Positions 1 through 64,000 of a stretch of DNA of 64,000 bases are shown piece by piece. Source of the stretch: Klenkia taihuensis. GTDB lineage: Bacteria > Actinomycetota > Actinomycetes > Mycobacteriales > Geodermatophilaceae. Every line of letters begins with the position of its first letter. Position 1 is the first letter of the stretch. A program made the position numbers and the translations under genes. The notes beneath the pieces are model-generated. The model searched no databases, was not told the origin of the DNA, and saw only the letters and a list, made by a program, of their open reading frames with translations. The DNA lies in the NCBI RefSeq assembly GCF_900112525.1, contig NZ_FOMD01000001.1:186001-250000 (forward strand). Direction: 5' to 3'.

Positions 1-246
1 GCCCTGCCCCAGCGGGTCGCCGCCCTGGATCATGAAGCCGTCGATGACCCGGTGGAAGACGGTGCCGTCGTAGAGCTTGTCGGTGGTCTTCGCCCGGGTG
101 CGGGGGTCGACCCACTCCCGGCTGCCCTCGGCGAGCTCGGCGAAGTTGGCGACGGTCTTGGGGGCGTGGTCCGGGAACAGGTCCACGGTGATGTCGCCGT
201 GGTTGGTGTGCAGGACTGCGCGCCGCGCAGGAGTCGATTCGGTCAC
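1..246 (-). CDS. Peptidyl-prolyl cis-trans isomerase, cyclophilin type (partial)
   Basis: This is the N-terminal 82 residues of a cyclophilin; the rest lies beyond the left edge. Cyclophilins catalyse cis-trans isomerisation of Xaa-Pro bonds. The visible part has the family blocks [39 protein letters not shown], including the catalytic Arg of FHRVI. No signal peptide is visible, so it is probably cytosolic. A GTG at 246 gives a natural start (VTEST); an in-frame ATG at 255 is the alternative. A cyclophilin at this place near the gyrA-side tRNAs is common in actinobacteria. Identity is secure, length unknown. Confidence 0.9.
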
Positions 247-280
247 GCCCCCCATCGTCCCACCTGCGGGGATGGGCCGC

Positions 281-862
281 TCAGACCGCCCCGACGACCG
301 TCTGCGCGACTTCCCGGGCCTGCAGGCTGGACTCCTGGTTGACCGTGACCACCACGACCAGCGTGCCGTCGGCGACGGCGAGCACGGTCTGCGGCCCCAC
401 GGCGATCCCGCCGCCGTCGCCGACGTCGCGCACCGCGGTGCCGCCGAGGGGGGCGACGCGCTCGACCGCGGCGGTCTGCGCGGCGGTGGCGTCGGCGGCC
501 TGGCTGATCTCCACGACCAACGCGGGCTCGCCGTTCGGCTTCGTGAAGGTGCAGGTCGGCGGTGGCCCACCGGGGACGCCGGTGGTGGTCACCGTGGGGG
601 TGCGCTGGCCGACGGTGTCCTCGACGAACGACGTGTCGAGGTAGGGGCAGTCGGCCTCGGTGGTGACCGGTTCGGCCGACGTCGGCGCGGCCGTCGTGGT
701 CGGCGCCGGGGAGGGGCCCACGGTGCTCGGCGGGGTGGCGGTCGGACCGCCCCGGCCGGTGTCGTCGGCCGGCCCGCCGCAGCCGGCGAGCAGGAGGACC
801 AGCGTGGAGACGAGGGGAATCGAACCCCTGACCCCCGCCTTGCAAAGGCGGTGCTCTACCAA
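281..862 (-). CDS. Lipoprotein, DUF2020-like, start inside tRNA-Ala
   Basis: A secreted lipoprotein of unknown function. The mature part begins at the Cys of the lipobox LLAGC, followed by a Thr/Pro-rich linker and a globular domain beginning [15 protein letters not shown], which resembles the DUF2020 family; that match is from memory and moderate. The signal peptide core ([10 protein letters not shown]) starts immediately after the 3' end of the tRNA-Ala gene on the same strand. There is no ATG or GTG between the tRNA and the lipobox; the nearest in-frame accepted start is a TTG at 862 inside the tRNA. From it the signal peptide has a basic n-region ([12 protein letters not shown]), so it is plausible but unproven. 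The reading frame is convincing, the start is not. Confidence 0.65.
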
Positions 863-877
863 TTGAGCTACGTCCCC
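805..877 (-). tRNA. tRNA-Ala (anticodon TGC)
   Basis: A 73-nt cloverleaf on the minus strand. The acceptor arms GGGGACG and CGTCTCC pair with one G-U. The anticodon stem CCGCC/GGCGG closes the loop TTTGCAA, giving anticodon TGC. The T arm contains GGTTCGATTCC. The discriminator is A and CCA is not encoded. Together with tRNA-Ile about 190 nt upstream it forms the usual gyrA-proximal tRNA pair. Confidence 0.97.
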
Positions 878-885
878 GGGGGGTG

Positions 886-1026
886 CTAGCGGTGCGTGGT
901 CCGGACGGCGTCGGGGCTGCTGGTGGCCTCGGCCCACAGCCCCTGGTCGCCCTGGGCCGCCGTCCGCTTGCGCAGGGCCAACAGGGTGCCCGCCGCGAGG
1001 GCGGCCACGGCGACCTTCTTCAGCAC
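886..1026 (-). CDS. DLW-39 family small protein
   Basis: A 46-residue protein encoded between tRNA-Ile and tRNA-Ala. It has a short hydrophobic helix (VAVAALAAGTLLAL), a basic patch (RKRTAAQ) and the tail GLWAEATSSPDAV, which matches the pattern of the actinobacterial DLW-39 family (Leu-Trp near residue 39). Function is unknown; a single-pass membrane micro-protein is likely. The GTG start at 1026 is preceded by GAGGAGG with an 8-nt spacer. Longer versions of the frame would run into the tRNA-Ile and are not needed. Confidence 0.75.
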   Translation of the reverse strand: MLKKVAVAALAAGTLLALRKRTAAQGDQGLWAEATSSPDAVRTTHR

Positions 1027-1062
1027 GGGGCCGACCTCCTCGAGGGTGGGGCAGTGCACGGG

Positions 1063-1136
1063 TGGGCCTGGGAGGACTTGAACCTCCGGCCTCATCCTTA
1101 TCAGGGATGCGCTCTAACCGCCTGAGCTACAGGCCC
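1063..1136 (-). tRNA. tRNA-Ile (anticodon GAT)
   Basis: A 74-nt cloverleaf on the minus strand. Acceptor arms GGGCCTG and CAGGCCC pair perfectly. The anticodon stem CATCC/GGATG closes the loop CTGATAA, anticodon GAT. The T arm contains GGTTCAAGTCC. The discriminator is A; the 3' flank is CCC, so a full CCA is not encoded. Confidence 0.97.
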
Positions 1137-1194
1137 GTGAACCTCGGAAAGCATACGTGGCCCCCGGCCGGCGCCGCCGACCGGGGGTGCCGCG

Positions 1195-2193
1195 TCAGGA
1201 GTCGCGCTCGGACAGGGTGACCTCGAGGCCGCCCACGAGGTCCGCGCACAGGTTGTAGACGAAGGTGCCGACGGTGCACAGCGCGGTGAACAGCACGATG
1301 TTGACCGCACCGATGACCGCCGCCCCGCCGAACACGATGCCCGGGGTGATGACCTCGCCGGTGGAGTCGCCGGAGGCGGAGCCCAGCTGGCCGATGAGGT
1401 CGTTGAGCGTGCTGAACACGCCCAGGCCGCTGAGCACGCCGTAGAGGACGCCGACGGCGACCATCCAGACGAAGAACAGCGCGATGGCCAGCACCAGGGA
1501 GATCTTCAGCGCCGACCAGGTGTCGATGTGCCGCAGCTGCAGCCGCGCGCGACGGGGGCCCTTGCCGCCCTTCACCGCGCCGCGGACCCCGGTGCGCTCG
1601 CCCTGCTCGGACGCGGCCGGGCGGGCCGGCGCCTCGGCGACGCGGGCCCCGGCCGGCGGACGGTTCGCGGTCTGGCGGGGTGCGCCGGCGTCGCGGTTGG
1701 CCGGGCGCACACCGGTCTGGGCGGCGCCGACCCGGGGGGCGGCCGCACCCGCGGCGGCCGCCGCAGCAGCGGCGGGGCGCTGGTCGGCCGGGCGGGCGGC
1801 GGGCTGCTGGCCGGTGGGCCGGGCGGCCTGGGCCGGTCGGTCGGCCGCGGGGGCCGACTTCTTCGCGGGCTGCTGGGTGGGGGCGGCCGGCTGGGTGGGC
1901 CCCGCCGGGGGCTGCCCGGCCGGACGGGCCGACGCGGCCTGCGCGGTGCCGGTGGGGGCCGCACCTCCCCAGCCGGGGGCGACCGCGGGCTTGCCCGACG
2001 GCTTGCCACCGTTGCCGTTGCCCGACGGCTTCGAGCTCGCGGACGTCGACCCGGCCGCCGGGGTCTCCGGCGCCGCGGCGGGGGCGGCGGACGGGGCGGA
2101 GCCGGGCTTCTCGGTGGGGATGGCCTTGGTCTCCGGGTCGGTGGCCGCCCCGGCGTCGTCGGTCTGCACCGAGCCCTGCGTCCGGTCGCTCAT
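1195..2193 (-). CDS. DUF3566 membrane protein downstream of gyrA
   Basis: A 332-residue protein with two parts. Residues 1 to about 215 are a low-complexity Ala/Pro/Gln/Gly-rich cytoplasmic region. The C-terminal part is the DUF3566 domain, beginning LQLRHIDTWSALK, with transmembrane segments at SLVLAIALFFVWMVAVGVLY and AAVIGAVNIVLFTALCTVGTF and ending GLEVTLSERDS. Members of this family sit directly after gyrA in many actinobacteria; a role in envelope or division has been suggested, but I cannot derive one here. The start MSDRTQ at 2193 has GGAG nearby; an in-frame ATG at 2259 is less likely. A TANNNT hexamer (TAGGGT) at 2325-2330 may be its own promoter. Confidence 0.88.
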   Translation of the reverse strand: MSDRTQGSVQTDDAGAATDPETKAIPTEKPGSAPSAAPAAAPETPAAGSTSASSKPSGNGNGGKPSGKPAVAPGWGGAAPTGTAQAASARPAGQPPAGPTQPAAPTQQPAKKSAPAADRPAQAARPTGQQPAARPADQRPAAAAAAAAGAAAPRVGAAQTGVRPANRDAGAPRQTANRPPAGARVAEAPARPAASEQGERTGVRGAVKGGKGPRRARLQLRHIDTWSALKISLVLAIALFFVWMVAVGVLYGVLSGLGVFSTLNDLIGQLGSASGDSTGEVITPGIVFGGAAVIGAVNIVLFTALCTVGTFVYNLCADLVGGLEVTLSERDS

Positions 2194-2423
2194 GCCGTTC
2201 TCCGTCCCGGGGCCCGTCCCCGTCGCGCCCGGACCCACCTGTCTGGGCGGCGTCCGCACTTCGGTCGTCTCAGCCCGTCCCGGCCCGGACCTCGCGGCCC
2301 GCGCCGGGGACCGGCATCCTCCCCACCCTAGGCGCGCGAGCTGTCAGCGGGGCCCCGCGCCCGACCGGCACGCCGCGCGCCCTGCTCGACGCAAGGCGCA
2401 CGGCTTGCCGGACACGGTGCTGG

Positions 2424-4910
2424 TCAGATCGTGGTCTGGCCCCCGGCCTCGGGCTCGTCGTTGTCCGTGGTGCGGGCGATCGCCACGATGGAGACGTCCT
2501 CGGGCAGGTTCATGAGCTTGACGCCCATGGTCGCCCGGTCCTTGTTGTGCCGGACGCCGTTGACCGGGGTGCGGATGACGCCACCGCTGGAGGTGATGGC
2601 GTACAGCTCGTCGCCGAGGACCACCGACAGCGCACCGACCAGGGCGCCCTTGCGGGCCTTCGGGTCGGCGGTGAGCACGCCCTTGCCGCCGCGGTTCTGC
2701 TCCGGGTAGTTCTCGATCCCGGTGCGCTTGGCGTAGCCGCCCTCGGTGGCGACGAGGACGTCGACGCCCTCGGTCACCACGATCATGCTCAGCAGCTGGT
2801 CGTCGTCGGACAGCGAGATGCCGCGCACGCCCTCGGTGGCCCGGCCCATCGGCCGCAGCTGCACGTCGTCGGCCTTGAAGCAGATGCTCATGGCCTTGCG
2901 GGTGACCAGCAGCAGGTTCTGCTCGGGGTCGATGAGCGCCGCGCCGACCAGCTCGTCGCCCTCGCGCAGGTTGATGGCGATCACGCCGCCGCTGCGCGGG
3001 GAGTCGAAGTCGGCCAGCCGGGTCTTCTTCACCTGGCCGCCGGCGGTGGCCAGCACCAGGTACGGGGCGACCGTGTAGTCCTTGATCTGGATGACCTGGG
3101 CGATCTTCTCGTCGGGCTGGAAGGCCAGGATGTTGGCCACGTGGGCGCCGCGCGCGGTGCGGGCGGCCTCGGGCAGCTCGTAGGCCTTGGCCCGGTAGAC
3201 CCGGCCCTTGTTGGTGAAGAACAGGATCCAGTCGTGGGTGGAGCCCACGAAGAACTGCTGGATCAGGTCGTCCTGCTTGAGGGTCGCGCCCATGACGCCC
3301 TTGCCGCCGCGCCGCTGGGACCGGTAGAGGTCGGCCTTCGTGCGCTTGGCGTAGCCGGTGCGGGTGATCGTGACGACCACCTGCTCCTCGGCGATGAGGT
3401 CCTCCATGGAGACGTCGCCGTCGTGCGCGACGAACTGGGTGCGGCGGTCGTCGCCGTACTTGTCGACGATCTCCTTGAGCTCGTCGCGGACGATCTGCCG
3501 CTGCCGCTCCGGGGAGTCCAGGATCGCCTGCAGGTCGGCGATGGTGGCCTCGATCTCGGCCAGCTCGTCGAGGATCCGCTGCCGCTCGAGGGCGGCCAGG
3601 CGGCGCAGCTGCAGGTCGAGGATGGCCAGGGCCTGCACCTCGTCGACCTCGAGCAGCTCCATCAGGCCGGTGCGGGCGGCCTCGGCCGAGGCGCTGGCCC
3701 GGATGAGGGCGATGACGGCGTCGAGCTGGTCGAGGGCCTTGGCGTAGCCGCGCAGGATGTGCGCGCGCTCCTCGGCCTTGCGCAGCCGGTAGCGGGTGCG
3801 CCGCTGGATGACCTCGATCTGGTGGACGACCCAGTACCGGACGAGCTCGTCCAGCCGCAGCGTGCGGGGCACGCCGTCGACGATGGAGAGCATGTTGCAG
3901 CCGAAGGAGGTCTGCAGCTGGGTGTGCTTGTAGAGGTTGTTGAGCACCACCTTGGCCACCGCGTCGCGGCGCAGGGTGATGACCAGGCGGCGGCCGACGC
4001 GGTCGGAGGACTCGTCGGCGATCTCGGAGATGCCCTGCAGCCGGCCGTCCTTGACCTGCTCGGCGATGTTCTCCGCGAGGTTGTCCGGGTTGACCTGGTA
4101 GGGCAGCTCGGTGACGACCAGCTGCACCCGCCCGCGGGAGTCCTCCTCCACGGCGACCACCGCGCGCATGCGGACCGAGCCGCGGCCGGTGCGGTAGGCA
4201 TCCTCGATGCCGTCGCGGCCGACGATGAGGCCGTGGGTCGGGAAGTCGGGGCCCTTGATCCGCTCCATGCACGCGGCCAGCGCCTCCTCGGCGGCGGCCT
4301 CGGGGTGGTCGAGCATCCAGTAGACGGCCTCGGCCACCTCGCGGAGGTTGTGCGGGGGCATGTTGGTGGCCATGCCGACCGCGATGCCGGCCGAGCCGTT
4401 GATCAGCAGGTTCGGCACCCGCGAGGGCAGGACGACGGGCTCCTCGGTGCGGCCGTCGTAGTTGCCCTGGTAGTCGACGGTCTCCTCGTTGATGCCGGCC
4501 AGCATCTCCATGGCCAGCGGGGTCAGGCGGCACTCGGTGTAGCGCATGGCCGCGGCCGGGTCGTTGCCCGGGGAGCCGAAGTTGCCCTGGCCGTCGATGA
4601 GCGGGTAGCGCATCGACCACGGCTGGGCCAGGCGGACCAGGGCGTCGTAGATCGCGGTGTCGCCGTGGGGGTGGTAGTTGCCCATGACCTCCGCGACCGG
4701 GCGGGCGCACTTCACGTAGCCGCGGTCGGGGCGGAAGTTCTGGTCGTACATGGCGAACAGCACGCGGCGGTGCACCGGCTTGAGGCCGTCGCGCACCTCG
4801 GGCAGGGCGCGGCCGACGATCACGCTCATCGCGTAGTCGATGTAGCTGCGCTGCATCTCCTGCTGGAGGTCGACCATCTCGATGCGGTCGGTGCTCACGG
4901 GCTCGGTCAC
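2424..4910 (-). CDS. gyrA: DNA gyrase subunit A
   Basis: The breakage-reunion subunit of DNA gyrase, 828 residues, acting with GyrB as A2B2 to introduce negative supercoils. It has the start block [20 protein letters not shown], the catalytic Tyr near residue 124 ([11 protein letters not shown]), the quinolone-resistance region [10 protein letters not shown] with Thr-Ala at the positions that are Ala-Ser in M. tuberculosis, and a C-terminal beta-pinwheel with the GyrA box QRRGGKG. The GTG start at 4910 ([11 protein letters not shown]) fits the family N-terminus and has GGAG 8 nt upstream; an in-frame ATG at 4949 would add 13 residues. There is no intein. It lies 144 bp after gyrB in the same direction. 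Confidence 0.98.
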
Positions 4911-4917
4911 GGTTCGG

Positions 4918-4949
4918 TTCTCCACAGGTGAGTGCACAGCGGTGGACAA
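4918..4949. promoter_or_regulatory. DnaA-box-like pair upstream of gyrA
   Basis: TTCTCCACA on the plus strand (4918-4926) and TTGTCCACC on the minus strand (4941-4949) each match the actinobacterial DnaA box TTGTCCACA at 8 of 9 bases. GTGCACAG lies between them. The pair overlaps the ribosome-binding region of gyrA. Whether DnaA binds here is inference. Confidence 0.4.
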
Positions 4950-5054
4950 AAGTCCAGGTCGACAAGGGGTTTGGGCGACGCCCGGGTGGCTGGGAGGTGT
5001 CGCCGCAGTGGCCGGCGACGCCGTCCTGGCCCGATCGGGCCCGGACGGGCCCGG

Positions 5055-7247
<2,193 letters not shown>

Positions 7248-7315
7248 TCACCTCTGCCGCACCAGGAGGAGCTCGACCACCACCTGTGTTGCCCCGGCGT
7301 CCGTCACGGACCCTG

Positions 7316-7332
7316 AGCCGCCTTCGGCGGCT
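7316..7332 (-). terminator. Short hairpin at the permease stop codon
   Basis: AGCCGCC (7316-7322), loop TTC, GGCGGCT (7326-7332) form a 7-bp GC hairpin that includes part of the TAG stop of the APC permease. There is no T tract after it on the minus strand, as is common in high-GC actinobacteria. It would separate the permease from gyrB. Confidence 0.5.
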
Positions 7333-8725
7333 AGTTGACCGGGCCGTCGCCGGAGAGGGCCTCGGGGTCCAGCCGGGTGGTCGTCCCGGTGCGCCGGTTG
7401 ACCAGCACGGTGACCGCCCAGAGCGCGACGCCGACGGCGAGCAGCACGCCGGCGATCTGGTACTGCACCACCGGCCGGCCGGCGAACGGGGTGGCCAGGT
7501 AGGCGCAGGCCAGGGCGCCGACGACGGGCAGCAGGGCCGGCGTCCGGAAGTGGTCGGCGTCCACCCGGTCGCGGCGCAGCACCAGGACCGCGACGTTGAC
7601 CACCGCGAAGACCACCAGCAGCAGCAACGCCGTCGTCCCGCCCAGGTCGGGGACGGCGCCGACGAAGGTGATGAGCCCGAAGGCCAGCGCGGTGGTGAAC
7701 AGGATGGCGGTGACCGGGGTGCGCCGGCGCGGCCCGACCCGGCCCAGCAGCGGCGGCAGCACGCCCTCGCGGCTCATGCCGTAGACCAGCCGGCTGGCCA
7801 TCAGCATGTTGATCAGCGCCGAGTTGGCGACGGCGAACATCGTGATGACGCCGAACAGCCCGAGCGGGAAGCCCGGCGCCCCGGCCTGCACCACCTGGAG
7901 CAGCGGGGTGTCGCCCTGCGACAACCGGTCGGCCGGCACCAGGGAGATCGCCGAGATCGACACCAGCACGTAGATGACGCCGGTGACGGCCAGCCCGGTG
8001 AGCAGCACGCGGGGGAAGATCCGCCGCGGCTCCTTGCACTCCTCGGCCATGTTGACGCTGTCCTCGAAGCCGACCATCGCGAAGAAGGCCAGGCCGGTGG
8101 CGGCGATGACCCCGCCGAGCAGGCTCTGGTCGCCGGTGTCGACCTCGGTGACCCGGGACAGGTCGCCCTCGCCCAGGCCCAGCGCCCAGGCGCCGACGCC
8201 GATGACGACCAGCAGGCCGGTGAGCTCGACGCAGGTGAGCACCACGTTGGCCTTGACGCTCTCGCCGACCCCGCGCAGGTTGACCACCGCGACCAGGCCC
8301 ATGAAGCCCAGGCCGATCAGCGTGATGCCGATGCCCTCGCCCAGGTCGAGGCCGAACACCGCCGCGGCGTTGGAGCTGAACGCCCGCGCGGCCGTGGACG
8401 CCGACGTGATGCCCGAGCTCATCACCGCGAAGGCGACCAGGAAGGTCAGGAAGTGCACGCCGAAGGCCTTGTGCGTGTACAGCGCGGCGCCGGCGGCGCG
8501 GGGGTACTTGGTGACCAGTTCCAGGTAGCTGAACGCGGTGACCAGCGCGACGAGGAAGGCGACGAGGAACGGCGCCCACACGATGCCGCCGACCTGGGCG
8601 GCGACCTGGCCGGTGAGGGCGTAGATGCCGGTGCCCAGCACGTCGCCGACGATGAACAGCAGGAGCAGGCCGGGACCCATCACCCGCTCGAGCTCCGGCT
8701 GGGTCTGCTGCTCGGTGGTGGCCAT
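7331..8725 (-). CDS. APC-family amino-acid permease
   Basis: A 464-residue inner-membrane transporter of the amino acid-polyamine-organocation superfamily, with about 12 hydrophobic segments. Family signs are the first helix MGPGLLLLFIVGDVLGTGIY (the GxGI substrate-binding break), FFAMVGFEDSVNMAEECKEP (the conserved Glu/Pro region of TM6) and RLVYGMSREGVLP. Substrate cannot be told from the sequence; a cationic or neutral amino acid is typical. The ATG at 8725 has GGAGAGG upstream; an in-frame ATG at 8785 would add 20 residues. It follows the ABC exporter by 60 bp and may share its transcript. Confidence 0.9.
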   Translation of the reverse strand: MATTEQQTQPELERVMGPGLLLLFIVGDVLGTGIYALTGQVAAQVGGIVWAPFLVAFLVALVTAFSYLELVTKYPRAAGAALYTHKAFGVHFLTFLVAFAVMSSGITSASTAARAFSSNAAAVFGLDLGEGIGITLIGLGFMGLVAVVNLRGVGESVKANVVLTCVELTGLLVVIGVGAWALGLGEGDLSRVTEVDTGDQSLLGGVIAATGLAFFAMVGFEDSVNMAEECKEPRRIFPRVLLTGLAVTGVIYVLVSISAISLVPADRLSQGDTPLLQVVQAGAPGFPLGLFGVITMFAVANSALINMLMASRLVYGMSREGVLPPLLGRVGPRRRTPVTAILFTTALAFGLITFVGAVPDLGGTTALLLLVVFAVVNVAVLVLRRDRVDADHFRTPALLPVVGALACAYLATPFAGRPVVQYQIAGVLLAVGVALWAVTVLVNRRTGTTTRLDPEALSGDGPVN

Positions 8726-8785
8726 CGGCTGCCCCTCTCCGCGGTGGTGCGGGAGAGCGTGGACCGTGCCGCCCACAGCCGCCAC

Positions 8786-10549
8786 TCAGACGAGCAGCTG
8801 GGCGGTGGCGAGCTCGCGGTAGAGGGGGTCGGTCTCGACCAGCTCGTCGTGCGTGCCGACGGCGACCACCCGGCCGCCCTCCAGCACCACGATCTGGTCG
8901 GAGTCGCGCACCGTGGACAGCCGGTGGGCCACCACCAGCAGGGCGCGGTCGCGGGCGGCGGCGTCGAGGGTCTGCCGGAGCAGGGCCTCGTTGCGGGCGT
9001 CCAGGCTGGCGGTCGGCTCGTCGAGCAGCAGCAGCGCGGGGCGGGCCAGCAGCGACCGGGCGATGGCCAGCCGCTGCCGCTCCCCGCCGGACAGCAGCAC
9101 GCCGTCGTCACCGACCAGCACGTCCAGGCCCAGCTCGGACCGCTCGACGACCGGGGTCAGGCCGACGTCGGCGAGCACCCGCCACAGCTCGGGCTCGGGG
9201 GTGTCCGGGGCCGCCAGCAGCAGGTTCTCCCGCACGGTGCCGGCCAGCACCGGGGCCTCCTGCTCGACGTAGCCCATCCGGGCGCGCAGCGCGGCGCGCG
9301 GCAGCTCCCGGACGTCGGTGCCGGCCCACCGCACCGACCCGCCGGTCAGCGGGTAGAAGCCCTCGACCAGCGCCAGCAGGGTCGACTTGCCCGCGCCGGA
9401 GGGGCCGACGACGGCGGTGCGGCTGCCGGCGGGCACGGAGAACGAGACCCCGTGCAGCACCGGCGTGCCGTCGCCGTAGCCGAACTCGACGTCGCGCAGC
9501 TCCAGCAGCGGGGTGGCTGCACCGGGGGCGGGCAGCCGCGGCGCGGTGGTCGTGCCGGGGCGCTGCGGCCGGTCGTCGTCCTCGGGCTCGAGCGCCAGCA
9601 CCTCCTGCACGCGGGCCAGCGCACCCAGCCCGGTCTGCAGCTCGGTGTAGGCCCGGATGACCTGGCCCAGCGGCATGACCAGCAGGAACAGGTAGAGGAT
9701 GAACGCGATGAGGTCGGCGACGCCGATCGCGCCGGTGGCCACCCGGTAGCCGCCGAGGCCGAGGACGGCGAGGAACGCGCCCTGCACGGCGATCGAGCTG
9801 GCCGGGGAGACCAGCGCCTGCAGCCGGGCGACCGCGACGCCGGCGGCCCAGGCCCGCTGCGCCGAGGCGCCGACCGTGTCGACCTCGCGGGCGGTCGCCC
9901 CGCTGGCCCGGATGGTGCGCACCGCCGACAGCGCCCGCTCCACCGCCGCGCTCATCGCCCCGACCTGCTCCTGGGCCTGCCGGGACAGCCGGCGCACCCG
10001 CCGGGCCGCGGCGACCGCCACGACCACGCCGATGCTCACCGACCCGACGGTGACCAGCAGCAGCACGCCGTCGACCAGCGCCATCGCCACCAGCGCACCG
10101 ATCCCGACGACCAGCGCGCCGCCGACCTCGACCACGCCGCTGGTGACCGTGGCCCGCAGCAGCGTGGTGTCGGCGCCGACCCGGCTCATCAGGTCACCGG
10201 TGCGCCGCCGGTCGTACTCGGCGACGGGCAGCCGCAGCAGCCGGTCGGCCAGCGTCCGCCGGGTGGTGAGGACGACGCCCTCGGCGGTGCGCTGCAGCAG
10301 GTACTGCTGGCCCGCCCCGAGGACGGCGGCCGCGACCAGGACGACGACCAGCGCGGCGACCACCGGCAGCAGCGGCCGGCCGGCGCCGACCGCGTCGACC
10401 ACCCGCGAGACCAGCAGCGGCTGGGCGAGCGCGGCGGCCGCCGAGACCAGGGACAGCACGGCGGCCGCGGCCAGCGCGCGGCGGTGCGGGCGGAGCAGGG
10501 GCCACAGCTCGCGGACCCCGGCCCCCGCGGGGCGGGGGGCCTGCGTCAC
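8786..10549 (-). CDS. ABC exporter, fused permease and ATPase
   Basis: A 587-residue half-transporter expected to work as a homodimer. An N-terminal six-helix exporter domain (to about residue 310) is followed by an ATPase domain with Walker A GPSGAGKS, the signature LSGGERQRLAIARSLL, Walker B LLLLDEPTASLD and the switch His in VVAHRLSTV. The substrate is unknown; lipids, peptides and drugs are all carried by this class. The GTG start overlaps the stop of the upstream gene (GTGA), so the two are translationally coupled. It belongs to the three-gene block inserted between dciA and gyrB. Confidence 0.92.
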   Translation of the reverse strand: MTQAPRPAGAGVRELWPLLRPHRRALAAAAVLSLVSAAAALAQPLLVSRVVDAVGAGRPLLPVVAALVVVLVAAAVLGAGQQYLLQRTAEGVVLTTRRTLADRLLRLPVAEYDRRRTGDLMSRVGADTTLLRATVTSGVVEVGGALVVGIGALVAMALVDGVLLLVTVGSVSIGVVVAVAAARRVRRLSRQAQEQVGAMSAAVERALSAVRTIRASGATAREVDTVGASAQRAWAAGVAVARLQALVSPASSIAVQGAFLAVLGLGGYRVATGAIGVADLIAFILYLFLLVMPLGQVIRAYTELQTGLGALARVQEVLALEPEDDDRPQRPGTTTAPRLPAPGAATPLLELRDVEFGYGDGTPVLHGVSFSVPAGSRTAVVGPSGAGKSTLLALVEGFYPLTGGSVRWAGTDVRELPRAALRARMGYVEQEAPVLAGTVRENLLLAAPDTPEPELWRVLADVGLTPVVERSELGLDVLVGDDGVLLSGGERQRLAIARSLLARPALLLLDEPTASLDARNEALLRQTLDAAARDRALLVVAHRLSTVRDSDQIVVLEGGRVVAVGTHDELVETDPLYRELATAQLLV

Positions 10550-11526
10550 CGCCCTGCGGCGAGCGCGCCCACCACCGCGGCCAGGATCCGGGCGTGGTGC
10601 TCGACGAGCAGCGGGCGCTGCCCGTCGGGCCGGACGGCGGCGACGAACCCGACCGCCGACCACAGCTCGTCGCCGTCGTCGGAGCCGAGCAGCAGCTGGC
10701 GGACGACGGGGTCCTCGACCAGCCGGCGCAGCTGCGGGGAGTCCTCGGCGGCCAGCAGCACCCAGCGGGTGTCGAACTCCTGGTCACCGCTGGGCAGCTG
10801 CAGCAGCCCGCCGGTGCCGTGCCGCCAGAACCGGGCCGGGGTCAGCCGGAACCCGGGGACCTGGCCGAGGACGGGCGCGGCGGTGATGGCGTGGGTGGCC
10901 ACCCAGCCGCGGCCGTAGGGGGCGACGACGTCGAAGGCGACCAGGTCGACGCCGTCGGCGCGGCCGCGCAGCACGTTGCTGGGCACCTCCGACTTCGCCG
11001 GCCGCACCGGGGCGCTCTGCACCAGCTGGGCCAGCGGGGCGTCCTCGGGCGCGGTGCCGTCGGAGGCGCTCCAGCCGTACGCCGCACCCCAGGCGGCCAG
11101 GTCGCCGGACGGGCCGCCCTTGGGCATGAACGCCTGCTCGATCTCCGAGGGCTTGCGCGGACGGCGGCCGAACAGCCCGCGCCGCTCCTCCTGGGCCGGC
11201 GGGGCCTGCTGCGGCGGGGCGTCCCACGGCTGGGGCTGCTGCTGGGCCGGCGGGCCCCACTGCTGCGCGGGGGGCGGGGTGGCCTCCCACTCCTGGGTCG
11301 GCTCGCGGTCGCCCTGCTGGGCCGGTGGCTGCTGGGCGGGAGGCTGCTGGGCGGGCCGGTCGGGGGCCGCGTCGGGCAGCGACCAGCCCGGGGGCTCCCA
11401 GCTGCTCCCGGGCTGCTGCTGACCCTGGTCGCCCTGGCCACCGCCCTGGCCGAGGTGGGTGGGCTCGGTCCAGCCGCGCTGGTCCTCGGGACGGTCGTCG
11501 AAGCCGTCGTTCCGGGGGGTGCTCAT
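10546..11526 (-). CDS. Hypothetical protein with Pro/Gln-rich N-terminus
   Basis: I do not recognise this 326-residue protein. Residues 1 to about 135 are disordered and rich in Gln, Pro and Trp, including the repeat AQQPPAQQPPAQQ. The C-terminal 190 residues look globular, beginning AFMPKGGPSGDLAAWGAAYGW and containing GFRLTPARFWRHGTGG and RWVLLAAEDSPQLRRLVEDP. There are no membrane segments or signal peptide, so a cytosolic protein is expected. The start at 11526 has AGGAG about 8 nt upstream. Its stop overlaps the start of the ABC exporter, so it may work with that transporter or regulate it. It follows dciA by 20 bp. Confidence 0.75.
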   Translation of the reverse strand: MSTPRNDGFDDRPEDQRGWTEPTHLGQGGGQGDQGQQQPGSSWEPPGWSLPDAAPDRPAQQPPAQQPPAQQGDREPTQEWEATPPPAQQWGPPAQQQPQPWDAPPQQAPPAQEERRGLFGRRPRKPSEIEQAFMPKGGPSGDLAAWGAAYGWSASDGTAPEDAPLAQLVQSAPVRPAKSEVPSNVLRGRADGVDLVAFDVVAPYGRGWVATHAITAAPVLGQVPGFRLTPARFWRHGTGGLLQLPSGDQEFDTRWVLLAAEDSPQLRRLVEDPVVRQLLLGSDDGDELWSAVGFVAAVRPDGQRPLLVEHHARILAAVVGALAAGR

Positions 11527-11546
11527 CAGGTGCTCTCCTCGTGGGA

Positions 11547-12047
11547 CTAGCCGTAGGTGTCGCGGGGGCCGCGCCCGCGGACGGTGCGGGGGCCCTTCTT
11601 CCAGCTGGGTGCCGTCGGACCGACAACGCGCAACCGGGTCACGACGTCCCCGCCGACCTGGTTGTGCAGCTTGCCGAGGATGGTCGGGGCCATCATCCGC
11701 AGCTGCGTGGCCCACGCGGTGGACTCCGCGACGACGGTCAGCTCGCCCTCGCTGAGCGACTGGGGCGCGCAGTGCGCGGCGATGTCGGGCCCGACCAGGG
11801 AGTCCCACCGGCCGAACACCGAGCCGACCTTGGTGCGCTCCCCCCAGTCCTCGGCGCTGACCAGGGAGTCCACCAGCGAGCCGAGGGTCTGCGGGTCGTC
11901 GGCGCCCGGGTGGGCGCCGGTCCAGGAGCGCCGCGGCCCGGCCACCCGGCGGCGGGTGGGGCGGGGGCGGGCGGCCGAGGCGGCGCGGGCGGCGTCCAGC
12001 GCGGCCCGGGCGATGTCGCTGGGCCGGGCCGGCCGGTCCTCACCCAT
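11547..12047 (-). CDS. dciA: DciA-type helicase loader (DUF721)
   Basis: A 166-residue protein of the DUF721/DciA family, which helps load the replicative helicase DnaB in bacteria lacking DnaC/DnaI. The DUF721 core is visible as [39 protein letters not shown] and VTRLRVVGP, after an Arg/Ala-rich N-terminal extension. It overlaps the 3' end of recF by a few bases, so the two are coupled. ATG at 12047 is taken as the start; GTG at 12056 is possible. Its partner DnaB is encoded in the same window at 50 kb. Confidence 0.9.
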
Positions 12048-13242
12048 GCGCCTCACCCACCGGCCCAGCCTCCTCCGCGGCGGCCGGTCCGTCGACCTCG
12101 GCGGTGAGGACGGTCGCCGTCCCCGCCGCGACCTGCACCCGGGTGCCGCGCAGCGCGGCCGGCACGTCCTCGGCCACCGCGGCGGTGATCAGGCACTGCT
12201 CGGCGGTGCCGGCCACCTCGGCCAGCGCGGTGCGCCGGCCGGCGTCGAGCTCGGCGAAGACGTCGTCGAGGACCAGCACCGGCTCCTCGCCGTCGGCGCG
12301 CAGCAGCGCGAAGCAGGCCAGCTTCACCGCCAGCGCGAACGACCAGGACTCCCCGTGGCTGGCGTACCCCTTCGCCGGCGCCGGGCCCAGGTGCAGCACC
12401 AGGTCGTCGCGGTGCGGGCCGACCAGGGTGACCCCGCGGTCGACCTCCTCCTTGCGCCGCTCCTCCACCCGGCGGGCCAGCGCGGCGGTCAGCTCCGCCG
12501 CCGAGGGCACGCCGATGCCGGGCAGGAACGCCGTCCCGTCGCCGGCCAGCGGGACGGTGCTGGTGTAGCCCAGCCGCGCGCGGTCGGCGCCCTCCCCGGC
12601 CACGCCCTCGTAGGCCGCGGTCACGAAGGGGTCCAGGTCGGCGGCCAGCTGCAACCGGGCGGCGAGCAGCTGGCCGCCGAGGTCGGCGAGGTGGCCGTCC
12701 CACACCTCGAGCGTGGCCAGGTTGCCGCGGGCGAGCTTGGCGGTCTTGAGCAAGGCGTTGCGCTGCTTGAGCACCCGCTCGTAGTCCGCCCGCACCCCGG
12801 CCAGCCGCGGCGTGCGGCTGACCAGCAGGTCGTCGAGGAACCGGCGCCGCTCGGTCGGGTCGCCGCGGACCAGGGCGAGGTCCTCGGGGGCGAACAGCAC
12901 GGTCTTGACCAGCCCGAGCAGCTCGCGCGGCCGGGGCAGCGGGGAGCGGTTGACCCGGACCCGGTTGGCCTTGCCCGGGTTGATCTCGACCTCGACCAGC
13001 AGCTCCCGGTCCTCCTTGCGCAGCGCCGCCCGGACCACCGCCTGGGCGGCGCCGTGCCGGACCAGCGGGGCGTCGGAGGACACCCGGTGGCTGCCCAGCG
13101 TCGCCAGGTAGCCGACCGCCTCGACCAGGTTCGTCTTGCCCTGGCCGTTGCGGCCGACGAGGACCGTCGGACCCGGCGTCAGTGCCAGGTCGACGGCCTC
13201 CCAGCTCCGGAAGGACCCGAGCTGGAGATGTCGTACGTACAA
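12040..13242 (-). CDS. recF: DNA replication and repair protein RecF
   Basis: A 400-residue SMC-like ATPase that acts in RecFOR loading of RecA at gaps. It has Walker [10 protein letters not shown], the region [23 protein letters not shown], the signature area [15 protein letters not shown] and Walker [16 protein letters not shown] at 13242 ([14 protein letters not shown] follows) matches the usual RecF N-terminus and lies one base after the gnd stop; an ATG at 13266 would add 8 residues inside gnd. It is part of the dnaN-gnd-recF-dciA run. Confidence 0.95.
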
Positions 13243-13243
13243 C

Positions 13244-14176
13244 TCAGGCCGGGTCCTCGACCTCACGGGCCTTGGCGGCCTGGACGGCGTGGCCGCCGAA
13301 CTGGTTGCGCAGCGCCGCGACGGCCTTCATGGTCGGGCTGTCGTCCTGCCGGGAGGAGAACCGGGCGAACAGCGACGCCGAGATCGCCGGCATGGGGACG
13401 GCGTGCTCGATCGCCTGCTCGACGGTCCAGCGGCCCTCGCCGGAGTCGGCGGCCCAGCCGGTGATGTCCTCCAGGCCCGGGTCCTCCTGCAGCGCGCGGA
13501 CCAGCAGGTCCAGCAGCCAGGAGCGGATGACGGTGCCCTGGGTCCAGGAGGCGATGACGCCGGGGACGTCCTCGATGAGGTCGACGGCGGCCAGCAGCTC
13601 GTAGCCCTCGCCGTAGGCCTGCATCATCGCGTACTCGATGCCGTTGTGGACCATCTTGGCGAAGTGCCCGGCGCCCACCGGCCCGGCGTGCACGAAGCCC
13701 GCGCCCTCGCCGGCCGGGGAATCGCTCTCCTTGTCGACCGGCGGCTTGAGGGCGTCGAAGATCGGCTGGACCTTGGCGACGTCCTCCTTCGAGCCGCCGA
13801 CCATCAGGGCGTAGCCGTTCTGCAGGCCCCAGACACCACCGGAGACCCCGGCGTCCACGTAGCCGATGCCCTTCTTCGCCAGCAGGTCGGCGTGCACCTG
13901 GTCGTCGGTGAACTTCGAGTTGCCGCCGTCGACCACCACGTCGCCGTCCTCGAGCAGGTTGCCCAGCGCCTCGACGGTCTCGCGGGTCGGGTCGCCGGCG
14001 GGGACCATCACCCACACCACGCGCGGCGCCTGCAGGGCGCCGACCAGCGCCTCGAGGCTGTCGACGTCCTGCAGCTCGGGCGAGCGGTCGTAGCCGACCA
14101 CCTCGTGCCCGGCCCGGCGGACACGCTCGCGCATGTTGCCGCCCATCTTGCCCAGTCCGATCAACCCCAGCTGCAC
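13244..14176 (-). CDS. gnd: 6-phosphogluconate dehydrogenase, decarboxylating (short NAD-type)
   Basis: A 310-residue enzyme that oxidises 6-phosphogluconate to ribulose 5-phosphate and CO2. The Rossmann start is [25 protein letters not shown] and [19 protein letters not shown] are substrate-binding blocks; the catalytic Lys lies in [22 protein letters not shown]. The length matches the short form, which usually prefers NAD. Its place between dnaN and recF is typical for actinobacteria. The ATG at 14176 is the only good start. Confidence 0.95.
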
Positions 14177-14273
14177 GCCGGTCCTCCTCGAGTCGGTCTC
14201 GTCCCCGGTGCGGGCGGCACTGCCCCCGGGCGGTGCCCATCGTGCTCGCCCCGGGCCGGGGTCGCGCGGCGGG

Positions 14274-15416
14274 TCAGCCGGGCAGGCGCACCGGCATGAT
14301 CAGGTAGCGGTAGGAACCCGGGCGCGGGGCGCCGTCCTCGGCTGGCTCCTCGTGGCCCGACAGCACCGCGGGCTTGAGCGCGCTGGTGAAGTCCATCCGG
14401 GCGCGCTCGGTGTGCACCGAGGCCAGGCCGTCGAGCAAGAACGTCGGGTTGAAGCCGATGGTCAGCGGGTCGCCGTCGAACTCGACGTCGCAGCGCTCCT
14501 CGGCCTGCCCCTCGTCGTCGGTGCCGCCGGCGCGCAGGGTGACCTGGCCGGGGGTGAACTCGCAGCGCAGCGGGGTGCCGCGCTCGGCGACCAGCGCGAC
14601 GCGCTTGGCCGCGTCGGTGAAGGCACCCACCGGCAGCAGGGCGTGGGAGGCCGACTCGTTCGGCATGATCGCGCGGTACTTGACGAACTCGGCGTCCAGC
14701 AGCCGGGTGGTGGTCTGCCGGTCCTTGCCCGACAGGCCCAGGATGCCCTCGCCGGCACCGCCCGAGGACAGCGACAGCACGACCTCCGGCCCGCCGGTCA
14801 GCGTCTTCGCCGCGTCGGCGAGCGTGCGCGCGGGGACCAGAACGGCGGCCGAGAGGCCCGAGACCTCCGGGCGCCAGGCGAACTCGCGGACGGCGAGGCG
14901 GTAGCGGTCGGTGGCGGCCAGGGTGACCCGGTCGTCCTCGATCTCCAGCCGGACGCCGGTGAGCATCGGCAGGGTGTCGTCGCGGCCGGCGGCGACGGCG
15001 ACCTGGCCCACCGCCTCGGCGAAGGCGTCGCTGTCCACGACCCCGGCGGTCGAGGGCAGCGAGGGCAGGGACGGGTAGTCCTCGACCGGCAGGGTGGGCA
15101 GGGAGAACTTCGCGTTGCCGCAGCTGATCGCCAGCCGGGCGCCCTCGGCGACGACGTCGACCGGGTGCGGCGGCAGCGCCCGGACGATCTCGGCGAGCAG
15201 CCGGCCCGGGACCAGCGCGCGGCCGTCCTCGGTGGAGGAGACGTCGACCTCGGCACGGGCGGAGACCTCGTAGTCGAAGCCCGACACCGACAGGGAGGCG
15301 CCCTGCACCTCCAGCAGGATGCCGGCCAGGACGGGGACCGACGGCCGCGGCGGCAGGCTGCGCGCCGTCCACGCCACCGCGTCGGAGAGCACCTCGCGCG
15401 CCACCCGGAACTTCAT
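14274..15416 (-). CDS. dnaN: DNA polymerase III sliding clamp (beta)
   Basis: The 380-residue beta clamp that tethers polymerase III and other enzymes to DNA. It begins MKFRVAREVLSDAVAWTARS, has three clamp repeats, the central motif PMLTGVRLEIEDDRVTLAATDRYRLA (split here by kind) and the C-terminal peptide RYLIMPVRLPG, which lines the partner-binding pocket. The ATG at 15416 matches the family; the longer open frame upstream is not needed. It is separated from dnaA by about 520 bp. Confidence 0.98.
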   Translation of the reverse strand: MKFRVAREVLSDAVAWTARSLPPRPSVPVLAGILLEVQGASLSVSGFDYEVSARAEVDVSSTEDGRALVPGRLLAEIVRALPPHPVDVVAEGARLAISCGNAKFSLPTLPVEDYPSLPSLPSTAGVVDSDAFAEAVGQVAVAAGRDDTLPMLTGVRLEIEDDRVTLAATDRYRLAVREFAWRPEVSGLSAAVLVPARTLADAAKTLTGGPEVVLSLSSGGAGEGILGLSGKDRQTTTRLLDAEFVKYRAIMPNESASHALLPVGAFTDAAKRVALVAERGTPLRCEFTPGQVTLRAGGTDDEGQAEERCDVEFDGDPLTIGFNPTFLLDGLASVHTERARMDFTSALKPAVLSGHEEPAEDGAPRPGSYRYLIMPVRLPG

Positions 15417-15937
15417 GTCGTCGTCCACCCCTGCTCGTCGTCCTGCGGGTCCTGTCTCGGTGCGGGCGACAGTCTCCCCTGCCGGGGCGGTCGGCGTCGA
15501 ATGCCCCTCCCCGCTCCTCCTGGTGCTGCTCGGGTCGACTCGTCGACCGCACGTGCACACCCAGGGTGTGGTTCGAGAACTCCTCGAGAGAACTCCCTCA
15601 TCCTCGTCATCACAGGTGTGGGTACTGGGGACCGGGGCCGTCCGTGCAGGTCAGGGCCGGTGCGCGGCTGTTGGCGCGGTGTGGGCCGGTGACCGGTCAC
15701 CTGGGGTCGACATGGGGATTCGTCGGCCGTTCTCCACCGGTGACCGTCCGCGTCCACGGTCGGTCCACCCGCTGTCCCGCCCCCACCCCCGGTGGATCCC
15801 CAACGCACCCGTCCGGGGGACGGACCGGGGAGAACCCGTGGGTGGCCTGGGTACGGGGCCGGTCGACATGGGGACCGGCAGTCCCCACCCTGTGCACAGA
15901 TCTGGGGATGAACGGGTTTGTCGACCCGCGGCGGCCG
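15417..15937. other. dnaA-dnaN intergenic region, oriC candidate
   Basis: A 521-bp stretch with no credible gene. In mycobacteria and streptomycetes oriC lies between dnaA and dnaN. Here canonical DnaA boxes are weak, but there are many related words: TGTGCACAG (15891-15899), CGTCCACGG, TCTCCACCG, and a series of TGGGGA/C words at 15626, 15713, 15869 and 15903. A 13-bp direct repeat GTCGACATGGGGA occurs at 15706-15718 and 15862-15874. Closer to dnaN are the palindrome CACACCCAGGGTGTG (15556-15570) and two copies of GAGAACTCC (15575, 15588). Origin function is inferred from position. Confidence 0.55.
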
Positions 15938-17683
15938 CTACTGGCGGGCGCGGGACTTGATGCGGGCGGTGAGCTCGGTGACCTGGGTGTAGGTGGCGCG
16001 GCGCTCGCCCATCAGGCCGGTGATCTTCTTGACCGCGTGCATGACCGTGGTGTGGTCCTTGCCGCCGAAGGAGGCCCCGATGCGCGGCAGCGACAGCTCG
16101 GTGAGCTCGCGGCACAGGTACATCGCGATCTGCCGGGCGTTGACCAGCGTGCGGCTGCGGTTGGCGCCCTGCAGCTCCTCCATCGTCACGGAGAAGTACT
16201 CGGCGGTGGCGGCCATGATGATCGCCGCGGTGATCTGCGGGCCCTGCTCGTCGCTGATCAGGTCCTTGAGCACCAGCTCGGCCAGCGCCAGGTCGACCGG
16301 CTGCTTGTTCAGGCTGGCGAAGGCGGTGACCCGGATCAGCGCGCCCTCGAGCTCGCGGATGTTGGTCTGCACCTTGCTGGCGATGAACTCCAGCACCGGG
16401 TCGGGGGCCTGCAGCCGCTCGCCGTAGGCCTTCTTCCGCAGGATCGCGATGCGGGTCTCCAGGTCGGGCGCCTGGACGTCGGTGATCAGCCCCCACTCGA
16501 AGCGGGTGCGCAGCCGGTCCTCCAGCGTCGTCAGCTTCTTCGGCGGCCGGTCGGAGGTGATCACGATCTGCTTGCTGGCGTTGTGCAGCGTGTTGAAGGT
16601 GTGGAAGAACTCCTCCTGCGTCCGCTCGGCGCGCTCCAGGAACTGGATGTCGTCGATGAGCAGGAAGTCGATGTCCCGGTAGCGGCGGCGGAAGTCCTCG
16701 GCCCGGCCGGAGTGCACCAGGTTGATGAACTCGTTGGTGAACTCCTCGGTGGAGACGTACCGGACCCGGACGTCGGGGAACATCCGCGCCGCGTAGTGGC
16801 CGATCGCGTGCAGCAGGTGGGTCTTGCCCAGACCGGAGTCGCCGTAGACGAACAGCGGGTTGTAGGCCCGGGCCGGCGCCTCGGCGACGGCGACGGCCGC
16901 GGCGTGGGCGAACCGGTTGCTGTTGCCGATGACGAAGCTGTCGAAGACGTACTTGGGGTTCAGCCCCAGGTCACCGCCACCGGGGCGGCCGGCCGCCGGT
17001 CGGCGGGACGGGCCGGTGGCGGGGTCGGCGTCGGTGTCGGGGCCGTCCCAGGGCGCGGGCCGGCGGGGGTCGCTGCGCGGCATGTCCCAGGCCGGGGCGT
17101 TGCCGTTGCCGCGCGACCAGTCGCGGCCGTCGCCGGACTCGGGCAGCCAGACGTCGGTGCGGACGCCGAACGCGGTGCGCCCGTCGTCGACCTGGGCGCG
17201 GGCGGCGCGGTCCTCGGCGTCGCGGTCGCGCTCGCCGCGCTGGCGGGCGTCGCTGTCCCAGCCGTCGGGCTCGCGGCGGTCGGCGTCGTAACGGTCGGCG
17301 TCGTACCGGTCGGGCTCGCGGCGCTCGCCGTCCCAGGTGTCGGCCGGGCGCTCGGCGGGACGGTCCTCGGCGCGCTCCCGCTCGGGGCGCGGCTCGGGCC
17401 GGGTCGGCTCCGGCCGGCTGGGCGGGGCGTCCTCGAGCTGGACGGCGACCTTGGTCTCCTTGCCGAACTCGGCGGTCAGGGCCTCGGTGAGCGCGGTGCG
17501 GATCCGGGACTCCAGCACGGTCTGGGTGAACTCGTTCGGCGCGGCGAGCACGAAGACGCCCTCGACCAGGCCCAGCGGCCGGGTCAGCCCGAGCATCGCG
17601 TTCTGCTGGCGGGTCAGGTCGCCGGCCAGGCGCTCCCGGATCCGGTCCCAGACCGGTCCCAGCTCGCCGGTGGTGTCGGCCAT
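15938..17683 (-). CDS. dnaA: Chromosomal replication initiator DnaA
   Basis: The AAA+ initiator that binds oriC and opens the duplex, 581 residues. Domain I is residues 1 to about 90. Domain II is a long Asp/Arg-rich linker (to about 240) with a short tandem repeat of DRYDA. Domain III has Walker A GDSGLGKT near 281-288 and Walker [10 protein letters not shown] near 343-351. Domain IV has the DNA-binding signature [15 protein letters not shown] near residue 540. The ATG at 17683 begins [19 protein letters not shown]. It is transcribed away from rpmH, the usual arrangement. The protein is longer than E. coli DnaA because of the linker. Confidence 0.98.
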
Positions 17684-18299
17684 CGACTTCCGTCCCTTCC
17701 GTCCCCGTCGTGCCCCTGCTGTGCGCCCGGTGCGCGGCTGCCGTGCCGGTGCGTCGTCCCCGGGTGGATCCACCGGTGTGGACCGGGGTCCGGGCGGGGT
17801 CCACACCACTGTCCACAGAGTGTGGACGACGGTTGGGGACGTGCTGTGGCCGGGCGTGCCCCGGTCGGGCCGGTCCGGGTTGTCCGCCCAGGTCAGGGTG
17901 CAGGCGGGGGGTGTGGACCGGGCCGGCTGCCGGGGAGGGTCCGACCGCGGTCGGGACCGCCCGGGGCGGCCGTGTCGACCGGTGGAGAGCGAGGCGACGC
18001 TAACAGCACCGTCCACAGGCGGGCAACGACACCGGTGTGGTTCGGTGGGTCCCCGCGACGGGCCCTCCCGGGGTCCCCGGCGGCCGTCCACCGGCCAGGT
18101 CGCCGGCTCGGCTATGCTGGTCCGCGTCTGTGCACAGCGGACGGTTGCTGCGTGCCCGCCACGCGGTCCCGGCGCTGGGTGCAGGCCACCAGCCTCGGTG
18201 CAGGCAGGGGTCCGGCGCACCGCCGGGTCGCCGCCCGGCACCGCCGCGTGACCGCCCGACCGGTGGTCACCACCTCGTCGTCGTCAGTGGGAGCACCTC
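17684..18299. other. dnaA-rpmH intergenic region with DnaA-box-like repeats
   Basis: A 616-bp non-coding stretch between divergent dnaA and rpmH. It holds near-matches to TTGTCCACA: CTGTCCACA (17809-17817, 8/9), TCGTCCACA on the minus strand (17821-17829, 8/9), CCGTCCACA (18009-18017), and CGGTCCACA on the minus strand at 17777-17785 and 17912-17920. TGTGCACAG is at 18129-18137. The boxes at 17809 and 17821 face each other. This is the stronger DnaA-box cluster of the two regions flanking dnaA, so oriC or dnaA autoregulation may sit here. Confidence 0.55.
18113..18118 (+). promoter_or_regulatory. Candidate -10 of the rpmH operon
   Basis: TATGCT is a good actinobacterial -10 hexamer 182 nt before rpmH. 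No convincing -35 is seen at the right spacing. A leader of about 175 nt would follow. Confidence 0.4.
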
Positions 18300-18437
18300 G
18301 TGAGCAAGCGCACGTTCCAGCCGAACAACCGTCGCCGGTCCAAGACCCACGGCTTCCGGCTCCGGATGCGTACCCGCGCGGGCCGCGCCATCCTTGCCGG
18401 CCGTCGCCGCAAGGGCCGCGAGAAGCTCTCCGCCTGA
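18300..18437 (+). CDS. rpmH: 50S ribosomal protein L34
   Basis: A 45-residue ribosomal protein of the large subunit: it begins [19 protein letters not shown] and ends [11 protein letters not shown], the full L34 pattern, very rich in Arg and Lys. GTG start at 18300. It heads the rpmH-rnpA-yidD-yidC-jag-rsmG run; rnpA starts 1 nt after its stop. It is too short for a normal long-ORF search but unmistakable. Confidence 0.98.
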
Positions 18438-18438
18438 C

Positions 18439-18810
18439 GTGCTGCCTGCGCAGGCCCGCCTGCGCCGGCGTCCGGAGTTCACCGTGGTCGTCCGCTCCGG
18501 CCGGCGTGCCGGGCGCCCGACCCTGGTCGTGCACTACCTCCCCGAACGGCCCGTCGTCCGTGGCGGGGGTCCTGGTGACCCCCCTCCCGGGCCGCGGGCC
18601 GGTTTCGTGGTGGGCAAGACCGTCGGCAACTCGGTCTGCCGCCACCGGGTGACCCGCCGGCTGCGGCACCTGGTGCGCGACGAGCTGCACCGTCTGCCGC
18701 CGCGGTCGGACCTGGTGGTGCGGGCCCGCCCCGAGGCGGCCGACGCCGACACCGACACCCTGCGCCGGGACCTGTCCCGCGGTCTCGACCGCGTGCTGGG
18801 CACCCGGTGA
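18439..18810 (+). CDS. rnpA: Ribonuclease P protein component
   Basis: The 123-residue protein subunit of RNase P, which helps the RNA subunit cleave 5' leaders from pre-tRNA. Family signs are [19 protein letters not shown] at the N-terminus and the RNR-like motif [17 protein letters not shown]. The GTG at 18439 begins [10 protein letters not shown] after the first residue. Its TGA overlaps the GTG of yidD. The central loop ([16 protein letters not shown]) is a Gly/Pro insertion. Confidence 0.96.
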
Positions 18811-19100
18811 GCACCGGCGCCCGGGCCCTGCTGGGCCTCATCGGCTTCTACCGGCGCGGCATCAGCCCGCTGCTGGGCCCGCGCTGCCGCTTCACCCCCA
18901 CCTGCAGCGAGTACGCGCAGGAGGCGGTGCAGGTGCACGGCGCCGCCCGCGGGGGCTGGCTGACCGTGGTGCGCATCGCCAAGTGCGCGCCCTGGCACCG
19001 TGGCGGCATCGACCTCGTCCCCGGAACCGCCCAGCTGGTCCACTCGTCTGGCACAGCGTCCCCACCCTCGCCCGCGCCCACGGAGGCCCGCGTTGCTTGA
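18807..19100 (+). CDS. yidD: Membrane protein insertion efficiency factor YidD
   Basis: A 97-residue small membrane-associated protein that aids YidC-dependent insertion. It has the family block [24 protein letters not shown] with conserved Cys, and [17 protein letters not shown] start overlaps the rnpA stop (GTGA). The C-terminal 25 residues ([19 protein letters not shown]) are a disordered tail. The yidC start lies inside its last codons. Confidence 0.95.
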
Positions 19101-20181
19101 CTGGCTGTACACCGCGATCGCGTGGGTGATGAAGCAGTGGCACGCACTGTTCTCCACGTTCCTGGACCCGGCGGGCGGCATCGCCTGGGCGCTGTCGGTG
19201 GTCATGCTCGTGGTGACCATCCGCATCCTGCTGTTCCGGCTGTTCGTCAAGCAGGTCAAGAGCCAGCGGGCGATGCAGGAGATCCAGCCGGAGATCCAGA
19301 AGCTGCGCAAGCAGTACGGCGCGGACAAGCAGGGCTTCAGCCAGGCGATGATGGCGCTGCAGAAGGAGCGCGGGGTCAACCCGCTGGCCGGCTGCCTGCC
19401 GATCCTGCCGCAGATCCCGATCTTCATCGGTCTGTTCCACGTGCTGCGCCGCATCGCGCCGGGCAAGCCGGGTCTGTACAGCTGGGACTTCGACCTCACG
19501 CAGCAGGCCGCCAACGCCAAGCTGTTCGGCGCCCCGATCGCCGCCTCGTTCAACATGGTGGGCGACAAGGAGCAGGCCATCCTCGGCCTGACCGGGGGCA
19601 GCTACACCAACATCCGCGTCGTCGCGATGATCCTGATCCTGATCATGTGCTTCACGACGTACTACACGCAGAAGCAGATCCAGAAGCGCTCCGGCCCGGT
19701 CGAGGGCCAGGCCGCCACCGTGCAGAAGCTGCTGCTCTACGGCATGCCGATCAGCCTGTTCGTCTCGGGCTTCTTCTTCCCGATCCTGGTGCTGCTGTAC
19801 TGGTTCACCAACAACCTGTGGACCCTGGGCCAGCAGTTCTACATCCTCAAGAAGATGCCCCCGCCCGGGTCGCCGGCCGCGCTGGCCAAGGCCGAGGCCG
19901 ACAAGCCCAGGATCGACCCCAAGCTGCTCGCCCCGAAGCCCGGCGCCAAGCCGGTCCGGCCCAAGCGGGGCCCGGTCGCGCCGTCCTCGACCGTCGACGC
20001 CGACGGCGCGCCGACCGCCGACCCCACCCCCGACGCCGGGGCCACGCCGGTCGACCCCACGCCGACCGACCCGGGGACCGCGAACGGCAGCAACGGCGGG
20101 CGTCCCGGCGGCGGCAGCCGGCCGCGCACCTCGGGCGGCTCGGCCGGCCCCGCCAACCGGGGCAAGCGCAAACGGCGCTGA
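19093..20181 (+). CDS. yidC: Membrane protein insertase YidC/Oxa1
   Basis: A 362-residue insertase of the Oxa1 type, with five transmembrane helices and no large periplasmic domain, as in other Gram-positive bacteria. Seen: [20 protein letters not shown], the conserved Arg in [40 protein letters not shown] and [15 protein letters not shown]. The C-terminal 80 residues are a basic, Pro/Thr/Gly-rich tail. The TTG start at 19093 has GGAGG 6 nt upstream and overlaps the last codons of yidD. Confidence 0.96.
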
Positions 20182-20263
20182 GCCCACCCCCGGCGCGCGC
20201 GGCGCGCCTCCCCCACCTCCGGGTCCACCCCCGGCCGCCGGCACTCCCCCAGGAGGAGACCAC

Positions 20264-20908
20264 GTGAGCACCCCGCAGAGCAGCACCGCACCGGACACCA
20301 GCGGGACCGAGACCGCCCTGCCCGACGCCGACCCGGTCGACGCGGACGCCGTGGTCGAGCCCGTCGACGTCCTCGAGGACACCGACGAGGAGACCGAGGA
20401 CGAGACCGACGAGGACGGCGAGGACGAGGAGGACGACGACGAGGAGGACGACCTGCTCGTCCAGGAGGGCGACGTCGCCGGCGACTACCTCGAGCGCCTG
20501 CTCGACATCCTCGACGTGGACGGCGACATCGACCTCGACGTCGAGGGCGACCGCGCCTCGGTGGCCGTGGTCGGCGGTGAGCTGACCACCCTCATCGGCG
20601 CCGGCGGCGCCACCCTGGAGGCCCTGCAGGAGCTGACCCGCCTCGCGGTCGCGCAGTCCACCGGCACCCGCAGCCGGCTGATGCTGGACATCGGCGGCTT
20701 CCGGGCCAAGCGCCGCGCCGACCTCACCGACCTGGCCGGCCAGGCCGCCGCCCGCGTCGCCGCCAGCGGCACCGCTGAGCGCCTGGCGCCGATGAACCCG
20801 TTCGAGCGCAAGGTCGTGCACGACGTCATCGCCGCCGCCGACGGCGTCCGCAGCGAGTCCGAGGGCGAGGAGCCGAACCGCCGCGTCGTGGTCCTGCCGG
20901 CCTCGTGA
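20264..20908 (+). CDS. jag: Jag/KhpB single-stranded nucleic-acid-binding protein
   Basis: A 214-residue RNA-binding protein. Residues 1 to about 70 are a very acidic stretch of Asp and Glu. A KH-like domain follows (DYLERLLDILDVDGDIDL, GGELTTLIGAGGATLEALQ) and an R3H domain at the C-terminus (RADLTDLAGQAAARVAASG, PMNPFERKVVHDVI). KhpB homologues act with KhpA on RNA and affect cell division. GTG start with AGGAGG upstream. The acidic N-terminus is common in actinobacteria. Confidence 0.93.
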   Translation: MSTPQSSTAPDTSGTETALPDADPVDADAVVEPVDVLEDTDEETEDETDEDGEDEEDDDEEDDLLVQEGDVAGDYLERLLDILDVDGDIDLDVEGDRASVAVVGGELTTLIGAGGATLEALQELTRLAVAQSTGTRSRLMLDIGGFRAKRRADLTDLAGQAAARVAASGTAERLAPMNPFERKVVHDVIAAADGVRSESEGEEPNRRVVVLPAS

Positions 20909-21597
20909 CCGACGGCGTGGGCGGCCCGGCCGGCGAGCTGCCGGTCGAGCCGCCGACCGCGGCGCTGCCGATGGAGCCGCCCACGGCGGCGGGGGTCTTC
21001 GGCGACCAGCTGGCCGGCGCTCGCCGCTACGTCGAGCTGCTCGCCGGCGAGGGCGTGGTGCGCGGGCTCATCGGCCCGCGCGAGGTCCCGCGGCTGTGGG
21101 AGCGGCACGTGCTCAACAGCGTCGCGGTCGCCGAGGCCGTGCCGCACGGGGCGCGTGTGGTGGATGTGGGCAGTGGGGCGGGTCTGCCCGGCATCCCGCT
21201 CGCGCTGGCCCGGCCCGACCTCGCACTGACCCTGGTGGAGCCGATGGCCCGCCGGGTGGAGTTCCTGACCCACGTCGTCGAGGAGCTGGGCACCGACTGG
21301 TCGGTGGTCCGCGGCCGGGCGGAGGAGAGGTCCGTCGTCCGGGCGGTGGGCCAGGTCGACGTCGTCACGGCCCGGGCCGTCGCACCGCTCCCCCGGCTCG
21401 TGGGCTGGGTGCGGGGCATGCTGCGGCCCGGTGCACAGCTGGTCGCCCTGGTCGGGGCGAAGGCCGCGGCCGAGGTGCCCGACCTGGTGCCCGAGCTGAC
21501 CGCCGCGGGCATGCGCGACGTGCACGTCCGCCCGGTCGGGGCCGACCTGGGCGAGGCGGCCACGCAGGTCGTCGTCATGACCCGCACCGGCCGCTGA
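20905..21597 (+). CDS. rsmG: 16S rRNA (guanine-N7) methyltransferase RsmG
   Basis: A 230-residue SAM-dependent enzyme that makes m7G at the G527 position of 16S rRNA; its loss gives low-level streptomycin resistance in several bacteria. Seen: RYVELLAGEGVVRGLIGPREVPRLWERHVLNS (in two pieces), the SAM loop DVGSGAGLPGIPLALARPD and TARAVAPLPRLVGW. GTG start at 20905 overlaps the jag stop. The N-terminal 30 residues are poorly conserved. Confidence 0.96.
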   Translation: MTDGVGGPAGELPVEPPTAALPMEPPTAAGVFGDQLAGARRYVELLAGEGVVRGLIGPREVPRLWERHVLNSVAVAEAVPHGARVVDVGSGAGLPGIPLALARPDLALTLVEPMARRVEFLTHVVEELGTDWSVVRGRAEERSVVRAVGQVDVVTARAVAPLPRLVGWVRGMLRPGAQLVALVGAKAAAEVPDLVPELTAAGMRDVHVRPVGADLGEAATQVVVMTRTGR

Positions 21598-21657
21598 GCG
21601 GACCACCCGCCGTCGACTCGTCGACCCGTAGGCTGGACCGCGGAATTCCACGGTTGG

Positions 21658-21673
21658 CGTTTCACGTGGAACT
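21658..21673. promoter_or_regulatory. parS site 1
   Basis: CGTTTCACGTGGAACT differs from the parS consensus TGTTTCACGTGAAACA at three positions. It lies in the rsmG-parA gap. It is expected to be bound by ParB, encoded 1.1 kb downstream. Confidence 0.85.
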
Positions 21674-21692
21674 GGCTACAGCGACCCGAGCG

Positions 21693-21708
21693 TGTTCCAC
21701 GTGGAACC
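21693..21708. promoter_or_regulatory. parS site 2
   Basis: TGTTCCACGTGGAACC contains the perfect 14-bp palindrome GTTCCACGTGGAAC. It is 35 bp from site 1 and lies just before the parA ribosome-binding site. The same 14-bp core recurs inside cca at 35922-35935. Confidence 0.9.
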
Positions 21709-21733
21709 CGTCCCGGGTGAGGAGGACTTCGGC

Positions 21734-22786
21734 ATGACGGACCCGGGCGAACGGCTGCGCAGCAGTCTGGCCGCCGACCTCCCGCCGGCCGGAGCGGAGT
21801 TCGACAGCCCCATCGCGATGGAGGCGATGCGCGCCACCCGGGTGCTGCACGCCGGGGAGCAGGACCCGTTCCCGCCGCCGGGGCGGATCCGGGTGCTCAC
21901 GATCGCCAACCAGAAGGGCGGCGTCGGCAAGACGACCTCGACGGTCAACCTCGGGGTGGCGCTGTCGCTGTTCGGCCTCCGGGTGCTGGTGATCGACCTC
22001 GACCCGCAGGGCAACGCCAGCACCGCCCTCGGCGTCGAGCACGTCGTCGGCACCCCGTCGGTCTACGACGCCCTCGTCGGGGAGGCCACGCTCGGCGAGG
22101 TCACCCACCCCACCACCGCCTCGCCCAACCTGCGCTGCGTGCCGGCCACCATCGACCTGGCCGGCGCCGAGATCGAGCTGGTGAGCGTCGTCGCCCGCGA
22201 GCACCGGCTGCGCCGGGCCATCGAGGCGCACCTGCATGCGCTGCCCGCCGACGAGCGGCCGCACTACGTGCTCATCGACTGCCCGCCGTCGCTGGGGCTG
22301 CTCACCCTCAACGCGCTGGTCGCCGGGGACGAGGTGCTCATCCCCATCCAGTGCGAGTACTACGCGCTCGAGGGTCTGGGCCAGCTGCTCTCCAACATCG
22401 AGCTGGTCCGCGCGCACCTGAACCCCGGCATCACCGTGAGCACCATCCTCCTCACCATGCACGACGGTCGCACCAAGCTCGCCGACCAGGTGGCCGACGA
22501 GGTGCGCAACCACTTCGGCGAGCTGGTGCTGTCCACCGTCATCCCGCGCAACGTCCGGGTCAGCGAGGCGCCGGGCTACGGCCAGTCGGTGCTGACCTAC
22601 GACCCGGGCTCCCGGGGGTCGACCAGCTACGTCGAGGCCGCCCGCGAGCTCGCCGTCCGGGGGGCCGCGCTGCAGCCCCTCGTGCCGGCCCAGCCCTCGC
22701 CCGCCGCGGCTCCCCCGGCCGCCCCGCCGCTCAACGCCCTCGTCCTCGGTCAGTCCGTGGCGACCCGAACCCAGGAGGACTCATGA
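21734..22786 (+). CDS. parA: Chromosome partitioning ATPase ParA
   Basis: A 350-residue Walker-type ATPase that moves ParB-parS complexes to segregate the origin. The deviant Walker A is [28 protein letters not shown] and [18 protein letters not shown] are the other ATPase motifs. The ATG at 21734 has GAGGAGG 9 nt upstream; a longer reading from GTG 21692 would translate through parS site 2 (FHVEP) and is less likely. Residues 1 to about 55 are an extension that may contact ParB. Its stop overlaps the parB start (ATGA). Confidence 0.96.
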
Positions 22787-23796
22787 CCAAGCGCGGCGGA
22801 CTCGGCCGGGGCCTGGCGGCCCTGATCCCCACCAGCGCCCCCGCGGCGACCGCGACCCCGGCCGCCCGGGCCGCCGAGGCCGTGGAGGCCGCCGCCGAGC
22901 GCGCCGCCGCAGGCCTCGCGCCGGCACCGGCGCTGGCCCCGGTGGCCGACCGCCCCGAGGAGGTGGCCGGCATCCCCGGCGCGCAGCTGCGCGAGGTGGC
23001 CGTCACCGACGTCGTCCCCAACCCCAAGCAGCCCCGGCTCGTCTTCGACGACGAGGCGCTGGAGGAGCTCACCCACTCCGTCAAGGAGTTCGGCCTGCTC
23101 CAGCCCATCGTGGTCCGCGAGCGCAGCGAGGGCGGCTACGAGCTCATCATGGGCGAGCGGCGGCTGCGTGCCGCCCGCGCCGCCGAGCTGGAGACCGTCC
23201 CGGCGATCGTCCGGGACACCTCCGACGACGCCATGCTGCGCGACGCGCTGCTGGAGAACATCCACCGGGTGCAGCTCAACCCGCTGGAGGAGGCCGCGGC
23301 CTACCAGCAGCTGCTCGAGGAGTTCGGCGCCACCCACGAGGAGCTGGCCGGCCGGATCGGGCGCAGCCGCTCCCAGGTCACCAACACCATCCGGCTGATG
23401 AAGCTGCCGGTGAAGGTGCAGACCCGGGTCGCCGCCGGCGTGCTGTCGGCCGGGCACGCCCGCGCGCTGCTCGGCCTGCCCACCCCGGAGGCCATGGACG
23501 CCCTCGCCACCCGGATCGTCGCCGAGGGCATGAGCGTGCGCGCCACCGAGGAGGCCGTCGCCCTCGCCGTCGCGCACGAGCCGGAGGCCAAGCGGAAGTC
23601 CGGGCGCACCATCACCGCACCCGGGGTGGAGGACCTCGCCCACCGGCTGTCCGACGCCTTCGAGACCAAGGTCAAGGTGCAGATCGGCCGGGCGAAGGGC
23701 CGCATCGTGGTCGAGTTCGGCTCGGTGGACGACCTGCAGCGCATCGTCGGCATGATGGCGCCGGAGATCACCGGCCGGAGCCAGCCCCCGGCCTGA
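22783..23796 (+). CDS. parB: Chromosome partitioning protein ParB
   Basis: A 337-residue CTP-dependent DNA clamp that loads at parS. N-terminal ParA-interacting peptide [17 protein letters not shown]-binding/ParB box with [38 protein letters not shown] and [19 protein letters not shown]; helix-turn-helix around [20 protein letters not shown]-terminal dimer domain. Translationally coupled to parA. Its TGA is the first element of the hairpin shared with ddl. Confidence 0.96.
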
Positions 23797-23830
23797 CCGC
23801 TGGTTCCGTCACCGACGGAACCAGCGGTCA
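23794..23830. terminator. Bidirectional hairpin containing both the parB and ddl stop codons
   Basis: TGACCGCTGGTTCCGTC (23794-23810), loop ACC, and its exact reverse complement (23814-23830) make a perfect 17-bp stem. The first three bases are the parB TGA and the last three are the complement of the ddl TGA. There is no T tract. It should stop transcription from both sides of this convergent pair. Confidence 0.85.
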
Positions 23831-24808
23831 GCGCCGGGCGGCGGCCTGGTGCAGCAACCGGGTGAGGACGTCGCCGAGCCGGTGACCGGCCGCCTCGACC
23901 GCCATCGGGAACATCGAGGTCTCGGTCAGGCCCGGGGAGACGTTCACCTCGAGGAAGTGCACGGCGCCCTCGGCGTCGACGATCAGGTCGGTGCGCGACA
24001 GGTCGGCCAGGCCGAGCGCGCGGTGCACGGTGACCGCGGCGTCGGCCGCCCGCTGCGCGACGTCGTCGTCCACCCGGGCCGGGGTGTGGTACTCCGTCAG
24101 CCCGGGGGTGTAGCGCGAGGTGTAGTCGAAGACGCCGGACTCGGGCGCGATCTCCACGGCCGGCAGGGCCCGCGGGCCCTCCCCCAGGTCGACCACCGAC
24201 ACGGCCAGCTCGATGCCGTCGACGAACCGCTCGACCAGCACCGTGTCGCCGTAGGCGAAGCAGCTGACCATCGAGGCGGGCAGGTCCTCGACCCGGGTGA
24301 CCTTCTGCGCGCCGAGCGCCGAGCCGCCGGAGGCGGGCTTGACCATCAGCGGCAGACCCAGCCGGGCCACGATGAGGTCGAGCACGGCACCGGCGCCGAG
24401 CTCGCGGAAGGTGGAGTGCGGCAGGGCCACCCAGTCCGGCGTCGTCACCCCGGCGGAGCGGACGACGGACTTCGCGGCCGGCTTGTCCCACGCCAGGCGG
24501 CAGGCCGCGGCGGGGGAACCGACGTAGGGGATGCCGGCCAGGTCCAGCACCGCGCGGACGGCGCCGTCCTCACCGGTGGAGCCGTGCAGGGCGATGAAGA
24601 CCGCGTCGGCCGGGGCCGCGGCGAGGCCGGGCAGCAGGTCGGCGTCGGCGTCGCGCAGCTCGGCGTCCAGGCCGGCGCGGAGCAGGGCCTCGACCACCTG
24701 GGTGCCCGAGGACAGGCTGACCTCGCGCTCGAAGGTGAGGCCCCCGGCCAGGACGACGGCGCGGAGCAGGTCGGTGCCGGGGTCGGTGTCGACGGGCTGG
24801 GTGGTCAC
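23828..24808 (-). CDS. D-alanine--D-alanine ligase family ATP-grasp enzyme
   Basis: A 326-residue ATP-grasp ligase, most like Ddl, which joins two D-Ala for peptidoglycan. Seen: VVLAGGLTFEREVSLSSG, ALHGSTGEDGAVRAVLDLAG, YVGSPAAACRLAWDKPAAK, MVKPASGGSALGAQKV (ATP binding), the metal-binding FLEVNVSPGLTETSMFP. The GTG at 24808 overlaps the stop of the aminotransferase gene. Another ddl near murF-type genes is common in actinobacteria, so this may be a second copy or a related dipeptide ligase. Function as a Ddl is likely but not certain. Confidence 0.85.
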   Translation of the reverse strand: MTTQPVDTDPGTDLLRAVVLAGGLTFEREVSLSSGTQVVEALLRAGLDAELRDADADLLPGLAAAPADAVFIALHGSTGEDGAVRAVLDLAGIPYVGSPAAACRLAWDKPAAKSVVRSAGVTTPDWVALPHSTFRELGAGAVLDLIVARLGLPLMVKPASGGSALGAQKVTRVEDLPASMVSCFAYGDTVLVERFVDGIELAVSVVDLGEGPRALPAVEIAPESGVFDYTSRYTPGLTEYHTPARVDDDVAQRAADAAVTVHRALGLADLSRTDLIVDAEGAVHFLEVNVSPGLTETSMFPMAVEAAGHRLGDVLTRLLHQAAARR

Positions 24809-26199
24809 GGCTGGTCACCGACCTGGTCGGAGGACGCCGGGCCGGTGATCGGCTCGACGGCGGGCACCTGCGGCGTGGCCGGCCGGACCGCGCGGAAGCG
24901 CCCGGTGTCGACCGCGCCGAAGGTGGTGTGCAGGTCGAGCTCGGCCTCCACGACGCGGGCCAGCCGGCGCACGCCCTCGCGGATCTGGTCGGGCTCGGGG
25001 TAGCAGTAGGACAGCCGCATGTACTCCTTGCCCTGACCGTCGGCGTAGAAGCCGATGCCGGGCACGTAGGCCACGTGCGCGCTCACCGCGCGGGGCTGCA
25101 TGAGCTTGGCGTCCAGGCCGTCGGGCAGCTTGAGCCAGACGTAGAACCCGCCGTCGGGCCTGGTCCAGGTGGTGCCCGGCGGCATCAGCGCGGCCAGCGA
25201 CTCCAGGGTGGCGTCGCGGCGCTCGCGGTAGAGCTCGATGAAGGTCTTGATCTGCTGCTGCCAGGGCTGGGTGTCCAGGTACCGGGCGACGGCGTACTGG
25301 GTGAGCGAGGGCGGGCAGAGCACCTGCGCCTCGGTGGCCAGCACCAGCTTCTCCCGGACGGCGAGGGGCGCGAGCACCCAGCCCACGCGCAGGCCCGGGG
25401 AGAAGGTCTTGGAGAACGAGCCGAGGTAGATGACCCGCTCGGCGTCGCGGGCCCTCAGCGCGCGCATCGGCTCGCGGTCGAAGCCCAGCAGGCCGTAGGG
25501 GTTGTCCTCCACGACCAGCAGGTCGTAGCGGTCGGCGATCTCCATGACCTTCGCCCGGCGCTCCTCGGTGAGCGTGATGCCGGCCGGGTTGTGGAAGTTC
25601 GGGATCGTGTAGAGGAACTTGACCTTGTCGCCGCGGGCGCGGCACTCGACGAGGGCGTCCTCGAGGGCCTCGGGCACCAGGCCGTCGTCGTCCATCGCGA
25701 CGTGCTGGACCCGGGCCTGCGCGGCCTGGAAGACCCCGAGCGCGCCGACGTAGGACGGCGCCTCGGCCAGGATGACGTCGCCGGGGTCGCAGAAGACGCG
25801 GGTGACCAGGTCGAGGGCCTGCTGGGAGCCGACGGTGACGACGACCTCGGACGGCGAGGCGTCGGTGATCCCCTCCAGCGCCATGACGTCGCAGATCCGC
25901 TCGCGCAGCCGGGGGTCGCCCTGGCCGGAGCCGTACTGCAGGGTCTGCGCGCCCATGCCCGAGACCAGCTCGCCGATCATGGATCCCACGGCGTCCAGGG
26001 GCAGGGCCGTGACGGCGGGCATGCCGCCGGCCAGCGAGACCACCTCGGGCCGACTGACCACGGAGAACAGGGCCCGGATCTCCGAGCTCTTCATGCCGTG
26101 GGTGCGGGCGGCGTAGCGGTCGGCCAGCGGGTCCAGCCGCGGGTGACGCGCCGGCACGGGGGCCGACGCGCTGACCGGGCGGTCAGGCGTCGAGGTCAC
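24805..26199 (-). CDS. PLP-dependent aminotransferase (class I, 2-aminoadipate/MocR-like type)
   Basis: A 464-residue fold-type I aminotransferase. The Schiff-base Lys lies in YLGSFSKTFSPGLRVGW. Other sites are QYGSGQGDPRLRERI, VTVGSQQALDLVTRVFCDPGD, NFHNPAGITLTEERR, VVEDNPYGLLGFD and the C-terminal YMRLSYCYPEPDQI with the carboxylate-binding Arg. There is no N-terminal GntR domain, so it is an enzyme, not a MocR regulator. Substrate is not clear. The GTG start is probably leaderless (see the promoter entry). Its stop overlaps the ddl start, so the two form an operon. Confidence 0.9.
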   Translation of the reverse strand: MTSTPDRPVSASAPVPARHPRLDPLADRYAARTHGMKSSEIRALFSVVSRPEVVSLAGGMPAVTALPLDAVGSMIGELVSGMGAQTLQYGSGQGDPRLRERICDVMALEGITDASPSEVVVTVGSQQALDLVTRVFCDPGDVILAEAPSYVGALGVFQAAQARVQHVAMDDDGLVPEALEDALVECRARGDKVKFLYTIPNFHNPAGITLTEERRAKVMEIADRYDLLVVEDNPYGLLGFDREPMRALRARDAERVIYLGSFSKTFSPGLRVGWVLAPLAVREKLVLATEAQVLCPPSLTQYAVARYLDTQPWQQQIKTFIELYRERRDATLESLAALMPPGTTWTRPDGGFYVWLKLPDGLDAKLMQPRAVSAHVAYVPGIGFYADGQGKEYMRLSYCYPEPDQIREGVRRLARVVEAELDLHTTFGAVDTGRFRAVRPATPQVPAVEPITGPASSDQVGDQP

Positions 26200-26206
26200 C
26201 CGGGGA

Positions 26207-26212
26207 AGTGTA
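26207..26212 (-). promoter_or_regulatory. -10 hexamer of a leaderless aminotransferase transcript
   Basis: TACACT on the minus strand is 7 nt before the GTG start at 26199, the spacing expected when transcription begins at the start codon. The gap to cwlM is only 18 bp. Confidence 0.6.
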
Positions 26213-26217
26213 GGCCG

Positions 26218-27372
26218 CTAGGCCGGGGTGGAGAGCTGGTAGGTGCCGGTCGGCGGGTCGGCCTCGGCGGGCAGGAACAGCCGCTGGACGGCGGCCAGCA
26301 CGCTGGAGGCGATGGTCGAGCGCAGCCGCGCGTCCAGCAGGAGCTGGCGGTCGACCGGGTGGGACAGGTACCCGCAGTCCAGCCGGATCGCCGGCATGCG
26401 GGTCAGCCGGAGCAGGTCCCAGGTCTTGGCGTGCGAGCCGCAGTCGAGCATCCCGGTGCGGGCGATGACCTCGCGGCGCAGCAGGTTGGCGAACTCCTCG
26501 CCGACCGTGGACGACGCCCCGGACCCGGTGCCGTAGTAGTAGCTGGCCACCCCGCGGGCGTGCCGGGAGCCGTGCGCCTCCATGTGCAGGGAGACGAACA
26601 GGTCGGCGCGGGCGGAGTTGGCGAAGCCGGTGCGCTCCTCCGGCGAGGGCCCGCCGCGGCGGCCGCGGGTGAGGTAGACGGTGGCGCCGGCGGCGGCCAG
26701 CCGGCCCTCGATCCGGGACGCGAGGTCGAAGACCAGGTCGGCCTCGGTGGTCTCGCCGACGGTGAAGCCGGTGTCCTCGCCGCCGTGGCCGGGGTCGATG
26801 ACGATGATCCGGCCGATCAGGTGCGGGCCGGACTCGACCATGCCGGCGCTCTGCCGCAGCAGCTGCGGGCGCCCGCCGGTGACCCGGCGGCCCAGCTGGC
26901 GCAGCGCGCGCAGGGTGCCCGGGCCGCAGGTGCCGTCGACGGTGAGCCCGTAGTCGCGCTGGAACCCGCGCAGCCCGGCCTCGGTCTCGGCACCCAGGAT
27001 GCCGTCGGCGCGGCCGGCGTCGTAGCCGAGCTCGAGCAGCCGCTCCTGCAGGCTGTGCACGTCGTCCCCGCGCATCGGGCGCTCGGGGTCGTAGCGCAGC
27101 AGCCGGTCGCCGAGCGACCAGCGGGCCTCGGTGAGCGCGCGGTAGGTCTCCTCGCCCACCCTGCCGTCGACCGACAGCCCGCGCACCTGCTGGAAGTGCC
27201 GGACGGCGAGCGCGGTGGCCTCGTCGTAGACGTCCGGACCACCGGGCGGCGTGGTCAGCAGGCCGAGACCGCGCAGGGCCGCCTGGACCTCCGCGACGGC
27301 GGGGCCGGCGCTGCCGGGGAGCAGGATCTGCACGCGGGGGTCGCTCCAGTCTGGGTGTGTCCGGGTCAGCAC
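26218..27372 (-). CDS. cwlM: CwlM-like peptidoglycan amidase homologue
   Basis: A 384-residue protein with two N-terminal peptidoglycan-binding domains (about residues 10-75 and 95-150; PAVAEVQAALRGLGLL and DDVHSLQERLLELGYDAGRADG) and an Amidase_3 domain (about 180-365) with zinc-ligand blocks DPGHGGEDTG, GETTEADLVFDLA and SLHMEAHGS. The usual catalytic Glu near the end appears as Asp (RLDCGYLSHPVD). There is no signal peptide. In mycobacteria CwlM is cytoplasmic, is phosphorylated and activates MurA; the missing signal peptide fits that role. GTG at 27372. Confidence 0.88.
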   Translation of the reverse strand: MLTRTHPDWSDPRVQILLPGSAGPAVAEVQAALRGLGLLTTPPGGPDVYDEATALAVRHFQQVRGLSVDGRVGEETYRALTEARWSLGDRLLRYDPERPMRGDDVHSLQERLLELGYDAGRADGILGAETEAGLRGFQRDYGLTVDGTCGPGTLRALRQLGRRVTGGRPQLLRQSAGMVESGPHLIGRIIVIDPGHGGEDTGFTVGETTEADLVFDLASRIEGRLAAAGATVYLTRGRRGGPSPEERTGFANSARADLFVSLHMEAHGSRHARGVASYYYGTGSGASSTVGEEFANLLRREVIARTGMLDCGSHAKTWDLLRLTRMPAIRLDCGYLSHPVDRQLLLDARLRSTIASSVLAAVQRLFLPAEADPPTGTYQLSTPA

Positions 27373-27428
27373 CGATTGTCGTCCTGCCGGGCGGTCGCGG
27401 CGAGGGCGGGGGCCCCCGGAACGCACGA

Positions 27429-27464
27429 ACGGGGGGTACGGGCCGCTCGGCCCGCACCCCCCGT
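27429..27464 (-). terminator. Terminator hairpin after trxA
   Basis: ACGGGGGGT plus CGGGCC pair with GGCCCG plus ACCCCCCGT around a GCTC loop, with one A-C mismatch: 15 pairs, almost all G-C. It lies 10 bp past the trxA stop and between the convergently placed trxA end and the cwlM start region. Both strands could use it. Confidence 0.85.
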
Positions 27465-27473
27465 CCGGGTGCG

Positions 27474-27800
27474 TCAGATGAAGTCGGCGAGGTCGGAGAG
27501 GATCGCGCCCTTGGGCTTGGCGCCGATGATGCTCTTGACCGGCTTGCCGCCCTGGAACACCGTCATGGTCGGGATCGACATGACCTGGTAGTCGCGGGCG
27601 ATCTGCGGGTTCTCGTCGATGTTCAGCTTGGCGATGGTGAGCTTGTCGCCGTGCTCGGAGGCGATCTCCTCGAGGACCGGGGCGACCATCTTGCACGGGC
27701 CGCACCACTCGGCCCAGAAGTCCACGAGCACCGGCTTGTCGCTGCCGAGCACGTCGGTGGCGAAGCTGTCGTCGGTGACCTTCACGGTGTTGCCTGCCAT
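27474..27800 (-). CDS. trxA: Thioredoxin
   Basis: A 108-residue thioredoxin, a general protein-disulfide reductant. The redox motif WCGPC is at 32-36 within DFWAEWCGPCKM; the cis-Pro lies in MSIPTMTVFQGG. Length is standard. ATG at 27800 has a GGAG-like sequence upstream. It follows trxB by 42 bp, and the two form the usual trxBA unit driven by the promoter upstream of trxB. Confidence 0.97.
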   Translation of the reverse strand: MAGNTVKVTDDSFATDVLGSDKPVLVDFWAEWCGPCKMVAPVLEEIASEHGDKLTIAKLNIDENPQIARDYQVMSIPTMTVFQGGKPVKSIIGAKPKGAILSDLADFI

Positions 27801-27842
27801 GGGGTGCTCCTTGTTCTCGGGTCGTGCGCGGGGGGTGGGGGG

Positions 27843-28862
27843 TCAGCGCTCGTCGAAGGTGTCGGCGAGCCAGCGCTCGGCGTCGATCGCGGCCGCGGCA
27901 CCGGTGCCGGCGGAGGTGATGGCCTGTCGGTAGATGTGGTCGACGACGTCGCCGCAGGCGAAGACGCCGTCGACGTTGGTGCGGGTGGTCGGGTGCTCGA
28001 CCTGGATGTAGCCCTCGTCGTCCAGCTTGAGCTGGCCGGCGAAGATCTCGCTGCGCGGGTCGTGGCCGATGGCCACGAACAGGCCGCTGACGTCCATGGT
28101 CTCGGTGTCGCCGGTCTCGGTGTCGGTCAGCGTCACCGACTGCACCTGGTTCTCCCCGTGCACGTCGGTGACCTGCTTGCCCAGTGCCCAGCGGATCTTC
28201 TCGTTCTCCTGGGCGCGCTTCTGCATGATCTTGGACGCGCGCAGCTCGGGACGGCGGTGCACCACGGTGACCGACTTGGCGAACCGGGTGAGGAAGGTGG
28301 CCTCCTCCATCGCGGAGTCGCCACCGCCGACGACGGCGATGTCCTGGTCGCGGAAGAAGAAGCCGTCGCAGGTGGCGCAGGCCGAGACGCCGTGGCCGAG
28401 CAGGCGGGCCTCGTTCTCCAGGCCCAGGTACCGGTACTTGGACCCGGTGGCCACGATGACGGCGTGCGCGCGGTGCACCTCGTCGCCGACCTTGACCACC
28501 TTGGGGGTGGCGGTGAGGTCGACCTCGGTGACGTCGCTGGGCACCAGCTCGGCGCCGAAGCGCTCGGCCTGGGTGCGCATGTCGTCCATCAGCTGCGGGC
28601 CCTGGATGCCCTCGGGGAAGCCCGGGAAGTTCTCCACCTCGGTGGTGGTCATCAGGGCACCGCCGAACTGCGAGCCCTCGAACACCAGCGGGTGCAGGTT
28701 CGCGCGGGCGGCGTAGGTGGCGGCGGTGTACCCGGCCGGACCGGACCCGATGATGATCAGGTCGCGCACGCCGTCGTGCTCGGCGGGCGGGATCGCCGGG
28801 GACTGCCCGGGGTCGCCGGGGGCCGAGACAGCGGGGCCGGGGGTGGGCTGGTCGTTCGTCAC
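27843..28862 (-). CDS. trxB: Thioredoxin reductase
   Basis: A 339-residue FAD enzyme that passes electrons from NADPH to TrxA. FAD binding: [18 protein letters not shown]; redox motif CATC near residue 161-164 ([11 protein letters not shown]); NADPH binding: [16 protein letters not shown]-terminal FAD contact [15 protein letters not shown]. The first 30 residues are an unconserved extension. Two starts are possible, GTG 28862 and GTG 28871; which one depends on the promoter used. It is the first gene of trxBA. Confidence 0.95.
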
Positions 28863-28871
28863 GGGCGGCAC

Positions 28872-28898
28872 AACGGACAGCCTAGGGCGAGCATTCCC
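28872..28898 (-). promoter_or_regulatory. SigR/SigH-type promoter of trxBA overlapping a leaderless SigA-like -10
   Basis: On the minus strand GGGAAT (28898-28893) is followed by 18 nt and GTT (28874-28872). This is exactly the GGAAT-N18-GTT form of the redox-stress sigma factor SigR/SigH, a known regulator of trxBA in Streptomyces and mycobacteria. TAGGCT (28884-28879), a vegetative -10, is 7 nt before the GTG at 28871. Both promoters would give very short or no leaders. Confidence 0.75.
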
Positions 28899-28903
28899 GG
28901 GGC

Positions 28904-30586
28904 TCAGCCCGCTGCGAGCGGGGACACCTCGGCGAGGTCGGCCTGGAAGCCGCCGTCGGTGGGCACCAGACCGGTGACCCAGACCAGCACGTAGCGGGTC
29001 GTGACCGGCGACTCGAAGGACAGCTCGTCGGCGCCACCGGTCAGGTCGCCCTGCGCGCCCACCGCGTAGGAGTCCAGGTCGCCGTCGGCGGAGTCGCCGG
29101 TGCGGACCTCGACGGTCGCGCCCTCGGACCCGGTCACGGTGACCCCGGACAGCGACTGCTCCGACCCCAGGTCGTAGACCACGCCCACGCCGGGCTTGAG
29201 GTTGCCGAACTCGGCCGAGCCCCGGTAGGTCAGCGTCGGCCAGGACGTGGCCGGGTCGCCGTCGTAGGACTGCGGGACGTCCTGGTCGTTCTCGGGCTCG
29301 CCGTCGCCGAAGGGGTCGAACACCTCGGCGGTGCTGATCTGCAGCGGGGTGCCGGCCGCGGTGCCCTCGTCGCCGCCCTCGTCCTCGCCGCCGGCGCCGG
29401 CCGACGCGCTGGGGGTGGAGCCCTGCACGTCGTCGACGCTGCTGGCCGCGGAGATGACGTTGGTGCCCAGCCACCAGCCGGCGGCCACGACCATCACCAG
29501 CGCGAGCAGCGGCAGGCCGACCACGACGAGCCTGCGGCGCCAGCTGGCGGCCCGGGTGTCGTCCTCGACCACCTCGTCGTCGTCCTCGCCGGCGAAGGCC
29601 GAGCCCCAGTCGAGGTCGTCCTCCTCGTCGCGTTCGGCGGTGACCCGCGGCACCGGCGGGTAGCTGTCGCGGGAGAGGGGCACGGCGTCGTCGTCGCGGC
29701 GCAGCGGGCGGCCGGCGGCGGCCGCGGCGGCGTCCTCGGCGTCCCGGCGGTCGCGCAGCTTGCGCAGCCAGCCGCTCTCGGACTCGTCGCCGCGGACGGC
29801 CAGCTGGGGGGCGGTGTGGCCGGTGCGCGGCCGGTCGCCCAGCAGCGCGGCCATCGCCGCGACGCTGGACAGCGCCGTGCCCGGCTCGGTGGAGCGGGCG
29901 CGGCGGACCAGCGCGGCCAGGTCGGGCTGCACGATGTGCGGCGGCTCGCTGCCGGGCTCGTCGCCGCGGCGGCCGGTCAGGCAGAGCTCGAGCAGGGCGC
30001 CCAGCGCGGCGATGTCGCCGGGGACGGTGCCCTCGGCGGCGGGGACGGCGAGCAGGCCGACCAGGCCACCGGGCCGCAGCACGACGTGCTCGGGGGTGAG
30101 CCCGCCGACGGCCAGGCCCACCCGGTGCGCCTCGGCGACGCCCTCGGCCAGCCGGCGGACGACGGTGCGGGCCTCGCGCTCGGGCAGCGGGCCCGACGCC
30201 AGCCGGTCGGCGAGGGACTGGCCCTCGATCCACTCGTTGACGACGTAGGCGGCGGGGCTGTCGTCGGGGGTGCCCTCGGCGGCGTCGTAGACCATCGACA
30301 GGGCGGGGGTGGCCAGCCCGCCGGCGGTCAGCGCGCGGGCGATCCACTCGCGGGCGGCCGGGCCACCGGGGGTGTGGACGCGCAGCGCGACGTCGCGGTT
30401 GAGCACGCGGTCGCGGGCCCGCCAGGACCGGATGACGCCGGTGGCGGTCGGCTCGTCGGGGGCGAGCTGGTCGATCGGGCGGTAGCGGTCGGGCAGGCCG
30501 GTGGTCGTCGACGTCACGGACGCTGCCGACCTCCCTGGTCCCCTGCCGGCACCGTCGCGCGCCGGTCGCGGAGCCGGGTCGCTCAC
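28904..30586 (-). CDS. Pseudokinase membrane protein associated with MurJ
   Basis: A 560-residue protein. Residues about 30-270 are a protein-kinase-like domain that lacks the catalytic HRD and DFG motifs (the loop reads [20 protein letters not shown]), so it should be inactive. A charged cytoplasmic linker follows, then one transmembrane helix near 370 ([20 protein letters not shown]) and an extracellular domain of discoidin-like look ([20 protein letters not shown]). In mycobacteria the same parts are fused to the C-terminus of MurJ and bind FhaA when phosphorylated. Here it is a separate gene whose GTG overlaps the murJ stop. Confidence 0.85.
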
Positions 30587-32835
30587 CGCCGTGCCCCGCC
30601 CAGACGTGCCCGGACGGCCGCGACCGGCCCCGAGACCTCCGGGACCTTCGCCAGCACGACGCCGATGACGACCACGACGCCGATGACCAGGCTACCGACG
30701 AGGAGGGTCACGAGCGACCCGGTGACCGAGGTCCCGACGACTCCGCTGGTGAGGTGCACCGCACCCCAGCCGACGCCGCCGGCGACGACCGAGACGGCCA
30801 GCAGCTTGAGCACCGGGCCGGCGGTGTCGCCGGTGCGCACGGCGCCCAGCCGGCGGCGCAGCGCGACGTCCCCGGCCACCCAGCCGGCGACGTAGGTCAG
30901 CGAGGTGGCGACCACCAGGCCGGCCACCACGTGCTGCGGCTCGACCAGGACGGGGACCAGCAGCAGCAGCGGCACCCGGACCAGCACCATCGCCACCTGG
31001 ATGAGGGTGGGCGTGCGGGCGTCCTTCATCGCGTAGAAGACCCGCAGCTGCAGCAGCGTGACCGCCATCGGCAGCAGGCCGAAGGCGCCCAGGGCCAGGG
31101 CGGTGCCCATCGCCCGGGCCTGCTCCAGCGAGGTCTCCCCGTGCCCGAAGGCCACGGTGGTCAGCGCGGGCCCGAGCACGACGAGCAGTGCGGTGACCGG
31201 CAGCAGGCCGACCGCGGACAGCCGCATGCCGAGGGACAGGTCGGCCGCCACGCCGGGCACGTCGTGCCGGCTGGCCGCCCGGCTCATCCGCGGCACAAGG
31301 GCGGTCAGCAGCGCGACGCCGATGATCCCGTAGGGCATCTGGAACAGCAGGCTCACGTTCGCGAAGCCGGCGGAACCCAGGCCGCCCTCCTGGCCGGCCT
31401 GCTCGGACATGCGCCCGGCGGCGTTGGCCACCCGGGTGGCGACGAGCACCCCGACCTGGCTGATCGCGACGTAGCCGACCACCCAGAGGCCCAGCGTGCC
31501 GGCCTCGCCCAGACCCGAGCCCCGCAGGCCCCACCGGGGACGCAGCGGCACCCCGACCTTGCGCAGCTGGGGCACCAGCACGAGGGCCTGCACCGCGATG
31601 CCCAGGGTGGTCCCCACGCCGAGCAGCCACACCTGGGTCGGGGTGATGGAGACGGGGGTGAGCGGCCCGGGCCCGCTGGCCGCCACGAACAGCCCGGCGG
31701 TGGCGATCACCACGACGTTGTTGAGCACCGGCGCCCAGGCGGGCCAGCCGAAGACGCCGCGCGCGTTGAGGATCGCGGTGGCCAGGGCGCCGAGCCCGTA
31801 GAAGACGATCTCCACGAGCAGCAGCCGGGCCAGCCAGTTGGCCAGCGCGACCTGGTCGGGGTCGCCGGCGATGCCGTAGGCCCGGGTGAGCAGCGGTGCG
31901 GCCAGCACCGCGACACCGGTCATCACCACCAGCCCGGCCATCGCCAGCGTGGTCAGCCGCTGGGCGTAGCCGACCCCGCCGTCGCGGTCCCGTTCCTGGG
32001 CGTGCACCAGCAGCGGGACGACGACGGAGGTCAGCACCCCGCCCAGGAGCAGCTCGTACACGATGTTCGGCAGCGTGTTGGCCGTGTTGTAGGCGTCGTT
32101 GACCGCGGCCACACCCAGCGCCGCGGTGATCACGACGGTGCGCAGCAGGCCGGTGATGCGGGAGACCAGGCTGGCCACGGCCATGGTGCCGGCGGCGCGC
32201 AGGATGCCGCGGCTGCCGCCGGGGGTGCCCTCGCGGGCGACGACGGTGCCGGTGTCCTCGTCCTCGTCGACGCGGGCGGGCACCGGCGGCAGCACCGGGA
32301 TGATCTGGGTGTCGTCGGGCCCGGGGACGAAGCGGGTCCGGAAGGACACCTGCTCCCCCGACCGGGCGGCCGGCCCCGGAGCCGGCGGCGGGGGCACGGC
32401 GGGCGGGGGGACGACGGGCGGTGGCACGGGGGCGGCCGGCCGCGGCGCCGGGGTCGGCGGGGCCAGCGCCGCGCCGAGCGGGCTGAACCGGGTCCCCGGC
32501 CCGCTGGCACCCTCCGGCCGCCGCTCGGGCCGCTCGGGCCGCTCGGCGGGACGGGGGTCCGGGCCGGGCCCGGGACGGCGCGGGGGGCGCTGCTGCGGGA
32601 CGGCGGGGTCGTCGGTCGTCGGGTGACCGGCCAGCGCACTGGCCGAGGGGGCGGCCAGCGGCGGCGGGACGGCGCCGTAGGGCGCGGGCGGCAGCGGGCG
32701 GGCGGGCTTCGCGGGCCGCGCGGCCGGCTGCTCCCCGCTGCGCCGCTCCTCGGCGGCGCGCTCCACGATCTCGGCCACGGTGGGGCCCTCGCCCGAGGCC
32801 GGGCCGCCGTCGGGGCGGTGGCCGCCGCCGCTCAC
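30583..32835 (-). CDS. murJ: Lipid II flippase MurJ
   Basis: A 750-residue MATE-like flippase that moves lipid II across the membrane. Residues 1 to about 205 are a disordered Pro/Ala-rich cytoplasmic extension. The 14-helix core has [67 protein letters not shown] and [13 protein letters not shown] (each a MurJ block). GTG start overlaps the DUF6049 stop; its own stop overlaps the pseudokinase start. The long N-terminal extension is typical of actinobacteria and may be a regulatory target. Confidence 0.95.
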
Positions 32836-35141
32836 ACCGGGCTCCGGGTGGGCGGGGTGGACTGCGGGCCGGCGGCGTCGCCGTCCACGGGCACCAGCAC
32901 GTCGTCGTCGACCGGGGCGGGCCCACCGCGCCGGCGGCGCAGCACGAAGAGGACCAGCCGGCGCAGGAACAGCAGCCCCAACAGCGCGGTCGCCCCGATG
33001 GTGATGGCCAGCGTGATCGGGCCGTAGGCGGTGCTGCTCACCCGCAGCTGCACCTCGGTGCCCAGCGGCCCGCCGGCCGGGGTGGCGAGCTGGGCCACCA
33101 CGGTGAAGCTGCCCGACTGCCGCACCGAGGTGGGCACCGTGATGACCGTGCGGGTCAGCGGGTCCAGCCGCTGCGCCGGCACGGTCTCCGCCTCGAAGCC
33201 CACGCCGCTGCGGGTCTGCAGGTCCAGGGTCACGTCGACGGCGAAGGGCAGGTCGTTGCGGACGGTGAGCACCAGGGGCGCGTCGCTGGAGGCGAGGCTG
33301 TAGGCGCCGTCGGCCGGGGCCACCAGGCCCACCTCGCCGCGCAGCGCCGCGAGGGTCTGCTGCAGGTCCGTGGCCGAGGCCGTGAAGCCGTCCGGGTCGT
33401 CCCGCCAGGACACCGACACCGCGCGGGAGACGGCCGCGTCGTAGCCGGCGAGCACGGTGCCCGGGTCGCCCACCACCGCGCCGGCGACGTCGTCGCGGAC
33501 CGCCACCGCCGCGGCCACCGAGGCCATGCCCGGCCCGGCCAGGCGGGCGTCGTCCGCCGGTGCCACCAGGTCACCGGCGTCGGCGACGGGCCCGGACGCC
33601 AGGTCCTCGAGGGACGCCGCCGCCAGCCACGGCTCGGTGGCGGTGTCGGCCATCATCGGGGTGGTCCAGTCCGGGTCGGCCTGCACCTCCCGCGGCGGCA
33701 CCACCAGCACCGTCTGCGCGACCGCGGGGTCGACGGCGGCCAGCTGCGAGGTGAGCACGCCCAGCTCGGCCAGGTAGCGCTGCTCGGCCACGCGGGGACC
33801 GCCGACCGCCGTGTCGGCGCCGGCGACCACCTCGGCCAGCGCGGAGTCGGCCACCAGGGTGGTCAGCGTGCCGCCGGCGGTGGTGACCGGCACCCGGGCG
33901 GCGGCGGCCCGGCCGGTGCGGCCGACCGCCGCGTCGGCGTCGGTGTAGCCGCCCTGGCCCAGCACCAGCTGGTCGACCCCGCCCGCGGTGAGCGTGGCCA
34001 GGGTGTCGGTGCGCACCGCGCCGCCGGCCGGCCAGGCCAGGTCGGTCCGGGGGGTGGTGTCCAGCGCGTCGGCCAGGACCTGCTCGCCCGCGCTGGTCGT
34101 GGGGGCCGGCGGCTCGGTGGTCGCCGTCGCCGTGGCCGACGGCGTCGCGGGGGCGCTGCCCCTGGCGGGCTGGGCCGCGGTGCCCTCGACGGTGCCCGGC
34201 AGGGAGCGGGTCAGCGCACCCGGCAGCCCGGCGGCCTGCAGGGCGTCGGCGTCGACGTCGGCGTAGGGCAGCGCGACCACCGGGTGGACGACGGCCAGCG
34301 ACCGCAGCCGGGACAGCCACTCCCCCGCCGCGGCCACGCCCCCGCCCGGGGCGCCGTCGACGGTGTAGCCGCCGGACATCGCGGTGAGCTCCTCGACCAG
34401 CGCCGGGTCGACCGCCAGGGTCACCGGCACCGTGCGGCCGCCGTCGGGCAGGCCCTCGAGTGCGGCCAGCGCCCGGTCCAGGCGGCCGTCGGCGGACACC
34501 TCGTCGGCGAGGTCGTCGTCGGTGAAGGTGCCGTCGGCGTCGCGGTGCGGCCGGTCGGTGAGCGGCCACAGCCAGGACACCGTCGTCCGGCTGGTGGTGC
34601 CGGCGAAGACCGTCAGGTAGGTGGACAGCTCCCCCACCCGCTCGACCAGGCCGGCGCGGGTGCCGTTGACGTTGACCAGCACCGGGTAGACGCCGTCGGC
34701 GGTGAGCGCCAGGTCGGCGGCGGGGGTGGAGAACTGGAAGAACGCGTCGTCGCCGGGCTCGAGGACCGTGCTGGGGATGGGCTGGAACGGGGCCTGCGCG
34801 GCGTCCCCGGCCGAGGGCTGCGCGGCGTCGGCGGTCAGCTCGTCGCGGGTGGTGAGCCGGTCGCCGCGCTGCAGCCGCACCGACAGGTCGGTGATGGTGT
34901 CGTCGCCGTCGTTGGTCAGCGTCATCCCGACGACCACGGTGCTGCCCGGGGTGACCGTGCGCGGCTCCAGGGTGGTGATCGTGATGGCCACCGGGGCCGC
35001 CGCGGTCGCGCCGGTGGCCGGGGCGGCCTGCGCGGCGGGGACGGGCAGCAGCAGGGCACCGAGCACCGCCGTCAGCACGGTGACCCCGAGCAGGACCCGG
35101 GTCGCGGGGCGTCCGGCGCCGCCGGCAGCCCGCCGGGTCAC
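32832..35141 (-). CDS. DUF6049 family secreted membrane-anchored protein
   Basis: A 769-residue surface protein. A signal peptide ([20 protein letters not shown], cleavage after AQA) is followed by a large extracellular region with beta-sandwich repeats ([21 protein letters not shown] near the start), a deacetylase-like middle with [13 protein letters not shown], and one C-terminal helix ([20 protein letters not shown]) followed by a basic tail. Family members sit next to murJ across actinobacteria; a role in cell-wall assembly is likely by association only. GTG at 35141 overlaps the Nudix stop, so four genes from the Nudix gene to the pseudokinase are coupled. Confidence 0.85.
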
Positions 35142-35614
35142 GCGCTGTCGGCCAGCAGGCCGGGGGCGCGCTCGACCAGGGCCCGCTCGTCGGCGTAGGC
35201 CAGCCGTCCGGACAGCTCGCTCAGCGGTACCCAGGCCACCTCGGTGACCTCGACGTCCTCGTCGGACAGCTCGCCGCCCACGGCGCGGAGCAGGAAGTGG
35301 TGCACCGTCTTGTGCACCCGCCGGCCGTCGGCGACGAACCAGAAGTCGATGATCCCCAGCGGCGCGACGACCTCGCCGAGGATGCCGGTCTCCTCGGCCA
35401 CCTCGCGCACGGCGGTGTCCTCGGGGGTCTCCCCGGCCTCGATGTGGCCCTTGGGCAGCGACCACAGCAGCCGGCCGCGCCGGTCGGTGCGCCCGATGAG
35501 GGCGGCGCGGGGGCCGGTGCCGTCGTCGTCGGCGACCACCAGACCGCCGGCGGAGGTCTCGTCGACCCGGCGCAGACGTCGGCCCGGGCGCCGTCGTCCG
35601 CCCGTCGGAGCCAT
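35138..35614 (-). CDS. Nudix hydrolase
   Basis: A 158-residue Nudix enzyme that hydrolyses nucleoside diphosphate-linked substrates. The Nudix box is complete: [13 protein letters not shown] followed by REVAEETG. It also has LWSLPKGH and the start motif SAGGLVV. The N-terminal 18 residues are Arg-rich. Substrate is unknown; MutT-like or Ap4A hydrolases are candidates. It heads the operon towards murJ. The ATG is 6 nt after a TACCCT hexamer, so the transcript is probably leaderless. Confidence 0.9.
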
Positions 35615-35620
35615 GCCTGC

Positions 35621-35648
35621 AGGGTAGCGCGACCGGGCTCAGTAGCCT
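35621..35648. promoter_or_regulatory. Divergent leaderless promoters of the Nudix gene and cca
   Basis: TACCCT on the minus strand (35626-35621) lies 6 nt before the Nudix ATG. TAGCCT on the plus strand (35643-35648) lies 8 nt before the cca GTG. The two hexamers are 16 bp apart, so each -35 region overlaps the other promoter, and polymerase binding should be mutually exclusive. Confidence 0.6.
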
Positions 35649-35656
35649 GGTTGGTC

Positions 35657-37132
35657 GTGTCCGAGCAGCCCCCGCGTCCCGAGCCCGAGCCGGTCCCCGA
35701 GGCCGTGCAGGAGACCGTCCGCTCGCTGGTCGACCTCACCCCCGTCCTGGGCCTCGTCGGCGAGCGGTTCACCGCGGCCGGGCACGAGGTGCACCTGGTC
35801 GGCGGGTCGGTCCGCGACGCCCTGCTCGCCGCCGGGTCCGGGCAGCCCCGGATCGGCGACCTGGACCTGACCACCTCGGCCACCCCCGAGCAGACCCTCG
35901 CCGTCCTGCAGGGCCTGGCCAGTTCCACGTGGAACACCGGGATCGCCTTCGGCACGGTCGGCGCCGAGGTGCGCGGCGAGCGGCTGGAGATCACCACCTT
36001 CCGCGCCGACCGGTACGACCGGGAGTCGCGCAACCCCGAGGTGGCCTGGGGCACCTCGCTGCTGGACGACCTGGCCCGCCGCGACTTCACGGTCAACGCG
36101 ATGGCCGTCTCGCTGGGCCCCGACCGCACGGTCACCGACCCCTTCGGCGGGCTGGGCGACCTGCTGGCCGGCCGGCTGCGCACCCCCGGGACGCCGGAGG
36201 ACTCCTTCGCCGACGACCCGCTGCGGATGCTGCGCGCCGTGCGGTTCGTCGCGCAGCTCGGGCTCGTCCCCGCCCCCGAGGTGGTCGCGGCGATGACCGC
36301 GCTGTCCCCGGAGCTGGGCCGGATCACCGCCGAGCGGGTGCAGCAGGAGCTGTCCCGGACGCTGTGCAACGACGCCCCGCGCGCCGCGCTGGAGCTGCTG
36401 GTGTCCACCGGGCTGGCCGACGTCGTGCTGCCCGAGCTCTCCGCGCTGCGGATGGAGATCGACGAGCACCACCAGCACAAGGACGTCTACGCCCACTCGC
36501 TCACCGTGCTGGACCAGGCCATCGCGCTGGACCTGGCCGACCCGGACTCGCCGTCCCCGGACCTGGTGCTGCGGCTGGCCGCCCTGCTGCACGACATCGG
36601 CAAGCCGGCCACCCGCCGGCACGAACCGCGCGGCCGGGTGTCCTTCCACCACCACGAGGTGGTCGGCGCCAAGCTGGTGCGCAAGCGGCTGACCGCGCTG
36701 AAGTACCCCAAGGAGGTCGTCGAGCAGGTCTCCCGGCTGACCTTCCTGCACCTGCGCTTCCACGGCTACGGGTCCGGCGAGTGGACCGACTCCGCGGTGC
36801 GCCGCTACGTCACCGACGCCGGGGACCTGCTCGCCCGGCTGCACAAGCTCGTCCGCTCGGACTCCACCACCCGCAACAAGCGGCGGGCGGCCCAGCTGTC
36901 GGCGACCTACGACTCGCTCGAGCGCCGGATCGCCGAGCTGTCCGCGGCCGAGGACCTCGCCCGCGTCCGGCCCGACCTCGACGGCAACCGGATCATGGAG
37001 CTGCTGGGCATCCCGCCGGGCCGCGAGGTGGGCGAGGCCTGGCGGTTCCTCAAGGAGCTGCGCCTGGAGCGGGGCCCGCTGGACCCCGACGTCGCCGAGG
37101 CCGAGCTGCTCAGCTGGTGGCGGGCGCGCTGA
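35657..37132 (+). CDS. cca: CCA tRNA nucleotidyltransferase
   Basis: A 491-residue enzyme that adds or repairs the 3' CCA of tRNAs, needed here because the window's tRNA genes do not encode CCA. Nucleotidyltransferase domain: LVGGSVRDALL and the metal-binding DLDLTTSA; RRDFTVNAMA; DPLRMLRAVRFVAQLG. An HD domain follows (LAALLHDIGKPATRR, FHHHEVVGAKLV). GTG at 35657 gives VSEQPPRPE. A parS-like 14-bp palindrome is embedded in the coding sequence at 35922-35935 and is translated as part of SSTWNT. It is divergent from the Nudix gene. Confidence 0.95.
   Translation: MSEQPPRPEPEPVPEAVQETVRSLVDLTPVLGLVGERFTAAGHEVHLVGGSVRDALLAAGSGQPRIGDLDLTTSATPEQTLAVLQGLASSTWNTGIAFGTVGAEVRGERLEITTFRADRYDRESRNPEVAWGTSLLDDLARRDFTVNAMAVSLGPDRTVTDPFGGLGDLLAGRLRTPGTPEDSFADDPLRMLRAVRFVAQLGLVPAPEVVAAMTALSPELGRITAERVQQELSRTLCNDAPRAALELLVSTGLADVVLPELSALRMEIDEHHQHKDVYAHSLTVLDQAIALDLADPDSPSPDLVLRLAALLHDIGKPATRRHEPRGRVSFHHHEVVGAKLVRKRLTALKYPKEVVEQVSRLTFLHLRFHGYGSGEWTDSAVRRYVTDAGDLLARLHKLVRSDSTTRNKRRAAQLSATYDSLERRIAELSAAEDLARVRPDLDGNRIMELLGIPPGREVGEAWRFLKELRLERGPLDPDVAEAELLSWWRAR
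35921..35936. promoter_or_regulatory. parS-like site inside cca
   Basis: AGTTCCACGTGGAACA contains GTTCCACGTGGAAC, identical over 14 bp to the core of parS site 2 before parA. It is 14.2 kb away from that site. Coding parS sites near the origin are usual in bacteria, so this is probably a real ParB loading site. Confidence 0.8.
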
Positions 37133-38402
37133 CCGCCCGCGCCCCGCGCAGGCCGTTGGCCAGCGCCGCGGCCAGGTAGAGCGCGGCGACGACGGCCAGC
37201 GCCGGCACGCTGCGGCCGGAGCCCGGCAGCGCGAGGGCCCCGACCACCACGGCGGCCACGAAGGTGACGTTGAACAGGGTGTCGTAGACGGAGAACACCC
37301 GGCCGCGGAAGTCGTCGTGCACGACCTCCTGCAGCGTGCTGTCCACGCAGATCTTCACCGCCTGGCCGACGAAGCCGAGCACGAACCCGGCGGCCACCAC
37401 GGTGGGGGCCAGGAACGGCAGGCCCAGGGCCAGCTGGCCCACCCCGCCGAGCACCAGCGCCGCCGTCGTCCAGCGGGCCTTGCCCCACCGGCGGACGGCG
37501 GGCGGGGTCGCCGCGGCGGCCAGCAGCGTGCCCAGCGCCCCGGCGCCGAGCACCTGCGCCAGCCCGGCCAGCCCCACCGGGAAGGGCCCGACCGGCTCGA
37601 GGTCGCCGCGGTAGAGCAGCAGCGTCAGCAGGGTGAGCAGGCCGAAGCAGACCCGCTGCACCGCCATCACCGACAGCACCCAGGTGGCCGCCCGCGAGGC
37701 GAGCACGTGCCGGGCGCCGGCGAGCATGCCGTGCAGCACGTCGCGGGCGGAGACGGTGGCGGCGCGGGAGGAGTGGTCGGGGCCCAGGTGGGCGCGGGCG
37801 AACCCGGCGACGACGGTCGCCGACACCAGGTAGGGCAGCGCGGCGGCGAGCGCCAGCGCGGCGTAGCCGGCGTCGTCCCCGCCGACCAGCGCGCGCACCC
37901 CGATGGCCACCCCGCCGCCCAGCACCCCGGCCACCGCCCCGGCGGTGGTGCTCAGCGCGTTGGCCGGGACCAGCTCGGCCCGGTCGCAGGTGTGCGGCAG
38001 CCCCGCCGAGAGCGCCGAGAGCACGAACCGGTTGACCGAGAACACGGCCAGGCCGGCCAGGTAGTAGGCCGGGCCGTCCACCCCCGCGACGGTCAGCGCG
38101 GCGACGACGGCGACCAGGGCGGCGCGCAGCACGTTGGCCACCAGCAGCACCTGCCGGCGGCTCCAGCGGTCCAGCCACACGCCGGCGAAGGGGCCGACCA
38201 CGGAGTAGGGCAGCAGCAGCACGGCGAACCCGGCGGCCACGTCGACGGGGTCGGCGGCCCGCTGCGGGTTGAACAGCACGGTACCGGCCAGCGCGGCCTG
38301 GAAGACCCCGTCACCGAACTGCGCGGTCAGCCGGGTCAGCAGCAGCCGGCGGAAGTCCGGCCGCCCCAGCAACCGGCGTGCCGTCGCCGTCCGTCCCCCC
38401 AC
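37110..38402 (-). CDS. MFS transporter
   Basis: A 430-residue major-facilitator protein with about 12 hydrophobic helices, most like proton-coupled drug exporters. Seen: LLLTRLTAQFGDGVFQAALAG near the N-terminus, the A-type loop GVWLDRWSRRQVLL, and FRGRVFSVYDTLFNV. Substrate is unknown. A GTG at 38402 follows TAGGGT by 8 nt, so the gene is probably leaderless. Its end overlaps the 3' end of cca by 23 bp in the convergent sense. Confidence 0.88.
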   Translation of the reverse strand: MGGRTATARRLLGRPDFRRLLLTRLTAQFGDGVFQAALAGTVLFNPQRAADPVDVAAGFAVLLLPYSVVGPFAGVWLDRWSRRQVLLVANVLRAALVAVVAALTVAGVDGPAYYLAGLAVFSVNRFVLSALSAGLPHTCDRAELVPANALSTTAGAVAGVLGGGVAIGVRALVGGDDAGYAALALAAALPYLVSATVVAGFARAHLGPDHSSRAATVSARDVLHGMLAGARHVLASRAATWVLSVMAVQRVCFGLLTLLTLLLYRGDLEPVGPFPVGLAGLAQVLGAGALGTLLAAAATPPAVRRWGKARWTTAALVLGGVGQLALGLPFLAPTVVAAGFVLGFVGQAVKICVDSTLQEVVHDDFRGRVFSVYDTLFNVTFVAAVVVGALALPGSGRSVPALAVVAALYLAAALANGLRGARAVSAPATS

Positions 38403-38410
38403 ACCCGCGC

Positions 38411-38416
38411 ACCCTA
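38411..38416 (-). promoter_or_regulatory. -10 hexamer of the leaderless MFS gene
   Basis: TAGGGT on the minus strand, 8 nt before the GTG at 38402. The opposite-strand candidate for yqgE, CACACT (38465-38470), is 7 nt before its ATG. Confidence 0.55.
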
Positions 38417-38477
38417 CGGTCGGCCGGCGGGCGGTGTTCGCCCCCGGAGGCGACCGTCCTGGGGCACACTGGGCGCG

Positions 38478-39131
38478 ATGAACGCGGTGCCCCCGTCGCC
38501 AGACCCGGACCGCCGGCCGACCGCCCCGGCGGCCGGCCGGGCGCCCGGTGCGGCCGCCCCCCCGCTGACCCTCGGGCGGATCGCCGACGTCCGGCCCGGG
38601 TGCCTGCTGGTGGCGATGCCGGTGCTGGGCGACCCGAACTTCGCCGGCACCGTCGTCTACGTCGTCGACCACTCGGCCACCGGCACGGTCGGGGTGGTGC
38701 TCAACCGGCCCAGCGAGGTGCGCATCTCCGACGTGCTGCCCGGCTGGGCGCACCTGGCCACCGCGCCCGGGGTGTTCCACGTCGGCGGGCCGTGCGAGAG
38801 CGAGACCGCGCTGGGGCTGGCCGTGTGCGCCGACGGCGGCGCGGGCCTGCAGCCGGTCGACGCCGACGTGCACCTGGTCGACCTGGACGGCGACCCCGAC
38901 GACCTGGCCCCCGCGGTGCAGGGCCTGCGGGTCTTCGCGGGCTACGCGGGCTGGTCACCGGGCCAGCTGGGCGGCGAGATGGCCGAGGGTGCGTGGGCCT
39001 GCGTGGCCGCGCGGGCCGAGGACGTGCTGTCGGCCGAGGAGGGCGCCGCGCTGTGGCACCGGGTGCTCCGCCGGCAGACCGGGGCCCGGGCGGTGCTGGC
39101 CACGGCGACGTCCGACCCCACGCAGAACTAG
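38478..39131 (+). CDS. YqgE/AlgH family protein
   Basis: A 217-residue DUF179 protein. Seen: GCLLVAMPVLGDPNFAGTVV, VGVVLNRPSEVRISDVLPGW, HVGGPCESETALGLAV and FAGYAGWSPGQLGGEMAEGAW, all family blocks. The first 30 residues are a Pro/Ala-rich extension. No enzymatic role is established for the family. The ATG at 38478 sits 7 nt after CACACT; an upstream reading frame continues but has no support. A strong hairpin follows. Confidence 0.93.
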   Translation: MNAVPPSPDPDRRPTAPAAGRAPGAAAPPLTLGRIADVRPGCLLVAMPVLGDPNFAGTVVYVVDHSATGTVGVVLNRPSEVRISDVLPGWAHLATAPGVFHVGGPCESETALGLAVCADGGAGLQPVDADVHLVDLDGDPDDLAPAVQGLRVFAGYAGWSPGQLGGEMAEGAWACVAARAEDVLSAEEGAALWHRVLRRQTGARAVLATATSDPTQN

Positions 39132-39181
39132 CGCCCCAGGAGGCTCGCCGGGGGCTCCCCGGTCTGGCAGACTGGGGGCTG

Positions 39182-39218
39182 CGGGAGGGACGGTCTGGGG
39201 AAGAGACCGTCCCTCCCG
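39182..39218. terminator. Bidirectional terminator hairpin
   Basis: CGGGAGGGACGGTCT (39182-39196) and its perfect complement (39204-39218) form a 15-bp stem with a 7-nt loop. A short TT follows on the plus strand. It separates yqgE from the convergent lipoprotein gene. Confidence 0.85.
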
Positions 39219-39234
39219 TTCTGCGTGACCGGGG

Positions 39235-40011
39235 TCAGAAGCCCAGCTCGGAGGCGACCTGCGGGTAGTCCGACGCGAGGGCGGTCTCGGCCTCGCCGGG
39301 CACGGTGATCGTGCGCGGGCCCGGGTCGCTGAGGGTGATCGTGACCTCGAAGGTCTGGTCGGGCAGCCGGGTCGTGTACTGCAGCAGCATCCGGGTCTCG
39401 GCGGACACGACGATCGTCGCGCCGTTGCCGGTCCGGTAGGCCGCCGCGAGCTGTCCGTTGACCGACCGCTGGCCCTGCCAGGTGTAGTCGCGCTCCAGGA
39501 AGGAGCGGGGGTCGTCGTCGGCCCGCTGCGACAGGTTGGGCAGCAGCTGCACCAGGACGTCGACCAGCGACGCCGTCCCGTTGGCCTGGGTGGTGGCGAT
39601 CGGCCGCTCCAGGTAGGTGGTGCCCGGCCGCCCGGCCGCGGCCATCGCCTCGGTCAGCCCGGGGACGTCGCCGTACCAGAGGTCGGCGGTGGTGAAGAAC
39701 AGCGTGCGGGTGTCGTCGGGCTGGCCGTTGCCGTAGGTGGTGACCGCCTGCGCGCGGCCGATCCCCTGGCGGAAGTCCATCTCGCCGGTGAGGGTCAGCA
39801 CCGTGCCCTCCGCGTAGGGCGCGGTGATGGTGAAGTCCGCGCCGCCCTCGGTGTAGTTGCGGTGCAGCAGGCCGGCCAGCGTCTGCGCCTCGTCCTCGGT
39901 GATCGGGTCGCCGGGGGTGCGGTCGGCGGCGGACCCGCCGCTGCTGCACCCGGCCAGCACGGCCACGGTGAGGGCGAGCAGCAGGGCGAGCAGACGAGGT
40001 CGGGCCGGCAT
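39235..40011 (-). CDS. Lipoprotein, LppX/LprG-like
   Basis: A 258-residue lipoprotein with signal peptide RLLALLLALTVAVLAGC; the lipid-modified Cys is followed by SSGGSAADRT. The rest alternates strands in a way that resembles the LppX/LprG/LolA fold (FTITAPYAEGTVLTLTGEMDF, LFFTTADLWYGDVPGL), which in mycobacteria carries lipids. That comparison is by eye and tentative. The ATG at 40011 is 6 nt after TACCCT (40023-40018), so it is probably leaderless. It lies 62 bp past the end of ino1, same strand. Confidence 0.75.
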   Translation of the reverse strand: MPARPRLLALLLALTVAVLAGCSSGGSAADRTPGDPITEDEAQTLAGLLHRNYTEGGADFTITAPYAEGTVLTLTGEMDFRQGIGRAQAVTTYGNGQPDDTRTLFFTTADLWYGDVPGLTEAMAAAGRPGTTYLERPIATTQANGTASLVDVLVQLLPNLSQRADDDPRSFLERDYTWQGQRSVNGQLAAAYRTGNGATIVVSAETRMLLQYTTRLPDQTFEVTITLSDPGPRTITVPGEAETALASDYPQVASELGF

Positions 40012-40073
40012 GCCCCCAGGGTAGGGAGGCACGCCGGCCCGGTGATCAGCGCGCGATAACCAGCGCGCGACGG

Positions 40074-41153
40074 TCAGCGCTCGACGTCCCCGCGGATGAA
40101 CGCCTCGACGGCGTCGCGGGCCTCGGAGTCGCTGTACTGCTCCGGCGGGCTCTTCATGAAGTACGAGGACGCCGACAGGATCGGGCCCCCGATCCCGCGG
40201 TCCTTGGCGATCTTGGCGGCCCGGACGGCGTCGATGATGATGCCGGCCGAGTTCGGGGAGTCCCAGACCTCGAGCTTGTACTCCAGGTTCAGCGGGACGT
40301 CGCCGAACGCGCGGCCCTCGAGCCGGACGTAGGCCCACTTGCGGTCCGACAGCCACGGCACGTGGTCCGACGGGCCGATGTGCACGTTGTCCTTGCCCAT
40401 GTCGCGATCGACCTGGCTGGTCACCGCCTGGGTCTTGGAGATCTTCTTGGACTCCAGGCGCTCGCGCTCGAGCATGTTCTTGAAGTCCATGTTGCCGCCG
40501 ACGTTGAGCTGCATCGTGCGGTCGAGCTGCACGCCGCGGTCCTCGAACAGCTTGGCCAGCACCCGGTGGGTGATGGTCGCGCCGACCTGGCTCTTGATGT
40601 CGTCGCCGACGATCGGCACCCCGGCGGCGGTGAACTTGTCGGCCCACTCCTTGGTGCCGGCGATGAAGACCGGCAGGGCGTTGACGAAGGCGACCCCGGC
40701 GTCCAGGGCGGCCTGGGCGTAGAACTCCGCGGCCTCCTGCGAGCCCACGGGCAGGTAGCAGACCAGGACGTCGGCGCCGGACTCGCGCAGCGCGGCGACG
40801 ACGTCGACCGGCTGCTCGTCGGACTCCTCGATGGTCTGCCGGTAGTACTTGCCCAGCCCGTCGAGGGTGGTGCCGCGCTGCACGGTGACCCCGGTCGGCG
40901 GGACGTCGCAGATCTTGATCGTGTTGTTCTCGCTGGCGCCGATGGCCGCGGACAGGTCCTGGCCGACCTTCTTGGCGTCCACGTCGAACGCGGCGACGAA
41001 CTGCACGTCGGAGACGTGGTAGTCGCCGAAGCGGACGTGCATCAGGCCGGGGACGCTGTGCGTCTCGTCGGCGTCCTTGTAGTACTCGACGCCCTGCACG
41101 AGCGACGCCGCGCAGTTGCCGACGCCGACGATCGCGACCTTGACCGATCCCAT
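40074..41153 (-). CDS. ino1: Inositol-3-phosphate synthase
   Basis: A 359-residue NAD enzyme that turns glucose 6-phosphate into 1D-myo-inositol 3-phosphate, the first step to phosphatidylinositol and mycothiol in actinobacteria. Seen: [19 protein letters not shown] (NAD binding), [52 protein letters not shown] and [15 protein letters not shown] at 41153 has GGAGG 5 nt upstream. It is divergent from the DUF5318 gene. A repeat cluster upstream (41271-41304) may be its operator. Confidence 0.95.
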
Positions 41154-41270
41154 GGGTCCTCCTGGAGTGCCGGCGACGCTGCGCGGCGGTTGGTGGTGTG
41201 GTGCGGGCTGCTGGTGCGCTCCGTCAGGGACGGCCGCGCTGCCGGCCGGACGACACGAACATAACGGGAA

Positions 41271-41304
41271 GTTTGTCAGCTTGCATACGGATCCGTTTGT
41301 CAGG
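41271..41304. promoter_or_regulatory. Candidate operator between ino1 and the DUF5318 gene
   Basis: GTTTGTCAG occurs at 41271-41279 and again at 41295-41303. The perfect palindrome ACGGATCCGT (41287-41296) lies between and overlaps the second copy. The patch is AT-richer than its surroundings. TATGTT on the minus strand close to it is a possible ino1 -10. Confidence 0.4.
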
Positions 41305-41339
41305 TCCCGGCCGGCCGCCGGTGGTCGTACGGTGGATCG

Positions 41340-41750
41340 GTGCCACGCCGATCGGTGGTCGACCACACCCTGCGCAAGCGCGCCGTGCTGGCCGACGTGC
41401 GCGCCGGCCGGGTCGCCCTCGCCGAGGTCTGCGACGCCACCCCGCACCTCGTCCAGGCCGCCCGCCACCACGGCGAGGAGACCGCCGACCGCTGCCCGGT
41501 GTGCCAGAACACGCTGCTGACCAGGGTCAACTACGTCTACGGTGAGGCGTTGGGGACGGTCGCCGGGCAGGCGAAGCGGCAACGCGAGCTCGCCCGGATG
41601 GACGCGATGCAGGACGAGTTCGCCGTCTACGCCGTCGAGGTCTGCCGCAGCTGCCGCTGGAACCACCTGGTCAGCTCGTACGTGCTCGGCGCGGAGCCCG
41701 TCCCCGGCCAGCAGCCCCGCCGCACCCGGCGCCGGACCGCCCCGGACTGA
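41340..41750 (+). CDS. DUF5318 family protein
   Basis: A 136-residue protein of unknown function. Two Cys pairs (RCPVCQN and VCRSCRW) look like a zinc ribbon split by a helical segment. It ends in an Arg/Pro-rich tail. The family is found next to ino1 and a class A PBP in many actinobacteria, as here. The GTG is 6 nt after TACGGT (41328-41333), so the mRNA is probably leaderless. Confidence 0.8.
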
Positions 41751-41912
41751 CGCCCGGCCCCACGACACGGGTCCGTGGACGGACCGTTCCCGGCCGTGCA
41801 CAGGGAGAGCGGTCATCCTGGACCGCGACACACCGGCCGGGGCATGCTGGTCCGCTGACCCGAGCCCGTCGGCACCGACCCGACCACCGATCCGCAGAGA
41901 GGGGCCACCGCC

Positions 41913-44291
41913 GTGCCTCCCCACGACGAGACCTCGCCCGTCGGGCCGCCCGCGGGCTCCGTGCGCCGTCCCCCGCCGGCCCGGGCCGCCCGCTCCGGCG
42001 GGGGCGGGGGCGGCCGGCCCGACCCGCGCCGCCCCGACCCCCGGTCCGCGCGGCGCGGCGGCGACCGCGGCCGGACGACGGCCGCCCGCTCCGGCGGGGC
42101 CGCGACGGTGTCGGCCAAGCCCGCGGCCCGGAAGCGGGGCAAGGGCAAGCGGACGGCGAAGCAGAAGCGGCGCCGCGTCTACAAGGTCCTCGCCTCGCTG
42201 GTGCTGGGCGGCCTGCTGCTGCTCGGCGTCTTCGTCGGCGTGGTCTACGCCAACACGTCGGTCCCCGACCTGGACGACGTCCAGCAGGACCAGCTGTCGA
42301 TCATCTACTACTCCGACGGCACCACCGAGATGGCCCGGCTGGGCACCGAGAACCGGATCAACGTCCCCCTGGACCAGGTCTCCGAGCCCGCGCGGGAGGC
42401 CGTGCTGGCCGCGGAGAACCGCAACTTCTACTCCGACCCGGGCATCTCGGTCACCGGCATCGCCCGGGCGGCGTGGAGCAACCTGACGAGCGGGTCCACG
42501 CAGGGCGGGTCGACGATCACCCAGCAGTACGTGAAGAACACGCTGCTCACCGCCGACCAGACGTTCAGCCGCAAGTTCCAGGAGCTGTTCCTGGCGGTGA
42601 AGCTGGACAACAACTACTCCAAGGACGAGATCCTCGAGGGGTACCTCAACACCATCTACTTCGGTCGCGGCGCCTACGGCATCCAGGCCGCGGCGCAGAC
42701 CTACTTCGGCGTCGACGCCAGTGCGCTGACCGCGCAGCAGGGCGCCGTCCTCGCCGTCCTGATCCGCAGCCCCAGTGCCTACGACCCGGCCACCAACCCC
42801 GAGGGCGCGCAGGACCGCTGGGGCCTGGTGCTCGACGGCATGGTCGAGCAGGACTGGCTCAGCCCCGCCGACCGGGAGGCCTCGACCTACCCCGAGGTGC
42901 TGCCGGCGTCCACGGCCAACCTCAACTACCCCGACGGCCCCGAGGGGTTCATCGCCCGCCAGGTGGTCTCCGAGCTGCAGGACCGCTACGGCCTCGACGA
43001 CCAGGACGTCTTCGCCGGTGGCCTGCGGATCACCAGCACCGTCAACAAGGGCTACCAGGACGCCGCGGCCGCCGCGGTGGCCGACGTCATGGCGGGCGAG
43101 CCGGAGAACCTGCGGCAGGCCCTGGTGTCGGTCGACCCGCGCACCGGCGCGGTGCTGACCTACTACAGCCCGGTGACGTCCACCGGCACCGACTACGTCC
43201 AGGCGCAGCGCCAGCCCGGCTCGTCGATGAAGCCGTACGTGATGGCCACCGCGCTGGAGCAGGGCATCGGGGTGCAGACCCGCTGGGACGGCAGCTCGCC
43301 GCAGACCTTCCCCGACCGCGAGGCCCCGGTGCGCAACTCCGGCGGCGCCTCGTGCGGCAACTGCACGCTGGTCCAGGCCATGACGCGCTCGCTGAACACC
43401 ACCTTCTACGGGCTGGCCTACGAGGTCGGGGCCGAGAACGTGCGCGACACGGCGCTGGCCGCCACCGGCATGCCCGACACCTGGTCCGGGGGTGCCCTCG
43501 ACGGGCTGCGCACCCTGGCGAACGCCGACGGCTTCACCGGCTCGGCGATCGGCATCGGCGAGTACGAGATGCGCCCGATCGACCAGGCGTCCGGGTTCGC
43601 CACCATCGCCAACGGCGGGGTGCGGCACGCCACGCACATCGTGTCCCAGGTGACCGACTCGGCGGGCGGGGTCATCGTCTCGCCCGACGCCGTGGTCGAC
43701 ACCGGGACGCAGGCCATGCCGGCCGACGTCGCCAGCGACACCACCTACTCGATGGAGGGCGTCGCGGAGTACTCCCGCCGCAGCCTGGACGGCGACCGGC
43801 CGGTGGCCAGCAAGACCGGCACCCAGGGCCAGGGCGAGGACAACTCCGACGCGTGGATGGTCGGCTTCACCCCGTCGATCTCGACGGCGGTGTGGATGGG
43901 CAACGACAGCCCCAGCGAGCCGATCGTGAACGCCTCCGGGTCGATCATCTTCGGCTCGGGCCTGCCGGGGGCGATCTGGCAGCAGTACATGGACGCCGTC
44001 CTCGCCGGCACGCCGGTGGAGGAGCTGCCCAGCGAGCCGGTCATCGACGGCGACTCCGGCCGGGGTGCGCCGGTGGAGCAGACCACCCAGGCCCCGCCGC
44101 GCACCACGACGCAGGCCCCGGCGCCGACCACCGAGGCCCCGGCGCCGACCACCGAGGCCCCGCCGACGACGACGCAGGCCCCGCCGACGACGACGCAGGC
44201 CCCACCGCCGACGACGCAGGCCCCACCGCCGACGACGCAGGGCCCACCGTCCATCGTGGTGCCTCCCGGGAACGGTCAGCCGAACGGCTGA
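41913..44291 (+). CDS. Class A penicillin-binding protein (transglycosylase-transpeptidase)
   Basis: A 792-residue bifunctional murein synthase. An Arg/Gly-rich cytoplasmic head (about 90 residues) precedes one membrane helix ([20 protein letters not shown]). The GT51 domain has [10 protein letters not shown] with the catalytic Glu near 168, [12 protein letters not shown] and [18 protein letters not shown]. The transpeptidase domain has SSMK (catalytic Ser 437), SLN and KTGT near 634. The tail (about 715-792) is a Thr/Pro/Gln repeat of the TTQAP type. It resembles the PonA1/PonA2 class. GTG at 41913 follows a GGGG-type ribosome-binding site. Confidence 0.95.
44060..44260 (+). repeat. Imperfect tandem repeat coding the PBP Thr/Pro/Gln tail
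   Basis: The sequence repeats units that encode TTQAPP and TTEAPA, with copies differing mainly at third positions. It makes a flexible extracellular tail. Copy number is likely to vary between strains. Confidence 0.7.
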
Positions 44292-44313
44292 GACGCCGGG
44301 GCAGACTGTCGCC

Positions 44314-45924
44314 GTGAGCACGCAGGACACGGGCCCGCCGCCGGCCGACCAGCCGGACGGCGGGCCCGCGTCGTCCCCGGTGCGGGTGAGCGAGCCGCCC
44401 CGGGTGGCCGCACCGCCGTGGCCGGACCGGGTGGTGCCCAGCTGGACCGACCGGGTCGCCGCCCAGGCCAGCGAGGCCGTCGGTGGTCCGTGGGGCCGGC
44501 ACGCGGTCACCGGGCGCGCGCTGTTCTGGACCCCGCTGCGGGTCTGCCTGCTGTTCTGCGTGGTCGGGCTCGCGCTCGCCTGGGCCAAGCAGAACCCCTG
44601 CTCGGACGGCAACTGGGTGGGCTCGAAGCAGTACACCCACTTCTGCTACTCCGACACCGTCCCGCTGTTCGGCCTGCGCGGCCTGGACACCGGCCAGGTG
44701 CCCTACCTGGGCTCGGCGGTGGAGTACCCGGTGCTCACCGGCGGGTTCATGTGGATCGCCTCGGTGCTGGCCCGCGGCTACGACTCGCTGGCCCAGACGG
44801 TCGGCCTGCTGCCCGCCGTCGTGCCGGTGCAGAGCTACTACGTGGTGACCTGCCTGATGCTCGGCGTCTGCGCGCTGCTGGTGACCCGGTCGGTCGTGGG
44901 CCTGACCGGACGGCGGCCCTGGGACGCCGCGATGATCGGGCTGTCCCCGCTGCTGGTGGTGCACGCCTTCACCAACTGGGACCTGTTCGCCGTCGCGCTG
45001 GCCTCGCTGGGCATGTGGGCCTGGGCGAAGCGGCACCCGGTGCTGGCCGGGGTGCTGATCGGCCTGGGGACGGCGGCCAAGCTCTACCCGGTGCTGCTGC
45101 TGGGCGTCCTGCTGGTGCTGTGCCTGCGGGCCGGGAAGCTGCGCGCCTGGGCCATGACCACCGTGGCCGCGGCCGCCGCCTGGCTGGTGGTCAACCTGCC
45201 GGTCGCGCTGCTGGCGCCGGAGAACTGGCAGCTGTTCTTCACGCTCAACGACAGCCGGCCCGCCGACCCGGACACGCTGTGGAACATCGCCATCCAGGCC
45301 AGCGGCGGCACCCTGTTCGACGGCCCGCTCGCCGAGGGGCAGAGCCCGTCGGTGCTCAACGCCTGGGTCGCGGTGGCCACCGTGGCGGTCTGCGTCGCGG
45401 TCGCGGTGCTCGGACTCACCGCCCCGCAGCGGCCCCGCGTCGCCCAGCTGGCGTTCCTGCTGGTGGCCGGGTTCCTGCTGGTCAACAAGGTGTGGAGCCC
45501 GCAGTACTCGCTGTGGCTGCTCCCGCTGGCGGTGCTGGCCCGGCCGTCCTGGCGGTCGCTGCTGCTGTGGCAGGCCACCGAGGCGGTGCTCTGGGTGCCC
45601 CGGCTGCTCTGGTACCTCGGCACCGACAACAAGGGCGTCGACGTGCAGTGGTTCTTCCTCGCCGTCGGGGTGCGCGACGTCGCCGTCCTCGTGCTGATGG
45701 CCTTGGTGGTGCGGGACGTGTGGCACCCGGAGCTGGACCGGGTCCGGCGCAGCTGGCCCGGCACCGACGACCCCGCGGGCGGCGTCCTCGACGGCGCCCC
45801 CGACCGGTTCCGGCTAGCCCAGCGCCGCCCGGACCCGGGTGATCTCGCCGGCGTGGGACGCGGCGTCGCCGGGGGTCTCCAGGACGACGGGGCAGCCGGC
45901 CGCCCGCGCGACACCGAGCAGTAG
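44314..45924 (+). CDS. GT87-like membrane mannosyltransferase
   Basis: A 536-residue polytopic membrane protein with about 9-10 helices, resembling the GT-C glycosyltransferases of family 87 (DUF2029) that use polyprenyl-phosphate mannose in actinobacterial glycolipid synthesis. Seen: [21 protein letters not shown] (the acidic catalytic loop is in this area), [36 protein letters not shown] and [18 protein letters not shown]. The GTG at 44314 follows CAGACT by 6 nt. The last 37 codons overlap the 3' end of the nfo gene on the other strand by 111 bp. Confidence 0.82.
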
Positions 45925-46626
45925 CTCCTCCGGGATGGCGCCCTCGCCGAGCGGGGCGTGCCGGTCGCGGTTGGAGCCGGCCTCGTCACGGCTGTCGTTG
46001 AGGTGCACCAGGTCGATGCGGCCGGTGATCGCCCGCACGTCGTCGACCACGGTGGCCAGGTCCCACCCGGCCGCCCAGGCGTGGCAGGTGTCGAGCACGA
46101 ACCCGGCGCCGAACTCCCCGACCGCGTCCCACAGCCGGGCCAGCGCGTCGAGCTCGCGGGCCATCGCCCCGTCGCCGCCGGCGGTGTTCTCGACGAGCAC
46201 GGGGACGGGGAAGCCGCCGTCGGCCGCCTGCCGCTCGAAGAGCTTGCGCCAGTTGTCGAAGCCCGCGGCCGGGTCGTCCTTGCCGGTGACGTGCCCGCCG
46301 TGCACCACCATCCCGGCCGCACCGATCGCCGCCGAGGCCTGCGCGTGCTGGCCGAGCAGCTTGCGGCTGGGGATGCGGATGCGGTTGTTCGTCGAGGCCA
46401 CGTTGAGCACGTACGGGGCGTGCACGAACACCGTCAGGTCGGCGTCACGCAGCTCGTCGGCGTCGGGCCGGGGCTTGGGGGCCTTCCAGTCCTGCGGGTC
46501 GGCGAGGAAGACCTGGACCGCCGAGGCGTCGACCTCGGCGGCCCGGGCCAGCACGCCGCCGTCCTCGACCTCGTTCCCCTCGGTGAGACCCGACCCGACG
46601 TGCACTCCCACGGCCTGTGACGACAT
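45814..46626 (-). CDS. nfo: Endonuclease IV (AP endonuclease)
   Basis: A 270-residue TIM-barrel nuclease that cuts 5' of abasic sites. Zinc-ligand blocks are all seen: FVHAPYVLN, MVVHGGHVTG, VLVENTAGG, FVLDTCHAWAAG, LVHLNDSRDEAGS, RDRHAPLGEG and VVLETPG. ATG at 46626 is 7 nt after TACGTT (46639-46634), so it is probably leaderless. Its 3' end overlaps the GT87-like gene by 111 bp, convergent. Confidence 0.93.
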   Translation of the reverse strand: MSSQAVGVHVGSGLTEGNEVEDGGVLARAAEVDASAVQVFLADPQDWKAPKPRPDADELRDADLTVFVHAPYVLNVASTNNRIRIPSRKLLGQHAQASAAIGAAGMVVHGGHVTGKDDPAAGFDNWRKLFERQAADGGFPVPVLVENTAGGDGAMARELDALARLWDAVGEFGAGFVLDTCHAWAAGWDLATVVDDVRAITGRIDLVHLNDSRDEAGSNRDRHAPLGEGAIPEELLLGVARAAGCPVVLETPGDAASHAGEITRVRAALG

Positions 46627-46773
46627 GCCCCCGAACGTAGGCCGTGGGGGTGACATCGAGATGCGCGCGTATCTCCCACGTCACACACTCGTTGTCGCAC
46701 GTGATAGGTGTTACTCGTAGGTACTACTGGCGGGTAACCGGCAGCTCGGGTCTCGACGGAGAGGCGCAGGACG

Positions 46774-47805
46774 ATGCACAGCGGACGGATCGCCCGGTCG
46801 GCACGGCGTGGCATCGCCGTGCTCACGCTCGGTTGGCTGCTCGCGGTGGCGGGCTCGGTGCTCGCCGCGCCGGCCGCCACCGCGGCCCCGACGGCGACGG
46901 TGGAGATCAGGACGCTCACCCCGCCGACGGTGAGCATCGACGCCGGCGGCACCGTCACGTTCGTGAACTCGGTGGCCTCCTACCCGGCCAGCGTCACCCT
47001 GCCGCTGGTCGGCTCGCTGGGCGGCACGGTCTACACCGACATCTCGGTGACCTTCAACGGCTCCACCAAGGGCCTGCAGCTGGGCCAGTCGGCGCAGTAC
47101 ACGTTCCCGTCGAGCACGGTCGGCGCGATCACCTACACCTACCGGGTGGTGCCGGCCACGGGCACGCCGTCGGCCGTGGTCAACGACCTGGTCAACGGCA
47201 TCGTCCGCAGCCTCCCGGCGCTGCCGGTCGGCACGCCCTTCGTGGTGAACACCCTGGTGCCGCTGCCGAACCTGCCCTCGGCGAACCTGCCCACGCTGCC
47301 GCCGGTCAACGTGGCCGTCCCGACCCAGGTGCCCGCGGCGCCGTCCGCCCCGGTGGACACCCCGGTGACGGGTGGCGGCGAGCAGGCCCCCGCCCCGGCC
47401 ACCGAGCAGCCGGCCCCGTCGGTCGACGGCACCGGCTACGCCTACGGGGTGCCCAGCACCTCCGGGCAGCTGGCCCCGCTGGACACCTCCGCGGCCGCGG
47501 CCTTCGACCCCTCCCGCTTCGCGACCGGTGACGCCGCGTCCTCGCGCGGCAACGGCAGCGGTGGCGGCGGGGTGGCCGGCAGCTACGACGGCGCCTCGGT
47601 CCCGGTCTTCGGCCAGCTCGCCGGGCTGGACGGCGCGCTGCCCGGCGGCAGCGGGGACGACGTCGAGGTGGCCTCGGACTCCCAGGCCGCCAGCCCCGAC
47701 CCGGCGCTGTCGGTGCCGGCCCTGGCCGCCGTGGTCGCGCTGGCCGGAGTCACCGCCGCCCTGGTGCGCACCCACCTGGCCCAGCGGGCGTCCTCCCGCT
47801 CCTGA
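46774..47805 (+). CDS. Secreted membrane-anchored protein, cupredoxin-like domain
   Basis: I cannot assign a function. The 343-residue protein has a signal peptide ([20 protein letters not shown]), then a beta-rich domain (residues 40-135; [36 protein letters not shown]) that recalls cupredoxins but without clear copper ligands. A long Pro/Ala/Gly linker follows, then a C-terminal helix ([18 protein letters not shown]) with a basic tail, which should anchor it in the membrane. The upstream 46627-46773 segment is AT-richer and has TAGGTG/TAGGTA words. It precedes the rpsF operon by 150 bp. Confidence 0.7.
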
Positions 47806-47834
47806 CCTGCGAGGACGCCGCCCCCGGCGGCTGG

Positions 47835-47840
47835 TACCCT
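47835..47840 (+). promoter_or_regulatory. Candidate -10 of the rpsF operon
   Basis: TACCCT, 116 nt before rpsF. No clear -35 is seen. It would give a leader of about 110 nt that contains the S6:S18-type element. Confidence 0.5.
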
Positions 47841-47901
47841 CGGCGGAGCGCTCCTGTCCGGCTGCTGTCCTGGGCCGTCCGGGGGCGCGACGCGTGCAAG
47901 C

Positions 47902-47944
47902 CCTCCTGCTGCAGATGCCCTGCAGCCGCCGAGACCAGAGGAGG
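47902..47944 (+). promoter_or_regulatory. S6:S18-type leader element sequestering the rpsF Shine-Dalgarno
   Basis: CCTCCT (47902-47907) pairs with AGGAGG (47939-47944), the ribosome-binding site. Inside it GCTGCAG pairs with CTGCAGC (47908-47914 and 47920-47926). The remaining 3' bulge, about 12 nt, carries CCGAG next to the helix. Two helices with a CCG-bearing 3' bulge match the known rpsF leader that binds the S6:S18 complex. Autoregulation is inferred. Confidence 0.6.
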
Positions 47945-47955
47945 TGGGGTTCTCC

Positions 47956-48243
47956 GTGCGTCACTACGAATTGATGATCATCCTCGATCCCGAGCTGGAG
48001 GAGCGTTCGATCGCTCCCAGCCTGGACCGGTTCCTCTCCGTCGTCACCAACGCCGGTGGCACCGCGAAGACCGAGATCTGGGGCCGTCGCCGCCTGGCGT
48101 ACGAGATCAAGAAGAACGTCGAGGGCATCTACGCCGTCGTCGACATCCAGGCCGAGCCCGCCGCGGTCGCCGAGCTGGACCGCCAGCTCAACCTGAACGA
48201 GTCCATCCTGCGCACGAAGCTGATGCGTCCCGAGGTCCACTGA
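47956..48243 (+). CDS. rpsF: 30S ribosomal protein S6
   Basis: A 95-residue small-subunit protein that binds as a heterodimer with S18. It starts [21 protein letters not shown] and contains [18 protein letters not shown]. The GTG at 47956 matches the family; the GTG at 47944 would overlap the ribosome-binding site. First gene of the rpsF-ssb-rpsR-rplI operon. Confidence 0.97.
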
Positions 48244-48245
48244 CC

Positions 48246-48743
48246 ATGGCCGGCGAAACCGTCATCACCGTCATCGGCAACCTGACCGCCGACCCGGAGT
48301 TGCGTTTCACGCCGTCCGGGGCTGCCGTCGCGAACTTCACCGTGGCGTCCACGCCGCGGACCTTCGACCGCCAGACGTCGGAGTGGAAGGACGGCGAGGC
48401 CCTCTTCCTGCGCTGCAACGTGTGGCGGCAGGCGGCCGAGAACGTCGCCGAGTCCCTCACCCGTGGCTCCCGGGTCATCGTCAGCGGTCGCCTGAAGCAG
48501 CGTTCCTTCGACACGAAGGAAGGCGAGAAGCGCACCGTCGTCGAGCTGGAGGTCGACGAGATCGGCCCCTCGCTCCGCTACGCCACCGCGAAGGTCACCA
48601 AGGCCAACCGCGGCGACGGCGGCGGTGGCGGGTTCGGCGGCGGCTCCGGCGGCGGTGGGGGCTTCGGCTCCTCCGGCGGCGGTGGCGGCTCCAGCGACCC
48701 GTGGTCGACCCCGGCCTCGTCCTCCGACGAGCCCCCCTTCTGA
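48246..48743 (+). CDS. ssb: Single-stranded DNA-binding protein
   Basis: A 165-residue SSB. The OB fold is residues 1-115 ([55 protein letters not shown]). A Gly-rich linker (about 122-148) follows and the acidic tip DEPPF ends the protein, the docking site for partner proteins. ATG start 2 bases after the rpsF stop. The operon position is the classic one. Confidence 0.97.
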
Positions 48744-48773
48744 TCTCGTACCACCCCTGAGAAAGAGAACCCA

Positions 48774-49010
48774 GTGCCCAAGCCTCCGATTCGCAAGCCG
48801 AAGAAGAAGGTCTGCCAGTTCTGCAAGGACAAGGCGACCTACGTCGACTACAAGGACACGACCCTGCTGCGGAAGTTCATCTCCGACCGCGGCAAGATCC
48901 GTGCCCGCCGCGTCAGCGGCAACTGCAGCCAGCACCAGCGCGACGTCGCCGTGGCCGTGAAGAACAGCCGCGAGATGGCCCTGCTGCCCTACACCTCCAC
49001 GGCGCGCTGA
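48774..49010 (+). CDS. rpsR: 30S ribosomal protein S18
   Basis: A 78-residue S18. It has the Cys-containing form ([10 protein letters not shown] and GNCSQHQ), so it should bind zinc; actinobacteria often carry a second, Cys-free copy elsewhere. Also seen: [22 protein letters not shown] start at 48774. It binds 16S rRNA with S6. Confidence 0.97.
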
Positions 49011-49012
49011 CC

Positions 49013-49468
49013 ATGAGCGCATCGAAGCTGATCCTGACCCACGAGGTCGCCGGCCTCGGCTCCGCCGGGGACACCGTCGAGGTGAAGGGCGGGTACGCCC
49101 GCAACTACCTCCTGCCCCGCGGCCTGGCGATCGTCGCCTCGCGCGGTGCCGAGAAGCAGGTGGCCGGCATCCGCCGGGCGCGTGCGGCCCGCGAGGTCGC
49201 CACGCTCGAGGAGGCCAAGCAGGTCGCCGGCCAGCTGGGCTCGCTGACCGTCACCGTGCCGGCCAAGGCCGGCAAGGGCGGCCGCCTGTTCGGCTCGATC
49301 ACCACGGCCGACGTCGTCGCCGCGGTGACCGCCGCCGGTGGTCCCTCGCTGGACCGTCGTCGCGTCGAGCTGCCCAGCTCGATCAAGTCGACCGGTGCCC
49401 ACACCGTCACGGTGCGGGTGCACCCCGAGGTCAGCGCCACGCTGGCCATCGAGGTCGTCGCGGCCTGA
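49013..49468 (+). CDS. rplI: 50S ribosomal protein L9
   Basis: A 151-residue L9, with the N-terminal RNA-binding lobe (KLILTHEVAGLGSAGDTVEV, GGYARNYLLPRGLA), the long connecting helix and the C-terminal lobe (GRLFGSITTADVVAAVT). ATG two bases after the rpsR stop. Last gene of the operon, followed by a strong terminator. Confidence 0.97.
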   Translation: MSASKLILTHEVAGLGSAGDTVEVKGGYARNYLLPRGLAIVASRGAEKQVAGIRRARAAREVATLEEAKQVAGQLGSLTVTVPAKAGKGGRLFGSITTADVVAAVTAAGGPSLDRRRVELPSSIKSTGAHTVTVRVHPEVSATLAIEVVAA

Positions 49469-49482
49469 TCCCAGGTCGTCCC

Positions 49483-49519
49483 GGAGGGGGCGTCGGACCA
49501 CTGGTCCGGCGCCCCCTCC
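49483..49519 (+). terminator. Terminator after rplI
   Basis: GGAGGGGGCG plus TCGGACC pair with GGTCCGG plus CGCCCCCTCC around a loop ACT: a 17-bp stem with one T-G pair. It lies 15 bp past the rplI stop. Confidence 0.9.
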
Positions 49520-49548
49520 GCCGTTCCCGGCCCCCTGCGCCCAGCGTT

Positions 49549-49606
49549 GATCAGGGGGGTTGATCGAACTCCGTCCTCCCTCGCGAGATCTGGTGCGGGA
49601 GGACGG
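49549..49606. repeat. Palindromic REP-like element
   Basis: TTGATC occurs twice in the first 25 bases; then CCGTCCTCCC (49571-49580) and GGGAGGACGG (49597-49606) form a 10-bp perfect stem around a 16-nt centre containing TCGCGA. It looks like a dispersed intergenic palindrome, but no second copy was noticed in this window. Confidence 0.4.
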
Positions 49607-49728
49607 ACTCCCGTGCAGGAGGACGGCGCCGGCGGCATGTGCCAGGCGCGCACGGGGCTGGTGGTGAGGGTGGTGCGACGCGCCCGTCCACGACGCGCCC
49701 GGGCCGGCGACCGGATGAAGTTTTTCTG

Positions 49729-49869
49729 CCGTCCACAGCCTGGGGCCAGCCGATCACCAGGTGACGGCGCCCTTTCCGTCAGGTGACGGGTGGCCGTCCC
49801 GACGCCGTCCACACGGCGGCTGCGTCCGTCCACCGCGGTGTCCACAGGTTGTGCAGAGCGGTGTGCACA
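49729..49869 (+). promoter_or_regulatory. DnaA-box-like cluster upstream of dnaB
   Basis: Matches to TTGTCCACA: CCGTCCACA at 49729-49737 and 49805-49813 (7/9 each), GTGTCCACA at 49838-49846 (8/9), GTGTGCACA at 49861-49869, and TCGTGGACG next to it. All of the first four face the same way. Confidence 0.45.
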
Positions 49870-49977
49870 GCGGTCGTGGACGACGCCCCCGCGGCTGCCT
49901 AGCGTTCCTCCCCGAGCGCGCCGCGGGCGCCCGACCGGCCGCCCCGCGGAACTGTCGGACCCCGGCGGTAGCAAGGA

Positions 49978-50014
49978 CCACGACGGCCCGCCCGGAGGCG
50001 GGCGCCGGTCGTGG
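49978..50014 (+). promoter_or_regulatory. Hairpin in the dnaB leader
   Basis: CCACGAC pairs with GTCGTGG, and CCCGCC with GGCGGG, around a CGGA loop. It ends 34 nt before the dnaB GTG. It could be an attenuator or an mRNA-stability element. Confidence 0.45.
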
Positions 50015-50048
50015 CCGGGGGACGCAACAGCGAAGGGGAGCACCGCGC

Positions 50049-51419
50049 GTGGCAGTGGTCGACGACATCAGCAGGCCGGTGGCCTCGGCACCGGAGTACG
50101 ACCGCCAGCCCCCCCAGGACGTCGCTGCCGAGCAGTCGGTCCTGGGCGGCATGCTGCTGAGCAAGGACGCGATTGCCGACGTCGTGGAGGTCCTGCACGG
50201 CGCCGACTTCTACCGTCCGGCGCACCAGGTCGTCTTCGACTGCATCCTCGACCTCTACGGCCGCGGCGAGCCCGCCGACGCGATCACCGTCGCCGCCGAG
50301 CTCAACCGCACCGACCAGCTGTCCCGCATGGGCGGCGCGGTGTACCTGCACACGCTCATCGCCTCCACGCCCACCGCGGCCAACGCCGGCTACTACGCCG
50401 CGATCGTGGCCGAGCAGGCCGTGCTGCGGCGGCTGGTCGAGGCCGGCACCCGCGTGGTGCAGCTGGGCTACGGCGCCGCCGGCGGGAAGGGCGACGTCGA
50501 CGACATCGTCGACCGCGCCCAGCAGGAGATCTACGACGTCACCGAGAAGCGGATGAGCGAGGACTACTCGCGCCTCGAGGACGTCCTGCAGCCCACGATG
50601 GACGAGCTCGACGCGATCGCCAGCCGCGGTGGCACCGCCCGCGGCGTGCCCACCGGCATCCGCGACCTCGACGAGCTCACCAACGGCCTGCAGGCCGGCC
50701 AGATGGTCGTCATCGCCGCCCGCCCCGGTGTCGGCAAGAGCACCCTCGGCCTGGACATCGCGCGCTCGGCGTCGGTCAAGCACCACATGGCGGCCTGCAT
50801 CTTCTCCCTGGAGATGAGCAAGCACGAGATCACCATGCGTCTGCTGTCGGCCGAGGCGAAGGTGCCGCTGCACCACATGCGCGCCGGCACGCTGTCCGAC
50901 GAGGACTGGTCGAAGCTGGCCCGCCGCATGGGCGAGGTCGCCGACGCCCCGCTCTACATCGACGACTCCCCCAACATGACGATGATGGAGATCCGGGCCA
51001 AGGCGCGGCGGCTCAAGCAGCGCAACGACCTCAAGCTCGTGGTCATCGACTACCTGCAGCTGATGACGTCGGGCAAGCGGGTGGAGTCCCGTCAGCAGGA
51101 GGTCTCGGAGTTCTCCCGTGCGCTCAAGCTGCTGGCCAAGGAGCTCGAGGTCCCGGTCATCGCGATGAGCCAGCTCAACCGTGGCTCCGAGCAGCGCCAG
51201 GACAAGAAGCCGATGCTGTCCGACCTGCGCGAGTCCGGCTCGATCGAGCAGGACGCCGACATGGTCATGATGATCCACCGCGAGGACATGTACGAGAAGG
51301 AGTCCCCGCGGGCCGGCGAGGCCGACATCATGCTGGTCAAGCACCGCAACGGCCCCACCGCGAACGTCACCGTCGCCTTCCAGGGCCACTACTCCCGCTT
51401 CGTGGACATGGCCAACTGA
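50049..51419 (+). CDS. dnaB: Replicative DNA helicase DnaB
   Basis: The 456-residue hexameric helicase that unwinds ahead of polymerase III. N-terminal domain: PPQDVAAEQSVLGGMLLS. RecA-like domain: TGIRDLDELTNGLQAGQMVV, Walker A ARPGVGKST, FSLEMSKHEITMRLLSAEA, Walker B LVVIDYLQLM, AMSQLNRGSEQRQDKKP and DLRESGSIEQDADMV. No intein is present, unlike many mycobacterial dnaB genes. GTG at 50049 has GGGGAG upstream. Its loader DciA is at 11.5 kb. Confidence 0.98.
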   Translation: MAVVDDISRPVASAPEYDRQPPQDVAAEQSVLGGMLLSKDAIADVVEVLHGADFYRPAHQVVFDCILDLYGRGEPADAITVAAELNRTDQLSRMGGAVYLHTLIASTPTAANAGYYAAIVAEQAVLRRLVEAGTRVVQLGYGAAGGKGDVDDIVDRAQQEIYDVTEKRMSEDYSRLEDVLQPTMDELDAIASRGGTARGVPTGIRDLDELTNGLQAGQMVVIAARPGVGKSTLGLDIARSASVKHHMAACIFSLEMSKHEITMRLLSAEAKVPLHHMRAGTLSDEDWSKLARRMGEVADAPLYIDDSPNMTMMEIRAKARRLKQRNDLKLVVIDYLQLMTSGKRVESRQQEVSEFSRALKLLAKELEVPVIAMSQLNRGSEQRQDKKPMLSDLRESGSIEQDADMVMMIHREDMYEKESPRAGEADIMLVKHRNGPTANVTVAFQGHYSRFVDMAN

Positions 51420-51470
51420 TCTCCGCGAATCCGGTGGCGCCCCGCGCCGCTGGTGTGCGGTGATGGGCCG

Positions 51471-52202
51471 GTGAGCGACGTCGCGGACCTGGCCGCGTTC
51501 CACACCCTGGGGCCCGACGGCGTGCCGGCCGTCGTCCTCGGGCTGCAGGAGCGGTACGGGACGGCGCAGCTGGTCTGGCGCAACGAGCTCGGCGGGTTGA
51601 CCTTCCGGCTCGGCGACGGGCCCTACCTGAAGTGGAGCCCGCGCCCGGCCGCACCGGCCCTGGACCGGGAGCGCGACGCCCTGGGCTGGCTTGCCGGCCG
51701 GCACCCCGTCCCCGCCCTGCTCGACCACGGCGCCGACGACCACGCTCAGTGGCTGCTCACCGCGCCGCTGCCCGGCGAGCACGCGGTCGGCGACCGGTGG
51801 CGCGCCCGCCGTTCGGAGGCGATCGCGGCCATCGCCGTCGGGCTGCGGGCCGTGCACGCCCTGCCGGTCGACGTCGTGCCGGCTCACCGGGCCGGCGAGA
51901 GCTGGGCCGCCCGCACCCCGACCGGACTGGGTCCCCGCCCACCGCTGACCGACCCGGTCGTCGTGCACGGGGACGCCTGCGCGCCCAACACCCTCGTCTC
52001 CGGTGCCGGCGCCTGGGTGGGCCACGTCGACCTCGGCGACCTGGGCGTCGGCGACCGCTGGGCCGACCTGGCCGTGGCCTCCCTGAGCCTGGACTGGAAC
52101 TTCGGGGAGGGCCACCAGCCCGAGTTGTTCCGCGCCTACGGCATCGAGCCCGACCCGGAGCGGATCAGGTACTACCGGGCGCTGTGGGAACTGGAGAGCT
52201 GA
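51471..52202 (+). CDS. APH(3')-like phosphotransferase
   Basis: A 243-residue aminoglycoside-phosphotransferase-fold kinase. The catalytic loop is VVHGDACAPNTLV and the metal-binding loop is VDLGDLGVGDRWADLAVA; the C-terminal FRAYGIEPDPERIRYYRALW is the APH(3') type. That type phosphorylates 3'-OH of kanamycin-like drugs, but chromosomal relatives may act on other substrates, so resistance is not shown. GTG at 51471. Its stop overlaps the start of the next APH-family gene (TGATG). Confidence 0.85.
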   Translation: MSDVADLAAFHTLGPDGVPAVVLGLQERYGTAQLVWRNELGGLTFRLGDGPYLKWSPRPAAPALDRERDALGWLAGRHPVPALLDHGADDHAQWLLTAPLPGEHAVGDRWRARRSEAIAAIAVGLRAVHALPVDVVPAHRAGESWAARTPTGLGPRPPLTDPVVVHGDACAPNTLVSGAGAWVGHVDLGDLGVGDRWADLAVASLSLDWNFGEGHQPELFRAYGIEPDPERIRYYRALWELES

Positions 52203-53089
52203 TGGACCAGGCCATGGTCCGCGCGCTGGTCGCCGAGCAGTTCCCGCAGTGGGCGGACCGCTCCGTCACGCCGGTGGAGCCGCAGGGCAACGACAACCGG
52301 ACCTTCCGGCTCGGCGACGACCTCGCCGTCCGGCTGCCCGCCGCCCCCGGGTACGCCGACGCCGTGGCCAAGGAAGCGCGAGCCCTGCCGCTGCTGGCCC
52401 GGCACCTGGCCGTCGCCGTCCCCGAGGTGGTCGCCGTCGGCCGGCCCGGAGCCGGGTACCCGCACCCGTGGTCGGTGCGCCGCTGGCTGCCCGGCGTCGT
52501 GCTCGACGCCGTCGCCGGTGCCGACGGGGAGCAGCTGGGCGCCGACCTGGGCAGGACGCTGCGCGAGCTGCACGCCGTGCCGGCGGAGGACGGGCCCGCG
52601 GCGGGTGCGCACTCCTGCGGGCGCGGCCTGCACCCGGGCACCTACGACGCCGAGGTGCGGGCCGCCCTGCCCGCGCTGGACCACGACCTCCGCCGCCGCT
52701 GCGCAGCGATCTGGGACGACGCGCTGACCACCTCCTGGGACCGGGACCCGGTGTGGTTCCACGGCGACCTGGCGCCGGGCAACCTGCTGCTGGTCGACGG
52801 GCGGCTGTCCGCGGTCATCGACCTCGGCACCTGCGGCACCGGCGACCCCGCCTGCGACCTGGTCATCGCCTGGACCGGACTGGACGACGCCGGCCGCGCC
52901 GCGTTCCGGGACGCGGTCGCCCTCGACGACGGCTGCTGGGCGCGCGCCCGGGGGTGGGCGCTGTGGAAGGCGCTGGTCACCGGACCGGCTTCCCCGCTGC
53001 ACGCCCAGCAGCAGCGCGCCCTCGCCCGGCTGCTGGCCGGGCTGTCGGAGGCACCCGGCACGATGACGGCGTGGACTCCCCCGCGCTGA
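52202..53089 (+). CDS. Aminoglycoside phosphotransferase-family kinase
   Basis: A 295-residue APH-fold protein of a different branch from its neighbour. Seen: TPVEPQGNDNRTFRLGDDLAV, WSVRRWLPG, the catalytic loop VWFHGDLAPGNLL, and the metal loop VIDLGTCGTGDPACDLV. The substrate is unknown; annotated relatives include macrolide phosphotransferases, and the wider family acts on many small molecules. ATG at 52202 overlaps the upstream stop, so both kinases are co-translated. Confidence 0.85.
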   Translation: MDQAMVRALVAEQFPQWADRSVTPVEPQGNDNRTFRLGDDLAVRLPAAPGYADAVAKEARALPLLARHLAVAVPEVVAVGRPGAGYPHPWSVRRWLPGVVLDAVAGADGEQLGADLGRTLRELHAVPAEDGPAAGAHSCGRGLHPGTYDAEVRAALPALDHDLRRRCAAIWDDALTTSWDRDPVWFHGDLAPGNLLLVDGRLSAVIDLGTCGTGDPACDLVIAWTGLDDAGRAAFRDAVALDDGCWARARGWALWKALVTGPASPLHAQQQRALARLLAGLSEAPGTMTAWTPPR

Positions 53090-53760
53090 CCCGCGCCCAG
53101 GCCCAGGACGCCGTCGCCGGCCTCGGCTGGCGGCTGCTGCTCGGCGAGCTGGTCACCGCCGTCCCGCTGGACTCCCTCGCCGAGGGCGCCGGCCTGCTCA
53201 CCGCGGTCGCCGTCGAGCTCGGGCCGGACGGCGACGCGCACCTGCGGGCGGACCTGCGCCCCGACCGGCTGCGGCTCGCGGTGCAGGACCGGGCCCGCGG
53301 CGTCGTGACCGCCACCGACGTCGAGCTGGCCCGCCGGGTCACCGAGCTGGTGGACCGGCCCGTCGACCCGGTCGGCGAGACCGGCGTGCAGGAGCTGGAG
53401 ATCGCCGTCGACGCCCTGGACATCCCGGCCGTGCGCCCGTTCTGGGCCGCCGTCCTCGGCCTCGTCCCCCAGCCCGGCGACGAGGAGGCGCTGGTCGACC
53501 CCGCCGGCCGGTTGCCCGCGGTGTGGTTCCAGCAGATGGACGCCGCCCGGCCGCAGCGCAACCGGATCCACCTCGACGTCACCGTGCCGCACGACGTCGC
53601 GCCGGCCCGGGTGGCCGCGGCGCTGGCGGCGGGCGGCCGGCTGCTGTCCGACGACGCGGCCCGGTCGTTCTGGGTGCTCGCCGACGTCGAGGGCAACGAG
53701 GTGTGCGTCTGCACCTGGCAGGACCGGGACGCACCCGGTGAGGTCAGTCCCGCAGGTTGA
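53071..53760 (+). CDS. PCD-like/VOC fusion protein
   Basis: A 229-residue fusion. Residues 1 to about 95 resemble pterin-4a-carbinolamine dehydratase (LTRAQAQDAVAGLGWRLLL; GVVTATDVELARRVTELV), but the paired His of the active site (HHP) is replaced by DAHLRADLRP. Residues about 105-229 are a VOC/glyoxalase domain (QELEIAVDALDIPAVRPFWA, WFQQMDAARPQRNRIHLDV). The pterin activity is probably lost. GTG at 53071 overlaps the upstream gene by 19 bp; its 3' end overlaps the cupin gene by 17 bp. Confidence 0.78.
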   Translation: MDSPALTRAQAQDAVAGLGWRLLLGELVTAVPLDSLAEGAGLLTAVAVELGPDGDAHLRADLRPDRLRLAVQDRARGVVTATDVELARRVTELVDRPVDPVGETGVQELEIAVDALDIPAVRPFWAAVLGLVPQPGDEEALVDPAGRLPAVWFQQMDAARPQRNRIHLDVTVPHDVAPARVAAALAAGGRLLSDDAARSFWVLADVEGNEVCVCTWQDRDAPGEVSPAG

Positions 53761-54202
53761 GCTGGTCGTACCGGGCGGCCAGCTCGTCCAGCTCCTCGGT
53801 GCTCGGGGTGCGGCCGCCGGCGTGCAGCTCGACCATGCCGCGGAAGTAGTCCTCCCGCGGGGCGCCGGGCGTGAACAGGACCAGCATCCGGCACCCGGTC
53901 TCCTCCTCGGCCGCCCGGAACCCGTGCACGCCCGACCGGGGCACGTAGACCAGGTCCCCCGGCCCGGCCGTCGTCCACCGCTCGCCGGAGAGGACCGCGA
54001 GCCGGCCCTCGAGCACGTGGAAGGACTCGCTGAAGGTCCGGTGCAGGTGCGGCCCGGGTCCACCCCCGCCGGGCGGGATCGTCACCTCGAACAGACCGAA
54101 GTCGCCGCGGGTCTGCGCGCCGGTGGCGATGAAGCGGGTCGGCCCGGCGACCTCCTGGTCACCGCGCCGGGAGACGGTCGCCGGGTCAGGCAGGTAGCTC
54201 AT
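53744..54202 (-). CDS. Cupin-domain protein
   Basis: A 152-residue small beta-barrel protein with both cupin motifs: GPHLHRTFSESFHVLEGRLAV (His and Glu metal ligands) and GDLVYVPRSGVHGFRA. It probably binds a divalent metal. Substrate is unknown. ATG at 54202. The 3' end overlaps the PCD-VOC gene convergently. Confidence 0.87.
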   Translation of the reverse strand: MSYLPDPATVSRRGDQEVAGPTRFIATGAQTRGDFGLFEVTIPPGGGGPGPHLHRTFSESFHVLEGRLAVLSGERWTTAGPGDLVYVPRSGVHGFRAAEEETGCRMLVLFTPGAPREDYFRGMVELHAGGRTPSTEELDELAARYDQLNLRD

Positions 54203-54250
54203 GCCCAGGGTCTACCCCATCCGCCCAGCCCCCCGCGACGAACACCGGCC

Positions 54251-55087
54251 GTGCGGATCACCGACCGGCTGCAGGCCATGGCGATGCACGCGACCGCGCG
54301 GTGGACCGTCCGCTACGGCGAGCAGCTGCGCTTCGCCGGCTCCGAGCTGCCCCCGCCCTCCGTCGTCCGGGTCCCGACCCGGCACGGGCCGGTGCCGGTC
54401 CACGTGTACGGGGAGGGGAGGACGGCGCACGTGCACCTGCACGGCGGCGCCTGGCTGATGCGCTACCCGCAGATGGACGACTGGTGGTGCCGCTACCTGG
54501 CCGCCACCACGGGCGCGGTGGTGCACAACGTCGACTTCCGCACCGGCCCCTACGTCGCCTACCCGGTCGCCCAGGAGCAGGCCCACGACGTGGCGGCGTG
54601 GGTGGCGCAGCGGTTCGACCGCACCTCCGTCGGCGGGTTCTCCTCCGGCGGCGGCACGGCGGCCGCCGTCGCCCTGATGGCCCGCGACCGGGGCTCCTTC
54701 ACCCCGGCGCTGCAGGTGCTGGGCATCCCGGCCCTCGACATGGCGTCGGAGGTGCCGGCCGGGGCGGGGATGATCTCGCCGTCCCTCCGCGGGCTGGTCC
54801 GCCGCGTCTACTTCCCCGACGTCGAGCGCCGCCGCGAGCCCTACGCCTCCCCGCTGCTGGCCCCCGACCTCACCGGCCTGCCCCCCGCCCTGGTGCTCAC
54901 CGCCGGCCGCGACACCCTCCGCCCGGACGGCGTCGCCTACGCCCGGCGGCTGCGGGAGGCCGGCGTCGAGGTCTGGCACCACGACACCCCCGGCGTCGAC
55001 CACTACTTCCTCACCGAGGACCCGGTGCGCGCCCGCGACACCATGGCCCAGGTGGCCGACCGGCTCCGGGCGGCCCTTGCCGGCTGA
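54251..55087 (+). CDS. Alpha/beta hydrolase (HSL family)
   Basis: A 278-residue esterase-like hydrolase. The oxyanion-hole motif is HLHGGAWL, the nucleophile is in GGFSSGGGTA, the Asp in VLTAGRDTLRPDG and the His in TPGVDHYFL. That set is the hormone-sensitive-lipase (steryl/ester hydrolase) type. Substrate is unknown. GTG at 54251 (VRITDRLQAMAMHA); the upstream frame into the cupin region is ignored. Confidence 0.9.
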   Translation: MRITDRLQAMAMHATARWTVRYGEQLRFAGSELPPPSVVRVPTRHGPVPVHVYGEGRTAHVHLHGGAWLMRYPQMDDWWCRYLAATTGAVVHNVDFRTGPYVAYPVAQEQAHDVAAWVAQRFDRTSVGGFSSGGGTAAAVALMARDRGSFTPALQVLGIPALDMASEVPAGAGMISPSLRGLVRRVYFPDVERRREPYASPLLAPDLTGLPPALVLTAGRDTLRPDGVAYARRLREAGVEVWHHDTPGVDHYFLTEDPVRARDTMAQVADRLRAALAG

Positions 55088-55113
55088 CCCCGGGACGGGC
55101 CAGAGTGTCCGCC

Positions 55114-55485
55114 GTGGCCACCTGGGACGACGTGGAGCGGATCGCGACCGGCCTGCCGTCGGTCGCCGAGGGCACCACCTGGGGCAACCGCTGCTGGAAG
55201 GTGGCCGGCAAGACGTTCGTGTGGGTGCGGCCGCTGGGGAAGAAGGACCGGGCCGACCTGGGGGACGCCGCCCCGGACGGCGAGGTCATGGGCATCCGGG
55301 TGGACGGCGAGGGCGGCAAGGCCGAGCTGCTGGCCGCCGAGCCCGAGGTCTGCTTCACCATCCCGCACTTCGACGGCTACGCCGCGGTCCTGGTGCGCCT
55401 GGACGACGTCGAGGCGACCCTGCTCGCGGAGCTGGTCGAGGATGCCTGGCGGGTGATGGCGCCCGCGCGGCTGCGGGCCGGCTGA
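55114..55485 (+). CDS. MmcQ/YjbR family protein
   Basis: A 123-residue small protein of the YjbR fold (DNA-binding-like, function unsettled). Seen: ATWDDVERIATGLPSVAEGT, WGNRCWKVAGKTFVWVRPLG and CFTIPHFDGYAAVLVRLDDV. GTG at 55114 is 7 nt after CAGAGT, so it may be leaderless; GTG 55106 is the alternative. It is convergent with and adjacent to the NrtR-like gene. Confidence 0.87.
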   Translation: MATWDDVERIATGLPSVAEGTTWGNRCWKVAGKTFVWVRPLGKKDRADLGDAAPDGEVMGIRVDGEGGKAELLAAEPEVCFTIPHFDGYAAVLVRLDDVEATLLAELVEDAWRVMAPARLRAG

Positions 55486-56157
55486 TCAGGTGTCGGCGCG
55501 GAGCAGGGGCGGGTGCAGCTGCTCGGCCGCGCCGCGCCGGAACAGCTGCGCCGGCCGGCCGCCGTCCCTCGTGGTGGTCTCCCCCGTCGGTTCCAGCAGG
55601 CCGGGGGTGCCGGTGACCTTGCGGTGGAAGTTCCGCGGGTCCAGCGCCCGGCCCCAGACCACCTCGTAGACCCGGCGCAGCTGGGCGACGGTGAACTCGC
55701 CGTCGCAGAAGGCCGTGCCCAGCGCGGTGTACTCCAGCTTCGCCCGCGCCCGCTCCACGCCGTCGGCGAGCACCCGGTCGTGGTCGAACGCCAGCCCTCG
55801 GGCCTGCGTGACCGGCACCCAGCGCGCCTCCGCGGCGTCGGTCCCCGCCGTCGGCACCGGCTGGTCGGGCACCAGCGCCAGGTGCGCGACGGTGACCACC
55901 CGCTGTCGGGGGTCGCGGTCCGGGTCGCCGTAGGAGGCCAGCTGCTCCAGGTGCCCCACCGCCAGCCCGGTCTCCTCGGCGAGCTCGCGGGCGGCCGCCG
56001 TCGCCAGGTCCTCGTCGGGGCGCACGAACCCGCCGGGGAGGGCGTCCCGGCCCCGGAACGGCTCCTCGCCGCGGCGCACCAGCAGCACGCACAGCTCGTC
56101 GGCGCGCACGGTCAGCACGACCAGGTCGACGGTCACCGCGAACGGGGGGTGGGCCAC
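55486..56157 (-). CDS. NrtR-like Nudix transcriptional regulator
   Basis: A 223-residue protein with an N-terminal Nudix domain (LVVLTVRADELCVLLVRRG; Nudix box GGFVRPDEDLATAA then RELAEETGL) and a C-terminal winged helix (YTALGTAFCDGEFTVAQLRR, VYEVVWGRALDPRNFHRKV). This is the architecture of NrtR, which senses ADP-ribose or related nucleotides and represses NAD genes. The Nudix box is intact, so it may also hydrolyse. GTG start is 6 nt after TAGGGT (56169-56164). It is divergent from the SPFH-NAD-kinase-like operon, with two operator-like repeats between. Confidence 0.85.
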   Translation of the reverse strand: MAHPPFAVTVDLVVLTVRADELCVLLVRRGEEPFRGRDALPGGFVRPDEDLATAAARELAEETGLAVGHLEQLASYGDPDRDPRQRVVTVAHLALVPDQPVPTAGTDAAEARWVPVTQARGLAFDHDRVLADGVERARAKLEYTALGTAFCDGEFTVAQLRRVYEVVWGRALDPRNFHRKVTGTPGLLEPTGETTTRDGGRPAQLFRRGAAEQLHPPLLRADT

Positions 56158-56166
56158 GGCGCCACC

Positions 56167-56221
56167 CTAGCGTCAAGTTGACGACAAGCCATCCGCCTGT
56201 TTATCGTCGCGTTGACGACAA
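56167..56221. promoter_or_regulatory. Tandem NrtR-like operators over divergent promoters
   Basis: The 17-bp sequences CGTCAAGTTGACGACAA (56171-56187) and CGTCGCGTTGACGACAA (56205-56221) are 15/17 identical and 34 bp apart. Each is palindromic about its centre. The first supplies TTGACG (56178-56183), a -35, and TATCGT (56202-56207) a -10 with an 18-bp spacer, for the SPFH gene. A bound protein would block both that promoter and the NrtR-like gene's own. Confidence 0.65.
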
Positions 56222-56238
56222 CGAACGAGGAGGACGTC

Positions 56239-57237
56239 ATGGCCGACATCGCCCGCTACCCCTTCACCCGCCACCTGCGCGGATCGGCGACCGCCTACGT
56301 GCAGCACGTGACGGCCGGCCGGCTGCGGCACGGCGGCACCGGCGCCAGCTTCTGGTTCCGCCCGCTGTCGGCGGTGCTCAGCGAGGTGCCGGTCGACGAC
56401 CGCGAGCTGCCCCTGCTGTTCCACGCCCGGACGGCGGACTTCCAGGACGTCACCGTGCAGATGACGCTGACCTTCCGCTTCGCCGACCCCGCGCTCGCCG
56501 TCGGCCGGGTCGACTTCTCCGTCGACCCCGACACCGGCCTGTGGCGCGGCACCCCGCTGGAGCAGGTCGCCGGGCTGCTCACCGAGTCGGCCCAGCAGCA
56601 CGCCATCGACCTGCTGGCCGGCACCGGGCTGACCACCGCGCTCACCGCCGGCGTCGGCCCGGTGCGCGACGCCGTCGCCGCCGGCCTGGCCGCCGACGCG
56701 CGGCTGGTCGAGACCGGCATCGCCGTCGTCGACGTCCGGGTGGTGGCGATCCGGCCCGAGCCCGAGGTCGAGCGGGCACTGCGGACGCCGACCCGCGAGC
56801 GGGTGCAGGCCGAGGCGGACGCCGCGACCTACGCCCGGCGGGCCACCGCGGTGGAGCGGGAGCGGGCGATCAGCGAGAACGAGCTCGCCAACCAGGTGGA
56901 GCTGGCCCGCCGCGAGGAGGAGCTGGTCGGCCAGCGCGGCGTCAACGCCCGGCGGGAGGCCGAGAACGCCGCGGCCGCCGCCGAGGTGGCCGCGGAGTCC
57001 AAGGCCCGCCGCGACCGTGCCGCCGCGCAGGTCGAGGCCGAGCGCACCCGGGTGCAGGGTGAGGCCCGCGGTGCGGCCAACCGCGCCGAGTGGGCCGTCT
57101 GGGTGGACATGCCGGTGGAGACCGTGCACGCCCTGGCGCTGCGCCAGCTGGCCTCGAACCTGCCGCAGATCCAGAACGTCACGGTGACGCCGGACATGCT
57201 GACGGGCCTGCTGGCCAAGCTCGGGAGCGAGCGTTGA
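56239..57237 (+). CDS. SPFH/band 7 domain protein with coiled-coil tail
   Basis: A 332-residue protein. Residues about 15-190 have the SPFH/band-7 look ([56 protein letters not shown]). Residues about 195-290 are an Ala/Glu/Arg-rich coiled coil. There is no N-terminal membrane helix, unlike flotillins, so it is probably cytosolic or peripheral and may oligomerise. ATG at 56239 has GAGGAGG upstream. Its stop overlaps the TTG start of the NAD-kinase-like gene. Function is unknown. Confidence 0.85.
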
Positions 57238-58115
57238 GCCTGGCCCCCCGGGTGGTGCTGGTGCACCGGGCCACCGAGCTCACCGAGCTGGTGGCCCGGC
57301 ACGGCACCCGCGGGCAGGCGGCGTTCTTCCTGCGCAGCCGCGGCCGGGACGTCGAGGAGGTCGCCGCGCGCGACGCCGCCCAGCAGGCCGCCGTCGCCAC
57401 CGCGCTGGCGCAGGTGCCGCTGGAGTGGCGGCGGGGCAGCGTGGAGCGCGCCGACCTGCCGCGGTTCCTGTTCGCCCCGGACGACGTCGTCCTCGTGGTC
57501 GGGCAGGACGGGCTGGTCGCCAACGTGGCCAAGTACCTCGACGGCCAGCCCGTCGTCGGGGTCGACCCCGAGCCCGGCCGCAACGCCGGCGTGCTGGTCC
57601 GGCACCGGGCCGCCGACGTCGGCGAGCTCCTGGCCGCCCGCCACCGCACCCAGGCGCGGACCACGGTGCGGGCCCGGACCGACGACGGGCAGGAGCTGAC
57701 CGCGCTCAACGAGGTCTACCTGGGCCAGCCGACCCACCAGACCGCCCGCTACCGGCTGCAGGCGCCCGGGGCCGAGCCGGAGCGGCAGGCGTCGTCCGGG
57801 CTGCTGGTGTCGACCGGGACCGGCGCCACCGGGTGGTGCCGGTCGGCAGCCCTGGAGCGGCGCAGCGAGCTCGCGCTGCCCGGTCCGACCGACCCGGCGC
57901 TGGCCTGGTTCGTGCGGGAGGCCTGGCCCTCCCCGGTCACCGGCGCCAGCTGCACCGAGGGTCTGCTGGCGGCCGGCGAGGAGCTGGCGGTGACCGTGGA
58001 GAGCGACCGCCTGGTGGCCTTCGGCGACGGACTGGAGGACGACCACCTGACCCTCACCTGGGGTCAGCGGGTGACCGTCGGCCGGGCGGAGCGGGCGCTG
58101 CAGCTGGTCCTGTGA
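57234..58115 (+). CDS. NAD-kinase-fold protein with altered active-site motif
   Basis: A 293-residue protein resembling the NAD kinase/diacylglycerol kinase fold. The usual GGDGT loop reads [16 protein letters not shown]; other NAD-kinase blocks are [35 protein letters not shown] (the conserved NE) and [19 protein letters not shown] (replacing TPTGSTAY). Because the first Gly pair is changed, NAD phosphorylation may be lost or shifted to another substrate. TTG at 57234 overlaps the SPFH stop (TTGA). An ordinary ppnK is expected elsewhere in the genome. Confidence 0.78.
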
Positions 58116-58128
58116 GCTCACCTGCGGG

Positions 58129-58190
58129 CCGTCGATCGACGCTGACCGATCAGTTCGAGCGCGGAATGATCGATGTGCGTCGATCGACGG
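58129..58190. repeat. Paired palindromes between the NAD-kinase-like and methyltransferase genes
   Basis: CCGTCGATCGACG (58129-58141) and its reverse complement (58178-58190) flank a 36-nt centre that also has GATC-rich words. Each arm contains the self-palindrome CGTCGATCGACG. It could be a large terminator hairpin for this convergent pair or a protein-binding site. Confidence 0.55.
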
Positions 58191-58784
58191 TCACCCAGCC
58201 GGGCGGAGGAGGGCGACCAGGAAGGTCGAGTCCGCGGCGAAGGGGCGCAGGTCCCACGTGGACAGCAGCACGTCCTCCGCCCAGCCGGTCGCCGCGGCGT
58301 CGGCGCGGAACTCGGCGAACCCGTAGCCGCGGTGGTCGCCGAACCCGATGGCCATCCGGCCCTCGGGCACCAGGTGCGCGCGCAGCCGGGTGAGCGCGTC
58401 CCGGCGCAGCGCCGGCTCGACGAAGGTGATGACGTTGCCCGCGCAGACCACCGCGTCGAAGGTCTCGCCGAGGTCGAAGGTGGTCAGGTCGTCGACCAGC
58501 CACCGGGGTCCGGGGTGGTCGGTCCCGGCGGCGGCGACCAGCACCGGGTCGCCGTCCACCCCGGTGACGACGTGCCCGGCGCGGTGCAGCGCGCCGCCGA
58601 CCCGGCCCGGCCCGCAGCCGGCGTCCAGCACCCGCGAACCGCGGGGCAGCATCGCGTCGACGAGGCGTGCCTCGCCGTCCAGGTCGGCGCCCTCGGCCGC
58701 CAGGCCGCGGAAGCGGTCGACGTACCACTGGGAGTGGTCGGGGTCCTCGGCCGTGATGGCGGCCCAGCTCGCGTGCTCGCTCAT
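58191..58784 (-). CDS. Class I SAM-dependent methyltransferase
   Basis: A 197-residue methyltransferase. Motif I is VLDAGCGPGRVGGALHRAG, then VTGVDGDP, and motif IV-like AVVCAGNVITFVEP. The substrate is unknown. ATG at 58784 (MSEHASWAAI). It is divergent from dinB; only about 18 bp separate the two starts, so their promoters must overlap. Confidence 0.87.
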   Translation of the reverse strand: MSEHASWAAITAEDPDHSQWYVDRFRGLAAEGADLDGEARLVDAMLPRGSRVLDAGCGPGRVGGALHRAGHVVTGVDGDPVLVAAAGTDHPGPRWLVDDLTTFDLGETFDAVVCAGNVITFVEPALRRDALTRLRAHLVPEGRMAIGFGDHRGYGFAEFRADAAATGWAEDVLLSTWDLRPFAADSTFLVALLRPAG

Positions 58785-58802
58785 CCGGGCATCATGCAGG
58801 GG

Positions 58803-60146
58803 ATGCGATCCGAGGCCGGCGTGCTCCACCTGGACCTCGACGCCTTCTTCGCCGCCGTCGAGCAGCGCGACAAGCCCTCGCTGCGGGGCAAGCCCGTCGT
58901 CGTCGGCGGCACCGGCGGGCGCGGCGTGGTCTCGACCGCCTCCTACGAGGCCCGCGCCTACGGCGCCCGCAGCGCCATGTCCACCGCCGAGGCCCGCCGC
59001 CGCTGCCCACCCGGGACGGCGTTCCTCGGCGGCCGGTTCGCCGCCTACTCGGTCACCTCCCGCGTGGTCATGGACCTGCTGCGCGAGCTGTCCCCGCTGG
59101 TGGAGCAGGTCAGCGTGGACGAGGCCTACGTCGACCTGGCCGCCGGCGACCACGACCTGTCCACCGACGGGCTGACCGCGCTGGCCCGCGACCTCAAGGA
59201 GCGCATCCACACCGCCACCGGCGGCGTCCGCGGGTCGGTGGGCATCGGGTCGTCGAAGACGATGGCCAAGATCGGCAGCGAGCTGGACAAGCCCGACGGC
59301 CTGCTCGTCGTCCCCGCCGGCTCGGAGACCGACGTGCTGCACCCGCTGCCGGTGCGCTCGCTGCCCGGCGTGGGTCCGGCCACGGGTGACCGGCTGTCGG
59401 CGGTCGGCGTCCGCACCGTCGGCGACCTGCACGAGCGGTCGCTGACCGACCTGGTCGCCCTCGTCGGCCAGGCGCACGGCAGCGGCCTGTTCCGCCTCGC
59501 CCGGGCCCTGGACGACCGGCCCGTCGTCCCCGACCGGGAGGCCAAGAGCGTCTCCGCCGAGCGCACCTACGCCACCGACCTCACCGACCTGGGCCGGCTG
59601 CAGAGCGAGATCCGCTGGCTGGCCGACCGGGTCGTCGCCCGGCTGCAGAAGGAGGGGACGGCGGGACGCACCGTCACCCTCAAGTTCCGGCGCTACGACT
59701 TCACCACGCTGACCCGCTCGCAGACCCTGCCCCAGCCGGTGGACGACGCCCGCACCGTCAGCGACGTCGCCACCCGGCTGCTGGCCGGCATCGACCGCAC
59801 CGGCGGCGTCCGGCTGCTCGGCGTCGGCGTCTCGGGCCTGGCCACCTACGTGCAGGGCGACCTGTTCGCCCCCGACGAGGCCCCCGTCGTCCTCGACACC
59901 GAGGACGACGACCCGGAGACCCCGGAGCCGCAGTCGCGGTCCTGGCACCCCGGCCAGGACGTCGCGCACGCCGACATGGGCGCCGGCTGGGTGTGGGGCA
60001 GCGGGCTGGGCCGGGTCACCGTCCGGTTCGAGGGGCCGCTGACGCCGCCGGGCCCGGTGCGCACCTACGCCGTCGACGACCCGGCGCTGGTGCCCGCCGA
60101 GCCACCCGACTGGCGGGGCACCGAGGACCAGAACTCCCGCTCGTAG
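58803..60146 (+). CDS. dinB: DNA polymerase IV
   Basis: A 447-residue Y-family translesion polymerase. Catalytic acidic residues are in LHLDLDAFFAAVEQRD and EQVSVDEAYVDL; GGTGGRGVVSTASYEARAYG and GIGSSKTMAKIGSELDKPDG are family blocks. A clamp-binding motif QGDLF lies near residue 355. The last 80 residues are a tail beyond the usual end. ATG at 58803 is chosen; ATG 58794 is possible. The 3' end overlaps tenA by 82 bp on the opposite strand. Confidence 0.92.
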   Translation: MRSEAGVLHLDLDAFFAAVEQRDKPSLRGKPVVVGGTGGRGVVSTASYEARAYGARSAMSTAEARRRCPPGTAFLGGRFAAYSVTSRVVMDLLRELSPLVEQVSVDEAYVDLAAGDHDLSTDGLTALARDLKERIHTATGGVRGSVGIGSSKTMAKIGSELDKPDGLLVVPAGSETDVLHPLPVRSLPGVGPATGDRLSAVGVRTVGDLHERSLTDLVALVGQAHGSGLFRLARALDDRPVVPDREAKSVSAERTYATDLTDLGRLQSEIRWLADRVVARLQKEGTAGRTVTLKFRRYDFTTLTRSQTLPQPVDDARTVSDVATRLLAGIDRTGGVRLLGVGVSGLATYVQGDLFAPDEAPVVLDTEDDDPETPEPQSRSWHPGQDVAHADMGAGWVWGSGLGRVTVRFEGPLTPPGPVRTYAVDDPALVPAEPPDWRGTEDQNSRS

Positions 60147-60742
60147 GCGGTCGCGACCGCGAACGCCCGCAGCATGGCCGGCTCGAGCTCCGGCGTCGCG
60201 GCGGCGTCGGTGAGCTCCCGGGCCCGCCGGGTCGACTCCTGGAACGCCGGGTCGTCGTAGGTGGTCACCCAGCGCAGGTAGGGGTGGTCCGGGACGGCGC
60301 GGGCGGCGGGGGCCAGCCGGGCGCCGGTGTGCGCGTACACCCAGAAGCAGGGCAGCACCGCCGCGCAGCCCACCGCGTACGGCTCGGTCGCCGCCGTCGC
60401 CACCAGGTAGGAGACGTAGGCCCGGCAGGTCGCGCTGGGCTCGTCGGTGCGCGGGCCGCCGCCGAGCAGCTCCAGCAGGTCACCGTGCAGCGCGGTCTCC
60501 ACCACCGCGGCGGTGTGCGCGGAGCCCGCCCAGAACGCCCCGGCCCGCGGGTCGGGGGCGCGGGCGGCCAGCAGCGCCAGCGCCCTGGCGTAGCCGGCCA
60601 GGTAGAGCGCGTCCTGCTCCAGGTAGAACCGGAAAGCGGCGGGGTCGAGGCTGCCGTCGGCCAGGTCGGCGAGGAACCCCAGCGCGTCGATCTCGGCACG
60701 CACCACCTCGGTGCCGGCCCACGCCCGCTCGCTGAAGGTCAC
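60065..60742 (-). CDS. tenA: TenA family thiaminase II / aminopyrimidine hydrolase
   Basis: A 225-residue helical protein that salvages thiamin pyrimidine (aminopyrimidine aminohydrolase). Seen: FRFYLEQDALYLAGYARALA with the Asp, the active Cys in LPCFWVYAHTG, and the Glu in ATAYEREFWSSV. GTG at 60742 overlaps the thiD stop, so it is the last gene of the thi operon. The C-terminal 15 residues are Ser/Gly-rich and overlap dinB. Confidence 0.93.
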   Translation of the reverse strand: MTFSERAWAGTEVVRAEIDALGFLADLADGSLDPAAFRFYLEQDALYLAGYARALALLAARAPDPRAGAFWAGSAHTAAVVETALHGDLLELLGGGPRTDEPSATCRAYVSYLVATAATEPYAVGCAAVLPCFWVYAHTGARLAPAARAVPDHPYLRWVTTYDDPAFQESTRRARELTDAAATPELEPAMLRAFAVATAYEREFWSSVPRQSGGSAGTSAGSSTA

Positions 60743-61578
60743 CGGTGGTCCCCCCACAGCTGCGCCAGGTGGTGCACGGGCCCGTTGCCGGTGCCGACGT
60801 GCAGGTCGTCGGCGGCCTCGAGCCCGGCCTGCAGCAGGTCCCGGGCGTCCTCGACCAGCGCGGGCCAGTCGGGGGCGGCCCCGGCCGTCGACGGCACGGT
60901 GGCGACCGCGGCCAGGGCTGCGGACAGCGTGCAGCCGGTGCCGTGCGTGTTCGACGTCGGGACGACGGGACGGCGGGACACGTGCACCCCGCCGCCGCGG
61001 ACGGCGAGCACGTCGACGCCCTCCCCCAGCTCGTCGGCCAGGTGCCCGCCCTTGACCAGCACCGCAGCCGGCCCCAGGTCCAGCAGTGCCACCGCCTGCG
61101 CGCGCAGGTCGGCCTCGCTGCGCGCGGGGTCCGTGCACAGCATGCGGGCGGCCTCCGGGACGTTCGGCGTCACCAGGGCGGCCACCGGCAGCAGCACGTC
61201 CCGGATGGCCGCCACGGCCTCGGCGTCGACCAGGGCGTCGCCGCTGGTGGCGACCATGACGGGGTCGACCACCACGGGCCCCGCCGTCCCGCCGCCGAGC
61301 ACGCCGGCGACGGCCTCCACCACCTCGGCGGTGGGGAGCATGCCGGTCTTGGTGGCGTGCACGGCGACGTCGTCGAGCAGGGTGGTGAGCTGGTCCACCA
61401 CGAAGGACGCCGGGACGACGTGCACCCCGGTCACGCCGCGGGTGCTCTGCGCGGTGAGCGCGGTGAGGACCGCGCAGCCGTAGGCACCCAGGGCGCTGAA
61501 CGCCTTGAGGTCGGCCTGGATGCCCGCTCCCCCGCTCGGGTCGGACCCGGCGACGCTGAGCGCCACCCGGGCACTCAC
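60739..61578 (-). CDS. thiD: Hydroxymethylpyrimidine / phosphomethylpyrimidine kinase
   Basis: A 279-residue ribokinase-like enzyme that phosphorylates HMP and HMP-P in thiamin synthesis. Seen: [65 protein letters not shown] and the ATP site [18 protein letters not shown] at 61578 overlaps the thiE stop. Operon thiM-thiE-thiD-tenA. Confidence 0.96.
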
Positions 61579-62207
61579 CGGGACGCCCGGCGGAGGGCGG
61601 CCGCGGCAGCGTGCGGGTCGGGTGCGGCGCAGACGTCGGAGACCACGCACACGCCGTCGACACCGGTGGAGGTCAGCTCGGCGACCCGGTCGGCACGGAC
61701 GCCGCCGATCGCCACCGTCGTCAGCCCCCCGGCGCCGGCCACCAGCCGGGCGACGCCCGCGGGGCCGAGGGCCGGGCCGGCGTCGGTCTTGGTCGCGGTC
61801 GCCCAGACGGGGCCGATGCCCAGCAGGTCCACCGTGCCCGCCGGCAGCGCCCGGGCGGCGGCCAGTTCCTCGTCGGTGCCCACCGAGAGGCCGACGTGCA
61901 GGTGGGGGGCGTGCGCCCGGACCTCGGTGACCGGCAGGTCGGACCGGCCCACGTGCACGCCGTCCGCCCCGGCCAGCAGCGCGACGTCCAGGGCGTCGTC
62001 GACGACGACCGCGACGTCCCGCCGGTCGGCGAGCGCGGCCTGCACGGCCCGGGTCAGCTCGAGCAGCTCGCGCCGGGAGGCGGTCTTGTCCCGCACCTGG
62101 ACGGCGGTGACCCCGCCGGCGACCGCGGCCGCCACGACCTCGGGCACCGAGCGCGGGGCGCAGAGGGCGGTGTCGGTGACCAGGTACAGCGTCGGGTCGA
62201 ACCTCAC
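61575..62207 (-). CDS. thiE: Thiamin-phosphate synthase
   Basis: A 210-residue TIM-barrel enzyme that joins HMP-PP and thiazole phosphate into thiamin phosphate. Seen: [89 protein letters not shown] and VAIGGV. GTG at 62207 overlaps the thiM stop. Confidence 0.96.
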
Positions 62208-63010
62208 GCCTGGTCCCGGACGTCGGCGTCGGCCAGCTCGTCGGGGCCGATGGCGTCGAGGGCGTCCAGCCAGGCGGTCGCGAAGGACCCCGGGCCGCCG
62301 CAGACCGCCGCCGCGCGCTCGGCGGCCCGGGCCGTGTGCGCGTGGGCGGCGACGGCGCCCCACAGGCCGGACCCCGTCGCGGCCACGTACGCGGCGGTCA
62401 GCGCGCCCAGGGCGCAGCCGGCCCCCGTGGTGCGGGTCAGCAGGACGTGGCCGCCGCCGACCCGGAGGGTGCGCTCGCCGTCGGTGAACAGGTCGACCTC
62501 GCCGCTCACCGCGACGACGCCACCGGTGCGGCGGGCCAGGTCGGTGGCCGCCGCCGCGGCGCTGTCGACCCCCGCGGTGCTGTCGGTGCCCCGCCCGCCG
62601 GCCCCGGCGCCGGCCAGCGCGATGACCTCGGAGGCGTTGCCGCGGACGACGTCGGGCCGGTGATCGAGCAGCTCGGCGGCCAGCCGGGTGCGGAACCCGA
62701 GCGCGCCCACCGCGACCGGGTCGAGCACCCAGGGCTTCGCGTCGTCGGCGGCCCGCGCAGCGGCGGCCCGCATGGCCTCGGCCGTGCGGGCGTTGAGCGT
62801 GCCGACGTTGACCAGCACGGCCGAGGCGAGGCCGGCGAACTCCGCGGCCTCCTCGGGGGCGTCCACCATGGCCGGCGAGGCGCCGACGGCGAGCAGGGCG
62901 TTCGCGGTGAAGGCCTGCACGACGGTGTTGGTCAGGCAGTGCACCAGGGGGCGCACCTCGGTGAGGGCGGCCCGGGCCGCCATCAGCGACGCGGTCGTGG
63001 AACGGCTCAT
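62204..63010 (-). CDS. thiM: Hydroxyethylthiazole kinase
   Basis: A 268-residue kinase that phosphorylates the thiazole moiety for salvage. Seen: [69 protein letters not shown] and the ATP site [19 protein letters not shown] at 63010. It is the first gene after the TPP riboswitch and so is expected to be shut off when thiamin pyrophosphate is high. Confidence 0.95.
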
Positions 63011-63015
63011 GTCGA

Positions 63016-63090
63016 CATCCCTTCGCCAGTACGAGCTGGAGCAGGTTCGACGGGTGTCATCTCAGCCCCCAGGCGGGGCACCCCGTGTCG
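63016..63090 (-). ncRNA. TPP (THI-box) riboswitch
   Basis: On the minus strand the leader reads GGGGTGCC, then GGGGGCTGAGATGACACCC, then GAACCTGCTCCAGC, then TACTGGCGAAGGGATG, the conserved THI-box order with both GGCTGAGA and CGAAGGG. It ends 5 nt before the thiM ATG, so TPP binding probably masks the start region of thiM. Confidence 0.95.
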
Positions 63091-63220
63091 TCACCGATCC
63101 TGGCACCCCGTCACGGGGCCTCGTCCACAGGGGTGAGGTCCGTCCCCAGATCCTGCACGCGACTTGATCGGAACCGGCCCGGCTGTGAGGCTGGCCGCTC
63201 GCCCGCCGGAGAGGAGCACG

Positions 63221-63766
63221 TTGGACGCCACCGCGATCGTCTTCCTCGCCGTGGGCGGTGTCGGCGTCCTGGTCCTGCTGGTCGCGCTGCTGGGTGGGGA
63301 GATGGCCGACCTCGGCCACCCCGACGCCGACGGCCCGTTCTCGCTGCCGGCCATCGCCGCCTTCGTGGGTGGCGTGGGCTTCGGCGGCGCGGCCGCCTCG
63401 GCGCTGCTGCCGGCGCTGCCCGGCGTCGTCACCGTGCTGCTGTGCCTGCTGGTCGGCGTCGTCGTGGCGCTGCCGCTGGCCGCCGGCGCGGTCAAGCTCG
63501 CCTCCTCGCTGCGCGGCATGGCCACCACCCCGACGCTCACCAGCGGCGACGTCCTCGGCGCGCAGGGCGTGGTGGTCTCCGCCGTCCCGGCCGGCGGGTT
63601 CGGCGAGGTGCGGCTGTCGCTGCACGGCCAGCAGCTGAAGTACGCGGCGCGCAGCGAGGTCCCGCTGCCCACCGGCACGCCCGTCTACGTCGTCGACACC
63701 CCGTCGCCGACCTCGGTGGAGGTCGTCTCGACCGCACCGGATGAGTCTGGAGGCAGCACCCCGTGA
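63221..63766 (+). CDS. NfeD-like membrane protein
   Basis: A 181-residue protein. Hydrophobic helices are at 1-25 (ATAIVFLAVGGVGVLVLLVALL), about 45-65 and about 65-90 (TVLLCLLVGVVVALPLAAGAV). The C-terminal part is an OB-like NfeD domain (GDVLGAQGVVVSAVPAGGFG, HGQQLKYAARSEVPLPTG). NfeD proteins work beside flotillins. TTG at 63221 has GGAG 5 nt upstream. Its stop overlaps the flotillin GTG, so they are coupled. Confidence 0.82.
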   Translation: MDATAIVFLAVGGVGVLVLLVALLGGEMADLGHPDADGPFSLPAIAAFVGGVGFGGAAASALLPALPGVVTVLLCLLVGVVVALPLAAGAVKLASSLRGMATTPTLTSGDVLGAQGVVVSAVPAGGFGEVRLSLHGQQLKYAARSEVPLPTGTPVYVVDTPSPTSVEVVSTAPDESGGSTP

Positions 63767-64000
63767 CCCTGCTCTACGCGATCGGCGGCATCGCCGTCCT
63801 GGTGATCCTGCTCGTGCTGCTGGTGCTCTCCCGCATCAAGGTGGCCGGGCCCAACCAGGCGTTCCTGGTCACCGGCCGGCAGGGCCGGTCGGTCACCGGC
63901 GCCGACGGCACGGTCAGCCGCGACATGAGCGGCCAGAAGGTCGTCATGGGCGCCAGCGTCTTCGTGCTCCCGGTCGTGCAGAAGCTGCACACCCTGGACC
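63763..64000 (+). CDS. Flotillin-like SPFH protein (partial)
   Basis: The first 79 residues of a flotillin/YqiK-type protein; the rest is beyond the right edge. It begins with a membrane helix (LYAIGGIAVLVILLVLLVL), then KVAGPNQAFLVTGRQG and VVMGASVFVLPVVQKLHTLD, the start of the SPFH domain. GTG at 63763 overlaps the nfeD stop. It differs from the SPFH protein at 56 kb, which lacks a membrane helix. Confidence 0.88.
   Translation, partial: MTLLYAIGGIAVLVILLVLLVLSRIKVAGPNQAFLVTGRQGRSVTGADGTVSRDMSGQKVVMGASVFVLPVVQKLHTLD

Follow-up and report, generated by a model that had tools for sequence, protein, structure and literature searches.

A conserved NrtR-SPFH-kinase unit in Klenkia taihuensis: an NADK2-like kinase gene translationally coupled to the gene of an anchor-free SPFH protein behind predicted NrtR operator boxes

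The window analysed here is a stretch of 64,000 nucleotides of Klenkia taihuensis DNA (G000:C10:186001-250000 of a 4.3 Mb source genome in 10 contigs). Within the window, the gene of an NrtR-type regulator (55486-56157, minus strand, GTG start) is followed in divergent orientation by two plus-strand genes: an SPFH/Band 7 gene (56239-57237) encoding a protein of 332 amino acids, and the gene of an NADK2-like kinase of 293 amino acids (57234-58115; motifs GQDG, NE, VREAWPSP and FGDG), the latter being a single copy in the source genome. The two plus-strand genes share, just as stated in the original prediction, the stop/start overlap TTGA (57234-57237, plus strand), with TTG as start of the kinase gene; a four-nucleotide overlap of the form ATGA or GTGA is present in 69/80 homologous loci (best 80 of at least 422 relatives). 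Judged from the sequence, the SPFH and kinase genes are a translationally coupled pair with the NrtR gene divergent from it. The flanking genes are unrelated (a YjbR protein before, a methyltransferase after the locus). The kinase and methyltransferase genes converge on a strong hairpin (58129-58190; z −4.5), which is the probable two-way end of the transcription unit; as it lacks a T-run, it was not scored as an intrinsic terminator, and the site scan of 56100-58250 gave zero terminator-like sites.

The NrtR architecture that had been assigned to the regulator is confirmed by its Pfam profiles: both the Nudix domain (PF00293, 83.5 bits, cut-off 21.1) and the NrtR winged helix (PF21906, 55.4 bits, cut-off 27) score above their thresholds, and the protein carries the only NrtR winged helix in the source genome. 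With 140.3 bits against the NCBIfam NrtR equivalog NF050029 the cut-off of 400 is not reached, and the regulator is therefore not this equivalog. Its Nudix box (GX5EX7REUXEEXGU) is intact, and of 75 actinobacterial homologues 73 have all seven signature residues checked. Beyond the actinobacterial clade the box is intact in Treponema and mostly degenerate (for instance RKLKEKTG in Moraxella and Proteus, RALATKA in L141), so that hydrolysis cannot be essential; DNA binding thus appears to be the constant feature of these regulators, and hydrolysis an optional one. Two mycobacterial genomes with the cassette, i.e. the three-gene unit, encode a second, distant NrtR (E 3e-40 or weaker versus 1e-122), which marks the cassette NrtR as a distinct paralogue. 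The NrtR of M. smegmatis (MSMEG_3198), according to PMC6800001, likewise combines Nudix and NrtR winged-helix domains, palindromic operators at its own gene and a divergent target; it differs from the regulator of this locus in its target (nadABC versus SPFH-kinase), in its operator (GTTTTCGA-N7-TCGAAAAC versus TCGTCA-N3-TGACGA) and in its Nudix box, which is changed, with undetectable hydrolase activity, in contrast to the intact box of nearly all actinobacterial homologues.

The repeats that had been reported between the divergent genes are real: two 20-nt copies (predicted operator box 1, TAGCGTCAAGTTGACGACAA, 56168-56187; predicted operator box 2, TATCGTCGCGTTGACGACAA, 56202-56221) are 85% identical, lie 34 bp apart and both fit the palindrome TCGTCA-N3-TGACGA. 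The sole promoter-like site in 56100-58250 (mean of 0.0 in shuffles), TTGACG-18-TATCGT at 56178-56207 on the plus strand, precedes the SPFH gene with its −35 hexamer within box 1 and its −10 hexamer in the leftmost part of box 2. The pattern TTGACN-16/19-TAYNNT recurs in 64/81 loci; in consequence, the promoter appears to dictate how far apart the boxes lie, and binding of a repressor at both boxes would cover the −35 and the −10 hexamer alike. Scored with the 15-mer TCGTCANNNTGACGA at up to three mismatches per box, two boxes were present in 62 of the 81 promoter stretches (six loci without adjacent NrtR being taken as 150 bp upstream) versus 6 of 16,200 base-shuffled stretches; the spacing among these 62 loci was 34 bp (38 loci), 33 bp (11), 45 bp (10), 39 bp (2) or 42 bp (1). 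In some of the 19 non-scoring loci the first box overlaps the regulator start, outside the scored stretch. These counts support the view that the repeats represent conserved, operator-like boxes covering the putative SPFH promoter. On the minus strand, a reading of the sequence suggests TAGGGT (56164-56169), seven nucleotides before the GTG, as a possible −10 element of the regulator gene, the transcript of which may be leaderless.

Since the regulator is not adjacent to the operon in 20 genomes, a situation typified by the streptomycetes, these were checked for unlinked copies: a strong NrtR (E 4e-101 or better) was found in 17 of them, a distant NrtR alone in the other three. Among 11 promoters from this set, the pair of boxes together with the promoter is retained in all eight whose genomes encode a strong NrtR, but not in the three from genomes without one (L061, L070, L146). 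The two Nocardia promoters carry another palindrome in place of the boxes. Of four unlinked NrtR genes inspected, three are directly preceded by such a box (L215, L216 and L220; not L221). The proteobacterial operators are other sequences, palindromic still, and this difference between phyla was counted against the main reading given below. In the source genome, a wide regulon was considered and, on the basis of the exact sites, rejected: these three sites comprise boxes 1 and 2 and one site in a coding region on another contig. At most one mismatch gave 34 places, 31 of them in addition to the exact sites, versus 18 for the reversed control. Exact TCGTCANNNTGACGA sites were present in 33 of 39 genomes, often beyond those of the cassette itself and up to eight in G505; the regulon may therefore exceed one operon in some species.

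The SPFH protein was identified by Band_7 (PF01145, 43.2 bits, cut-off 23.6). Its predicted structure (mean pLDDT 85.6, pTM 0.54) consists of the SPFH domain followed by a helix of 115 residues (175-289). The membrane helix that had been declared missing is indeed absent in all 47 aligned SPFH homologues, the highest 19-residue mean hydropathy being 1.66; the protein is thus regarded as devoid of a membrane helix, with peripheral attachment being possible. The best structural matches were subunits of SPFH oligomers, i.e. 7vhq (an HflK/C structure), HflK/C, stomatin, erlin, flotillin and prohibitin, with the major vault protein at lower rank; globally the single-chain prediction fits only moderately, the TM score normalised to the query length reaching 0.50 at most. 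The order of one SPFH domain and one long helix is common to HflK/C, stomatin, prohibitin, flotillin and the major vault protein; in contrast to HflK/C, stomatin and prohibitin, for which a membrane anchor is typical, the cassette protein is anchor-free. From this model, the SPFH protein would be expected to form a soluble ring or cage.

The kinase was predicted (mean pLDDT 93.6) to adopt the NAD kinase fold, and its altered GGDG loop, reported beforehand, was borne out; fold and profile refine the assignment to an NADK2-like protein. Its best structural match is human mitochondrial NADK2 (Z 24.4, rmsd 3.0, 275 residues aligned), followed by the family of bacterial NAD kinases at Z 21.6 and below, and the cross-phylum kinase profile ranks NADK2 (7.5e-22) ahead of the best canonical NADK (6.9e-7). 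The change to GQDG (residues 90-93) is a family signature rather than local decay: the position reads GQDG in 79 and GPDG in two of 81 aligned homologues, Asp and the last Gly being kept. Catalytic Asp92, N159/E160, T199 and D265/G266 are retained; the NE motif is present in 81/81 aligned homologues, with ND in proteobacterial and Treponema members, and the catalytic Asp together with NE/ND occurs in all 16 sequences aligned across phyla. The residue following GQDG is Leu. Conserved region II, delimited as Asp-189 to Val-210 of Ppnk in PMC8553519, keeps Thr in the alignment, with Asp replaced by Ser and Tyr by Trp. Unlike the canonical enzymes, the kinase and NADK2 share this region II Ser, TGTG for TPTG, Trp for Tyr, and RE(P). 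The kinase thus fails a strict GGDG test and, by its motifs, looks catalytically competent.

In comparison with human NADK2/C5orf33 (7r4j-7r4m, 7n29), which is alike in fold over nearly the full length and in SSG-TGTG-W and RE(P), the cassette kinase is shorter, has GQDGL for GGDGT and an SPFH operon partner. PMC8553519 relates NADK2 to plant NADK3 and cites phosphorylation of NADH as a preliminary report. The canonical bacterial NAD kinases of M. tuberculosis (Ppnk, 1u0r, Z 21.1) and P. aeruginosa (7qvs, Z 21.6) share the fold, the catalytic Asp and NE; in contrast to them, the cassette kinase has GGDG, the region II Asp and T-A-Y replaced and lacks a Pfam match. Indeed, the Pfam search retrieved neither an NAD kinase model nor any family at E<=1, and the score against PF20143 (9.7 bits) is below the cut-off of 23.7. 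The kinase as housekeeping ppnK was rejected, given that a canonical NAD kinase gene is located elsewhere in the source genome (PF20143, 118.7 bits, cut-off 23.7; G000:C6:165914-166291); the counter-case named in the original prediction, an ordinary housekeeping NAD kinase in a genome with no other ppnK, accordingly does not apply.

A kinase scan over 84,980 species genomes yielded at least 422 confirmed relatives, the best 80 loci of which were kept, so that this sample leans towards close relatives; the nearest named ones among the matches listed are Klenkia proteins of 84-95% identity. The conserved neighbourhood anticipated for the three genes was found: in these best 80 of at least 422 relatives, the SPFH gene adjoins the kinase gene in 80/80 loci (in two reading-frame pieces in L074 and L079) and a divergent NrtR gene is present in 74/80. 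Within the family, kinase and SPFH gene occur in the same 14 of 96 genomes, which also contain NrtR at E 2e-118 or better (next-best genome 5e-87); with 8/8 Klenkia genomes but 6/88 of the remaining family, the cassette is an accessory unit that is fixed in Klenkia. Among 396 genomes spread over the phylum, the kinase was found at E<1e-30 in 22, 16 further genomes having weak kinase matches alone (E 1e-10 to 5e-6), and the SPFH gene in 23; the additional one is G189, where the locus ends at the contig end, which cuts the SPFH gene. In 12 further actinobacterial loci the SPFH-kinase pair is together throughout, with an adjacent NrtR in seven (four divergent, three upstream in the same direction); some cassettes of Streptomyces, Nocardia and Roseomonas have no adjacent regulator. 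As a separate observation, the kinase gene of L143 (G224), close to the end of its contig, is split over two frames.

In a plasmid collection, 64 records contain a relative; 42 are from Rhizobium, and the other hosts include Roseomonas, Cupriavidus, Moraxella, Acinetobacter, Methylomonas, Providencia, Proteus and Treponema. The full SPFH-kinase pair was present in nine of 11 records inspected, with a divergent NrtR beside the pair in six (Rhizobium, Cupriavidus, Moraxella, Methylomonas, Providencia, Proteus). Replicons of Alpha-, Beta- and Gammaproteobacteria thus carry the cassette as well; the Treponema arrangement is less compact, the annotated NUDIX gene of Treponema L188, matched by the NrtR profile, lying about 4 kb upstream, and it was therefore not counted as adjacent. 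A DNA search of E. coli with the Providencia cassette gave no match, no carriage was seen in the phages searched, nor in viral contigs, where one pattern match was not confirmed. With regard to mobile elements, tet(H) is linked with Tn5706.

Trees of the three proteins from 22 loci of Actinomycetota, Pseudomonadota and Spirochaetota (L139 left out) agreed, with rank correlations of pairwise distances among NrtR, SPFH and kinase of 0.90, 0.86 and 0.88; inheritance or transfer of the unit as a whole would lead one to expect such agreement. A fixed fourth gene was absent from 93 loci: each of the four largest ORF families coincides in part with the cassette, and the next one, outside it, is found in 10/93. 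NrtR, SPFH protein and kinase are a conserved unit across several bacterial phyla.

The reading preferred here, which is given an even chance of being correct, is that of an NAD(H) kinase that is expressed conditionally and works together with a soluble oligomer of the SPFH protein; NrtR would keep the operon repressed until a ligand derived from NAD lifts the block. Binding of NrtR to the two palindromic boxes, over −35 and −10 and beside its own start, would shut down the operon as well as its own gene, and this step is well supported by the arrangement and recurrence of the predicted sites. By analogy with the NrtR family, an NAD-derived ligand, e.g. ADP-ribose, in the Nudix domain would free the promoter of the repressor; the intact actinobacterial Nudix box suggests that the regulator can also hydrolyse this ligand and so reset itself. 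The operon would then yield a second, non-housekeeping kinase, NADK2-type in its modelled fold, which may phosphorylate NAD or NADH, and gene coupling and co-occurrence suggest that it acts on or with the soluble SPFH oligomer. The net effect would be an additional, scaffolded capacity for making NADP(H) during NAD breakdown; a signal of NADP demand was not seen in the genomic context beyond the three genes. Further points against this reading are the GQDGL loop, the region II Ser (found in NADK2 too), the missing Pfam match of the kinase, the degenerate Nudix boxes of other phyla, the equivalog score of the regulator, the possibly wider regulon and the cassettes without an adjacent regulator.

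The main rival of NAD(H) phosphorylation is that the kinase uses another nucleotide, be it ADP-ribose, a dinucleotide or an NAD derivative that is damaged or free, making a signal or a detoxified product, with the Nudix domain sensing substrate or product. This proposal is possible, if doubtful: the family-wide GQDGL instead of GGDGT/S/N, the long family-only motifs, the position of the kinase outside the canonical Pfam NAD kinase models, the canonical NAD kinase already in the genome and the control by an ADP-ribose-type sensor would all suit it, whereas SSG, TGTG-W and RE(P) are common to NADK2, itself an NAD(H) kinase. The altered GGDG loop would also be compatible with a catalytically dead kinase fold that serves as NAD(P) sensor and opens or closes the SPFH oligomer; however, a dead site needs neither the catalytic Asp nor the NE/ND motif, which are kept in the cross-phylum alignment without exception, as is NE in the larger one, and this alternative is quite improbable. 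That a spare, ordinary NAD kinase came to lie beside an unrelated SPFH gene by chance is the most improbable of all: synteny may last by descent among close relatives, but the pair is kept across Actinomycetota, Pseudomonadota and Spirochaetota in otherwise unlike surroundings, and kinase and SPFH protein show an identical presence pattern.

A stress or anti-phage module, in which phage-triggered NAD breakdown raises ADP-ribose and thereby switches on the cassette in order to protect or re-route the pool, would agree with the patchy distribution in family (14/96) and phylum (22/396), the plasmid carriage, the missing fixed neighbours and the ADP-ribose-type sensor. On the other hand, the cassette is genus-core in Klenkia (8/8), and PADLOC returned no match for SPFH protein or kinase and, for the Nudix part, nothing beyond a weak match. 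In a survey of the neighbours of 38 loci (135 of 147 ORFs, 12 long or surplus ones left out), seven PADLOC families were detected, each in one or two of the 135 ORFs, and Pfam revealed no functional theme (top 25 of 176 families); a defence island was consequently rejected. The absence from phages bears neither way. A defence role is possible but unsupported, and the module as a whole is unlikely.

The literature is in line with the original suggestion of an undescribed system: apart from the founding NrtR comparative study, which lay outside the search, no open-access paper was found that joins NrtR, SPFH protein and NADK2-type kinase; PMC7159879 contains one mention of SPFH, in a reference, and one of Nudix. 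As a tentative, bolder proposal, the cassette might be an undescribed, horizontally mobile bacterial system: an SPFH oligomer free of any anchor would house a kinase of the NADK2 type with altered specificity, and NAD breakdown would switch the system on by way of NrtR. In any case, it brings together sensing of NAD derivatives, SPFH scaffolds and NADK2-type kinases, hitherto unjoined in the open-access literature searched, and provides a functional label for proteins that are today named 'hypothetical protein' or 'sugar kinase' in the databases; the repressor with its predicted operators would be a useful reporter for NAD breakdown. The compact operon bears on the role of soluble bacterial SPFH proteins as well as on the question why human mitochondrial NADK2 is so unlike the other NAD kinases. 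If the likeness to NADK2 is one by descent, the mitochondrial enzyme would have its bacterial cousins in these operons, and a partnership of NADK2 with mitochondrial SPFH proteins, e.g. the prohibitins, would be suggested.

At the promoters of the two Nocardia cassettes L061 and L070, the region upstream of the SPFH gene carries a different palindrome of the type TTATGGTCA-N3-TGACCATAA; the genome searches for NrtR recovered no orthologous regulator and none of its boxes were found upstream of SPFH, a putative regulator swap. The Streptomyces-like genomes of cassettes L217 and L218 carry a second paralogue of NrtR (E about 1e-95), which is preceded by a palindrome of its own (type ATAGTCA-N3-CGACTAT). 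An NrtR of intermediate similarity (5e-87; G456:C4:58329-59018) is encoded in a Geodermatophilaceae genome devoid of SPFH and kinase.

On the 3' side of the kinase gene in the window, a near-perfect 29-nt inverted repeat (58129-58190; fold −48 kcal/mol, z −4.5) is located between convergent genes, and a T-run is absent from it. Further downstream, a ThiD-type gene with a phosphomethylpyrimidine kinase domain (Pfam) is accompanied by neighbouring ORFs that, by eye, read like ThiE, ThiM and TenA (60739-63010, minus strand); this group has no connection with the cassette.

In Moraxella the complete cassette adjoins tet(H), and in Proteus its neighbour is tet(J) (loci L190 and L194); 3'-end remnants of a gammaproteobacterial cassette adjoin tet(H) in resistance regions (loci L189 and L193, the plasmids FJ012880.1 and NC_021158.1). 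The cassette-adjacent site appears to be the source from which the tetracycline genes were picked up.
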